From a virus, in IMG/VR virus record IMGVR_UViG_3300036766_002269, positions 1 to 34,506 of that record: DNA of 34,506 bases. One strand, 5' to 3'. A program made the translations under genes and the position numbers. A model generated the notes under the pieces. It had not been told where the DNA came from. It ran no database searches and was given only the letters and a program-made list of their open reading frames with translations. Each line of letters begins with the position of its first letter. Within the stretch, counting starts at the first letter, position 1. Shown here piece by piece: positions 1-34,506 of this stretch.

Positions 1-738
1 ATGCTCACGGGTCCCACCTTCGACAAGCTGATCACGCTCAACCTCGCCGGCATGGCGAGAGCCCTGGCCGAACAGCGCGAGAGCCCGGCCTATGCCGAGC
101 TGCCCTTCGAGGACCGCCTGGGGCTGCTCGTCGACCGGGAGGCGACCGAGCGGGAGAACCGGCGCCTGGAGCGCTACCTCAAGGCTGCCAGGCTGCGCGT
201 CGCGGCGTCGGTCGAGGACGTCGATTTCCGGGCGCCCCGGGGGCTCGACCGCTCGGTCGTCCTCGAGCTCGCGCAGGCGCGCTGGGTGGCGGCCCACCAG
301 CAGGTGCTGCTCACCGGGCCCACGGGGGTCGGCAAGACGTATCTCGCCTGCGCCCTGGCCGCGGCCGCCATCCGGGCGGGGCACACTGCCCTGTACCTGC
401 GGGTGCCACGCCTGCTGACCGAGATCGGGACCGCGCGGGCTGACGGGCGGCTCGCCCGCCTGCTCGCGGCCTGGGCCCGGATCGAGGTCCTCGTGCTCGA
501 CGACTTCGCCCTCCAACCGCTCACCGACGCCCAGGCAGCGGACCTGCTGGAGGTGATCGAGGACCGGGCCGGGCTGCGCAGCACCATCGTCACCAGCCAG
601 CTCCCGGTCGCGCTCTGGCACGAGGGGCTCGGCGAACCGACCGTCGCCGACGCCATCTGCGACCGCCTGCTCGCCGGTGCCCACCGGATCGAGCTGTCGG
701 GCGCATCGCTGCGCCGGACGACCGAGACCCGGGCATGA
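1..738 (+). CDS. istB: IstB-like ATPase of an IS21-family element
   Basis: This 245-residue protein is the ATP-binding helper of IS21-type transposition. In the known family, IstB assembles on target DNA and stimulates the DDE transposase IstA. The sequence shows a Walker A motif GPTGVGKT near residues 106-113, a Walker B VLVLDDFAL near residues 163-171 and a sensor-like STIVTSQLP stretch, in the order and length usual for IstB. The N-terminal part is the helical domain typical of the family. The window begins at its ATG, so the expected upstream istA, usually overlapping or abutting, is out of view. Downstream lies the probable right end of the element. DnaC-type helicase loaders share the fold, but the length and the context fit IstB better. 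Confidence 0.93.
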   Translation: MLTGPTFDKLITLNLAGMARALAEQRESPAYAELPFEDRLGLLVDREATERENRRLERYLKAARLRVAASVEDVDFRAPRGLDRSVVLELAQARWVAAHQQVLLTGPTGVGKTYLACALAAAAIRAGHTALYLRVPRLLTEIGTARADGRLARLLAAWARIEVLVLDDFALQPLTDAQAADLLEVIEDRAGLRSTIVTSQLPVALWHEGLGEPTVADAICDRLLAGAHRIELSGASLRRTTETRA

Positions 739-871
739 ACCCTCGGCGTTCCCTGCGCGCCACCCGCGCCGTGTCACACTACCCGGCCATCGGGCCTGCA
801 ACGCATCGGGAGGAGGTGAGGATCAGGGGATGAAGAGGACGCCCCGCGTCGGCCGCTGACGCGGCCTCCGA

Positions 872-930
872 GGGGGTGGCCAAAACCCCGATCCAGGGTG
901 GCCATTTCGCGCGGACTGGCATGGCCAATT
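872..930 (+). repeat. TGGCCA repeats, probable IS21 right-end binding sites
   Basis: Three copies of the palindromic hexamer TGGCCA lie at 877-882, 899-904 and 922-927, about 22-23 bases apart (roughly two helical turns). The first two sit in GGTGGCCA. Multiple internally repeated terminal motifs are characteristic of IS21-family ends, where IstA binds. The assignment rests on spacing and position after istB. The left-end counterpart is not in view. Confidence 0.55.
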
Positions 931-937
931 CAGCGAA

Positions 938-1151
938 ATGCGCAACCAGCTCGCCAAGATGATCGCCGACATGGCGACCGGCGAGGCTGAGCCGGATCCG
1001 GAGCAGCCCGCCAAGAACTCGGCGGCGGTCGCGCTGGGTAAGCTCGGCGGCGCGAAGGGTGGCAAGGCGCGGGGCTGCGAAGCTGACGGCTGAGCAGCGC
1101 TCGGAGATCGCCAAGAAGACGGCTGCGGCGCGGTGGGAGAAGTCTCGCTAA
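938..1151 (+). pseudogene. Frameshifted KGG-type small basic protein, 5' end lost to IS21
   Basis: Reading from ATG 938 gives a short helical start (RNQLAKMIADMATGEAE), then the hallmark AAVALGKLGGAKGGKAR stretch of the small KGG-repeat proteins widespread in bacteria, followed by a stop in the wrong frame. Deleting one G from the GGGG run at 1071-1074 restores the family's ending: A-AKLTAEQRSEIAKK and then ARWEKSR, with a stop at 1149-1151. The gene is therefore broken by a one-base insertion, or the base is a homopolymer sequencing error. The usual N-terminal residues before the helix are missing, and the IS21 right end occupies their place. Function in the family is not established; the Lys/Gly-rich repeat suggests nucleic acid binding. 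It converges with the ImmA gene, overlapping by four bases. Confidence 0.75.
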
Positions 1152-2350
1152 CTCAGCCGCCGAAACGGGACCACATCCCCGCCATCGGCGCTCTCCCCGA
1201 TCGTTGATCGCTCCCTTGCATGATCCAGCAATCGGACCGGAGCGACATCATCCGCGAGGAACTCGGGCGGGAGTGAGGCGAATCGCTGCACGTCACGCGG
1301 ATTGAGATTGAGTCGATCCAGCATCTGAGCGGGTGATTGCAAACCTGCATCCACGATCAATTCGAAGGCGCGGGTCAAGGCGGTCGGATGCTCCGACGGG
1401 ATCATGTCGTCACCCGGCTCGGCCCGACGCCAGCCGCGGCGAGCAAGCGAGATCCACTGCCGTCGCGCGGCATTCTCATCCACGATCTTGAGATCAGCTG
1501 ACCGGTGGAGCATCGCCGCGACGGATACCTTCCACTTTGGCTTCAGGGCGCGCATGCCGTCGACGGTGGGAATCAGCAGGTCCTCCGCAAACGACTCGGC
1601 TGGCAGAAGGAATGCCGATGCGAACGCATTGGCCTCGGCCTCTAGCACGCTCAGTTCGGCGGGGATAGCGACCTGGGTCTTTGGCACAGCTCGGTGCATG
1701 ACCATGTGTCCAGTCTCGTGCGCCGCGTCGAAGCGTGACCGGGCGCGACTGCCCTTCTCATTCCCGAGGAAAACACACGGGCGCTCAGCGCCGGGAAGCC
1801 ACTTGGAGAAGGCATCGATTGCGGCCGACTCAGCCTCCCCCCTGGTGACGAAGCCACCCTTCGATTCGATGAGGGACACGGTGTTGTGGATTGGCCCATC
1901 GCCGAGGCCCCATTCCGCTCGAAGCCCGCTGGCGGCCTCCTCGATTGCCTCATCACTCAACGGCATTCTTCCCCGGTCGACGAGGACGGGAAATTGAACT
2001 GCCGGGAAGGTCACGTAGTCGGCGAGCCTAGCGACGATGTCACCGACCCACAACAGGCGGCGGTCTGCCGCAAGTCGCGAAGTCTTGGATGCTCCGGCGA
2101 GCGAGCGATAGAACGTCGGAGCATCGTCCTCGCCGCGCGGAGGGAGGGAAAAGAACCCGACAGGCATGTTGAGGACGCTGGCGATGCGATATAGGTTCTC
2201 GGGCTGTGGCGATAGCTCGCCATGCTCATAAGCCGAGATCGTCTGACGGGATACTCCGACAAGGTCCGCGAGGGTAACGATCATGAGCGACCGCGCTTCA
2301 CGTGCTTCCCTGAGGCGCGCACCAATGAATCCAGGAGTTCCAGGCTTCAC
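1148..2350 (-). CDS. XRE-family regulator fused to an ImmA/IrrE metallopeptidase
   Basis: This is a 400-residue fusion. Residues about 12-66 form an XRE helix-turn-helix (LADLVGVSRQTISAYEHGEL). After a linker comes an ImmA/IrrE (DUF955) zinc peptidase domain with the HETGH zinc motif at residues 211-215 and the downstream EAEANAFASAFLLP helix that carries the third ligand in this family. ImmA of ICEBs1 and IrrE of Deinococcus cleave repressors to release a stress or mobile-element response. Fused forms often partner an adjacent target protein. The ATG overlaps the stop of the 2347-3030 gene by four bases (ATGA), so the two are translationally coupled and the upstream protein is the obvious candidate partner. 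Whether it acts as a regulator, a toxin-antitoxin component or a defence switch is not shown by the sequence. Confidence 0.9.
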   Translation of the reverse strand: MKPGTPGFIGARLREAREARSLMIVTLADLVGVSRQTISAYEHGELSPQPENLYRIASVLNMPVGFFSLPPRGEDDAPTFYRSLAGASKTSRLAADRRLLWVGDIVARLADYVTFPAVQFPVLVDRGRMPLSDEAIEEAASGLRAEWGLGDGPIHNTVSLIESKGGFVTRGEAESAAIDAFSKWLPGAERPCVFLGNEKGSRARSRFDAAHETGHMVMHRAVPKTQVAIPAELSVLEAEANAFASAFLLPAESFAEDLLIPTVDGMRALKPKWKVSVAAMLHRSADLKIVDENAARRQWISLARRGWRRAEPGDDMIPSEHPTALTRAFELIVDAGLQSPAQMLDRLNLNPRDVQRFASLPPEFLADDVAPVRLLDHARERSTIGESADGGDVVPFRRLS

Positions 2351-3030
2351 GCTCCACTTCCCGTCTGGCCTTCCTCGCCCGGCAGGTCGATATCCGTTCG
2401 GAGTTCCGGCTCAGCTTCGCCGAATGTGGGCCGATGCTTCGGCTGTGGCCTCAGTGCCGGGTATCGCGCATACAGGTCGATGCCAAGGCCATGCAGCCCG
2501 CCCGGCAGGGGGAAGACAATATGGAGGAAGGTCGGGGCCAAATCAGAAGGTCGCGGCGAGCCGTGCACGAGCACCGAATAGAGGTTCCCATCGCGCGGCG
2601 GCCCGACGATGTCGAGTTCCGGAAAGAAGCCCGCCTGTGGGCGCGCCAGCGTGTCACGGAAACGGGCGTCGGGTAGGCGCGCGAGGGCATGCTGCGTGTG
2701 AGAGATCGTCATGGTGAAGTCGCCGAAGCTAAGTTCCCGGTGATTCTGGCTATCCGTAGCGTTTCCGACGGGACGCTCAATAACCCCCAGGAACCGGACG
2801 GGGATCGTACGGAGCGCCCCTTCGATAATGGCGCGCTTGACATGTCCGCGTAGGTCCCGGTCTTCCTCTGGCGCAGCGAGCTGCTCGCAGAAGGCCCTCG
2901 CCTCCGGGTAGGCGCGCCTGACGATGGCGGCGAGCGCCCGATCAAGGCCGTCCGGGGCCTGCTCCTCGAAGACGGCGATCAGGCGAGGCTCTCCGGATAT
3001 CGCGCTCACTGGGCCACCTGCTGGAATCAT
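2347..3030 (-). CDS. Unrecognised 227-residue protein, partner of the XRE-ImmA gene
   Basis: I do not recognise the family. The protein is soluble-looking, without signal peptide or membrane segments. An acidic/helical first half (about residues 1-75) is followed by a mixed, probably beta-rich region with a conserved-looking segment LHIVFPLPGGLHGLGIDLY near residues 187-205, and a charged Pro-rich tail. It is the first gene of a two-gene unit, coupled by a 4-base overlap to the XRE-ImmA protease gene. That arrangement suggests it is the substrate, sensor or toxin controlled by that protein. The chosen ATG at 3030 lies only about ten bases below a good promoter and has no Shine-Dalgarno sequence, so translation may be near-leaderless. 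Confidence 0.7.
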   Translation of the reverse strand: MIPAGGPVSAISGEPRLIAVFEEQAPDGLDRALAAIVRRAYPEARAFCEQLAAPEEDRDLRGHVKRAIIEGALRTIPVRFLGVIERPVGNATDSQNHRELSFGDFTMTISHTQHALARLPDARFRDTLARPQAGFFPELDIVGPPRDGNLYSVLVHGSPRPSDLAPTFLHIVFPLPGGLHGLGIDLYARYPALRPQPKHRPTFGEAEPELRTDIDLPGEEGQTGSGA

Positions 3031-3045
3031 TAGTCGACGTCGGGT

Positions 3046-3074
3046 AGAGTGACAGAACGCGGCGAAAATGTCAA
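3046..3074 (-). promoter_or_regulatory. Probable promoter of the XRE-ImmA operon
   Basis: On the minus strand a perfect -35 hexamer TTGACA (3074-3069) is followed after 17 bases by a weak -10 CACTCT (3051-3046). The predicted start falls about ten bases before the ATG at 3030. The -35 is convincing. The -10 matches the consensus poorly, so an activator or an alternative -10 is possible. Confidence 0.4.
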
Positions 3075-3120
3075 GTTAAGGCCCCGCCTCTACTGGCATT
3101 CGACAAGCATGAGGTTCAGT

Positions 3121-3345
3121 ATGAACAGACTCAGTCGAGCGGAACGGGCGCAGATCATCCGGGGGCTGGTCCAAGGCAACTCGCTTCGGTCGACGGTCCT
3201 GCCACTGTGGCACCTTCGTCGGGGCTTCCAGTGGCCTCCGCCTCAGGGCCTCCCGCGCACGACGTGTGCGGTGATCCGTGCTCTGCCCGGTGAAGACACG
3301 ATGTCCGCATCGTGCGGCGCCCGTGCCACCCAAGGTGACGCGTGA
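3121..3345 (+). pseudogene. Relic of a transposase-type HTH protein
   Basis: From ATG 3121 the translation begins MNRLSRAERAQIIRGLVQGN and continues SLRSTV. This is the N-terminal helix-turn-helix signature of a common family of IS1-like transposases, which start MNRL, then (A/E)KRAQ and EGNS(I/L)R. After the valine the expected recognition-helix sequence is lost and no frame continues it cleanly. Short echoes such as VRIVRR near 3303-3320 appear in another frame, suggesting several indels. I read it as a decayed gene start left by an old insertion, not a working gene. It fills most of the gap between the ImmA operon and the restriction locus. Confidence 0.5.
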
Positions 3346-3404
3346 GGCGGCTATCCTGCAGGGGAGTACCGACCCGGCACCGCTCCGTCCAGAGGGGGAC
3401 CCGC

Positions 3405-3827
3405 TTGCCACCGGTCGCCAACGACAATCCGATCCTGGACTCGCCGTTCAAGGAGCTGTCCCGTCACTTCAAGTCTGACGAGGACGGGCTCACGAGCGAG
3501 ATCGCCGAGGGGCGTCGCCGGAGCACCTACTTCATCCCTATCGCCATCTTCCTGGCCGAGGTCGCCGGCAACCGCCAGCCCTGGATCCAGAACGAGCTCC
3601 GCGAGGATGACCTAGCGCGCAACTCCGGCCTCGCCCGGATCGCGTTCAAGATGGCCACCCGCTCGGGCAAGACCGCCGTCATGGCCATGCTCATGGCCTG
3701 GCAGGCTCTGAACAAGCTGTCGGATCCGCACGCCGATCAGTTCGCCAATGGCCGGTCCGGATCGGCGAGCCGCCTCGCAGCCGTCCCGAGAGACCAGGTT
3801 CGCCCGGCCGGTAATCTGACCGCATGA
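3405..3827 (+). pseudogene. N-terminal remnant of an older type III Res-like helicase
   Basis: The likely start is TTG 3405, preceded by AGAGGGGG at 3391-3398, because the family begins with a PPVANDNPI-like stretch exactly there. The 140 codons include SPFKELSRHF, EIAEGRR, an AIFLAEVAG block and KMATRSGKTAVMAMLMAWQ, which align by eye with the start of long DEAD/DEAH restriction helicases of the BPTD_3080 / type III Res kind. Two defects are visible. The stretch between FIPI and AIFLAEVAG is missing several dozen residues relative to relatives, and the Walker A glycine is arginine (MATRSGKT for MATGSGKT). After about residue 112 (DQFAN) the family resemblance ends, and unrelated codons run to a stop overlapping the mod start by ATGA. 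The gene cannot encode a working helicase. Confidence 0.75.
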
Positions 3828-5965
3828 TCCGAAGCGAACTCGACGTCCTCCTTGACAAGGTCCAGGACCCCGCCTTGCGCGCTGACCTGCGGTCCCAGAT
3901 CGACCGGCTCAAGCAGAGGCGCAGCTTCGGGCTCGTGTTCGAGCAGCACATTCCCGAGCGCGTGCGCCTGCCGCAGCACCCGATCCGCGCAGGCTCCCAG
4001 GTAGTGAGCCGGGATGACGACGACAGCCCAACGTTCGAGGTCATCCTGATCGACGATGGGGTCGCCACGCTCGTGCAGGTACGAGACGCCGACGGGGCCT
4101 ACGTCGGGCGCAGCGAGCATGGGCTCGGTCAGCAGGAGCGGGCACCAGTCGACTCACTCGTGGTGATCTCCGACTTCGGCGAGCCCGTTCTTCCTGGCTT
4201 TCGGCACCTCGGGTCGGTCGAACGCGGCGGGGACAAGCCGTACCACGTCGTGATCAACGGTGAGAACCACCACGCGCTCGAGGCGCTGCGCTTCACCCAC
4301 GCAGGAAAGGTCGACTGCATCTACATCGACCCGCCCTACAACAGCGGCGCCCGAGACTGGAAGTACAACAACGACTACGTCGACGACACCGACGCGTACC
4401 GCCACAGCAAGTGGCTCGCCTTCATGGAGCGTCGGCTAAAGCTCGCGAAGGAGCTGCTCAACCCGGACGACTCGGTCCTCATCGTCACCATCGACGAAAA
4501 GGAGTACTTGCGGCTGGGGCTGCTGCTGGAGCAGACGTTCTCCAGTGGTCGGGTTCAAATGGTCACAACCGTGGTCAACCGCAAGGGCATTCCGCGCAGC
4601 CGAGAGTTCGCACGCGTCGATGAGTACATCTTCTTCGTGTTTCTCGGCGACGCAGGCCCGTTGACCCTGAGCAATGACATGCTCTCGGATCCCCGACCGA
4701 CAGTGAGCGAAGGCGAACGTGTTGGATGGCTCGGTCTACGCCGACGTGGCTCGGGCTGGCGGCGCACAGACAGACCTGGGTCCTTCTACCCGATCTTCGT
4801 GAACGCCACGGCGGGCCGGATCGTCGATGTGGGAGAACCGATTCCTGCCGGCGCTAGTCGCTCATCGGTTGCCGACCGAGATGGATGCATCACCGTCTGG
4901 CCCTTCAACTCGGATGGTGTGGAATCCCGGTGGCAGCTGTCCCCGGCGATGGTGCGCAGACTGCTGGCCGAGGGAATGCTTAGATCCTCCCTTCGCGGCA
5001 ACGGCGAGGGCGTGGCGATCGACTACCTGAGCGCAGGGCAGAGAGCGCAGATCCAATCCGGGGACATCGTGGTTCATGGGCGCGACCCGGATGGCGCATT
5101 GGTAGTGCGACATGCGGGGGCGAAGCGCCAGCAGGCGAAGTCTGTATGGAATCTCGACTCCCACGGAGCCACGGCATATGGGACACAGTTGCTGACGACT
5201 CTCCTGCCGGGACGTCGTTTCCCCTACCCCAAGTCCCTATACGCCGTCGAGGACACCATCCGCTTCTTCGTGAAGGACAAGCCGAACGCGGTCGTACTCG
5301 ACTTCTTCGCCGGGTCAGGGACTAGCGCACACGCCGTCGCGCGGCTGAACCGACAGGACGGCGGCCGGAGGCAGTGCATCCTCGTCACAAACAACGAGGT
5401 GTCGGTGGACGAGGCGAAGGAGCTGCGGAGCCATGGTCTGCGGCCCGGCGACCCGGAGTGGGAGGCGCTCGGAGTCTTCGAGCACATCACTCGGCCCAGG
5501 GTGACGGCGTCGATCACGGGGAAGACGCCGGACGGCAAGCCAATCGCCGGTGACTACAAGTTCGCGGATGAGTTCCCGATGGCTGACGGCTTCGAGGAGA
5601 ACGTCGCCTTCCTCGAGCTCCGGTACCTCGACGCGGATGACATCGACTTGGGACAAGCCTTCGACGACATCGCGCCTTTACTGTGGCTCCGGGCCGGCGG
5701 CCAGGGACCGATCGCGCCGCGCGTCGACCACGCAGGCTGGCCGCTCCCGTATGTCTGGACGGACCGCTACGGCGTCCTGTTCGACGAGGACCGCTGGCGG
5801 AGCTTCGTGTCCGCCCGGCCCGAGACCGCCCGCACCGCCTTTATCGTCACCTACTCGCCAACCGTATTCGCTGGGATCGCCGCCGAGCTGCCCACGTCGA
5901 TGGACACGCTTCGCCTATACGACACATACCTCTCGATGTTTCTGCCTGAGCGTGGGCGCGCCTGA
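3824..5965 (+). CDS. mod: Type III-like DNA methyltransferase (Mod)
   Basis: This 713-residue beta-class DNA methyltransferase has DPPY at residues 169-172 (YIDPPYNSG), before the S-adenosylmethionine motif DFFAGSGTS near residues 493-501. The roughly 300 residues between them are the target recognition region. This order (catalytic motif, recognition domain, FxGxG) is typical of Mod subunits of type III systems, which methylate adenine N6 on one strand. The ATG at 3824 overlaps the stop of the dead Res fragment, and its stop overlaps the res start as TGATG, so mod and res are one coupled cassette. The middle of the gene (about 4,550-5,200) looks less G+C rich than its ends. A stand-alone orphan methylase is unlikely because of the adjacent helicase. 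Confidence 0.92.
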   Translation: MIRSELDVLLDKVQDPALRADLRSQIDRLKQRRSFGLVFEQHIPERVRLPQHPIRAGSQVVSRDDDDSPTFEVILIDDGVATLVQVRDADGAYVGRSEHGLGQQERAPVDSLVVISDFGEPVLPGFRHLGSVERGGDKPYHVVINGENHHALEALRFTHAGKVDCIYIDPPYNSGARDWKYNNDYVDDTDAYRHSKWLAFMERRLKLAKELLNPDDSVLIVTIDEKEYLRLGLLLEQTFSSGRVQMVTTVVNRKGIPRSREFARVDEYIFFVFLGDAGPLTLSNDMLSDPRPTVSEGERVGWLGLRRRGSGWRRTDRPGSFYPIFVNATAGRIVDVGEPIPAGASRSSVADRDGCITVWPFNSDGVESRWQLSPAMVRRLLAEGMLRSSLRGNGEGVAIDYLSAGQRAQIQSGDIVVHGRDPDGALVVRHAGAKRQQAKSVWNLDSHGATAYGTQLLTTLLPGRRFPYPKSLYAVEDTIRFFVKDKPNAVVLDFFAGSGTSAHAVARLNRQDGGRRQCILVTNNEVSVDEAKELRSHGLRPGDPEWEALGVFEHITRPRVTASITGKTPDGKPIAGDYKFADEFPMADGFEENVAFLELRYLDADDIDLGQAFDDIAPLLWLRAGGQGPIAPRVDHAGWPLPYVWTDRYGVLFDEDRWRSFVSARPETARTAFIVTYSPTVFAGIAAELPTSMDTLRLYDTYLSMFLPERGRA

Positions 5966-8505
5966 TGCGCTACGAGCTCCGCGACTACCAGCGCGACGCG
6001 GCCCTGGAGGTGCTCAAGCGGGTACGGCGGGGCCGCCGCGATTGGCGGGAAGATGGCGAGCGCTCATCCTTCGCCCTGTCGGCCATCACCGGGTCCGGCA
6101 AGACCGTCATCGCAGCCGCGGTCATCGAGGCCCTGATCTTCGGATCGACCGACCTGGATACCGACGCCGATCCGCGGATCTCGTTCCTCTGGATCACGGA
6201 CGATCCGGCACTCAACCGGCAGACACGAAGCCGGATGTTCGACGCATCGGAGCTGCTGGCCCCGACCACCCTCGTGGAGGTCGACGAGTCGTTCTTGGAT
6301 GCCGACCTCGCGCCAGGCAGAGTCTTCTTCCTGAACACGCAGAAGCTGTCGCGGTCCAGCAGGCTCGTCCAAAGCGGCACGAATGCGCGCGAGTTCTCGT
6401 TCTGGGACATCCTCCGCAACACGATCCGCGGCGACACGACAGACCTGGCCCTGGTCCTCGACGAGGCGCACCGGGGCATGAAGCGCGCGGCCGACCGCAA
6501 GACGATCGTGTCGCGCCTCATCCACGGTGAGCCAGGGTCCAATCCCGCCATCCCGATCGTCTGGGGCATCTCTGCCACGATCGAGCGGTTCACGAGTGCA
6601 ATGGGTGAGGTGACAGACCGGACGGGCTATCCGAACGTCGCTGTCGACATCGAGCGCGTCCGGGCGTCGGGCCTCATCAAGGACGAGATCGGTCTCGACC
6701 AGCCGGCGGAGAAGGGGACGTTCTCGACGACACTGCTGCGCGAGGCGGTCAAGGCCACCCTGTCGTTCGAACAGCGCTGGGCGGCGTACTCGGCGGCGGA
6801 AGGGGAGCCCGAGGTGCTGCCGGTGCTGGTGGTCCAGGTACCGGACAAGGCGAGTGACGCCAAGCTGACCGAGCTCGTTGGCACGATCGACGCTGAGTGG
6901 CCCGGTCTCGGCCCGCGAGCGATCGCGCATGTCCTCGGCGAACACGAGCGGCTGACGCTCGGCGCGCGCATGGTCGACTGGGTGTATCCGGAGTCGATCC
7001 AGACGGAGACCGAGGTGCGCGTGGTTTTGGCCAAGCAAGCGATCTCGACCGGCTGGGACTGCCCGCGCGCTGAGGTCCTCTACTCCGAGCGGCCCGCGAA
7101 GGACGCAACCCACATCGCCCAGATCATCGGGCGGATGGTCCGCCAGCCCCTCGCGCACCGCATCGCCACCGATGACGCGCTCAACTCGGTCACGTGCTAC
7201 CTGCCACTGTTCGACCAGAAGGCACTCTCGACAATCAAGGACGAACTGGAAGGCAAGGGCGCTGACAACGGACAGAACCGCGTTGGCGCAACGGTCGTCC
7301 GGGCGCCGATGGTGTTCGAGCGGAACGTGCATCTCGATCCGGCCGTGTTCGCCTTCATTGAAGGGCTGCCGAGCATCCCGACTCCGGACCGGACCGCAAG
7401 CCCGCTGCGGCGGGCGCGCACACTCGCGCGGTTGCTCGCGGACGACGCTGGCGGCACGCCGCTGCTCGCGGATGCCGGGGCGGAGCTGACGAAGCGACTG
7501 GACCTCCGGCTTGACGGGCTGGCCGCTGAACACGCCGCAGAGGTCGAGGAGAACATCAAGGACTTGCTGACCACGGCGGTCGCGCGTACGCGGATCACCA
7601 CGGTCGGGGAGGACCTCGGGGCGGGACCGGTGGTCGCCGAGGTCGCAACGCACGCCCGGGATGTCGCTCGCGACGCCCAGCGAGCCATCGATTCGGTCCG
7701 CGAGGGCGTCGGCAAGGCGTGGTTCTCCCATCGATTGGCTGCCGAGCCTGGCGCGGACCGGGACACCGTTCGCATCCGGTGCGCGGCACTCCTTCGTGTG
7801 GACGGGATCGCTTCGAAGATCGAATCGACCGCGACCGATTGGGTCAAGGAGCGGCTCGATCACTTCCGGGTGCGGATCCTCAACACGGTCGGTGCCACGC
7901 GCGATGCCTATACGCGGGCGCAGGAGCAGACCACGGTGCCCGAGGCCGTGACGGTGCAGTTGCGCCAGAACGAGCGGGCCGCGACGAAGGACGCGAAGGG
8001 TGACGACCTTCCGCGTTTCTATAGCCACGTGTTCGCGGACGCGGACGCGGACGGGACGTTCCCCGTGGTCCTCAACGACTGGGAGCGCACGGTCGTCGAG
8101 GCAGAACTCGCCCGGGATGGGTTTGAAGCGTGGTATCGGAACCCGGGGAGCGCCACGCCGGCCTCGCTCCGGATCGCCTACCAGAACGACGAGGATGTTT
8201 GGGCGTCGCTCCAACCCGACTTCATCGTGGTGTCGCGACGCTCGGATGGGACCCTTGGCGCGTCGATCGTCGACCCACACGGCGACCATCTTGCCGATGC
8301 ACGGGCGAAGATTCGGGCGCTCGCGGCGTTCGCCGAGCAGTTTGGCGACCGGTTCGTGCGCATCGAGTCGGTAGCCAAGGTGGACGATGGGAGCCTGCGG
8401 GTGCTGGACCTCGCTGATCCGGCTGTGCGGGCCGAGGTACTAGCGTTCCAAGGTGGGAAGGTGACCGCGCTCTATCAGTCGGAACGCTCGCGGCCGTACC
8501 CCTAG
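5965..8505 (+). CDS. res: Type III-like restriction helicase (Res)
   Basis: This 846-residue superfamily 2 helicase begins YELRDYQRDA (Q-motif-like). It has Walker A AITGSGKT at residues 40-47, DEAH at 166-169, SATIERF (motif III) and a motif V-VI region STGWDCPRAEVL followed by QIIGRMVRQ. Res subunits translocate or switch on DNA after Mod finds a site, then cut with a C-terminal PD-(D/E)XK domain. Here the C-terminal candidate is PDFIVV at 751 onward, followed by IVDPHGDHLADA: D752 is present, but the expected (D/E)-X-K reads D770-P-H772. The protein is therefore either a variant nuclease or a translocase lacking cleavage. It is coupled to mod by a one-base overlap. Confidence 0.9.
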   Translation: MRYELRDYQRDAALEVLKRVRRGRRDWREDGERSSFALSAITGSGKTVIAAAVIEALIFGSTDLDTDADPRISFLWITDDPALNRQTRSRMFDASELLAPTTLVEVDESFLDADLAPGRVFFLNTQKLSRSSRLVQSGTNAREFSFWDILRNTIRGDTTDLALVLDEAHRGMKRAADRKTIVSRLIHGEPGSNPAIPIVWGISATIERFTSAMGEVTDRTGYPNVAVDIERVRASGLIKDEIGLDQPAEKGTFSTTLLREAVKATLSFEQRWAAYSAAEGEPEVLPVLVVQVPDKASDAKLTELVGTIDAEWPGLGPRAIAHVLGEHERLTLGARMVDWVYPESIQTETEVRVVLAKQAISTGWDCPRAEVLYSERPAKDATHIAQIIGRMVRQPLAHRIATDDALNSVTCYLPLFDQKALSTIKDELEGKGADNGQNRVGATVVRAPMVFERNVHLDPAVFAFIEGLPSIPTPDRTASPLRRARTLARLLADDAGGTPLLADAGAELTKRLDLRLDGLAAEHAAEVEENIKDLLTTAVARTRITTVGEDLGAGPVVAEVATHARDVARDAQRAIDSVREGVGKAWFSHRLAAEPGADRDTVRIRCAALLRVDGIASKIESTATDWVKERLDHFRVRILNTVGATRDAYTRAQEQTTVPEAVTVQLRQNERAATKDAKGDDLPRFYSHVFADADADGTFPVVLNDWERTVVEAELARDGFEAWYRNPGSATPASLRIAYQNDEDVWASLQPDFIVVSRRSDGTLGASIVDPHGDHLADARAKIRALAAFAEQFGDRFVRIESVAKVDDGSLRVLDLADPAVRAEVLAFQGGKVTALYQSERSRPYP

Positions 8506-8516
8506 AGGCTTGTTAA

Positions 8517-8576
8517 GTGCGCGGCAACGTTATCAATCACTACGGCGACGAGATCCTGAAGGTATCTGACGTGTGA
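8517..8576 (+). pseudogene. Candidate C-terminal scrap of the older Res gene
   Basis: Between the res stop and the next gene, GTG 8517 opens a 19-codon frame reading VRGNVINHYGDEILKVSDV and ending TGA 8574-8576. A short NH-x-GD-E-(V/I)-(M/L)-K-V ending is what I recall for the C-termini of BPTD_3080-type restriction helicases, the family of the N-terminal remnant at 3405-3827. It also lies in the same reading-frame phase as that remnant. Its stop overlaps the start of the nuclease gene at 8573 as GTGA, the classic arrangement for two real coupled genes. I infer this is the tail of the old gene. It could also be a coincidental peptide. Confidence 0.5.
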
Positions 8577-9412
8577 CAGCGCCGACGCTCGCTGAGGTGC
8601 GGGACCGACTCGTCGCTGTCGCGAAGGCCGGTGACACAATCACGTACACCGACCTGTACGGCGACCGGTACGTCGCGCACGCGCGCGCCAGTGGTGATCT
8701 CGGGGAGATCTCCCTGCTCGAACACATGGCGGGTCGGCCGCTGCTGTCCGTGGTGGCGGTCAGCAAGACGACCGGTCAGCCCAGCCACGGGCTGTTCGAT
8801 CTCGCGCTGCTCCACGATCAGGGCAAGACCACGTGCAAGTGCGGCGTGCCGCTCGTGGAGCCCGGCGAGGACGACCCCGCATTCGTCGCTCGGCAGATGC
8901 GTCTGGTTCGCCTCATGTGGACGCCCCCCGACCCGTTCGGCGGCCCGTTCCGACCTCTTCCTGGCCGGGGGTCGGTGAACCCGCCGCTGGAGCTCCGGAT
9001 CGACCTGGACGCGCTCGAAAAGGGGACGCAGCGCCACGAGGCAACCCGCAAGGCCCTAGCGGACTTCATCGCCGCCAATGGCGGGGAGCCGCGCGAGCCC
9101 GGGAAGGCCGCGCAATTCGACCTCGGCTGGCGGGACCGGGACGGCACGATCTGGATCGCGGAGGTCAAGAGCCTCGCTCGGACGAGCGAGTCCCAGCAGC
9201 TTCGACTGGGCCTGGGCCAGGTCCTGGACTACCGGCAGGCGATCGCCACCCCGGAGATGCCGATCCGCGCCGCGCTCGTGATCGAGCAGGAGCCCTCGGA
9301 CCTCCGCTGGGTCGAGGTCTGCGCGGCGGTCGGGGTCGTGCTCGCCTGGCCCGAGCGGTTCGCGGCAGTTCTCATCGGGATCGGGAGCCCGGGGTCGGGC
9401 TCTGAGCACTGA
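8573..9412 (+). CDS. PD-(D/E)XK nuclease-like protein of the restriction locus
   Basis: This is a 279-residue soluble protein. The N-terminal part (about 1-85) contains GDTITYTDLY, then GEISLLEHMAGRPLLSVVAV, then a TGQPSHGLFDLA segment, a module I have seen at the front of restriction-associated nucleases. The C-terminal part carries a nuclease-like core: FDLGW with D183, then IWIAEVKSL with E197-V-K199, and GQVLDY (Q216-x3-Y220), i.e. D-X13-EXK plus a QxxxY element as in RecB/Mrr-like folds. GTG 8573 was chosen because GAAGGT (8558-8563) precedes it and it overlaps by GTGA the stop of the candidate old Res tail. It may be an accessory or effector nuclease of the original system, now read behind the newer mod-res cassette. 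The target is unknown. Confidence 0.72.
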   Translation: MTAPTLAEVRDRLVAVAKAGDTITYTDLYGDRYVAHARASGDLGEISLLEHMAGRPLLSVVAVSKTTGQPSHGLFDLALLHDQGKTTCKCGVPLVEPGEDDPAFVARQMRLVRLMWTPPDPFGGPFRPLPGRGSVNPPLELRIDLDALEKGTQRHEATRKALADFIAANGGEPREPGKAAQFDLGWRDRDGTIWIAEVKSLARTSESQQLRLGLGQVLDYRQAIATPEMPIRAALVIEQEPSDLRWVEVCAAVGVVLAWPERFAAVLIGIGSPGSGSEH

Positions 9413-9463
9413 GCCGACCCAGCGGCCGAGCCCGGGGCAGCGGCTGTTGCGAGGCGCGGTTCG

Positions 9464-10792
9464 TTACCGCCGGATCTCCCAGCTGCCGACTTCGACCTCG
9501 GGTGGATGCTTCGCGTCGGCAGCCACGGTCACCCACCCCTCGATCCAGTACCCGCTCGTGTCGAAGTCGAGGTAGCCCCGCCGTCGGAGGAACGCGAGAT
9601 AGCCCCGGACGGCCATGAAGATTGCGTCCTTGTGCTTGCCCTTGGTCATGAACGGCGAGCAGGCGCTGGCGACGGTGAACGTGGATCCGATCCGGCCCTC
9701 GATGAAGTCGTGCCAGAGCTTGGCGTGCCAGACCGCGGGGTGCATGTAGATCCCGGAGTCGGTCTTCAGCTCCACCTCGATGAGCTCGAGCACCTCGGGC
9801 AGCTCACGGGCGAGATCGGACCGGAGGCGCTGCTCGTAGTCCCGCGCCCGAGCGGCGCGCTGCTCCTCGACCCATGCCTTGATGCGTGCCCTCTCCTCGA
9901 TCTGCGCCTGGCGGCGCTCCTCCGCCCGCCGCTCGGCCTCCTCGCGGACCCGGCGAGCCTCGGCCAGCCGGTCGGCGGCGGCACGGTCGGCGTCGTCGGT
10001 CGGCGTGAGGAAGGCGTCGCCTTCGATCCGGCAGGCGTCGAGTGCGTCGAACCCGAGCTCCAGGCGCTCCCAGCGGAAGCCCGGGTCGTGCTCGAGATAG
10101 CGGCCGTACAGCGAGTCTGCGGCGTGACGTGGCGTTGCGACCAGGCGCTCGTCGGGGTTGATCCAGCGGGCCGCCGCCCCGGTTTCGACGATCTTGTCGT
10201 AGAGCGGTGTCCGAACATACCGGTCGGCCTCCCAGCTGCCCCGCGGGTGGCGTAGATAGCGCGGCAGGTGGCCGAGCAGCCACACATCGGTGATCCCTTG
10301 GGCGACGTAGCCCGCGTGCCGCCAAACCCACTCGTCAGTGTCGAGCGCGGCGTACTGGACTTCGAACGCGAAGCGCCGCCCGTCCGGGAACTCGGCGAGG
10401 ACGTCCGGGACCTGGCGGTTCTCGACCGCCTCGGCGTCGACGACCACGCGCGCCTCCGGGTAGCGCGCGCGGAGCCAGTCGCCGACGACGTGCTTGCCGG
10501 CGTAGTGGAACCAGGTCTCGGGGGCGTGCGGTGCGCCGACGAGGTTGAGGTGGGCGAAATGGTCGCGGCGCGATCCGGCGCGGGTGGTGATCCGCGGATC
10601 CTGGCAGCCTGGGATCGGGCAGACCAGGTGCCCGGCACGAGCGTCGGGGCGGGTCGCTGTGGCCATGCCGCGGTCGAGGCGCATGAGGGGCGCGTCGGCT
10701 GGCAGCCGAGTGTCACGGGCGAAGATCTGCACCTTCTCGCCCGTGGCCTCGAACACCTCTTGCGCGGGGTGTCGCCCGGAGCTGCGCGTCAT
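9464..10792 (-). CDS. CoiA-like competence/nuclease family protein
   Basis: This 442-residue protein opens like CoiA. A probable zinc site CPIPGC (C58, C63) with HFAH (H78, H81) precedes a nuclease-like core RQVPDVLAEF, then RFAFEVQYAAL (D130-X13-E144-V-Q146), the E-X-Q variant of PD-(D/E)XK seen in CoiA-type proteins. Residues about 265-330 are a long Arg/Glu-rich coiled coil (EARRVREEAERRAEERRQ). The C-terminal domain (about 350-442) is unrecognised and includes WHAKLWHDFIEGRIGS and a YLAFLRRRGYLDF stretch. CoiA acts after DNA uptake in natural transformation of Gram-positives. No other competence gene is visible, so a role in foreign-DNA handling within this defence zone is equally possible. 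It converges with the nuclease gene across a 51-base gap. Confidence 0.75.
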   Translation of the reverse strand: MTRSSGRHPAQEVFEATGEKVQIFARDTRLPADAPLMRLDRGMATATRPDARAGHLVCPIPGCQDPRITTRAGSRRDHFAHLNLVGAPHAPETWFHYAGKHVVGDWLRARYPEARVVVDAEAVENRQVPDVLAEFPDGRRFAFEVQYAALDTDEWVWRHAGYVAQGITDVWLLGHLPRYLRHPRGSWEADRYVRTPLYDKIVETGAAARWINPDERLVATPRHAADSLYGRYLEHDPGFRWERLELGFDALDACRIEGDAFLTPTDDADRAAADRLAEARRVREEAERRAEERRQAQIEERARIKAWVEEQRAARARDYEQRLRSDLARELPEVLELIEVELKTDSGIYMHPAVWHAKLWHDFIEGRIGSTFTVASACSPFMTKGKHKDAIFMAVRGYLAFLRRRGYLDFDTSGYWIEGWVTVAADAKHPPEVEVGSWEIRR

Positions 10793-10816
10793 GGCGTCGA
10801 AGCGTACCGACGGAAT

Positions 10817-10835
10817 GTGACAGCTCGGGTGTCAC
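10817..10835. promoter_or_regulatory. Inverted repeat upstream of the CoiA-like gene
   Basis: The sequence GTGACA-N7-TGTCAC is a perfect 6-bp inverted repeat centred about 35 bases above the start codon at 10792. One half, GTGACA on the minus strand, is a 5/6 match to a -35 hexamer. A dimeric regulator could bind here and gate the gene. No clear -10 accompanies it, so the promoter itself is not assigned. Confidence 0.4.
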
Positions 10836-10942
10836 TGGCCCGAGCCGGCCGTGTGCGAGATCAGGTCGACCGTCGATAGGCTGTCGTGCGTGCCACTGAA
10901 CCTCGCCCATAGCTGAGTACCCTGTTGTCGGAGGACATCAAC

Positions 10943-10999
10943 GTGGACGACTCAGCGCAACTCGAACGCCGCTTCGATGCGGCGATGCTGGAGATCTAC
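10943..10999 (+). pseudogene. Beheaded 5' fragment of a chromosomal small-protein gene
   Basis: A strong ribosome site GGAGGA (10930-10935) precedes GTG 10943, which opens VDDSAQLERRFDAAMLEIYH. This resembles the start of a common uncharacterised bacterial protein family in which (F/D)xxAMxxIY is followed by (H/E)RAKxEAGYNATRF. Here that continuation is absent in all frames and the next bases look unrelated. The gene is therefore cut at about position 10,999, close to the last phage gene at 11,092. It probably marks the point where phage or other mobile DNA joined the chromosome. Confidence 0.5.
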
Positions 11000-11027
11000 C
11001 ACGGCGCTGCGCGTCTGGTGCTCAGTA

Positions 11028-11080
11028 GGAGGGCCCGGGCGACAATGGGGTTATTCCGTATCGATAGTCTTGGACCCTCC
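11028..11080. repeat. Imperfect inverted repeat at the island/phage boundary
   Basis: GGAGGGCCC at 11028-11036 faces GGACCCTCC at 11072-11080 (8 of 9 positions complementary). The less G+C rich spacer contains the 8-bp palindrome TATCGATA at 11059-11066. It lies between the truncated gene and the last late gene. It may be part of an attachment site or an end-of-operon hairpin. Neither reading can be proven without the other junction. Confidence 0.3.
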
Positions 11081-11091
11081 GTTTGTTCGCG

Positions 11092-11484
11092 TCAGGGCGC
11101 CATGCAATTTGGGCAGGGCAGGTCGTCCGCCACGCTGCTGTCGGCCAGGACTTCGGACCAGAAGTGGAAGAACGTCCCGTTGCGGATCTCGTCGACCGCG
11201 CACTCCGGCGTTGCCCGGTAGACGTCGTGGACGACCCTGGTGCCGCGGTCCTGGAGGAAGCGGCCGAGAAGCTCGCGGGTGACGTGCGCCGGTGCCTTCT
11301 CCGACCAGGTGGGTAGCGCCGGCGCGGTGTAGGCCAGGAACGACGTCGCGGGATCCGCGAGCTCCGCCTCCGCCCATCGGGCATTCGCCTCGCCGTGCCA
11401 CGCCTCGCCGTCGGGGTCGTCGACCGTCGCGGCGTGGAGCGCCATCGTCGGCTGGAGTTCCGGGACCTTCTTCTTCGTTACCAC
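11092..11484 (-). CDS. Phage protein of unknown function, last late gene
   Basis: The product is 130 residues from GTG 11484, chosen because AAGGAGG lies about six bases upstream; longer in-frame extensions lack a ribosome site. It is soluble, with a lysine-rich start (VTKKKVPELQPTM) and no membrane segment. It ends with a small cysteine pair, LPCPNCMAP, which might bind metal together with a partner. It is the terminal gene of the minus-strand structural operon, downstream of the tail-tip genes, a position where fibre chaperones or lysis accessories are common. I do not recognise the family. Confidence 0.65.
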   Translation of the reverse strand: MVTKKKVPELQPTMALHAATVDDPDGEAWHGEANARWAEAELADPATSFLAYTAPALPTWSEKAPAHVTRELLGRFLQDRGTRVVHDVYRATPECAVDEIRNGTFFHFWSEVLADSSVADDLPCPNCMAP

Positions 11485-11521
11485 GATCGCCTCCTTCATC
11501 AGACTTCGATTCCGTCGTGCC

Positions 11522-13687
11522 CTATGGCTCCGTGACCCGGAAATACTCGGCAACAACTCCCTCGGTGACGACCGCATTCCCCGAGTTGTTCTCGATCACA
11601 ATTCCGATCCGGTCAGGCTGCGACCAGGCACGGGATGCCCATTCGTACCAAATGACTCCGTTGTCTGAGAAGGCGATGTAGAGGGTCGGCGAGGCATAGC
11701 GAAGTCGGAACCAGTAGGCCGCGCCATTGTGTGCGGCGCCCTGATTGCCCGACCACGAGCCGTTGTAGCCGCCCCAGTCGAGCGACTCGGAGTAGTTGCC
11801 GTGCTCGATCCACATGAAGCCGCCGCCGCCCGAAGCGCCGAGTCCGGTCACGAGCGCGAGGCCCGATGCCGTCCGGGCGACGAAGATGCCCGGACGGTGG
11901 TCGGCGACCTGACCGGGCTGCGTTGAAGCCACTTTCGCCATGATCGAGAAGTTGCCCGCCGGCGCGATCTGTCGGATGAAGTACGCGTGCTTGTTCGCCA
12001 CACCGGGGAAGAGGGTGAGCCAGCCGTTCGCCTCAGTCGCCGCGATGGCCATCGCCCCGGCCGTCCATTTCGTCAGGTCGAGAGACGACCCGGCGAACTC
12101 GTCGTCCTTCGCATGGGGCGTCCCTGGGGCCGTGTCCAGAGGTAGCGTCGAGCCTCCACCGCCACTGCTTGCGGGAACCGCCCAGGTCCGGTCGCCGCGC
12201 AGGAACTTCGTCGCGTCGGCCGACCCTGAGCCGAGCCGCGCGCTCGGGACGAGGATGCCCGAGTCGAGCTCGGCGTAGCCGTTGGCGACGCCCTTCTCGG
12301 CCGTGATGCGGACCTGCCTCGCGCCCACCGCACCGATGAGCGTCTTCGTGGGTCCGAGGACGTCGATCTTGTCGTACAGGTAGCCGGGCGTGTCGCCCTG
12401 CTCCGCTCCGACACGGCCGGTCGAGCCGCTCGAGGCGCCGCCCGAAGACGAGAGGGACCCGCCCGTCGATCCGACGACGCCCGACGCGGATCCCCCGCCG
12501 CCGAGCGCGTCGACGATCCGCTTGAGCCGGACGATGTTCTCAAGAGACACGGAGTTGAAGTCAGCGTCGACCTCGTAGTCCCCGCCAGCGACCGCCTTGA
12601 CCGAGAGCGAGCGGACCCGGACCTTCGCGAGCGTGTAGGTCCCCGGGATGTCGAGCGACACCCAATCGCCGTTGCGGTAGTCGGCATACGGTTCGTAGTC
12701 GCCATTCCCGATGCCGTGGTGGAGCGGGACCGACAGCGCGTCCGACGCGAGCGAGACCTCCGCGAGCGCGTTGTCGCCGACCTGTTGGAGCGTCGTCGGA
12801 TCCGTCGAGGCCGTGAAGGAGAGGTAGCCTTCCCGCCGGCCGATGTAGGCGTCGCCCTCGAGGACCGGATCGGTGACCTCGAAGAAGCGCCCGCCGTCGC
12901 CCTGGACCAACATCCGCGTCCGAAGCCCGGCGTCCTGTGCGTCCCGGGTGACCTCGCCCCGGATGTGCTTACCCGCGCGGAAGATGACGGTCTGACTGAA
13001 GTCGCGCGAGCGGTCCCTCCAGAAGCGGAGCCGGAGGTCGGGCGTCATCTCCGACTCGTAGCCCATCCCGACGAACTGGCGCCACAGATCGAGCAGGCTC
13101 ATCCCGGCCGGGATGCTCATCGTGAGGGAGTCGGTCCACGGCGCGTTGTCGGAGTCGCGTGACGCTGTGAAGTCCCAGGTCAGTTGCGGGATCGCCCCGC
13201 GCGCCTTCGCCGCCGCGAGAAGCTCGTCCAAGATGAAGGCGGCCGTCACCCCGACGTACTCGTGTGTCGTCCCGGTGGCCGCAGGCCAGCCCGGCGGATA
13301 GACCGAGCCGCGCTCGAGGTAGGCGACGTTCCCGCGGCCGCCGAGGTCCCAGTATTCGCCCGCCTCGCCCTCGGTCGAGGCGACGACCTTGCGCGGGTTC
13401 TCCAGGAAGAAGGCGTAGCGGTACACCCCGGCGATCTTCACCTTGACGTAGTTGCCCGAGCGGATGATCGAGCCCGTCGCCTTCGGATCGGTCACAGGAA
13501 TCCGGAAGTGGCCGGAGCCGATGTCGCCGAAGGGATCCGTGAAGGCCGGCTCCTGCGCGCCCTCGAGCGTCGCGAGCATCGTGGCGATGTTGTTCCCGCC
13601 GTACACGTCGATCTCGATCGGGACGCCGGCCACGGGGGCAGACTGGAGGACCTCGAGGTAGATCCCTTCGGACGTCCGGATCGCCAC
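11522..13687 (-). CDS. Tail-tip protein, Gp37-like, with C-terminal jelly-roll-like domain
   Basis: This 721-residue structural protein starts at GTG 13687 behind GAGGAGACC; the longer open frame upstream is Ser/Arg-rich shadow. The first about 360 residues (IRTSEGIYLEVLQSAPVAG, then GSGHFRIPVTDP) resemble the siphovirus ReqiPepy6 Gp37-like tail family, the baseplate hub-like protein of many actinophages. A Gly/Ser-rich linker (GGGGSASGVVGSTGGSLSSS) around residues 405-440 leads into a C-terminal domain starting AKDDEFAGSSLDLTKW that looks like a concanavalin/DUF1349-type jelly roll, rich in Trp and Tyr. That suggests glycan binding at the host surface. The stop of the upstream gene lies one base before its GTG. 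Confidence 0.75.
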   Translation of the reverse strand: MAIRTSEGIYLEVLQSAPVAGVPIEIDVYGGNNIATMLATLEGAQEPAFTDPFGDIGSGHFRIPVTDPKATGSIIRSGNYVKVKIAGVYRYAFFLENPRKVVASTEGEAGEYWDLGGRGNVAYLERGSVYPPGWPAATGTTHEYVGVTAAFILDELLAAAKARGAIPQLTWDFTASRDSDNAPWTDSLTMSIPAGMSLLDLWRQFVGMGYESEMTPDLRLRFWRDRSRDFSQTVIFRAGKHIRGEVTRDAQDAGLRTRMLVQGDGGRFFEVTDPVLEGDAYIGRREGYLSFTASTDPTTLQQVGDNALAEVSLASDALSVPLHHGIGNGDYEPYADYRNGDWVSLDIPGTYTLAKVRVRSLSVKAVAGGDYEVDADFNSVSLENIVRLKRIVDALGGGGSASGVVGSTGGSLSSSGGASSGSTGRVGAEQGDTPGYLYDKIDVLGPTKTLIGAVGARQVRITAEKGVANGYAELDSGILVPSARLGSGSADATKFLRGDRTWAVPASSGGGGSTLPLDTAPGTPHAKDDEFAGSSLDLTKWTAGAMAIAATEANGWLTLFPGVANKHAYFIRQIAPAGNFSIMAKVASTQPGQVADHRPGIFVARTASGLALVTGLGASGGGGFMWIEHGNYSESLDWGGYNGSWSGNQGAAHNGAAYWFRLRYASPTLYIAFSDNGVIWYEWASRAWSQPDRIGIVIENNSGNAVVTEGVVAEYFRVTEP

Positions 13688-13688
13688 G

Positions 13689-14972
13689 TCAGGTCTCCTC
13701 GCGGACGGTGACGAGGCCCGAGGTCGCCGTAGCCGGGAGCGTGACCGTCCCCGCCGGCGTGAGCGGAACGCCGCTGTTCGCCGGCCAGAGGTTCGGCGAG
13801 CGGTTCGTCCAGAGCACGATGCCGAGGTCCGCCACCGCCGGCCGGCCGAAGTTGAGCCAGACGCGGGACGTCTCCGCCACGTCGTCGAGATCCTCGTAGA
13901 TCCAGACTTCGTACAGGCCGATGAACGTCGTCCCGCCGCCTCCTGCGACCCGGATCTCGACGTAGGTCGTCGTCCTCGTCGCTGGGAGCGTGTAGGGCCT
14001 TCGTGTGGCGCCGACCGAATACTCGGGGGCGTAGTTGACGCCAGCCGGGACGGCACTCCCGCCGTTGACGTTCCCGAGGCCGTCGCTGAAGCGGAACTCC
14101 GGGATGCCCCACCCGTTGCCGGCCGACTCAAGCGCGATCGCGACGATCTTCTTCGCCGCCCCGAAGGTGTAGCGGATCCACGCGCCGGACTGATTGCTGT
14201 TGGAGATCCACGAGCCCGTCGAGCGGTCGACGGTGTTCGCGCCGATGTAGCTCGCGTTGACCGAGTCGACGGTGATCGTCGCTCCCGCGGCGACCTCGAC
14301 GAGCTCGCCGAAGCCGTCCCCGTAGAGGTCGACCTGGCCCCCGGCGTACTGCTCGACGGGGTCGATCTTCATGAGCCACGGGAACACTTCCGTGTCCCGG
14401 GTGTTCCGGTAGAGGTACAGGGCACGCGATCGGACGCTGTTGATGAAGCCCTCGTTGACGTACAGGTAGAGCGCCCGGGCGAGGACCGAGTTGATGAAGC
14501 CCTTGTTGACGTACAGGTAGAGCGCCCGGGCGTTCGCCCCCACTCCGGGGATGAGCGTCTGCACTCCCTTGTTGACGTAGGTGTAGAGCGAGCGCGGGAT
14601 GCCCGCGCCGCCAGCCTCGTCGAAGGTGAACGAGGTCGTGGCGGGACCCTGGACCCCGACCTCGTTCCCGATCCCCGCGCTGGAGCGGGCACGCCAGTAC
14701 CAGCGCCCGTTCGCGGGCGTCGTCGGGGACCACGCCGCGGGGACGCCCCCGAACCCGTTGACCCCGGCGCTGGCCGAGGACTGGGGCGTGTTGTAGAGAC
14801 CGATCCGGTCGAGGTAGAACGAGGTCGAGGACCGGCGAGCCAGGGGGTCGACCGGACGGGCCTGGAGCGTGAGGCTCCCGACGTTCGTCGTCGCGTCCAG
14901 CGGACTCTCCAGGCGCGTGTCTGCCCGCTTCGCGTAGCAGCCGAGGACCGCGAGTGCCGGGTTGAGGCCCAC
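13689..14972 (-). CDS. Tail protein with ALYLYVN repeats and a discoidin-like domain
   Basis: The product is 427 residues from GTG 14972, two bases below the preceding stop; frames upstream of this are shadow. After an N-terminal fibronectin-like part (YWRARSSAGIG, then SFTFDEAGG) come tandem 17-residue units ALYLYVNKGFINSVLAR (about 165-220). Next is a segment like a discoidin (F5/8 type C) fold: TVDRSTGSWISNSNQSGAW, then IRYTFGAAKKIVAIAL and TYVEIRVAGGG. Discoidin-like folds bind sugars. A C-terminal beta-rich part ends in VTLPATATSGLVTVREET. Its place among tail-tip genes suggests a fibre or baseplate wing protein. Confidence 0.7.
   Translation of the reverse strand: MGLNPALAVLGCYAKRADTRLESPLDATTNVGSLTLQARPVDPLARRSSTSFYLDRIGLYNTPQSSASAGVNGFGGVPAAWSPTTPANGRWYWRARSSAGIGNEVGVQGPATTSFTFDEAGGAGIPRSLYTYVNKGVQTLIPGVGANARALYLYVNKGFINSVLARALYLYVNEGFINSVRSRALYLYRNTRDTEVFPWLMKIDPVEQYAGGQVDLYGDGFGELVEVAAGATITVDSVNASYIGANTVDRSTGSWISNSNQSGAWIRYTFGAAKKIVAIALESAGNGWGIPEFRFSDGLGNVNGGSAVPAGVNYAPEYSVGATRRPYTLPATRTTTYVEIRVAGGGGTTFIGLYEVWIYEDLDDVAETSRVWLNFGRPAVADLGIVLWTNRSPNLWPANSGVPLTPAGTVTLPATATSGLVTVREET
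14410..14595 (-). repeat. 51-bp tandem repeats coding for ALYLYVN units
   Basis: Within the tail gene, GTTGACGTACAGGTAGAGCG and the following CCCGGGCG recur at about 14454 and 14505, a 51-base period (17 residues). Diverged copies flank these at about 14405 and 14570. The repeats lie in frame and encode LYLYVNKGF-type units. Confidence 0.7.
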
Positions 14973-14974
14973 GG

Positions 14975-15286
14975 TCAGGACCCGAGCAGGGTGCCGGTGA
15001 AGTTCTTGTTGACGCCCGCCGCGTGGAGGACTTGGACGACACAGGCGACCGCGTTCCCGATGGTCGTAGGCGCGTCGTACACTTGGGCCGAGTCCCCGGC
15101 CAGGGCAGCGACCCCGGCGATGGTGGTCGTCCCGCCGATCTGCAGGCGCGCCTCGAACGCCACCGTCGCGTCGTCGCACTTGAGCGCGAACCCGATGACC
15201 TGTTTCGTCCCGTCCCCGGTCACGCTGGCGACGGTCGTCCAGGTGGCCGTCGCTACCGAGACGGCCGTGGCGTTGGCGAGGGCCAT
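14975..15286 (-). CDS. Small phage structural protein, beta-rich
   Basis: This is a 103-residue protein starting MALANATAVSVATATWTTV behind a GAGAGGAT ribosome site. Alternating small and beta-branched residues (SVTGDGTKQVIGFALKCDD, then ARLQIGGTTTIAGVAAL) and the absence of charged helices suggest a compact beta sandwich, as in capsid or tail decoration proteins. It lies between two tail-tip genes and is spaced two bases from the next start. The family is not recognised. Confidence 0.65.
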   Translation of the reverse strand: MALANATAVSVATATWTTVASVTGDGTKQVIGFALKCDDATVAFEARLQIGGTTTIAGVAALAGDSAQVYDAPTTIGNAVACVVQVLHAAGVNKNFTGTLLGS

Positions 15287-15299
15287 GATCCTCTCTCCT

Positions 15300-16151
15300 C
15301 TACGTGTAGCTGGCGACGGTGGTCACGATCCGGGCGAACCGCGGACCGAGCAGGTTGCCTGGCGCCGGGGTCGTGCAGCGGACGTAGTAGGTCGGGGACT
15401 CCGCTCCCGGGCCGAGGGAGGCCACGGTGATCGTCACGACCCACACGGCGCCATCCGGCGAGATCGCAAAGTCCGAGTCGTTGCATTGGATGTTGATCGT
15501 GTTCGCGGTCTTGGTCGCGCTGGTGTTCTTGACCCGGAACTGGCGGACCACGGTCGTCCCGAGGGGCTGGTCCCCGAAGTCCTCTGCCGCCGTGAACTCG
15601 ACCCCCGGCGTGTCGTCGTGGTTGATGTAGATCACGTCGTCCGGGGTCTGTCCCGCTGCCTTCTCGCCGTAGAGGTGGAAGATGTTGAAGTGCATCGACC
15701 AGGGGGAGGTCCCGTAGGCTTGGTCGGACGCCATGATCCGGATGGCCCGCTTCGGCCCGGTGAACGAGACGGACTTGATCTCCGAGCGCCAGTCGTAGTA
15801 GGTCGTCAGTCCACGGGGGAAGCCCTGCGGCAGCGAGGCCGTCTCCCACGTCCCGTCCTGCCCGTTCGTCGTGTTGTTCGATCCCTTCATGTTCTGGAGG
15901 CCCTGCCCCGTGTTGTTGCCCGAGGCGGTGGCGTACATCCCCGTCACTTCCCGCTGCTCCGGGAACAGGAACCAGAGCGTCTGCTGGGCGGCGTTGTAGA
16001 CGGAGGTCCCGGAGTAGGCCGTCGAGTTGAGGTTGATGTTCACCGCGCCGGACGGGTAGACGGCGATCCCGACTGCATCGTCTCCGTAGCCGACCACGGT
16101 GCCGTCGTCGTCGTAGGGGATCCTCATGTCCGGGAGGGCGGTGTACGGCAT
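15300..16151 (-). CDS. Phage structural protein, probable tail-tip/receptor-binding candidate
   Basis: The product is 283 residues from ATG 16151, behind GAGGAG; the open frame above this overlaps the distal tail gene and is shadow. The sequence is rich in Asn, Thr, Tyr and aromatic residues (VYPSGAVNINLNSTAYSG, then PWSMHFNIFHLYGEK). A C-terminal part resembles an immunoglobulin-like or CARDB-type beta sandwich: FGDQPLGTTVVRQFRVKNTS, then DFAISPDGAVWV. It sits between the distal tail protein and the tail-tip genes with short gaps, a usual place for baseplate and receptor-binding components. Confidence 0.7.
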   Translation of the reverse strand: MPYTALPDMRIPYDDDGTVVGYGDDAVGIAVYPSGAVNINLNSTAYSGTSVYNAAQQTLWFLFPEQREVTGMYATASGNNTGQGLQNMKGSNNTTNGQDGTWETASLPQGFPRGLTTYYDWRSEIKSVSFTGPKRAIRIMASDQAYGTSPWSMHFNIFHLYGEKAAGQTPDDVIYINHDDTPGVEFTAAEDFGDQPLGTTVVRQFRVKNTSATKTANTINIQCNDSDFAISPDGAVWVVTITVASLGPGAESPTYYVRCTTPAPGNLLGPRFARIVTTVASYT

Positions 16152-16162
16152 CGTCGGCTCCT

Positions 16163-16981
16163 CTAGAGGTACGGAGGGGAGAAGGTGACGGAGAGCGAGC
16201 CGCCCGGCGTCGTCGCCGTGACCCGCAGCGTCTGCGTCCCGGGATCGAGCTCGAGGAAGCGGTAGGCGCCCGAGTGACGGATCGACCCGATCGCGTTCGC
16301 GCCGTCGTTGAGGGCGGTGAACGCCGCGACGTCGATGAGGAGATGCTTGGTCGACGCGACGGTGACGAGCGCCTCGACGTACTGGCTGTTGCCGACGTTC
16401 GTCACCCGCGGGTTGGCCATCGGCCCGGTGAAGTCGAGGACGAGCTTGCCGCCCCGGACGGTCCCCGGATGGGCGAGCGAGAGGTCCGTCGGCGAGGCCG
16501 GCGTCGCGCCCGACACGACGACGTCCGCTCCGTAGAGGTACGGATCGGCGAGCGCGAAGTCGACGACCAGGCCAAACAGCTCGCCCGAGAGCGGATCGGT
16601 GAAGGCCGAGACGTCGACGACCTCCGCCATGGCTGTCCGGCTCGAGGCGTCCGGGAGGGTGCGGACAAGGGCCTGCTGCGCCCGCTTGCCCAGGACGACG
16701 TAGAGCTCGTCGAGGTTCTTGCGCGCCTGGCGCTGGTTCGTCGGCTCGACGAGCGTGCCGGCCGCAGACAGCGGGTTGACCCACAGGCCGAGCGCGAGTC
16801 GCCGCGAGTCCGCGAGCTTGCCCATCGGCCGCCGACCGGGGAGCCCGGTGAAGGGAGCGTCCTCGCCCCGGAGCTTCGGGAACTCGTCGGCGCCGGTCAC
16901 CTCGCGGACCAGGTAGGCGTAGCTGCTGAGATCGAGCCCGCCGAAGGTCCAGCGGTCGGCCGCGATCGCCAGGGTCGTCAT
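16163..16981 (-). CDS. Distal tail-like protein
   Basis: This 272-residue protein encoded directly after the tape measure gene has the size, position and motif pattern of siphovirus distal tail (Dit-like) proteins. These form the ring joining the tail tube to the tip. It starts with FGGLDLSSYAYLVREV and GLPGRRPMGKL, as in actinophage relatives. The middle reads ALADPYLYG followed by a GTVRGGKLVLDFTGPMANP galectin-like beta stretch. Its ATG overlaps the tape measure stop by four bases (ATGA). Confidence 0.8.
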   Translation of the reverse strand: MTTLAIAADRWTFGGLDLSSYAYLVREVTGADEFPKLRGEDAPFTGLPGRRPMGKLADSRRLALGLWVNPLSAAGTLVEPTNQRQARKNLDELYVVLGKRAQQALVRTLPDASSRTAMAEVVDVSAFTDPLSGELFGLVVDFALADPYLYGADVVVSGATPASPTDLSLAHPGTVRGGKLVLDFTGPMANPRVTNVGNSQYVEALVTVASTKHLLIDVAAFTALNDGANAIGSIRHSGAYRFLELDPGTQTLRVTATTPGGSLSVTFSPPYL

Positions 16982-19104
16982 GCCAGGACCCCGAAGGCGG
17001 CCAGCTTCTGGAGCTCCCGCTTCGTCGAGGTCGACGCGGACTCAGGCGTCGGGTTGTAGACGTTCACGGTGAGCGCGCGACCGGTCGGGGCCGTGCTCTC
17101 CGCGGGCGTCGCCGTGAGCGCGGCTCGGCCGGCGCGGATCGCGTCGGACTCGGCTGCCGGGATGATCATCTCGCGGGCGTGGACCAACGCGGCCATGTCC
17201 CGCGGCACGAACGGGCTGCCGACCGCGAACGAGGGCAGCTCGATCTTCGGGAGGTCGATCTGCACGCCGGACGAGCTGATGTGGAACGGTCCGATGTCGA
17301 TCTTGAGCGAGCGGAAGGCGTTTGCGACCGTGTCGAGGAGCTGGCCCGGGAGCGAGGCCATCCCGCGAATGATCCCCTTGACGATCTCCGCGCCGATCCC
17401 GACGATCTTGCCCGGGATCGAAAGGAAGAAGCCGACGACCTCGCCGATGAACCTCCCGACCGTCGAGACGATCCGGCCGCCGAGCGAGACGAAGAAGCCC
17501 GCGATCGTCCCGACGAGGCTGGCGATCCGTCCGGGGAGCGCGAGGTAGAACCGCACGACCTCGCCGATGAACCCGGTCACGATCCCGATGATCCGGCCGC
17601 CCAACGTCGCGAAGTGACCGGCGACCGCGCCGATCAGCCCCACGATCTTGCCTGGGATCGAGAGGACGAAGCTGACCACCTGACCGACCAGGTCGAGGAT
17701 GATCGAGGCAACCTTGACCTGCAGCCCGACCCACTGCTGGACCAGGGTCACGAAGAAGCCGGCGATCTTCCCCGGGATCTCGCCGATGAAGCCGACGATC
17801 TGGCCGACGGCGCCCGAGACGGCGTCGACCGCTGCCCCGAACGCGGTCGCGAAGACGTCACCCAGGGTTCCCAGGAAGTCGCCGATCGCCCCGAGGATCG
17901 AGCCGACGAACTCCGCGATCTTGCCGACGATCTCGGGGTTGGCGATCAGGAACGCCACGGCGGCGACGAGCGCCCCGATGAGCAGGACCGGCAGGAGCGC
18001 CATCCCCACAGGAATCGCGGCGGCGAGGAGGCCGCCGAGCGCCGCCCCGGCCGTCGTGATGATCGGCGTGAGCGCCGGCAGGAGCGCGGAGAAGCCGAGG
18101 ATGAGCGGCCCGAAGTTCGTGCCGATCTCGGCCAGCGCGCCGCCGAAGTTCTTGATGACCAGCTGGGCCTGGTTGCCAAACCCGCTCTGGATCGTGTCCG
18201 CCGCCTTCGTCGTGGCACCGGCGGCCTCGTCCATGCTGACCTTGAAGTCGCCGATCTTGCCCTGCGCGAGCGCCTGGGCGAGCTTCGGGCCGGCCTTCGC
18301 GCCGAACAGGCTGGACGCCAGCTGGGCGCGCTTGAACGGGTCCTCGGTGGCGCTGATCTGGTCGATGAGCTTCTGGAGCTCGGCGGGGCTCTTGACCTTC
18401 TTGAGCGCCTTCGTGAGGGCCGCCGGAGCGGCAGCCGCATCGACGCCGGCCACGGCGAACATGTTGAGCAGGCCAACCCCGTCGTCGACGGTGAGGTTGG
18501 CCGCGTTGAGCGCCGGCGCGAGGGCGATCAGGGCGTCGATGTTTCCGTTGATCGACTCGCCGTAGCGCTGATGCGACTTGACGAGCTGGTCCATGATCCC
18601 GGGCGCCTTGGAGGCGTCGAGGTTCAGCGCCCCGAGGAGGTCGTCGAACCGTCCGGCGGCCTCCGCCCCGGTCCCGCCCGCGACCTGCGCGAAGTCGAGG
18701 TAGCTCTGGGCTGCCTTGTCGGCGGCATCCTGGGTCAGCCCGAGGTCGGTCCGGAGCACCGCGAGCGTGCCGCCGATCTCGCCGAAGCTCTGGAGGTTCG
18801 TGCGGAACAGCTCGCCGATCGTCGACTGCGCCTTGGCGGCCTCCTCGGTGGTGGCGCCGGTGTCGGCCGCGAACTGGGTGACCGCGGCGTTGAGCTCGGC
18901 CCCGCCCTTGACCGCCATCGCGAGGCCCGCGCTGAGCGCGCCACCGACCGCCCCACCGATCCCGGCTTTGAGGGCGGTCCCCATCGAGACGCTGTAGCGC
19001 TTCCCGGCGGTCGCCCCGGCCCTGTCGCCGGCCTTGGCGGCGTCGACCTGGAGCTGGCCGGCGTCGCCCCGGAACAGGAAGAACAGGTCGCCGATGTTCG
19101 CCAT
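16978..19104 (-). CDS. Tail tape measure protein
   Basis: This 708-residue protein sets tail length. The N-terminus (LFFLFRGDAGQLQVDAAKAG) and the TMP-core-like region (about 60-330: AVTQFAADTGATTEEAAKAQ, LRTDLGLTQDAADKAAQ, GLLNMFAVAGVDAAAAPAAL) are typical. Central hydrophobic segments follow (about 345-390), then a hydrophobic repeat region (about 400-570) with units such as SIPGKIVGLIGAVAGHFATL. The C-terminus (VGSPFVPRDMAALVHAREMI) is the conserved end of many actinophage tape measures. The length corresponds to roughly a 100-nm tail by the usual 0.15 nm per residue. The start overlaps the chaperone frameshift ORF stop by one base. Confidence 0.93.
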   Translation of the reverse strand: MANIGDLFFLFRGDAGQLQVDAAKAGDRAGATAGKRYSVSMGTALKAGIGGAVGGALSAGLAMAVKGGAELNAAVTQFAADTGATTEEAAKAQSTIGELFRTNLQSFGEIGGTLAVLRTDLGLTQDAADKAAQSYLDFAQVAGGTGAEAAGRFDDLLGALNLDASKAPGIMDQLVKSHQRYGESINGNIDALIALAPALNAANLTVDDGVGLLNMFAVAGVDAAAAPAALTKALKKVKSPAELQKLIDQISATEDPFKRAQLASSLFGAKAGPKLAQALAQGKIGDFKVSMDEAAGATTKAADTIQSGFGNQAQLVIKNFGGALAEIGTNFGPLILGFSALLPALTPIITTAGAALGGLLAAAIPVGMALLPVLLIGALVAAVAFLIANPEIVGKIAEFVGSILGAIGDFLGTLGDVFATAFGAAVDAVSGAVGQIVGFIGEIPGKIAGFFVTLVQQWVGLQVKVASIILDLVGQVVSFVLSIPGKIVGLIGAVAGHFATLGGRIIGIVTGFIGEVVRFYLALPGRIASLVGTIAGFFVSLGGRIVSTVGRFIGEVVGFFLSIPGKIVGIGAEIVKGIIRGMASLPGQLLDTVANAFRSLKIDIGPFHISSSGVQIDLPKIELPSFAVGSPFVPRDMAALVHAREMIIPAAESDAIRAGRAALTATPAESTAPTGRALTVNVYNPTPESASTSTKRELQKLAAFGVLA
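17404..17920 (-). repeat. 120-bp period in the tape measure gene
   Basis: GATC-centred blocks related to GATCTTGCCCGGGATCG begin at 17404, 17524, 17644, 17764 and, more diverged, 17884: exactly 120 bases apart, i.e. 40 residues. Each encodes an (I/L)PG(K/R)I turn inside a hydrophobic helical unit. Confidence 0.75.
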
Positions 19105-19496
19105 CAGCTCATGAACTCCGTGCCGGAGGCGACGTTGGCGGGGAAGTCAGCCACGAGCTGGCCGAGGCCGCGCTTCACCATCGACCGGCGCTGCTCGGGA
19201 TCGGACCGGAGGTAGGACGGGATGTGGGCGTCGCCACGCGCCTTGGCCTTGCCCAAGCCGACGTTGCCCGCGACGTAGCCGTCACGGACGCCGACGTACA
19301 GCTCGGCGAGCCGTTCCCGGCCCTCCCTCACCGTCCGCCGCTGGCCGGCCGTCCAGAGCATCTCTAGCTGCCGTCCGTCAAGCCGTTGTTCGAGAGTGGC
19401 GGGGTCGAGGCCCCAGTTGGCGAGGGCCCATTCGTAGAGCTCGGCCCGGGTGACGGTGCGACCGCTGGACCGCCCGGAACTCCGGCCCGCCGCTCG
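19104..19496 (-). CDS. Frameshift-encoded extension of the tail assembly chaperone
   Basis: This frame has no convincing start of its own; the upstream part of the open frame is Arg/Ser-rich shadow. It is reached by a -1 shift at CCCTTTC (19496-19502) and adds about 130 residues, beginning RAAGRSSGRSSGRTVTRAEL and continuing YEWALANWGLDPATLEQ and LWTAGQRRTVREGRERLAEL. This is the equivalent of lambda gpGT and its actinophage counterparts, which bind the tape measure during tail assembly. The fusion would be about 242 residues. The stop overlaps the tape measure ATG by one base. Confidence 0.75.
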   Translation of the reverse strand, partial: RAAGRSSGRSSGRTVTRAELYEWALANWGLDPATLEQRLDGRQLEMLWTAGQRRTVREGRERLAELYVGVRDGYVAGNVGLGKAKARGDAHIPSYLRSDPEQRRSMVKRGLGQLVADFPANVASGTEFMS

Positions 19497-19831
19497 AAAG
19501 GGAACACAGCCTCGACGCAGGCGGTGAAGATCGGCCCAAGCTCGCGCGGCCAGGCATGCTCTTCGAGCCACTCACGACCGCCGAGGGCCGAGGTTCGGTC
19601 GTAGGCCACGATCAGTTCGAGCATCGTGTCCTCGGCGAGTTGGAGCTTGGCGGGCATGCCAGCCCAGTCGTTCGCGTCGATCTGCAGCCCGGCGATCGGG
19701 GCGACCTCGGCGGCCAGACGCTTGCGCCACTCGCGCGCGTCGCGGATGGGCAGGGTCGGCATCGACTTCTCGATGCCGCCCACGGTGACGGTGAGCAGGC
19801 CCGCGAGGACCTCCTCCTGGGTGCTGGCCAT
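19364..19831 (-). CDS. Tail assembly chaperone (G-like, zero frame)
   Basis: This 155-residue protein lies between the major tail protein and the tape measure gene. Its helical core (SMPTLPIRDAREWRKRLAAE, ELIVAYDRTSALGGREWLEE, LGPIFTACVEAVFPFERR) matches the fold expected of lambda gpG-like chaperones. The zero-frame tail is Pro/Ser-rich and low complexity (GPAVAPSPGPSSTNGPSPTG). Codons 111-112 are CCT TTC of the slippery site, so part of translation shifts to the longer product. Confidence 0.8.
   Translation of the reverse strand: MASTQEEVLAGLLTVTVGGIEKSMPTLPIRDAREWRKRLAAEVAPIAGLQIDANDWAGMPAKLQLAEDTMLELIVAYDRTSALGGREWLEEHAWPRELGPIFTACVEAVFPFERRAGVPGGPAVAPSPGPSSTNGPSPTGASTPPLSNNGLTDGS
19496..19502 (-). 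other. Programmed -1 frameshift site CCCTTTC
   Basis: The heptamer C-CCT-TTC is an X-XXY-YYZ slippery sequence in exactly the zero frame of the chaperone gene (CCT is codon 111). A -1 slip enters the downstream frame that runs to 19104. G/GT frameshifting at this position is conserved in siphoviruses. I did not identify a definite downstream pseudoknot, although the following 60 bases are very G+C rich. Confidence 0.75.
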
Positions 19832-19835
19832 CGGA

Positions 19836-20639
19836 TCAGGCCGGGATCCGCAGGCGCCAGGACGGCAGGGCGAGGTTCGCCCCGTCGCGCCGGGAGCCGA
19901 GCGAGACCTTGACCGCGGCCATGCTCTCGTCGCCGAAGCTGATCTCGGCCGAGTCGGTCTTGCTGATCGCGTTGTAGAGGTACAGCTCGTAGTAGTCGGC
20001 CGGCGACTGGGCGACGAGGGCGAAGTCGTTGTAGGCGGTCAGCGGCTGACGGCGGACCGTGCCCGGGGTGATCTCGGTCTTGCCATCGCCGACCGTCTCG
20101 ACGACCGCCACGCCGTTCGCGTGCGCCTTGAGGAGCGGGTCGCGGAACTGGAGCCCGGTGCCGCCGGCCCCGAGCGTCCCGACGACGTCGATCCGGCGGT
20201 ACTCCGCGAGTGCCCCGGTGACGTTGATCCGGATCCAGTCGCCAGCGACGGCGTTCGTGATCGCGACCACCTTGACCGCGGTGTCGCCGATCGCCGCGGC
20301 AGCAGCCAGGGTGGTGGCCAGGGGCGTGCCGCCGGCATCGGTGGAGGCGAGGACCGCCGACTGCGCGCCCAGGACGGCGAGCGCGAGCTTCGAACCGGCG
20401 AACTCGGGCATCGTGAACTCGGCCTCGGCGCCGGCCTTGCTGATGTAGTCCATCTCGCGGATCGGTTCGAGGACCCCGTTGAAGTTCTCGGACGGGTTGA
20501 ACGTCGTCTGGTTCACCCGGAAGACGACGTCGTCGATGGTCGCGCCGATGCTGGTCCACGCCCCGACGCTGGCGATGGCGCGGTAGTAGACCTCGGCGGC
20601 TCCGATGATGTAGGCCTTGGGATCGATGACGAGACCCAT
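19836..20639 (-). CDS. Major tail protein
   Basis: This 267-residue protein is positioned directly before the tail chaperone pair, where siphoviruses encode the tail tube subunit. It starts MGLVIDPKAYIIGAAEVYYR and includes DVVFRVNQTTFNPSENFNGV, a phrase typical of actinophage tube proteins. The rest is largely beta strands: LQFRDPLLKAHANGV, DYYELYLYNAISKTD, then SLGSRRDGANLALPSWRLRI. The ribosome site is AAAGGAG about nine bases before the ATG. A four-base gap separates it from the chaperone start. Confidence 0.85.
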   Translation of the reverse strand: MGLVIDPKAYIIGAAEVYYRAIASVGAWTSIGATIDDVVFRVNQTTFNPSENFNGVLEPIREMDYISKAGAEAEFTMPEFAGSKLALAVLGAQSAVLASTDAGGTPLATTLAAAAAIGDTAVKVVAITNAVAGDWIRINVTGALAEYRRIDVVGTLGAGGTGLQFRDPLLKAHANGVAVVETVGDGKTEITPGTVRRQPLTAYNDFALVAQSPADYYELYLYNAISKTDSAEISFGDESMAAVKVSLGSRRDGANLALPSWRLRIPA

Positions 20640-20686
20640 GCCGGTGCTCCTTTCGCTTCAGATGGCCGCCGTGGCGACCGCAGTGC

Positions 20687-21100
20687 TCATGCCGTGACGA
20701 CCTGCGTCGCCGCGAAGAGAGAGATGACCCCGTCCTCGTGGGGCTGGCCGGTGTCGGGGTCCTTCTGGGCCCCCATACCGATGTCGTCGAAGCTCCGATA
20801 GATCAGCGCGCCGGTCGCGCCGATCCGTGGCCCGACGTCGTGGATGGCGTCGGATACCGCTCCGTAGAGCGCCGCCGCATCGGCGAAGGTGGTGCCGTAG
20901 CAGCGCACGCCGATCCGGACCTCCTGCACCGGCGCTCGCTTGTCGCGCGTCGTCCCGAGGCGGACGAGGACGACGAAGCGCCCGAAGGGCACGGCCGAGT
21001 CCCCGGGGGCGGGCTCGCCGCCGCGGACGCGGCTCGTGAGCGCCGCCACGGCAGGGTCGTCGCGGATCTCGGTGAGCAGCGTGCCGAGTGGGTCGATCAC
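20687..21100 (-). CDS. Tail terminator-like protein
   Basis: The product is 137 residues. The order of genes (head closure, HK97 gp10-like, this gene, major tail protein) and its alpha/beta pattern (DPLGTLLTEIRDDPAVAALT, RFVVLVRLGTTRDKRAP, EVRIGVRCYGTTFADAAALY) match tail terminator / tail completion proteins (DUF3168-like). These cap the tail tube and join it to the head. Its start overlaps the upstream gene by ATGA. Confidence 0.7.
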   Translation of the reverse strand: MIDPLGTLLTEIRDDPAVAALTSRVRGGEPAPGDSAVPFGRFVVLVRLGTTRDKRAPVQEVRIGVRCYGTTFADAAALYGAVSDAIHDVGPRIGATGALIYRSFDDIGMGAQKDPDTGQPHEDGVISLFAATQVVTA

Positions 21101-21501
21101 TTCACGGCCGCCAGTCGCTTGGCCGTCGCCGCGCGGATGAACGGCGCCGCGTCAGGGACCATTGCCATGAGGGCCGGCGTCAGGAACGGTCGGGCCGGCT
21201 GGTTGACCGTGCCCAGTTCCTGGAACCGGGCCGGGAAGGGGAACCCACCGGCGACCGCCACGCCCATCGTCCGCACCTTCATCGCTTTCGGCTTCTTGGC
21301 GGTCCCGCCGACCTTCTTGCCCGCGACGTAGGCGACGGTCCCGCCCGCCTCGATCAGACCCGCGCCGAGGACCGGCGCGTCGGGGACCTTCGTCGCGGCG
21401 ATGACCGCATCCGCGAGCGCGAGCAGACCGTCGGCCATCCCGAGCGTGATCGCGTCCAATGCCGCGCGGTTGAGCACGACCCGGTTGTTCCGCCGGGCCA
21501 T
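21097..21501 (-). CDS. HK97 gp10-like head-tail joining protein
   Basis: This is a 134-residue basic protein. The end reads FQELGTVNQPARPFLTPALM and PFIRAATAKRLAAVK, the (E/Y)GT...QPARPFLxPA signature of HK97 gp10-type tail-component proteins. The N-terminal half is helical (LDAITLGMADGLLALADAVI). It lies between the head-closure and tail-terminator genes, with 1- and 4-base overlaps. Confidence 0.85.
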   Translation of the reverse strand: MARRNNRVVLNRAALDAITLGMADGLLALADAVIAATKVPDAPVLGAGLIEAGGTVAYVAGKKVGGTAKKPKAMKVRTMGVAVAGGFPFPARFQELGTVNQPARPFLTPALMAMVPDAAPFIRAATAKRLAAVK

Positions 21502-21842
21502 CAGAGGCCCGCCTTGATGAGCGTGAGGTCGACCGTGAGGTGGTGCCCGGCGCCGGCGGAGTCGCGGATGCCGGTGATCTCGTAGAGCTGCCCATCGGCC
21601 GGCTCGAACCGGATCCGGTCGCTCTCCCGGAGATCGCGCGGGCGGGCGTAGAGGGTGTGATCGGAGACGACGACGCCCGCCCCGTTGAGCTGGGCGACCT
21701 CGCGGGCGGACTTGGGCTCGATCCGACCGCGGAACGTGGCCAGGGTGGCGTAGGTGCGGGACGGCTGGCCGTACTCGTCGAGGGCGCCGGACGTCGCGCG
21801 CTCGACGACGAGGCTGTGGATCAGGAGACCCTCGAAGCTCAT
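21501..21842 (-). CDS. Head-closure / head-tail adaptor protein
   Basis: The product is 113 residues. The sequence LIHSLVVERATSGALDEYGQ and RTYATLATFRGRIEPKSARE, followed by HTLYARPRDLRESDRIRF, is the layout of SPP1 gp16 / HK97 gp9-like stopper proteins that close the portal channel. It overlaps the upstream connector gene by four bases. Confidence 0.82.
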   Translation of the reverse strand: MSFEGLLIHSLVVERATSGALDEYGQPSRTYATLATFRGRIEPKSAREVAQLNGAGVVVSDHTLYARPRDLRESDRIRFEPADGQLYEITGIRDSAGAGHHLTVDLTLIKAGL

Positions 21843-22366
21843 GCCGGCTCCAGCGACGAGCGCAGCCGGACCGAGGACGCCGGCCGCCGGAGGAGCACGC
21901 TCCGGACGAGGGCGAGCCGACCGAGCCGCACGACCGCGGCGCCGCGGCTGTAGCTGTAGTCGCCGATGCTCTCGGCGTCGCTGCCCGTCTCGGTCACGGT
22001 GCCCCGGACGAGCTCGATGACCGCCCGTCTGACGGTGTCGGCATCGGTGGGCGTGTAGGTGACCGCCACCGGACCCGTCCAGGCGCCCGTGATCCGCCGG
22101 ACCATCCCCGACTCGGGGACGAAGCGGAGATCGGCCGCGGCCACGCTGAGCGCGTTGTCGGTCACGACGACCGATGCGGCGCGCCGCGAGAGGTAGATCG
22201 GGGTGTCGGTGAGCCCCGGACTGAAGGTGTCGGTGCGCGCCCCCGTGAGCGCACCGATCCGCGCGGCGAGCCAGCCTTCCTCGCGGTCGAGGACGGCCTG
22301 CAGGTCGACGTCAGTGAGGCTCGTCTCGACGAGCGCACGGACCTCACTGAGCGTCACGAGGGACAT
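21839..22366 (-). CDS. Head-tail connector (adaptor) protein
   Basis: The product is 175 residues. The start MSLVTLSEVRALVETSLTDV and DLQAVLDREEGWLAARIGAL is the helical pattern of gp6/gp15-like adaptors that attach below the portal. The central part (TPIYLSRRAASVVVTDN, MVRRITGAWTGPVAVTYTPT) supports the family seen in actinophages. It is encoded three bases after the capsid gene stop. Confidence 0.78.
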   Translation of the reverse strand: MSLVTLSEVRALVETSLTDVDLQAVLDREEGWLAARIGALTGARTDTFSPGLTDTPIYLSRRAASVVVTDNALSVAAADLRFVPESGMVRRITGAWTGPVAVTYTPTDADTVRRAVIELVRGTVTETGSDAESIGDYSYSRGAAVVRLGRLALVRSVLLRRPASSVRLRSSLEPA

Positions 22367-22369
22367 GGG

Positions 22370-23656
22370 TCAGGCGACCTTGAGGTTGCGGAAGACCGCG
22401 GCCGCCTTGGATGCCTTGAGAGCAACCGAGACCGGGCCCATCTCGACCTCGCCCTTCTTCACGGCGCCGGCCGTGGAGAAGTCGGGCAGCCACTGCTTCA
22501 CGAGCGGACCGGTGACCGCCACGCCGTGGAAGCCATCGAGGCCGAAGCGGACCGCGAAGAGGTCCGTCAGGCCGGTCTGCCCGGTTCCGCTGCCACCGCC
22601 GCCGGGCGTGGAGGTCGTCACCGCCACGGCCGGCGTGGTGCCGCCCGTGAACGACCCGGTCGCGGTCATCTGCGCCACGTTGACGCCCGCGTACTGGCCG
22701 ACGAAGGTGACGAGGACGGCCGTTCCCGGGAGCGCGCCACCGGTGGCGGTGACCTCGCCGGTGTCGATGTTCGAGAGCGCCTCGAGCGCCGAGACGACGG
22801 CCGACGCGGCCGCGTTGTAGGCGATCGCCGCCGTGGTCTGCCCCGCGAACGTCAGGGTGAACGTGCCACCCGTGGGCGTGCCGGTGATCGTGACGGTCTG
22901 GACCTCGTTGGTCCCGGCATACGTGGCGATCACGTCGCTCGACGAGCCGGCCTTGGCGCCGAGGTCGATGAGCGGGATGTCCCGGAAGCGCTGGATGGGG
23001 CGGCCGAAGGCGTCGGTCGTCTTGTCGAGCTGGCCCGACAGCGCGGCGATCAGGGTGAACCACGAGAACGCCGTGCCGTTCATCAGCAGGGCGTCCGGCG
23101 GCCCGTCCATGAGCCCGAGCCAGGCGTTGATCTTCTGAACTGTCTGGAGCGCCAGAATCTGCGTGTTGATCGCGGTCCAGTTCTCGACGCGGCCGGCGTT
23201 GTACTCGGTGGACGAGGCGATGAGCGCCTTGCTGAGGCCGTCGAAGCCGTCGGCGGTCACCCCGGTATCGCCGTTGATGACCTGGTCGGCGAAGTACGCC
23301 TTGGCGGCCTTGATGAGCTGGCTGAGCTGGAAGCTCACCTCGGAGATGGCCCCGATACCCTCGAGGACACGGTCGATCTCGAAGCTCCCGCCGAGGGGTC
23401 GAAGGTCGGTCGTGTACGGCTGCTTGGTGACCTCGGCCGGGGTGTACTCCGCGTTGATGGCGCGGAAGGCGGCCGAGCGCTGGGTGATCTGGCGGGTGTA
23501 GCCGTAGGTCAGCGTGGAGCCGCCACCGGCGGGGTTGACGGACTGGTCGAACGGCAGCCGATCGAGCAGGAAGCTCGACTTGCGGAACTCGTCGATGACG
23601 TTGCGGTCGATGTCGCTCGCGGCATTGAGGCTCGCCTGGGCGAGAGTCACGGGCAC
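22370..23656 (-). CDS. HK97-type major capsid protein with inserted Ig-like domain
   Basis: This 428-residue protein starts at GTG 23656. Capsid-type sequence runs through FRKSSFLLDRLPFDQSVNPA, the TYGYTRQITQR region, LMNGTAFSWFTLIAAL and RPIQRFRDIPLIDLG. It resumes with LTDLFAVRFGLDGFHGVAV and GEVEMGPVSVALKASKAA. Between them, about residues 250-355, lies an extra beta domain (VQTVTITGTPTGGTFTLTF, TTAAIAYNAAASAVVSALEA, GTAVLVTFVGQYAGVNVAQM) followed by a Gly-rich linker. Modules of this kind occur on phage virion surfaces. The scaffold gene lies upstream and the connector genes downstream. Confidence 0.9.
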   Translation of the reverse strand: MPVTLAQASLNAASDIDRNVIDEFRKSSFLLDRLPFDQSVNPAGGGSTLTYGYTRQITQRSAAFRAINAEYTPAEVTKQPYTTDLRPLGGSFEIDRVLEGIGAISEVSFQLSQLIKAAKAYFADQVINGDTGVTADGFDGLSKALIASSTEYNAGRVENWTAINTQILALQTVQKINAWLGLMDGPPDALLMNGTAFSWFTLIAALSGQLDKTTDAFGRPIQRFRDIPLIDLGAKAGSSSDVIATYAGTNEVQTVTITGTPTGGTFTLTFAGQTTAAIAYNAAASAVVSALEALSNIDTGEVTATGGALPGTAVLVTFVGQYAGVNVAQMTATGSFTGGTTPAVAVTTSTPGGGGSGTGQTGLTDLFAVRFGLDGFHGVAVTGPLVKQWLPDFSTAGAVKKGEVEMGPVSVALKASKAAAVFRNLKVA

Positions 23657-23675
23657 GATGGTCTGTCCTTTCTAT

Positions 23676-23692
23676 CGCCCAGCGATTGGGCG
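23676..23692 (-). promoter_or_regulatory. Hairpin between scaffold and capsid genes
   Basis: CGCCCA-GCGAT-TGGGCG forms a perfect 6-bp stem with a 5-base loop in the 37-base gap between scaffold and capsid. On the minus strand it is followed by AGAAAGGA, the capsid ribosome site. There is no U-tract, so an mRNA-stabilising or processing hairpin that raises capsid expression is more likely than a terminator. Confidence 0.5.
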
Positions 23693-23693
23693 G

Positions 23694-24284
23694 TCAGTGC
23701 TTCTGCTCGTAGTGGTCGCGGATGGACGACTCGAGATCCTTCGGTCGGTCCGATTGGGGCGTCTGGACGCCTCGGGTGACGGTTCCGGCGCCCGCCGTGG
23801 CGAACATCTCCGGAGCCTCTTTCTTGAGCGCGGCGACGGCCGCCTCGAGGTCGATCACCCGACCCTCGTCGTCGACCACGAGGGCCGCGAAGTGGTCGGA
23901 CTTCATCGCGAGCTCCACGAGGGCGTCGTTGGCGAGGCCTGCGGATCGGAGGGCCGAGCGGACCTCTGAACGGCGGAGCTTCGTCTCGAACTTGGCGCGC
24001 TCTTCGGCGGCCGCCTCGCGCTTCGCCTGGGCAAGCGCCTTCTCCTGGTCGGTCTGGGTTGCGGACCGGAGATCGGCAAGCTCCTTCTCGGCGGCTTCGG
24101 CTCGACGCTGCGCATCGCGCTCAGCGGAGCGAAGTTCGCGGAGGACCTTCTTGCCGGCCTCACCGAGGTCGTCCTCGCCCGTCGCGGGCTTGGGCTCGGC
24201 TGGTGCCGTGGTTGCCGGACCGGCCTGCACAGGCGTCGCGCCTGTGCCGGGCATCGCGCCCGTGGTCGAGTCGTTCTCTGACAT
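23694..24284 (-). CDS. Capsid scaffolding protein
   Basis: This 196-residue protein lies immediately upstream of the capsid gene. It has a low-complexity Pro/Ala/Thr N-terminus (about 1-36) and a long, highly charged coiled coil (about 38-108: EAGKKVLRELRSAERDAQRR, AEAAEKELADLRSATQTDQE). The helical C-terminal half ends in basic and acidic residues (DLESSIRDHYEQKH). Size, composition and position are those of siphovirus scaffolds, which template the procapsid and are then lost. The ATG follows the stop of the preceding small frame directly (TAGATG). Confidence 0.87.
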   Translation of the reverse strand: MSENDSTTGAMPGTGATPVQAGPATTAPAEPKPATGEDDLGEAGKKVLRELRSAERDAQRRAEAAEKELADLRSATQTDQEKALAQAKREAAAEERAKFETKLRRSEVRSALRSAGLANDALVELAMKSDHFAALVVDDEGRVIDLEAAVAALKKEAPEMFATAGAGTVTRGVQTPQSDRPKDLESSIRDHYEQKH

Positions 24285-24527
24285 CTAGGGTAGCTGCCTT
24301 TCTCCCCGTGTCAACGGGGCCTGCCGAACCCGATTGGACGGGCGTTCGGTTTCGAATGGGGATCGGAGTGGCGGATGTAGTACTCGCGCCACCAGTGGGC
24401 TGGCGCCATCGCGCATCGCGTCCCGGGCGGCGCGGCTGACAGGCTTCCAGTGCCTCGCTGTCCCAGGAGCGACCTCGCGACCTTCGCCGTCAACTGCGTG
24501 CTCCACCGTGCAGTACAGTTTCGCCAT
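24285..24527 (-). CDS. Small phage ORF upstream of scaffold, possibly broken
   Basis: An 80-residue frame begins MAKLYCTVEHAVDGEGREVA and continues PGTARHWKPVSRAARDAMR, with codons biased to G/C in the third position. After about residue 40 (near 24,410) the bias disappears, and the last half (PPLRSPFETERPSNRVRQAP) looks non-coding. The good bias moves into the neighbouring frame (24311-24409). Either two small genes overlap or an indel split one gene. No ribosome site precedes the ATG, which lies only 43 bases from the start of the divergent membrane gene; that suggests the original 5' region was lost. The family is not recognised. Confidence 0.4.
   Translation of the reverse strand: MAKLYCTVEHAVDGEGREVAPGTARHWKPVSRAARDAMRDGASPLVARVLHPPLRSPFETERPSNRVRQAPLTRGERQLP
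24311..24409 (-). CDS. Short overlapping ORF / displaced C-terminus, 32 residues
   Basis: From ATG 24409 the frame reads MAPAHWWREYYIRHSDPHSK and then PNARPIGFGRPR. Nearly every codon ends in G or C, unlike the overlapping half of the frame above. It is most simply the true C-terminal part of the MAKLYC gene after a one-base indel near 24,410, or a separately started small gene. It also lies in the same frame as the truncated gene at 25167-25306, but the intervening sequence is antisense to the membrane gene and looks like shadow. Confidence 0.35.
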   Translation of the reverse strand: MAPAHWWREYYIRHSDPHSKPNARPIGFGRPR

Positions 24528-24569
24528 CGCGTCACGTCTCGACGCCAATGAAGGCTAGGAGGCTGCACG

Positions 24570-25166
24570 GTGAGCTGGTGGGGTCGCTCCTGGGTCGCGG
24601 TGTTCCATGGTGTCGAGCCGCACGCGGAACGCCTCCGGATGATCGCCGGGGCGTTGATGATCGGTGGTGGGGCCGGCTGGAGCGTCTCCTTCATCCGGTT
24701 CGCGACCGAGCACCCGGGGTTTGACGATCCGCTCTGGATGTGGCCCTTCCTCTCCGCGGCCCTCCTCGGGAGCGGCGCGCTCCTGGCGATCCTCGCCCGT
24801 TGGGCTCCAGTGTCGGGCGGGCGAGCGCGGGCGGGGGCGGCGCTGGTCGCCACGGCGGTCGCCGGCTTCGTGCCCGCCCTCGCGATCATCGCGATTCTCA
24901 CGTTCGTCGCGGGCTCGCTGGTGCTTGGTGCAGGGCTCAGTCGTTCGGCCCAAACGAGGCTGCCGGGTCTTCTGATCGCAGTCGCGACCGGACTGTTCAT
25001 CCTGACCCGGCCATGGATGCTCGGGGAAGTGCAGACCGGCAGCGCCCTCGCGGCGCAGGAAGTCGTCGAGGTCGTCCTGGCGATCACCCTCGGTGCCGGC
25101 TGGGCGTTTCTGGGGTTCACGTGCCTTCGAGGCGGACGCGGCCCGTCAGCGGTGGGAGAGGGTTGA
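24570..25166 (+). CDS. Membrane protein on the opposite strand, probable moron
   Basis: The product is 198 residues from GTG 24570 behind a perfect AGGAGG (24557-24562). About five hydrophobic segments are visible: IAGALMIGGGAGWSVSFI, WPFLSAALLGSGALLAILA, ALVATAVAGFVPALAIIAIL with TFVAGSLVLGAG, LPGLLIAVATGLFILT, and EVVLAITLGAGWAFLGF. It is the only plus-strand gene inside the minus-strand late operon, between the fibre block and the scaffold. That is how morons (prophage-expressed cargo, often altering the host envelope or excluding other phages) sit. Flanking phage frames appear damaged exactly at its borders. The family is not recognised, and its promoter was not identified with confidence. 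Confidence 0.75.
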   Translation: MSWWGRSWVAVFHGVEPHAERLRMIAGALMIGGGAGWSVSFIRFATEHPGFDDPLWMWPFLSAALLGSGALLAILARWAPVSGGRARAGAALVATAVAGFVPALAIIAILTFVAGSLVLGAGLSRSAQTRLPGLLIAVATGLFILTRPWMLGEVQTGSALAAQEVVEVVLAITLGAGWAFLGFTCLRGGRGPSAVGEG

Positions 25167-25306
25167 CAGTAGCGCTGCTCGGGGTCGGGGACCCAGAGGA
25201 CCGCGGCGAACTCGCCGAACAGCGGGGCTTCGGTCAGCTCGAGGTGGCCTGGTTGCATCGGGGCTTCGAGGTCCTGCGGCTCGCCCGCGCGCGGCCTACG
25301 CACCAT
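25167..25306 (-). pseudogene. 5' part of a small phage gene running into the moron
   Basis: ATG 25306 overlaps the stop of the preceding gene as TGATG, a strong sign of a real coupled start. The frame MVRRPRAGEPQDLEAPMQPG, HLELTEAPLFGEFAAVLWVP, DPEQRYCQ has strong G/C third-position bias. At about 25,166, exactly the stop codon of the opposite-strand membrane gene, the coding character ends. The frame then stays open through the antisense of that gene with shadow-like Ser/Thr/Arg/Pro-rich content. I infer that insertion of the membrane gene removed the 3' end. Confidence 0.5.
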
Positions 25307-25617
25307 CAGGCACCCGACCCGGCGAAGGACGTGGTGACGTTGAACGTGCTCTCCTCGGCCGCCGTGACCGTGCCCGTGCCTTCCCAGCGGAAGTAGTGCA
25401 GGCCCGCCGCGACGACCGGGATGTCGGCGTGGTAGAGCCCGACGCTGTCCTTCACGACCTGCGCATCGGTGCCGTACGCCCACGTCGTCTCGACACCGCC
25501 AGCCACGCGCCACTTCAGGCGCACGATCGTCGGATCGGTCAGTACGCCCGCCGCGGTCGCGAACCCGGGCGTCGTGGACACGCGGACGATGTCGCCGGGG
25601 TTGATGTTGTCAGCCAT
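25306..25617 (-). CDS. Small phage structural protein, beta sandwich-like
   Basis: This is a 103-residue protein. The sequence ADNINPGDIVRVSTTPGF, RLKWRVAGGVETTWAYG, DSVGLYHADIPVVAAGLHYF and RWEGTGTVTAAEESTFNV is a string of beta strands typical of an immunoglobulin-like or polycystic-kidney-type domain. It probably forms part of the virion surface or tail fibre. Its ATG overlaps the repeat-protein gene by eight bases and follows GGAG. Confidence 0.7.
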   Translation of the reverse strand: MADNINPGDIVRVSTTPGFATAAGVLTDPTIVRLKWRVAGGVETTWAYGTDAQVVKDSVGLYHADIPVVAAGLHYFRWEGTGTVTAAEESTFNVTTSFAGSGA

Positions 25618-26536
25618 GGTCGGCTCCTACGCTGTCGCGCACCGCGGCGCTCGCACCCACGCTGGTGGAACCCGCGGTGGCCGAGACGCTGTCGCGCAGC
25701 GCGGCGCCCGCACCCACGCTGCCGCGCCCCGCCGCGAACCCGACCGTCGGCGCCCGAAGGGCCAGGATCGCGGCTACCGGCGGGGGCATGAGCGTCAGGA
25801 CGTGCCCGAACACTGCGGCCGGGACCGTCAGGTCGACCGCGATCGGCTGGGGCGCGAGCGCCATGATGAGCGCGAGCAGCGGTGCCGGGACCGTCAGGCG
25901 CGCGACAACCGGGGCGGGTGCGATGCCGAGGTCGATGGCCGGCGCCGGGACGCCCGCGGTCGCCGCAACGGGGTCGGGCGAGAGGTTGAGGAGCGTCGCC
26001 AGGACCGACACCGGGACGACGAGGGTGGCCGTCACCGGGGCGGGTGTGAGGGTGATGGTCGGCGCGGCGCCGCTGTCGATCGTCGGCTCCGGGACGGCGG
26101 TCACGGCCGCGATCGGGCTGGGCGCCAGCGTCAACGCAAGGTCCAGCGTGGGGACGGTGACGGCGCTCGATGCGGCGACAGGATCAGGGCTCAGGTCCAA
26201 CGTCCGGTCGAGCGTCGGCGTCGGGACGACCGTCGCGGTGGCGAGCGAACCGGGTGTCAGGGTGAGGACATGGCCCAGTGCGGGCACCGGGACCGCGACG
26301 ACCGTCGCGACCGGACTCGGCGAGATCGTCTGGTCGACGAGCACCGACGCGACGGGTACGGCGCTGACGGCGGCGACCGGAGACGGCGCGAGCGCGAGGA
26401 TCGTGTCCACCGTCGGCACGGTGACCGCCACAGACGCAGCGACTGGGTCAGGCGCGAGTGTCGTGGCCGCGACTTGCCCCGGGACGAGGCCGACCTGCAC
26501 CCCTCTGGCTGGGAATCCTCTACCTAGCCGAGCCAT
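25610..26536 (-). CDS. Proline-rich tandem-repeat phage protein
   Basis: This 308-residue protein is built almost entirely of about ten or eleven imperfect units of 20-26 residues: L-x-P-(D/S/A)-P-V-A-A-x-x-A-V-P-x-P-T-(I/L/V)-D-x-x-L. Examples are LSPDPVAASSAVTVPTLDLA and LAPSPIAAVTAVPEPTIDSG. Hydrophobic residues alternate with Ala/Thr, and almost no charged residues occur except the Asp. A different repeat follows at the C-terminus: GSVGAGAALRDSVSATAG, then STSVGASAAVRDSVGADHG. No signal peptide is evident. The pattern suggests a stacked beta-repeat rod or fibre. The neighbouring genes look like virion surface proteins. I have seen similar P-x-P-V-A-A-type repeats in phage hypothetical proteins, but know no function. 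Confidence 0.75.
   Translation of the reverse strand: MARLGRGFPARGVQVGLVPGQVAATTLAPDPVAASVAVTVPTVDTILALAPSPVAAVSAVPVASVLVDQTISPSPVATVVAVPVPALGHVLTLTPGSLATATVVPTPTLDRTLDLSPDPVAASSAVTVPTLDLALTLAPSPIAAVTAVPEPTIDSGAAPTITLTPAPVTATLVVPVSVLATLLNLSPDPVAATAGVPAPAIDLGIAPAPVVARLTVPAPLLALIMALAPQPIAVDLTVPAAVFGHVLTLMPPPVAAILALRAPTVGFAAGRGSVGAGAALRDSVSATAGSTSVGASAAVRDSVGADHG
25629..25721 (-). repeat. Two 36-bp near-identical direct repeats, 57-base period
   Basis: ACGCTGTCGCGCACCGCGGC and onward (25629-25664) recurs at 25686-25721 with two mismatches in 36 bases. The repeats encode the SVGAGAALRDSV / SVGASAAVRDSV units at the end of the repeat protein. Confidence 0.8.
25815..26465 (-). repeat. 60-78-bp imperfect tandem repeats in a coding region
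   Basis: GGGAC-type anchor points occur at 25821, 25887, 25947, 26013, 26091, 26151, 26223 and 26289, with diverged anchors at 26355 and 26415. The steps are 66, 60, 66, 78, 60, 72, 66, 66 and 60 bases. All are multiples of six, so units vary by two residues at a time, as expected if strands alternate in and out of a sheet. Confidence 0.75.
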
Positions 26537-26539
26537 GTC

Positions 26540-27223
26540 TCACCACACCGCGGCGCGCTGGACGGCTTGCGGAACGAGGATGCCCGAGGCGGAGCGCTCC
26601 CAGTCGATCGTCAGGCTGCACTCGAACCATGACCGTAGCGTGGTGGTCGTGTCCGTCTCGTTCGCGGCGAGATCGCCCGTTCCCGCTGGGTCCGAGCCGA
26701 AGGCCAGCGTGCCGGAGATGGACACGCCGGAGGAGTCCTTGTGGCCGACCTCCAGCGTCAGACGGTCGCCCGCGACGGTCGTGTAGGCCGCGCCCGAGGC
26801 GGTCGCGGCAAGGAACGTCAGGTTCCGCAGCGACGTGTTCCACTCCACGACTGAGGTCGCGTTGGCGATGGCGATGAGCGTGGCCTGCACGGTGGAACCA
26901 TCGCGGCTGATGACCGTTACACGGCGCACGCGGTTGACGATGTTGTCGTTGGCGCCCGACTCGAGGCCGAGTATCTGGCAGGAGAACGTCGTGCCGGTGG
27001 TGAAGGCGACCCCCGCAGCCATGCAGGGCGAGACGTACTGGCGGTGCAGCGCGTTCTGCCCGGCGGTCGAGGAGACGGCGGAGCCGCTGGCGATGCCATC
27101 GCCCGCCCGCCGGGACTCGTGCATCATCCGGCGGACGGCCGCGGCGGTCGTGTTCCAGCCCGTGTCGAACGCCGGGGAGGCCTCCGCGGCGAGCGTGGAG
27201 TCGAGATAGAGGCGGGAGGTCAC
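26540..27223 (-). CDS. Phage structural protein, fibre-like
   Basis: The product is 227 residues from GTG 27223. The start SRLYLDSTLAAEASPAFDTG, WNTTAAAVRRMM and the following beta-rich segments (TTGTTFSCQILGLESGAN, RRVTVISRDGSTVQATLI, GDRLTLEVGHKDSSGVSIS, TLRSWFECSLTIDWER) resemble virion surface or tail appendage proteins of environmental siphophages. It is encoded within the block between portal and scaffold, three bases before the repeat protein. No enzymatic motif is seen. Confidence 0.65.
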   Translation of the reverse strand: MTSRLYLDSTLAAEASPAFDTGWNTTAAAVRRMMHESRRAGDGIASGSAVSSTAGQNALHRQYVSPCMAAGVAFTTGTTFSCQILGLESGANDNIVNRVRRVTVISRDGSTVQATLIAIANATSVVEWNTSLRNLTFLAATASGAAYTTVAGDRLTLEVGHKDSSGVSISGTLAFGSDPAGTGDLAANETDTTTTLRSWFECSLTIDWERSASGILVPQAVQRAAVW

Positions 27224-27232
27224 GCCGGGCGC

Positions 27233-27700
27233 CTAGCAGCGTTCCCAGTGCAGGGTCGCCCGAGCGTTCACGATGGCCGGCGCCGTGCAGCGGATCAGGA
27301 AGCCCTCGGAGACGGCGCAGTCATACGTCGTCCCGAGCGGGAGCTGGAGCACCACCCCGGCCTGCGGATGGAACAGGAACTCATCGAGCACGGTGATCGC
27401 CGTCGGCTCAGCCGTCCAGTTCGACGCCGCCGTCGCACCTGCGGCGATGACGCGGCCGTAGGCCTGAACCGGGGTGCGGCTCGTGGAGTTGGTGCCGGGT
27501 GGGTTCGTGGCGAACGTGCAGTAGCAGAGTTCGACCAGCACCGGCACGGCCGAACCCGAGGCACCGTCGAACTGCACGCTCGCCCCGATGAGGTCCATGC
27601 CGTTGCCCGTCGGGGCCTTGATGCCGAGGATGCTCTTGGCCGTCGCTGCCGCCAGGGCGACCGCTGCGCTCGTCGTGACCTTGTATCCGACGCTAGCCAT
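27233..27700 (-). CDS. Small phage structural protein
   Basis: The product is 155 residues from ATG 27700 (MASVGYKVTTSAAVALAAAT). An upstream in-frame extension exists, but MASVGYK has a GGTGG-type site and the extension overlaps a better small frame. The sequence ILGIKAPTGNGMDLIGASVQ, GASGSAVPVLVELCYCTFAT, TVLDEFLFHPQAGVVLQLPL and APAIVNARATLHWERC looks like a jelly-roll virion protein. Related two-domain proteins are encoded by environmental phages next to fibre genes. The exact role is unknown. Confidence 0.65.
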   Translation of the reverse strand: MASVGYKVTTSAAVALAAATAKSILGIKAPTGNGMDLIGASVQFDGASGSAVPVLVELCYCTFATNPPGTNSTSRTPVQAYGRVIAAGATAASNWTAEPTAITVLDEFLFHPQAGVVLQLPLGTTYDCAVSEGFLIRCTAPAIVNARATLHWERC

Positions 27701-27770
27701 CTCGTCCACCCACGACGTCTTCGAGCGGGTGAAGCTCGGGGATTTCGTCCCCAAGGACGTTGCCGAACAT
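27693..27770 (-). CDS. Possible 25-residue ORF
   Basis: ATG 27770 (or ATG 27776, two codons earlier) lies behind AGGAG and reads MFGNVLGDEIPELHPLEDVV, then GGRDG. Third positions are mostly G/C. The stop overlaps the next gene's start region by eight bases. It could be a real micro-gene, or a leader that couples translation between its neighbours. It is too short for certainty. Confidence 0.3.
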   Translation of the reverse strand: MFGNVLGDEIPELHPLEDVVGGRDG

Positions 27771-27779
27771 GGGCATCTC

Positions 27780-28217
27780 CTAGGTGATCTGGAGGAGGCC
27801 TTCGACGTTGACGGTCAGGTTGACCGCGCCGCCGTTGCCGTTGAACGGGGTCACGTCCTTCCAGGCGACCGGGTAGTCGTTGGCGGTCGTTCCGTCGATC
27901 CGGACGTAATAGAGCATCCCGACGACCGAGCGCGTGCCGATGCCGACGGTCGCCCCGAACGTCCCGTCGCTGTAGTCGATCTCGCTGCGGTTGTTCGGGT
28001 CGTCCTCGTTGACCGAGACCCCGGCGAGGTCGAGCGCCGTGTAGCCCGAGCCGTCGTACTCGTCGAGGGTCGTGATCGCGGTGAGGGTGGCCGCGTCCTG
28101 GTCGGTGTTCGCGGTCGTGTTGCTCATGCACAGCTTGACCCGCAGGTCGACCGTGTCGAAGTCGAGGTCCGCCTTGGCGAGCTTCTGCTTCGCCGGGGTG
28201 TACCAGAAGTCAGCCAT
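27780..28217 (-). CDS. Phage structural protein downstream of portal
   Basis: This 145-residue protein starts ADFWYTPAKQKLAKADLDFD with AGGAG upstream. DTVDLRVKLCMSNTTANTDQ, EYDGSGYTALDLAGVSVNED, GIGTRSVVGMLYYVRIDGTT and AVNLTVNVEGLLQIT look like a compact beta-rich virion protein. I have seen relatives of this start in environmental phage genomes as tail fibre or decoration candidates. It is the first gene of the extra block inserted between portal and scaffold. Confidence 0.68.
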   Translation of the reverse strand: MADFWYTPAKQKLAKADLDFDTVDLRVKLCMSNTTANTDQDAATLTAITTLDEYDGSGYTALDLAGVSVNEDDPNNRSEIDYSDGTFGATVGIGTRSVVGMLYYVRIDGTTANDYPVAWKDVTPFNGNGGAVNLTVNVEGLLQIT

Positions 28218-28235
28218 CGGGTTGGTCTCCTATCG

Positions 28236-29705
28236 CTACGTGCTGGCCGGGCTGGATTGCGCGGTTGCGCCGGGATCGGCCCCGGCCGGCGGCTGGAGCG
28301 TGGCGGGCAGGGGCCCGGCTGATTGCAGCGGCGGGGCGTCGGCGATCAGCCGTTTGATGCGGGCGATCTGCTGGGGCGAGTAGCCGAGGCCTTCCCAGAG
28401 GATCTCGTCGGGGATCCCGAGGCTCTTGTGCTTCACGAGCGCGTCGGTGTGGACGGCCTCGGTCCGGCTTTCGGGGTCCTTCCAGATGATCTCGGCGGCG
28501 GTGTCGTTGGCCCGCGGGTCGCCGCGGAAGAGGAAGTTCAGCCGGAAGACCTCTTCCCAGGACTCGCCCTTGTTGAGCATCGAGTCGGCGACCTTGGCCA
28601 TGAGCCCGGTCTCGGACGACTTGAGCGACTCACCTGACGGCGGCTGGCCCGACTGCGGGAGGAGGTAGTGGTAGGGCGTCCGGCTGATCGCGCCCAGGTG
28701 CTGGACCTCGGTGTCGATGCCGGCGTAGATCGGCGCGAGGTCGGTCTGCTCGAACTCCCCGAACTCGACCTTGGGCGGGTTGGGATCGTCGGGGTCGGGC
28801 GGGGGGACCATCCACAGGCGGTCGACCGCCGAGCGGAACGGCTCGACCGGCTGGCCGGTCTCGGGATCGACCGGGATGTCCATGCCGATGATCCAGCGCT
28901 GACGGAAGCTCGCGAACTCGGATGAGATGAGGGCGTCGGCGCGGAGCTTGTTGATCGCGTCCTGGTTGCTCATGACCATCGCGATCTCGGACTGCCCGTC
29001 GCCGGTGAGGCGCGGCCGGTTGGCGATCGGCACGATCGGGATGACGTTCAGCGGATTCGGCACTGGCCACGACTCGCCGTCCGGCTGATCGCGCTGCCAG
29101 AGCGCCGCGGAGGACCACGATGGCGAGCTGAACCAGTCTGAGCGCTGGATCGAGCGGAACTTGTAGATCCCATCGGGCAGGTACAGCTCGGCGCGGTAAC
29201 GGCCCTCGTCATCGAGCCAGCGCTTGAGCGCGGCCCGCCGCTTCCAGCTCTTGCCGGGCTCGGTCTCGACCACGACCTGGAGCGGAGACTCGATCGTCAC
29301 CTCGGGCGCGCCGGTCAGCGGATCGGGCCAGACGAGCGCGTAGGCGACGCCCTTGACGAGCGACTCGGTGTGCGCCTTCTGCGACTCGGCATCGAGCCGG
29401 TTGGCCTGCCACCAGCGCCAGGCGTCCGCGTCGCCCTCGGGCGCATCGCCGATCCGGATGCCCTGGACGTGGAGCCGCTCGCGGTGGGCGTCGACGACGA
29501 GCGCCATGAAGTTGGAGCTGAACGCCGGGAACCGGTCGCCGAATGCCTGGCGGAACTTGGCCGACGCGAAGGCGAGCGGCTGTTGCCCGGCGTAGTAATC
29601 CTCGTACTTCGTCATCGGGACGCGCCGATCGTCGAGGCGCCGACCGAGTCGGGCGAGCCACCACTCGAGGCTGCCGGGCACGAGCGTTCGGGTCGCGTCA
29701 AGCAT
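28236..29705 (-). CDS. Portal protein (SPP1 Gp6-like)
   Basis: This 489-residue protein forms the dodecameric DNA gate at one capsid vertex. It starts LEWWLARLGRRLDDRRVPM and YEDYYAGQQPLAFASAKFR, the classic KYxxYYxG(Q/E)QPL of Gp6-like actinophage portals. FSSNFMALVVDAHRERLHVQ, ESLVKGVAYALVWPDP and SNQDAINKLRADALISSEFA, followed by SGESLKSSETGLMAKVADSM, complete the signature. The tail is Pro/Ala-rich. The start is three bases after the large terminase stop. Confidence 0.93.
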   Translation of the reverse strand: MLDATRTLVPGSLEWWLARLGRRLDDRRVPMTKYEDYYAGQQPLAFASAKFRQAFGDRFPAFSSNFMALVVDAHRERLHVQGIRIGDAPEGDADAWRWWQANRLDAESQKAHTESLVKGVAYALVWPDPLTGAPEVTIESPLQVVVETEPGKSWKRRAALKRWLDDEGRYRAELYLPDGIYKFRSIQRSDWFSSPSWSSAALWQRDQPDGESWPVPNPLNVIPIVPIANRPRLTGDGQSEIAMVMSNQDAINKLRADALISSEFASFRQRWIIGMDIPVDPETGQPVEPFRSAVDRLWMVPPPDPDDPNPPKVEFGEFEQTDLAPIYAGIDTEVQHLGAISRTPYHYLLPQSGQPPSGESLKSSETGLMAKVADSMLNKGESWEEVFRLNFLFRGDPRANDTAAEIIWKDPESRTEAVHTDALVKHKSLGIPDEILWEGLGYSPQQIARIKRLIADAPPLQSAGPLPATLQPPAGADPGATAQSSPAST

Positions 29706-29708
29706 CGG

Positions 29709-31235
29709 TCAGAACCCCACTGCCACTCGTGGCTTGCGGACGAACGGCACCGGCGGCTCCTGCATCGCCATGGCGACCGCGCGGACCAGCGCCACGGCGG
29801 CGACGTTGGGGCGGGTTGAGCCGTGCTTGGAGCGGGTGACCTTCATGCCGCGGTCGGTCAGGACCGCGGTCGTGTTGGCGACGTGCTCGGCGAGGGTCGG
29901 GTCGTCGTCATGGACCAGGCGCCCGGTCGCGATGAGCTCGTAGGTCTGGGTCGAGGGCGGCCCCATCACCGATGCCGTCATCGGGAGGTCGACCATGTTC
30001 AGCCCGTCGCCGTCGAGCATCTCGGCCGACTCGCCGAAGGCATACCGGTCGAAGGCGTAGGCGGGCCCCGGGAGCGGCCGCTTGGTCTTCTCGTCCTGGG
30101 CCTGTGGCAACGGGTACTCGGCGCGGAGATCCCGGAGGCGAACGCGCATCGCCTCCGTGCTGGCCATGCCGGTCGCGGACTCCGGAGCGAACACCTGCGC
30201 CCTCACCACGACGCGATCTCCCTGGCGCTGCGCGATCGCGACCGCGCCAAGCTCGCCGTCCGGGCTCCGATCGATCCCGACCCCGATCGGCAGAGCGGTG
30301 TTGAGCGGGAGGTCGCCCTTGGTGCTGCTCCACGCGCCCTCGCGCAGCCAGGTGTCCTCGAACCCGACGAACTGGTTGAGGTGGTAGCGGCGCCATTCGA
30401 GCAGTGCGCCGCGAGCCCGGAGGCGCGCGAACTCCCGCCCGAGGTACTTGCCGTCCCCGAGCCACGAGGCGGGATTGCAGGCGCGCCAGACGGCGGGATC
30501 TTCGATGTCCGCGTCGCGTGGGGCGCCGTACCAGTAGATGAGCGTCCCGTTGACCCGGTCGCGGTAGATGAGCAGGGAGCCCCGGACCTCGAGCTCGCCG
30601 GTCCCGGAGAACATCGAGTCGTACAGGTCGGCGAGGATGCCTTCGCCGGCGACGCCGGCGGTCGTGATCCAGAGCGTGAACGGCTGCTCGCGGGCGCCGG
30701 TTCCGGTCGTGAGGGCCGTATACAGGTCGCTGTTCTTGTGGGCGTGCAGTTCGTCGATGATGTTGGCGGACGGGTTGAGGCCATGCTGGAGCGCGCCGTC
30801 GCTGCTGAGCGAGCGCATGATCCCGCCGTTGCGGGCGCACTCGATTCGGAGGGAGCGGTAGGGCCGCAGGCGATCGAGCAGGAGCGGTGACCGGCGGACC
30901 ATGCTGATCGACTGGCCCATGACGATCCCGGCCTGGTTGCGGGCGGCCGCGGCGACGTAGACCTCGGGCTCGGACTCGCCGTCGGCGTCGAGCATGTAGA
31001 GGCCGGCACCGCTGGCCATGGTGCTCTTGGAGTTCTTCCTCGGGAGCCCGAGGCCGACCTCGTTGTAGATCCGCAGGCCGGTGGCGGGATCGAACTCCAA
31101 TGCCTCCCACCAGAACTCGCGCTGCCAGTCCTCGTAGATGAGCGGCCGGCCGGCCCAGCGGCCCTTCGTGTGGCGGATGTAGCGCTCGCAGTACGCGGCG
31201 AAGTGGGGGCCGCCGGTGAGGGCATCGGGGACCAC
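29709..31235 (-). CDS. terL: Terminase large subunit
   Basis: This 508-residue packaging motor starts at GTG 31235. The ATPase domain shows EDWQREFWWEALEF, a Walker A variant GLPRKNSKST at residues 63-72, and Walker B NIIDELHAH with D161/E162. The nuclease domain begins near VGVGIDRSPDGELGAVAI, with metal-ligand Asp about residue 316. LVHDDDPTLAEHVANTTAVL followed by STRPNVAAVALVRAVAMAM is the usual C-terminal region of P27-associated (HK97-like) large terminases. It is preceded by the small subunit with a three-base gap. Confidence 0.95.
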   Translation of the reverse strand: MVPDALTGGPHFAAYCERYIRHTKGRWAGRPLIYEDWQREFWWEALEFDPATGLRIYNEVGLGLPRKNSKSTMASGAGLYMLDADGESEPEVYVAAAARNQAGIVMGQSISMVRRSPLLLDRLRPYRSLRIECARNGGIMRSLSSDGALQHGLNPSANIIDELHAHKNSDLYTALTTGTGAREQPFTLWITTAGVAGEGILADLYDSMFSGTGELEVRGSLLIYRDRVNGTLIYWYGAPRDADIEDPAVWRACNPASWLGDGKYLGREFARLRARGALLEWRRYHLNQFVGFEDTWLREGAWSSTKGDLPLNTALPIGVGIDRSPDGELGAVAIAQRQGDRVVVRAQVFAPESATGMASTEAMRVRLRDLRAEYPLPQAQDEKTKRPLPGPAYAFDRYAFGESAEMLDGDGLNMVDLPMTASVMGPPSTQTYELIATGRLVHDDDPTLAEHVANTTAVLTDRGMKVTRSKHGSTRPNVAAVALVRAVAMAMQEPPVPFVRKPRVAVGF

Positions 31236-31238
31236 GGC

Positions 31239-31730
31239 TCAGCCCACATCGGCGACCACCCGAAGCCTCGGCGGGAGGCCGATGTCGGCGGTGAGCGAGT
31301 CCAGCGCGCGCTCGCGCTCGATCCGCAGGCCCACCCGCGCCGATGGCGAGAGGCCGAGTTCGCGGGCGAACTGGCGGATCTCATCGGCGTTGTCGCGGGC
31401 GACCTGGTGGAGCGGGTTCTTCACGAGGTTCCCGTCGCGCCTCACGATCGGGCCGGATTGCGCGTAGAGGCGGGCCGCCTGGGCGTAGCGACTGACCGCT
31501 TCGCAATAGCAGCGCAGGACGTCCGCGTCGGCGGCCCGGATGACGCCCGTGTGGCGCATGTCGCGCAGGACCCGACGCCACACGGCCTTCGCCTCGGCGT
31601 CCATGTCCGTCGGCATCTTCGGGACGTCCGGAGAGGGCATCGGCTCGTGAAGGTTCAGGCGGCTCGGGCGCGTCTCGCCGCGAAGCATTTTCACCTTCGT
31701 CGGGGTCGGAGTCGGGCCGCGTCTACCCAT
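31239..31730 (-). CDS. terS: Terminase small subunit, P27 family
   Basis: The product is 163 residues from ATG 31730, chosen because the family starts MGRRGPxPTPT; an extension to 31769 adds SSGVTHIRRRSS without support. The order MLRGETRPSRLNLHEPMPSP, DAEAKAVWRRVLRDMRHTGV, AADADVLRCYCEAVSRYAQA, GLSPSARVGLR is that of P27-type small terminases, which recognise phage DNA and load the large subunit. It is the first gene of the minus-strand late operon, divergent from the plus-strand early promoter. Confidence 0.92.
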   Translation of the reverse strand: MGRRGPTPTPTKVKMLRGETRPSRLNLHEPMPSPDVPKMPTDMDAEAKAVWRRVLRDMRHTGVIRAADADVLRCYCEAVSRYAQAARLYAQSGPIVRRDGNLVKNPLHQVARDNADEIRQFARELGLSPSARVGLRIERERALDSLTADIGLPPRLRVVADVG

Positions 31731-31762
31731 GGAGGACCGCCGTCGAATGTGGGTAACTCCGC

Positions 31763-31791
31763 TTGACAACGTGGCCGATAGCGGCTATGTT
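31763..31791 (+). promoter_or_regulatory. Strong promoter for a leaderless transcript
   Basis: TTGACA (31763-31768), a 17-base spacer and TATGTT (31786-31791) form a near-consensus promoter. The expected start falls at 31797-31799, on the A of the ATG at 31798, and there is no ribosome site. It therefore probably makes a leaderless mRNA for the small plus-strand genes. The -35 region overlaps the complementary TTGTCA, a possible -35 for the divergent terminase operon. Confidence 0.7.
31778..31788. promoter_or_regulatory. Palindrome overlapping the -10: candidate operator
   Basis: ATAGC-G-GCTAT is a perfect 11-bp palindrome that covers the spacer end and the first three bases of the -10 hexamer. 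A dimeric repressor bound here would block RNA polymerase. The HTH protein at 32539-32742 or a repressor outside the window are candidates. It is short, so chance is possible. Confidence 0.4.
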
Positions 31792-31797
31792 GTGGGC

Positions 31798-32022
31798 ATG
31801 AACACGAAGACCCAGCAGGAACTCCAGGTGGCGCTCGAAGCGCAGGGCTTCGAGGTCCTCGCGGGCAAGGGCGGCTTCTGGCTCCGGGGCCACGGCCACG
31901 TCACCACCGCCGGGGCTCGCCGGATGACCGGCATCGCGGCCGAGCCGCGGGTCCGCCGCGAGCGGGTCGCCTACGGCGACTACGCGCAGCTCATCGCCTT
32001 CGTCAATCGAAAGGGACGCTGA
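31798..32022 (+). CDS. Small phage early protein, 74 residues
   Basis: It starts MNTKTQQELQVALEAQGFEV from the ATG at the predicted transcription start; the longer frame from 31729 overlaps the terminase and is discarded. The sequence LAGKGGFWLRGHGHVTTAGA, then RRERVAYGDYAQLIAFVNRK, has the length and alternating pattern of a small alpha/beta fold. A resemblance to HicA-like mRNA-binding folds (G-F...G-G-H) is too weak to name. It is the first gene of a four-gene plus-strand unit. Confidence 0.7.
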   Translation: MNTKTQQELQVALEAQGFEVLAGKGGFWLRGHGHVTTAGARRMTGIAAEPRVRRERVAYGDYAQLIAFVNRKGR

Positions 32023-32025
32023 ACC

Positions 32026-32256
32026 ATGACGACCACGACCGAAACCGCCGCCCAGGCCTACGAGCGCAACCTCAAGACCGCTCGCGAACTCGCGAACCGG
32101 ATCGCCGACCACCTGGCCGAGCTGGAGCTCGGGAACGATCGGCCGGCAGGCCTGCACTGGGGCCACGTCGGCGACATGGCCGAGACGGTCAAGCGCATCC
32201 GCTCCGCCTCCGACCTGATGTTCGGCGAGGGTGACGACGCCCCCGAGGCCGAGTAG
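32026..32256 (+). CDS. Small phage protein with WGHVGDM motif
   Basis: The product is 76 residues, starting three bases after the previous stop. It is mostly helical: TETAAQAYERNLKTARELAN, RIADHLAELELGND, then GLHWGHVGDMAETVKRIRSA. The HWGHVGD phrase occurs in uncharacterised short bacterial and phage proteins. The end is acidic. Function unknown. Confidence 0.7.
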   Translation: MTTTTETAAQAYERNLKTARELANRIADHLAELELGNDRPAGLHWGHVGDMAETVKRIRSASDLMFGEGDDAPEAE

Positions 32257-32262
32257 ATGCTG

Positions 32263-32277
32263 ACCCTCAACGAGGGT
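32263..32277 (+). promoter_or_regulatory. Small stem-loop before the 32299 gene
   Basis: ACCCTC-AAC-GAGGGT is a perfect 6-bp stem with a 3-base loop, six bases upstream of the ribosome site GAGAGGAG (32283-32290). It could modulate translation of the following gene or stabilise its mRNA. It lacks a U-tract and is not a convincing terminator. Confidence 0.35.
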
Positions 32278-32298
32278 GCCCCGAGAGGAGCCAACGAA

Positions 32299-32535
32299 AT
32301 GACGATCACGACTGACAAGGCCAACGAGCTGCGCGACGAGCTCGAGGACGTGCGCGAGGCGTGGCGCGAGTGGACCGAGAAGTGGGAGGCGTTCCAGCGG
32401 ACCCTCCGCCAGGGTGGGTACAACACCTACCGCCTCGACGCGTACCGCGTGGGCTCCGGTTCCGACGAGGGCGGGGGCCGCTCGATGGAGGGCTGGCTCG
32501 CGGAGATCGAGACCGACCTGATTGGCGAGGCGTAG
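32299..32535 (+). CDS. Small acidic coiled-coil phage protein
   Basis: The product is 78 residues from ATG 32299, chosen over 32257 because GAGAGGAG lies nine bases upstream. It has a charged helix TDKANELRDELEDVREAWRE, WTEKWEAFQRTLRQGG, then YNTYRLDAYRVGSGSDEGGG and GWLAEIETDLIGEA. It is probably a small regulatory or structural accessory protein. The family is not recognised. Confidence 0.65.
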   Translation: MTITTDKANELRDELEDVREAWREWTEKWEAFQRTLRQGGYNTYRLDAYRVGSGSDEGGGRSMEGWLAEIETDLIGEA

Positions 32536-32538
32536 GCC

Positions 32539-32742
32539 GTGCTGACGCTCACCGAGGCCGCCGTCCGGCTTGGGCTGGCGGCTTCGACCCTTCGCCATCA
32601 GGTTCAGGCCGGCCGCCTTCGGGCGCGCCTGATCGGCAAGACCTACGTCGTCTCGGAGCGCGAGGTCGAACGCTACCGGCGCGAGCATCTCGGGAAGCCT
32701 GGTCGCCCTAGCCATCGACCCGCTCCGCCGTCCGACCGCTGA
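32539..32742 (+). CDS. MerR/excisionase-type HTH protein
   Basis: The product is 67 residues from GTG 32539. LTLTEAAVRLGLAASTLRHQ, VQAGRLRARLIGKTYVVSER and EVERYRREH is a complete helix-turn-helix-17 domain, as in excisionase-family (Xis) and phage regulator proteins: a winged helix with the (L/V)IGKTYVVS wing. The basic tail (GKPGRPSHRPAPPSDR) may hold DNA. It could be an excisionase or a regulator of the upstream promoter. Its end overlaps the convergent methylase gene by 35 bases. Confidence 0.8.
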   Translation: MLTLTEAAVRLGLAASTLRHQVQAGRLRARLIGKTYVVSEREVERYRREHLGKPGRPSHRPAPPSDR

Positions 32743-34012
32743 AGTTCTGCCAGCGCTCGATGATCACCTGGGCGTAGCGGGGATCGATCTCGATGGCGTA
32801 GCAGCGGCGACCGAGCTGCTCGGCGGCGATGAGCGTGGTGCCTGAGCCCGCGAACGGGTCATAGACGTCGCCCGCGTGGTTGCGGATCGGGATCTCGGAG
32901 AGGACGATCGGCTTCTGGGCCGGGTGGTCGTACTTCTCCTCCGTGCTCCCGCCCATGATCATCTTCGGGCTCGGTGCCCGCCAGATCGTTGACTGGTCTC
33001 TCGTGCCGGTGTAGAGGTTCGGCACGCCGGGCTTCCGGACCGCCCAGCACGGCTCGTGCGCCCAGTGGTACCAGGACCTCCCCATCGCGAAGAGGCCCTT
33101 GTCCCAGATCACCTGCGACACGATCTCGAAGCCGATCCGCTGGAGTCCTTCCGCCACTTCCGCGGCGTGGACCCCCGCGTGCCAGACGTAGCCGACCTGT
33201 AGGCTCGGGACGAGGGCGAACGCCTCGGACCAGTCGACCCGGGTGTCGCCCGAGAGGGTCACGTTGCGGTGGCCGACCGTGCGGGGGTGGCGGATGCGGA
33301 CGCCCTTGGGGTCATCGGTCGGCATGTAGGGATCGGCGCCCGACCCGAAACGGTTGTATGTGGCGTCGCGCCAGGTGGGGTCAAGCCCGACCCCATAGGG
33401 CGGGTCCGTCGCGAGGAGCGTCGGCGCCGCCCCGTCCAGCAGCCGCGCCACGTCCTCGGGGCTCGTAGCGTCCCCGCACAGGAGGCGGTGATCACCGAGT
33501 ACCCAGAGCTCGCCCGTCTTGACGTAGGGCTCCTCGGATGGCTCGGGCACGTCGTCGGGGTCGGTCCGCCCCGCCTTCACGCCGGCCAGGTCGCCGAGGA
33601 GCGCCTGGAGCCCGGCGTCGTCCACGGTGATGTCCGCCAGGAGGGCGCGCAGCTTCTCGTCGTCCCGCCCAGCCATCGCGCTGATCGGGTCGAGGGTCGC
33701 GAGGACGAGCGCCTCCTCCTCGGGGTCCAGGTCGACGTAGAGGACCGGCACCGTCGCCTCGCCGCGGGTGAGCGCGAGCGCCACGCGAGCATGGCCGTCG
33801 ACGACGAAGCCGGAGCGCCGGTTGACGAGGACCTGCTGAACCCAGCCCACCTGGTCGAGCGCGCCGGCGAGGGCGTCCTGCTGCGCCTTCGGATGGATGC
33901 GCCAGTTGGCCGGGTTGGCGAGGAGCTGGTCAGGGGCCTCTTCGCCGGTGCCCGTGATCCGGTTGCGCCAGGCCGCGGTGGGAGCCGTGGCGACGTGCGT
34001 CCTCGTCGTCAT
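32708..34012 (-). CDS. ParB-domain/DNA methyltransferase fusion
   Basis: The product is 434 residues from ATG 34012; the longer frame above is Arg/Pro-rich shadow. The N-terminal ParB/Srx-like nuclease fold (about 25-145: NPANWRIHPKAQQDALAGAL, then VVDGHARVALALTRGEATVP and a DPEEEALVLATLDPIS helix) is followed by a beta-class adenine/cytosine-N4 methyltransferase. That domain has ELWVLGDHRLLCGDA, the catalytic ATDPPYG (DPPY at 203-206) and AdoMet motif YDPFAGSGTT (384-393). Such fusions are common in phages and modify their DNA against host restriction. It is on the opposite strand to its neighbours, so it has its own promoter, not identified. Confidence 0.9.
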   Translation of the reverse strand: MTTRTHVATAPTAAWRNRITGTGEEAPDQLLANPANWRIHPKAQQDALAGALDQVGWVQQVLVNRRSGFVVDGHARVALALTRGEATVPVLYVDLDPEEEALVLATLDPISAMAGRDDEKLRALLADITVDDAGLQALLGDLAGVKAGRTDPDDVPEPSEEPYVKTGELWVLGDHRLLCGDATSPEDVARLLDGAAPTLLATDPPYGVGLDPTWRDATYNRFGSGADPYMPTDDPKGVRIRHPRTVGHRNVTLSGDTRVDWSEAFALVPSLQVGYVWHAGVHAAEVAEGLQRIGFEIVSQVIWDKGLFAMGRSWYHWAHEPCWAVRKPGVPNLYTGTRDQSTIWRAPSPKMIMGGSTEEKYDHPAQKPIVLSEIPIRNHAGDVYDPFAGSGTTLIAAEQLGRRCYAIEIDPRYAQVIIERWQNFSGRTAERVDG

Positions 34013-34113
34013 CGGGCGACCCGCGTTCTTCGGCCTTGCATCGTCCGGCCATCGGAGTGATGGATGTGCGCCCCAACGCCAGATCGGGGTTGGCAAGCGG
34101 AAGGACGACGGAC

Positions 34114-34506
34114 ATGGCGGACATGCGGAAGTGCATCGGATCGGCGAAGTTCGGGATCGAGGCGCACGACGCGCCGCCCCAGGACTTCCCGGCTCAGCCC
34201 AGCCAGAAGGACGGTCTCGGCCGGATGTGCAAGCCACACTGGCGCGAGTACACCAACGCGCTCCGGAAGGCGGCGCTGGCCCGCAAGGCCGTCGACGGTG
34301 GGGTGGCCACCGAGGTGGCGCCGACCGAGTCGGAACCGGCGGCGGTCGTCGCCCCCAAGACGGCCGGCGGCCGGGGGGCCAAGGAGGCTAGGGCGGCGAA
34401 GCCCGAGCCGATCCGGACGAGGCCGGCGCGGGGACGCAAGACGGAAGGCGATCTGATCGTCGAGGCCGTCGATGCGGCCATCGTCGAGGAGGCCAGCATC
34501 GCGTAG
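34114..34506 (+). CDS. Small cysteine-containing phage protein with basic Ala-rich tail
   Basis: The product is 130 residues from ATG 34114 (MADMRKCIGSAKFGIEAHDA), preceded by GGAAGGA; earlier in-frame ATGs lack a site. The first half (PPQDFPAQPSQKDGLGRMCK, PHWREYTNALRKAA) contains two Cys and three His that might bind zinc. It resembles short conserved proteins of environmental high-GC bacteria and their phages. The second half is Ala/Lys/Arg/Pro-rich (KTAGGRGAKEARAAKPEPIR), histone-like, probably DNA-binding, and ends in a short acidic helix. The window ends at its stop. Confidence 0.7.
   Translation: MADMRKCIGSAKFGIEAHDAPPQDFPAQPSQKDGLGRMCKPHWREYTNALRKAALARKAVDGGVATEVAPTESEPAAVVAPKTAGGRGAKEARAAKPEPIRTRPARGRKTEGDLIVEAVDAAIVEEASIA

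Follow-up and report, generated by a model that had tools for sequence, protein, structure and literature searches.

The closest described relatives of the protein analyzed here are pairs of mycobacteriophage genes annotated as minor tail proteins: Corndog gp63/gp64, Firecracker gp61/gp62 and Brujita gp23/gp24. In a study of cluster O phages, Corndog gp63 and gp64 (402 bases each) were detected as minor tail proteins in twice-CsCl-banded virions, with 17 and 9 peptides, and Catdawg gp60 and gp61 were detected too, in an unpurified lysate (PMC4351075). Corndog gp63/gp64 were equated with Firecracker gp61/gp62 by gene size, by gene order and through the Catdawg relative, whose gp61 shares 99% identity with Firecracker gp62 and was confirmed from its sequence as an array. 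Firecracker gp61 belongs to phrog_644 (E 2e-51), as Corndog gp63 likely does, and directly after it gp62 (phrog_8501) holds a 133-residue array of 23-residue units; in Brujita, a similar array gene, gp24, follows the small gene gp23, itself untyped. A repeat stretch and a larger domain are combined in a single minor tail protein in phrog_553, phrog_13352 and Damien gp31: Firecracker gp62 resembles both phrog families at their N-terminus, and Damien gp31 carries its 23-residue array N-terminally. In a 2026 cryo-EM preprint on the Corndog baseplate, gp60 and gp61 are modelled as accessory proteins and gp63/gp64 go unmentioned, so that no structure shows a rod (PMC13252515). The Desulfofustis phage LS06-2018-MD02 encodes a 'virion structural protein' (618 aa) with a laminin-G lectin-type domain ahead of a 24-residue array, in the gene order TerL, phrog_644-like gene, laminin-G plus array, portal. 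The triple beta-spiral and other trimeric fibre shafts (adenovirus fibre, PRD1 P5) consist of short strand-turn repeats with prolines in the turns, vary in copy number and act as spacers.

Here we analyzed the 34,506-base DNA of an IMG/VR virus record (the window), which encodes an array of PxPVA repeats. The initial annotation knew of no function for such arrays, a statement now superseded, as mass spectrometry places a mycobacteriophage relative, encoded just downstream of the partner gene, among the virion proteins, although this does not by itself assign an exact role. We propose, with a probability of about 0.6, that the array protein serves as the repeat shaft in a modular virion appendage, that it came in with an inserted cassette and that recombination can adjust its length. 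The known kind to which it belongs is the phage minor tail or appendage repeat, of which the window array is an undescribed variant.

A 308-residue protein of 22-residue units

The array protein (308 aa) is encoded on the minus strand at 25610..26536, with an ATG start. It contains eleven PxP-type anchors, at residues 29, 51, 73, 95, 117, 139, 165, 187, 207, 229 and 251, the one at residue 95 being degenerate (PGSLA), and the spacings between them are, in order, 22, 22, 22, 22, 22, 26, 22, 20, 22 and 22 residues, that is, 66 bases in eight cases, 78 in one and 60 in one. The initial description, of some ten units that measure 60-78 bases, always a multiple of six, and carry almost no charge, holds, with D, E and R making up about 8% of a protein composed largely of A, V, P, L and T. 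Self-identity at a lag of 22 residues is 0.35 (z about 10 against shuffles). The repeat array proper (25721..26458, minus strand), delimited by the anchor positions and by alignment with 24 other array segments, comprises the 11 units and has the consensus (L)xPxPVAxxxxVPxPTVxxxxxL. It is preceded by an N-terminal lead, MARLGRGFPARG... (26459..26536, minus strand), which is common to the array protein of locus L011 (MARLGRIQPWRRP), and followed by a C-terminal tail, SVGAGAALRDSV..SVGASAAVRDSVGADHG (25613..25720, minus strand), which carries a shorter repeat and whose end resembles the L004 homologue (VRDHVGAEHG). The sole call that Tandem Repeats Finder made on the DNA of the array falls in this C-terminal part (25629-25736, a separate repeat of about 30 bases), indicating that the 22-aa units have diverged at the DNA level. 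The GC fractions of 0.76, 0.60 and 0.87 at codon positions 1, 2 and 3 mark the array ORF as typical of a GC-rich coding frame; two antisense ORFs across the array (25469-26527 and 25665-26786, plus strand) were judged to be by-products of high GC.

An additional block between portal and scaffold genes

The minus-strand gene order is small terminase (assigned by position), large terminase, portal, g145, g173, g227, array, g103, scaffold, major capsid, connectors, major tail, tape measure and Dit. The portal gene (28236..29705, minus strand; PF05133, phrog_104) borders the additional genes on the left in this order and the scaffold gene (23694..24284, minus strand; PF06810, phrog_4708) on the right, as initially annotated. 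Between them lie g145 (27780..28217; phrog_644, E 2.7e-7), the gene that accompanies the array family most constantly, separated from the array here by two genes; g173 (27233..27754), a cassette gene with a homologue in L011 (40%), likewise just before g227; g227 (26540..27223), which encodes a conserved head domain; the array; and g103 (25306..25617), a small protein with homologues placed by alignment and HMM after arrays in L004 (80%) and L060 (40%), all on the minus strand. A weak filamin match (E 0.0098) means that g103 is possibly Ig/filamin-like. With the g227 stop 3 bases ahead of the array start codon, an 8-base overlap between the array and g103 ORFs, and an AGGAG, read from the sequence within the last array codons (25624..25628, minus strand), as the likely ribosome-binding site of g103, the block g227-array-g103 looks translationally coupled.

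The view that these genes form an extra, fibre-like block agrees with the gene order of relatives. L002 and L003, about 82-92% identical to the window in most head and packaging genes, pass from portal to scaffold without the block, which is also absent from the more distant L005-L007, L009 and L010 and from four named phages (Success, Ibantik, P318 and Ponzi). By this comparison, g145-g173-g227-array-g103 is an insert between portal and scaffold. L004, whose terminase and portal are more than 90% identical to those of the window, carries relatives of g227 (36%) and g103 (about 80%) upstream of its small terminase; with related genes at two places in one backbone type, this is a movable cassette of fibre-like genes that passes between phages.

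Between g103 and scaffold, a plus-strand ORF of 198 aa (24570-25166) with several hydrophobic stretches runs opposite to the late genes; a Pfam search with it gave nothing above cut-off, and it could be a moron brought in with the cassette. That the insert is optional, lies in the head module and also holds a reversed, membrane-protein-like ORF would suit an array protein that is no virion component at all, one that helps in assembly or is a moron product co-expressed with the head genes. We regard this as highly improbable, given that the Corndog pair of phrog_644 protein and array occurs in twice-banded virions (PMC4351075) and that the named relatives are annotated as minor tail proteins.

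The window phage is a siphovirus. Its best named portal matches are in Streptomyces, Thermobifida and Arthrobacter phages, which makes an actinobacterial host likely, and a transcriptional regulator (1148-2350, minus strand; phrog_2439) with weak metallo-protease similarity suggests that the phage is temperate. The major capsid protein (22370-23656, minus strand) is extended at its C-terminus by what looks like an added domain (about residues 249-350), with a match to parts of major tail proteins (phrog_10909, 2e-16). No RNA families or tRNAs were found within the 34,506-base window.

The array family, its partner gene and its length

With a DNA pattern that describes two units in succession, we scanned viral contigs and found about 22 distinct homologous arrays in uncultured phages, many of them on different backbones; simple PVTVTV repeats and unrelated proline-rich frames among the matches were discarded by eye and by period. 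A stricter DNA pattern gave 16 matches and no arrays in 84,980 prokaryote genomes. A family profile from 25 segments finds all arrays, which is largely a consistency check because most of them built the profile; the window array, itself included, matches this 22-residue PxPVA profile with E 1e-50 and has the repeated 22-aa units with PxP-V and VPxP anchors that characterize the family. The consensus positions are P0-x-P2-V3 and V9-P10-x-P12-T13-V14, and both the period and the PxP positions are conserved across diverse phages. Literature searches returned no description of a 22-residue PxPVA repeat, which is a widespread, undescribed phage building block and no new kind of machine. Array sequences alone as queries gave nothing convincing among named phages, a failure that the low-complexity filter and divergence likely explain, and a search for loci related to the array returned only L011; the named relatives were reached solely via the partner gene.

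A profile of that gene, g145 (phrog_644), detected a same-strand homologue near 14 of the 22 arrays, upstream in 13, where the arrays themselves had been found by the array-only pattern and several of those without a nearby homologue are cut by contig ends; the window g145, included in the profile, scores 4e-63. None of nine array-less close portal relatives carries a homologue. Among named phages (L090-L094), phrog_644 homologues lie beside arrays, minor tail proteins and portals.

The window thus has a phrog_644-family gene upstream of its array, as Firecracker has one ahead of a short array of related units, and Brujita shows a similar arrangement. The phrog_8501 arrays nevertheless have a period of 23, about 5 units and a charged unit (xEPxxIxSTSxVxSPTVxVG), and the phrog_644/phrog_8501 pair closes the tail module, ahead of lysin A, whereas the window array, with its 11 almost uncharged units of 22, belongs to the head module. 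Among the arrays, L018 alone matches phrog_8501 (8.5e-15); the window array does not, and is thus a related kind outside that family. Compared with the Corndog-type array, the window array scores about 9 bits by phmmer and 19 bits with the family profile, with strong composition bias, so its direct link to Firecracker gp62 is weak, and the relationship is drawn through the L018 intermediate and the shared gene order. The Desulfofustis phage unit, 24 residues with (A/R)PxFPxLxV, is unlike that of the window, and no similarity between the two arrays is detectable by profile.

The domains joined to the repeats vary. Behind g227, the repeat is a separate ORF in the window, L011 and L014, and in L004, L012 and L015 it is fused to the g227 homologue in one frame, these fused repeats being of other types than the window array. 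A single g227 domain is thereby seen with three quite different repeats (L004:605-2029, L012:5959-8223 and L015:4986-6557; periods 18 (weak), 20 and 20). Elsewhere, PxPVA arrays are joined to a variety of N-terminal domains, and whereas phrog_553, phrog_13352 and Damien gp31 have a short array at the N-terminus, in most uncultured homologues the array follows another domain. Such fusions point to a shaft that carries exchangeable domains.

Lengthening by recombination, which the initial annotation had proposed, is borne out by a pair of sister arrays. L038 and L044 share one common array with nearly identical flanks, and L038 is longer by 88 residues, in frame, which is exactly four units (4 x 22). 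Unequal recombination between units explains this simply, and so clean a difference indicates that copy number changes by recombination; the proposed comparison of copy number among related phages could be made for this pair, the window array having no close relative to compare. The N-terminal domain differs between the sisters as well. This change, together with the in-frame length difference and the different repeats behind g227, might mean that the array is mainly a diversification device, in which recombination between units alters an exposed surface that tracks host receptors. We give that reading little credence: one case of altered length says little about adaptation, and dN/dS values of 0.41 (L038/L044) and 0.28 (L027/L047) place the array protein sequence under constraint, with residues within units under purifying rather than diversifying selection. 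Both sister arrays (L038:5531-7174 and L044:1211-3775) close with a cysteine-rich tail (CPECGG...CPMGHW) resembling a zinc ribbon, which would be odd for a fibre protein.

Unit length, fold and proposed role

The initial annotation held that the array varies in two-residue steps, as expected of strands with an alternating pattern. The window spacings agree with this, but the family does not follow it as a rule: over 23 arrays the spacings are 22 (134 cases), 20 (1), 23 (7), 24 (10), 25 (5) and 26 (3), so that 14 of those other than 22 are even and 12 odd (14 to 6 without L018), a bias at most. L018 and the mycobacteriophage relatives Firecracker, Damien and Brujita have a period of 23, beside the 18, 20 and 24 of the L004, L012/L015 and Desulfofustis phage arrays. 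One can divide the unit into strand 3-9, turn 10-13, strand 14-20 and turn 21-24, giving two strands of 7 residues linked by PxP turns of 4, and several arrays give half-period signals at lags of 10 to 12. Hydrophobic alternation is evident inside the second strand (z 5.7) and without significance inside the first (z 1.2), so that the alternating pattern stands for one half-unit only.

A beta-solenoid had been suggested on this basis, and 22 residues is a usual length for a beta-solenoid coil. Two strands and two turns per unit would let the array fold by itself as a two-sided solenoid, with one coil per unit and a binding face. AlphaFold2, however, gave a pLDDT of 37.2 when run on the whole protein by itself and of 42.5 on six units supplied with 25 aligned rows; with and without an alignment there is no confident fold, the models are too poor to judge by, and a monomeric beta-solenoid is left unsupported. 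Since the first strand also lacks significant alternation, we consider the solenoid quite unlikely.

A disordered tether or a fold formed only by an oligomer is possible at such pLDDT values. The former would make the array a flexible, Ala/Pro/Val-rich leash rather than a rod, in keeping with its composition as well as with the AlphaFold2 result. We judge it unlikely, since a disordered leash need not hold a 22-residue register, whereas period and PxP positions are conserved across diverse phages, and the alternation in the second half-unit and the dN/dS of 0.28-0.41 speak against it too. As for the latter, we tentatively entertain that the PxPVA unit has its own fibre fold, one that requires oligomerisation, and serves unrelated phages as an exchangeable, length-tunable head or tail shaft, with phrog_644 dedicated to it as partner or attachment protein.

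In the repeat-shaft reading that we favour, the cassette of g145, g173, g227, array and g103, inserted between portal and scaffold, would give rise to a multi-gene virion appendage. Each 22-residue unit would contribute two short strands and PxP turns, many stacked units would form a stiff or semi-stiff rod, the rod would keep adhesive or capping domains off the virion, and recombination between units would alter their number and hence the rod length. The rod shape, the spacer role, the presence of the protein in virions of the window phage and its place on them are what we infer. The array would work as a spacer much as triple beta-spiral shafts do, and sequence searches of the PDB with it gave no convincing match to solved structures.

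A widespread phage repeat that had no name thereby gains a partner gene, a precedent in virion proteomics and an observed change in length. The tuning of appendage length by phages and the role of the unannotated phrog_644 family become testable, and a regular, almost uncharged repeat rod may be of interest to protein designers.
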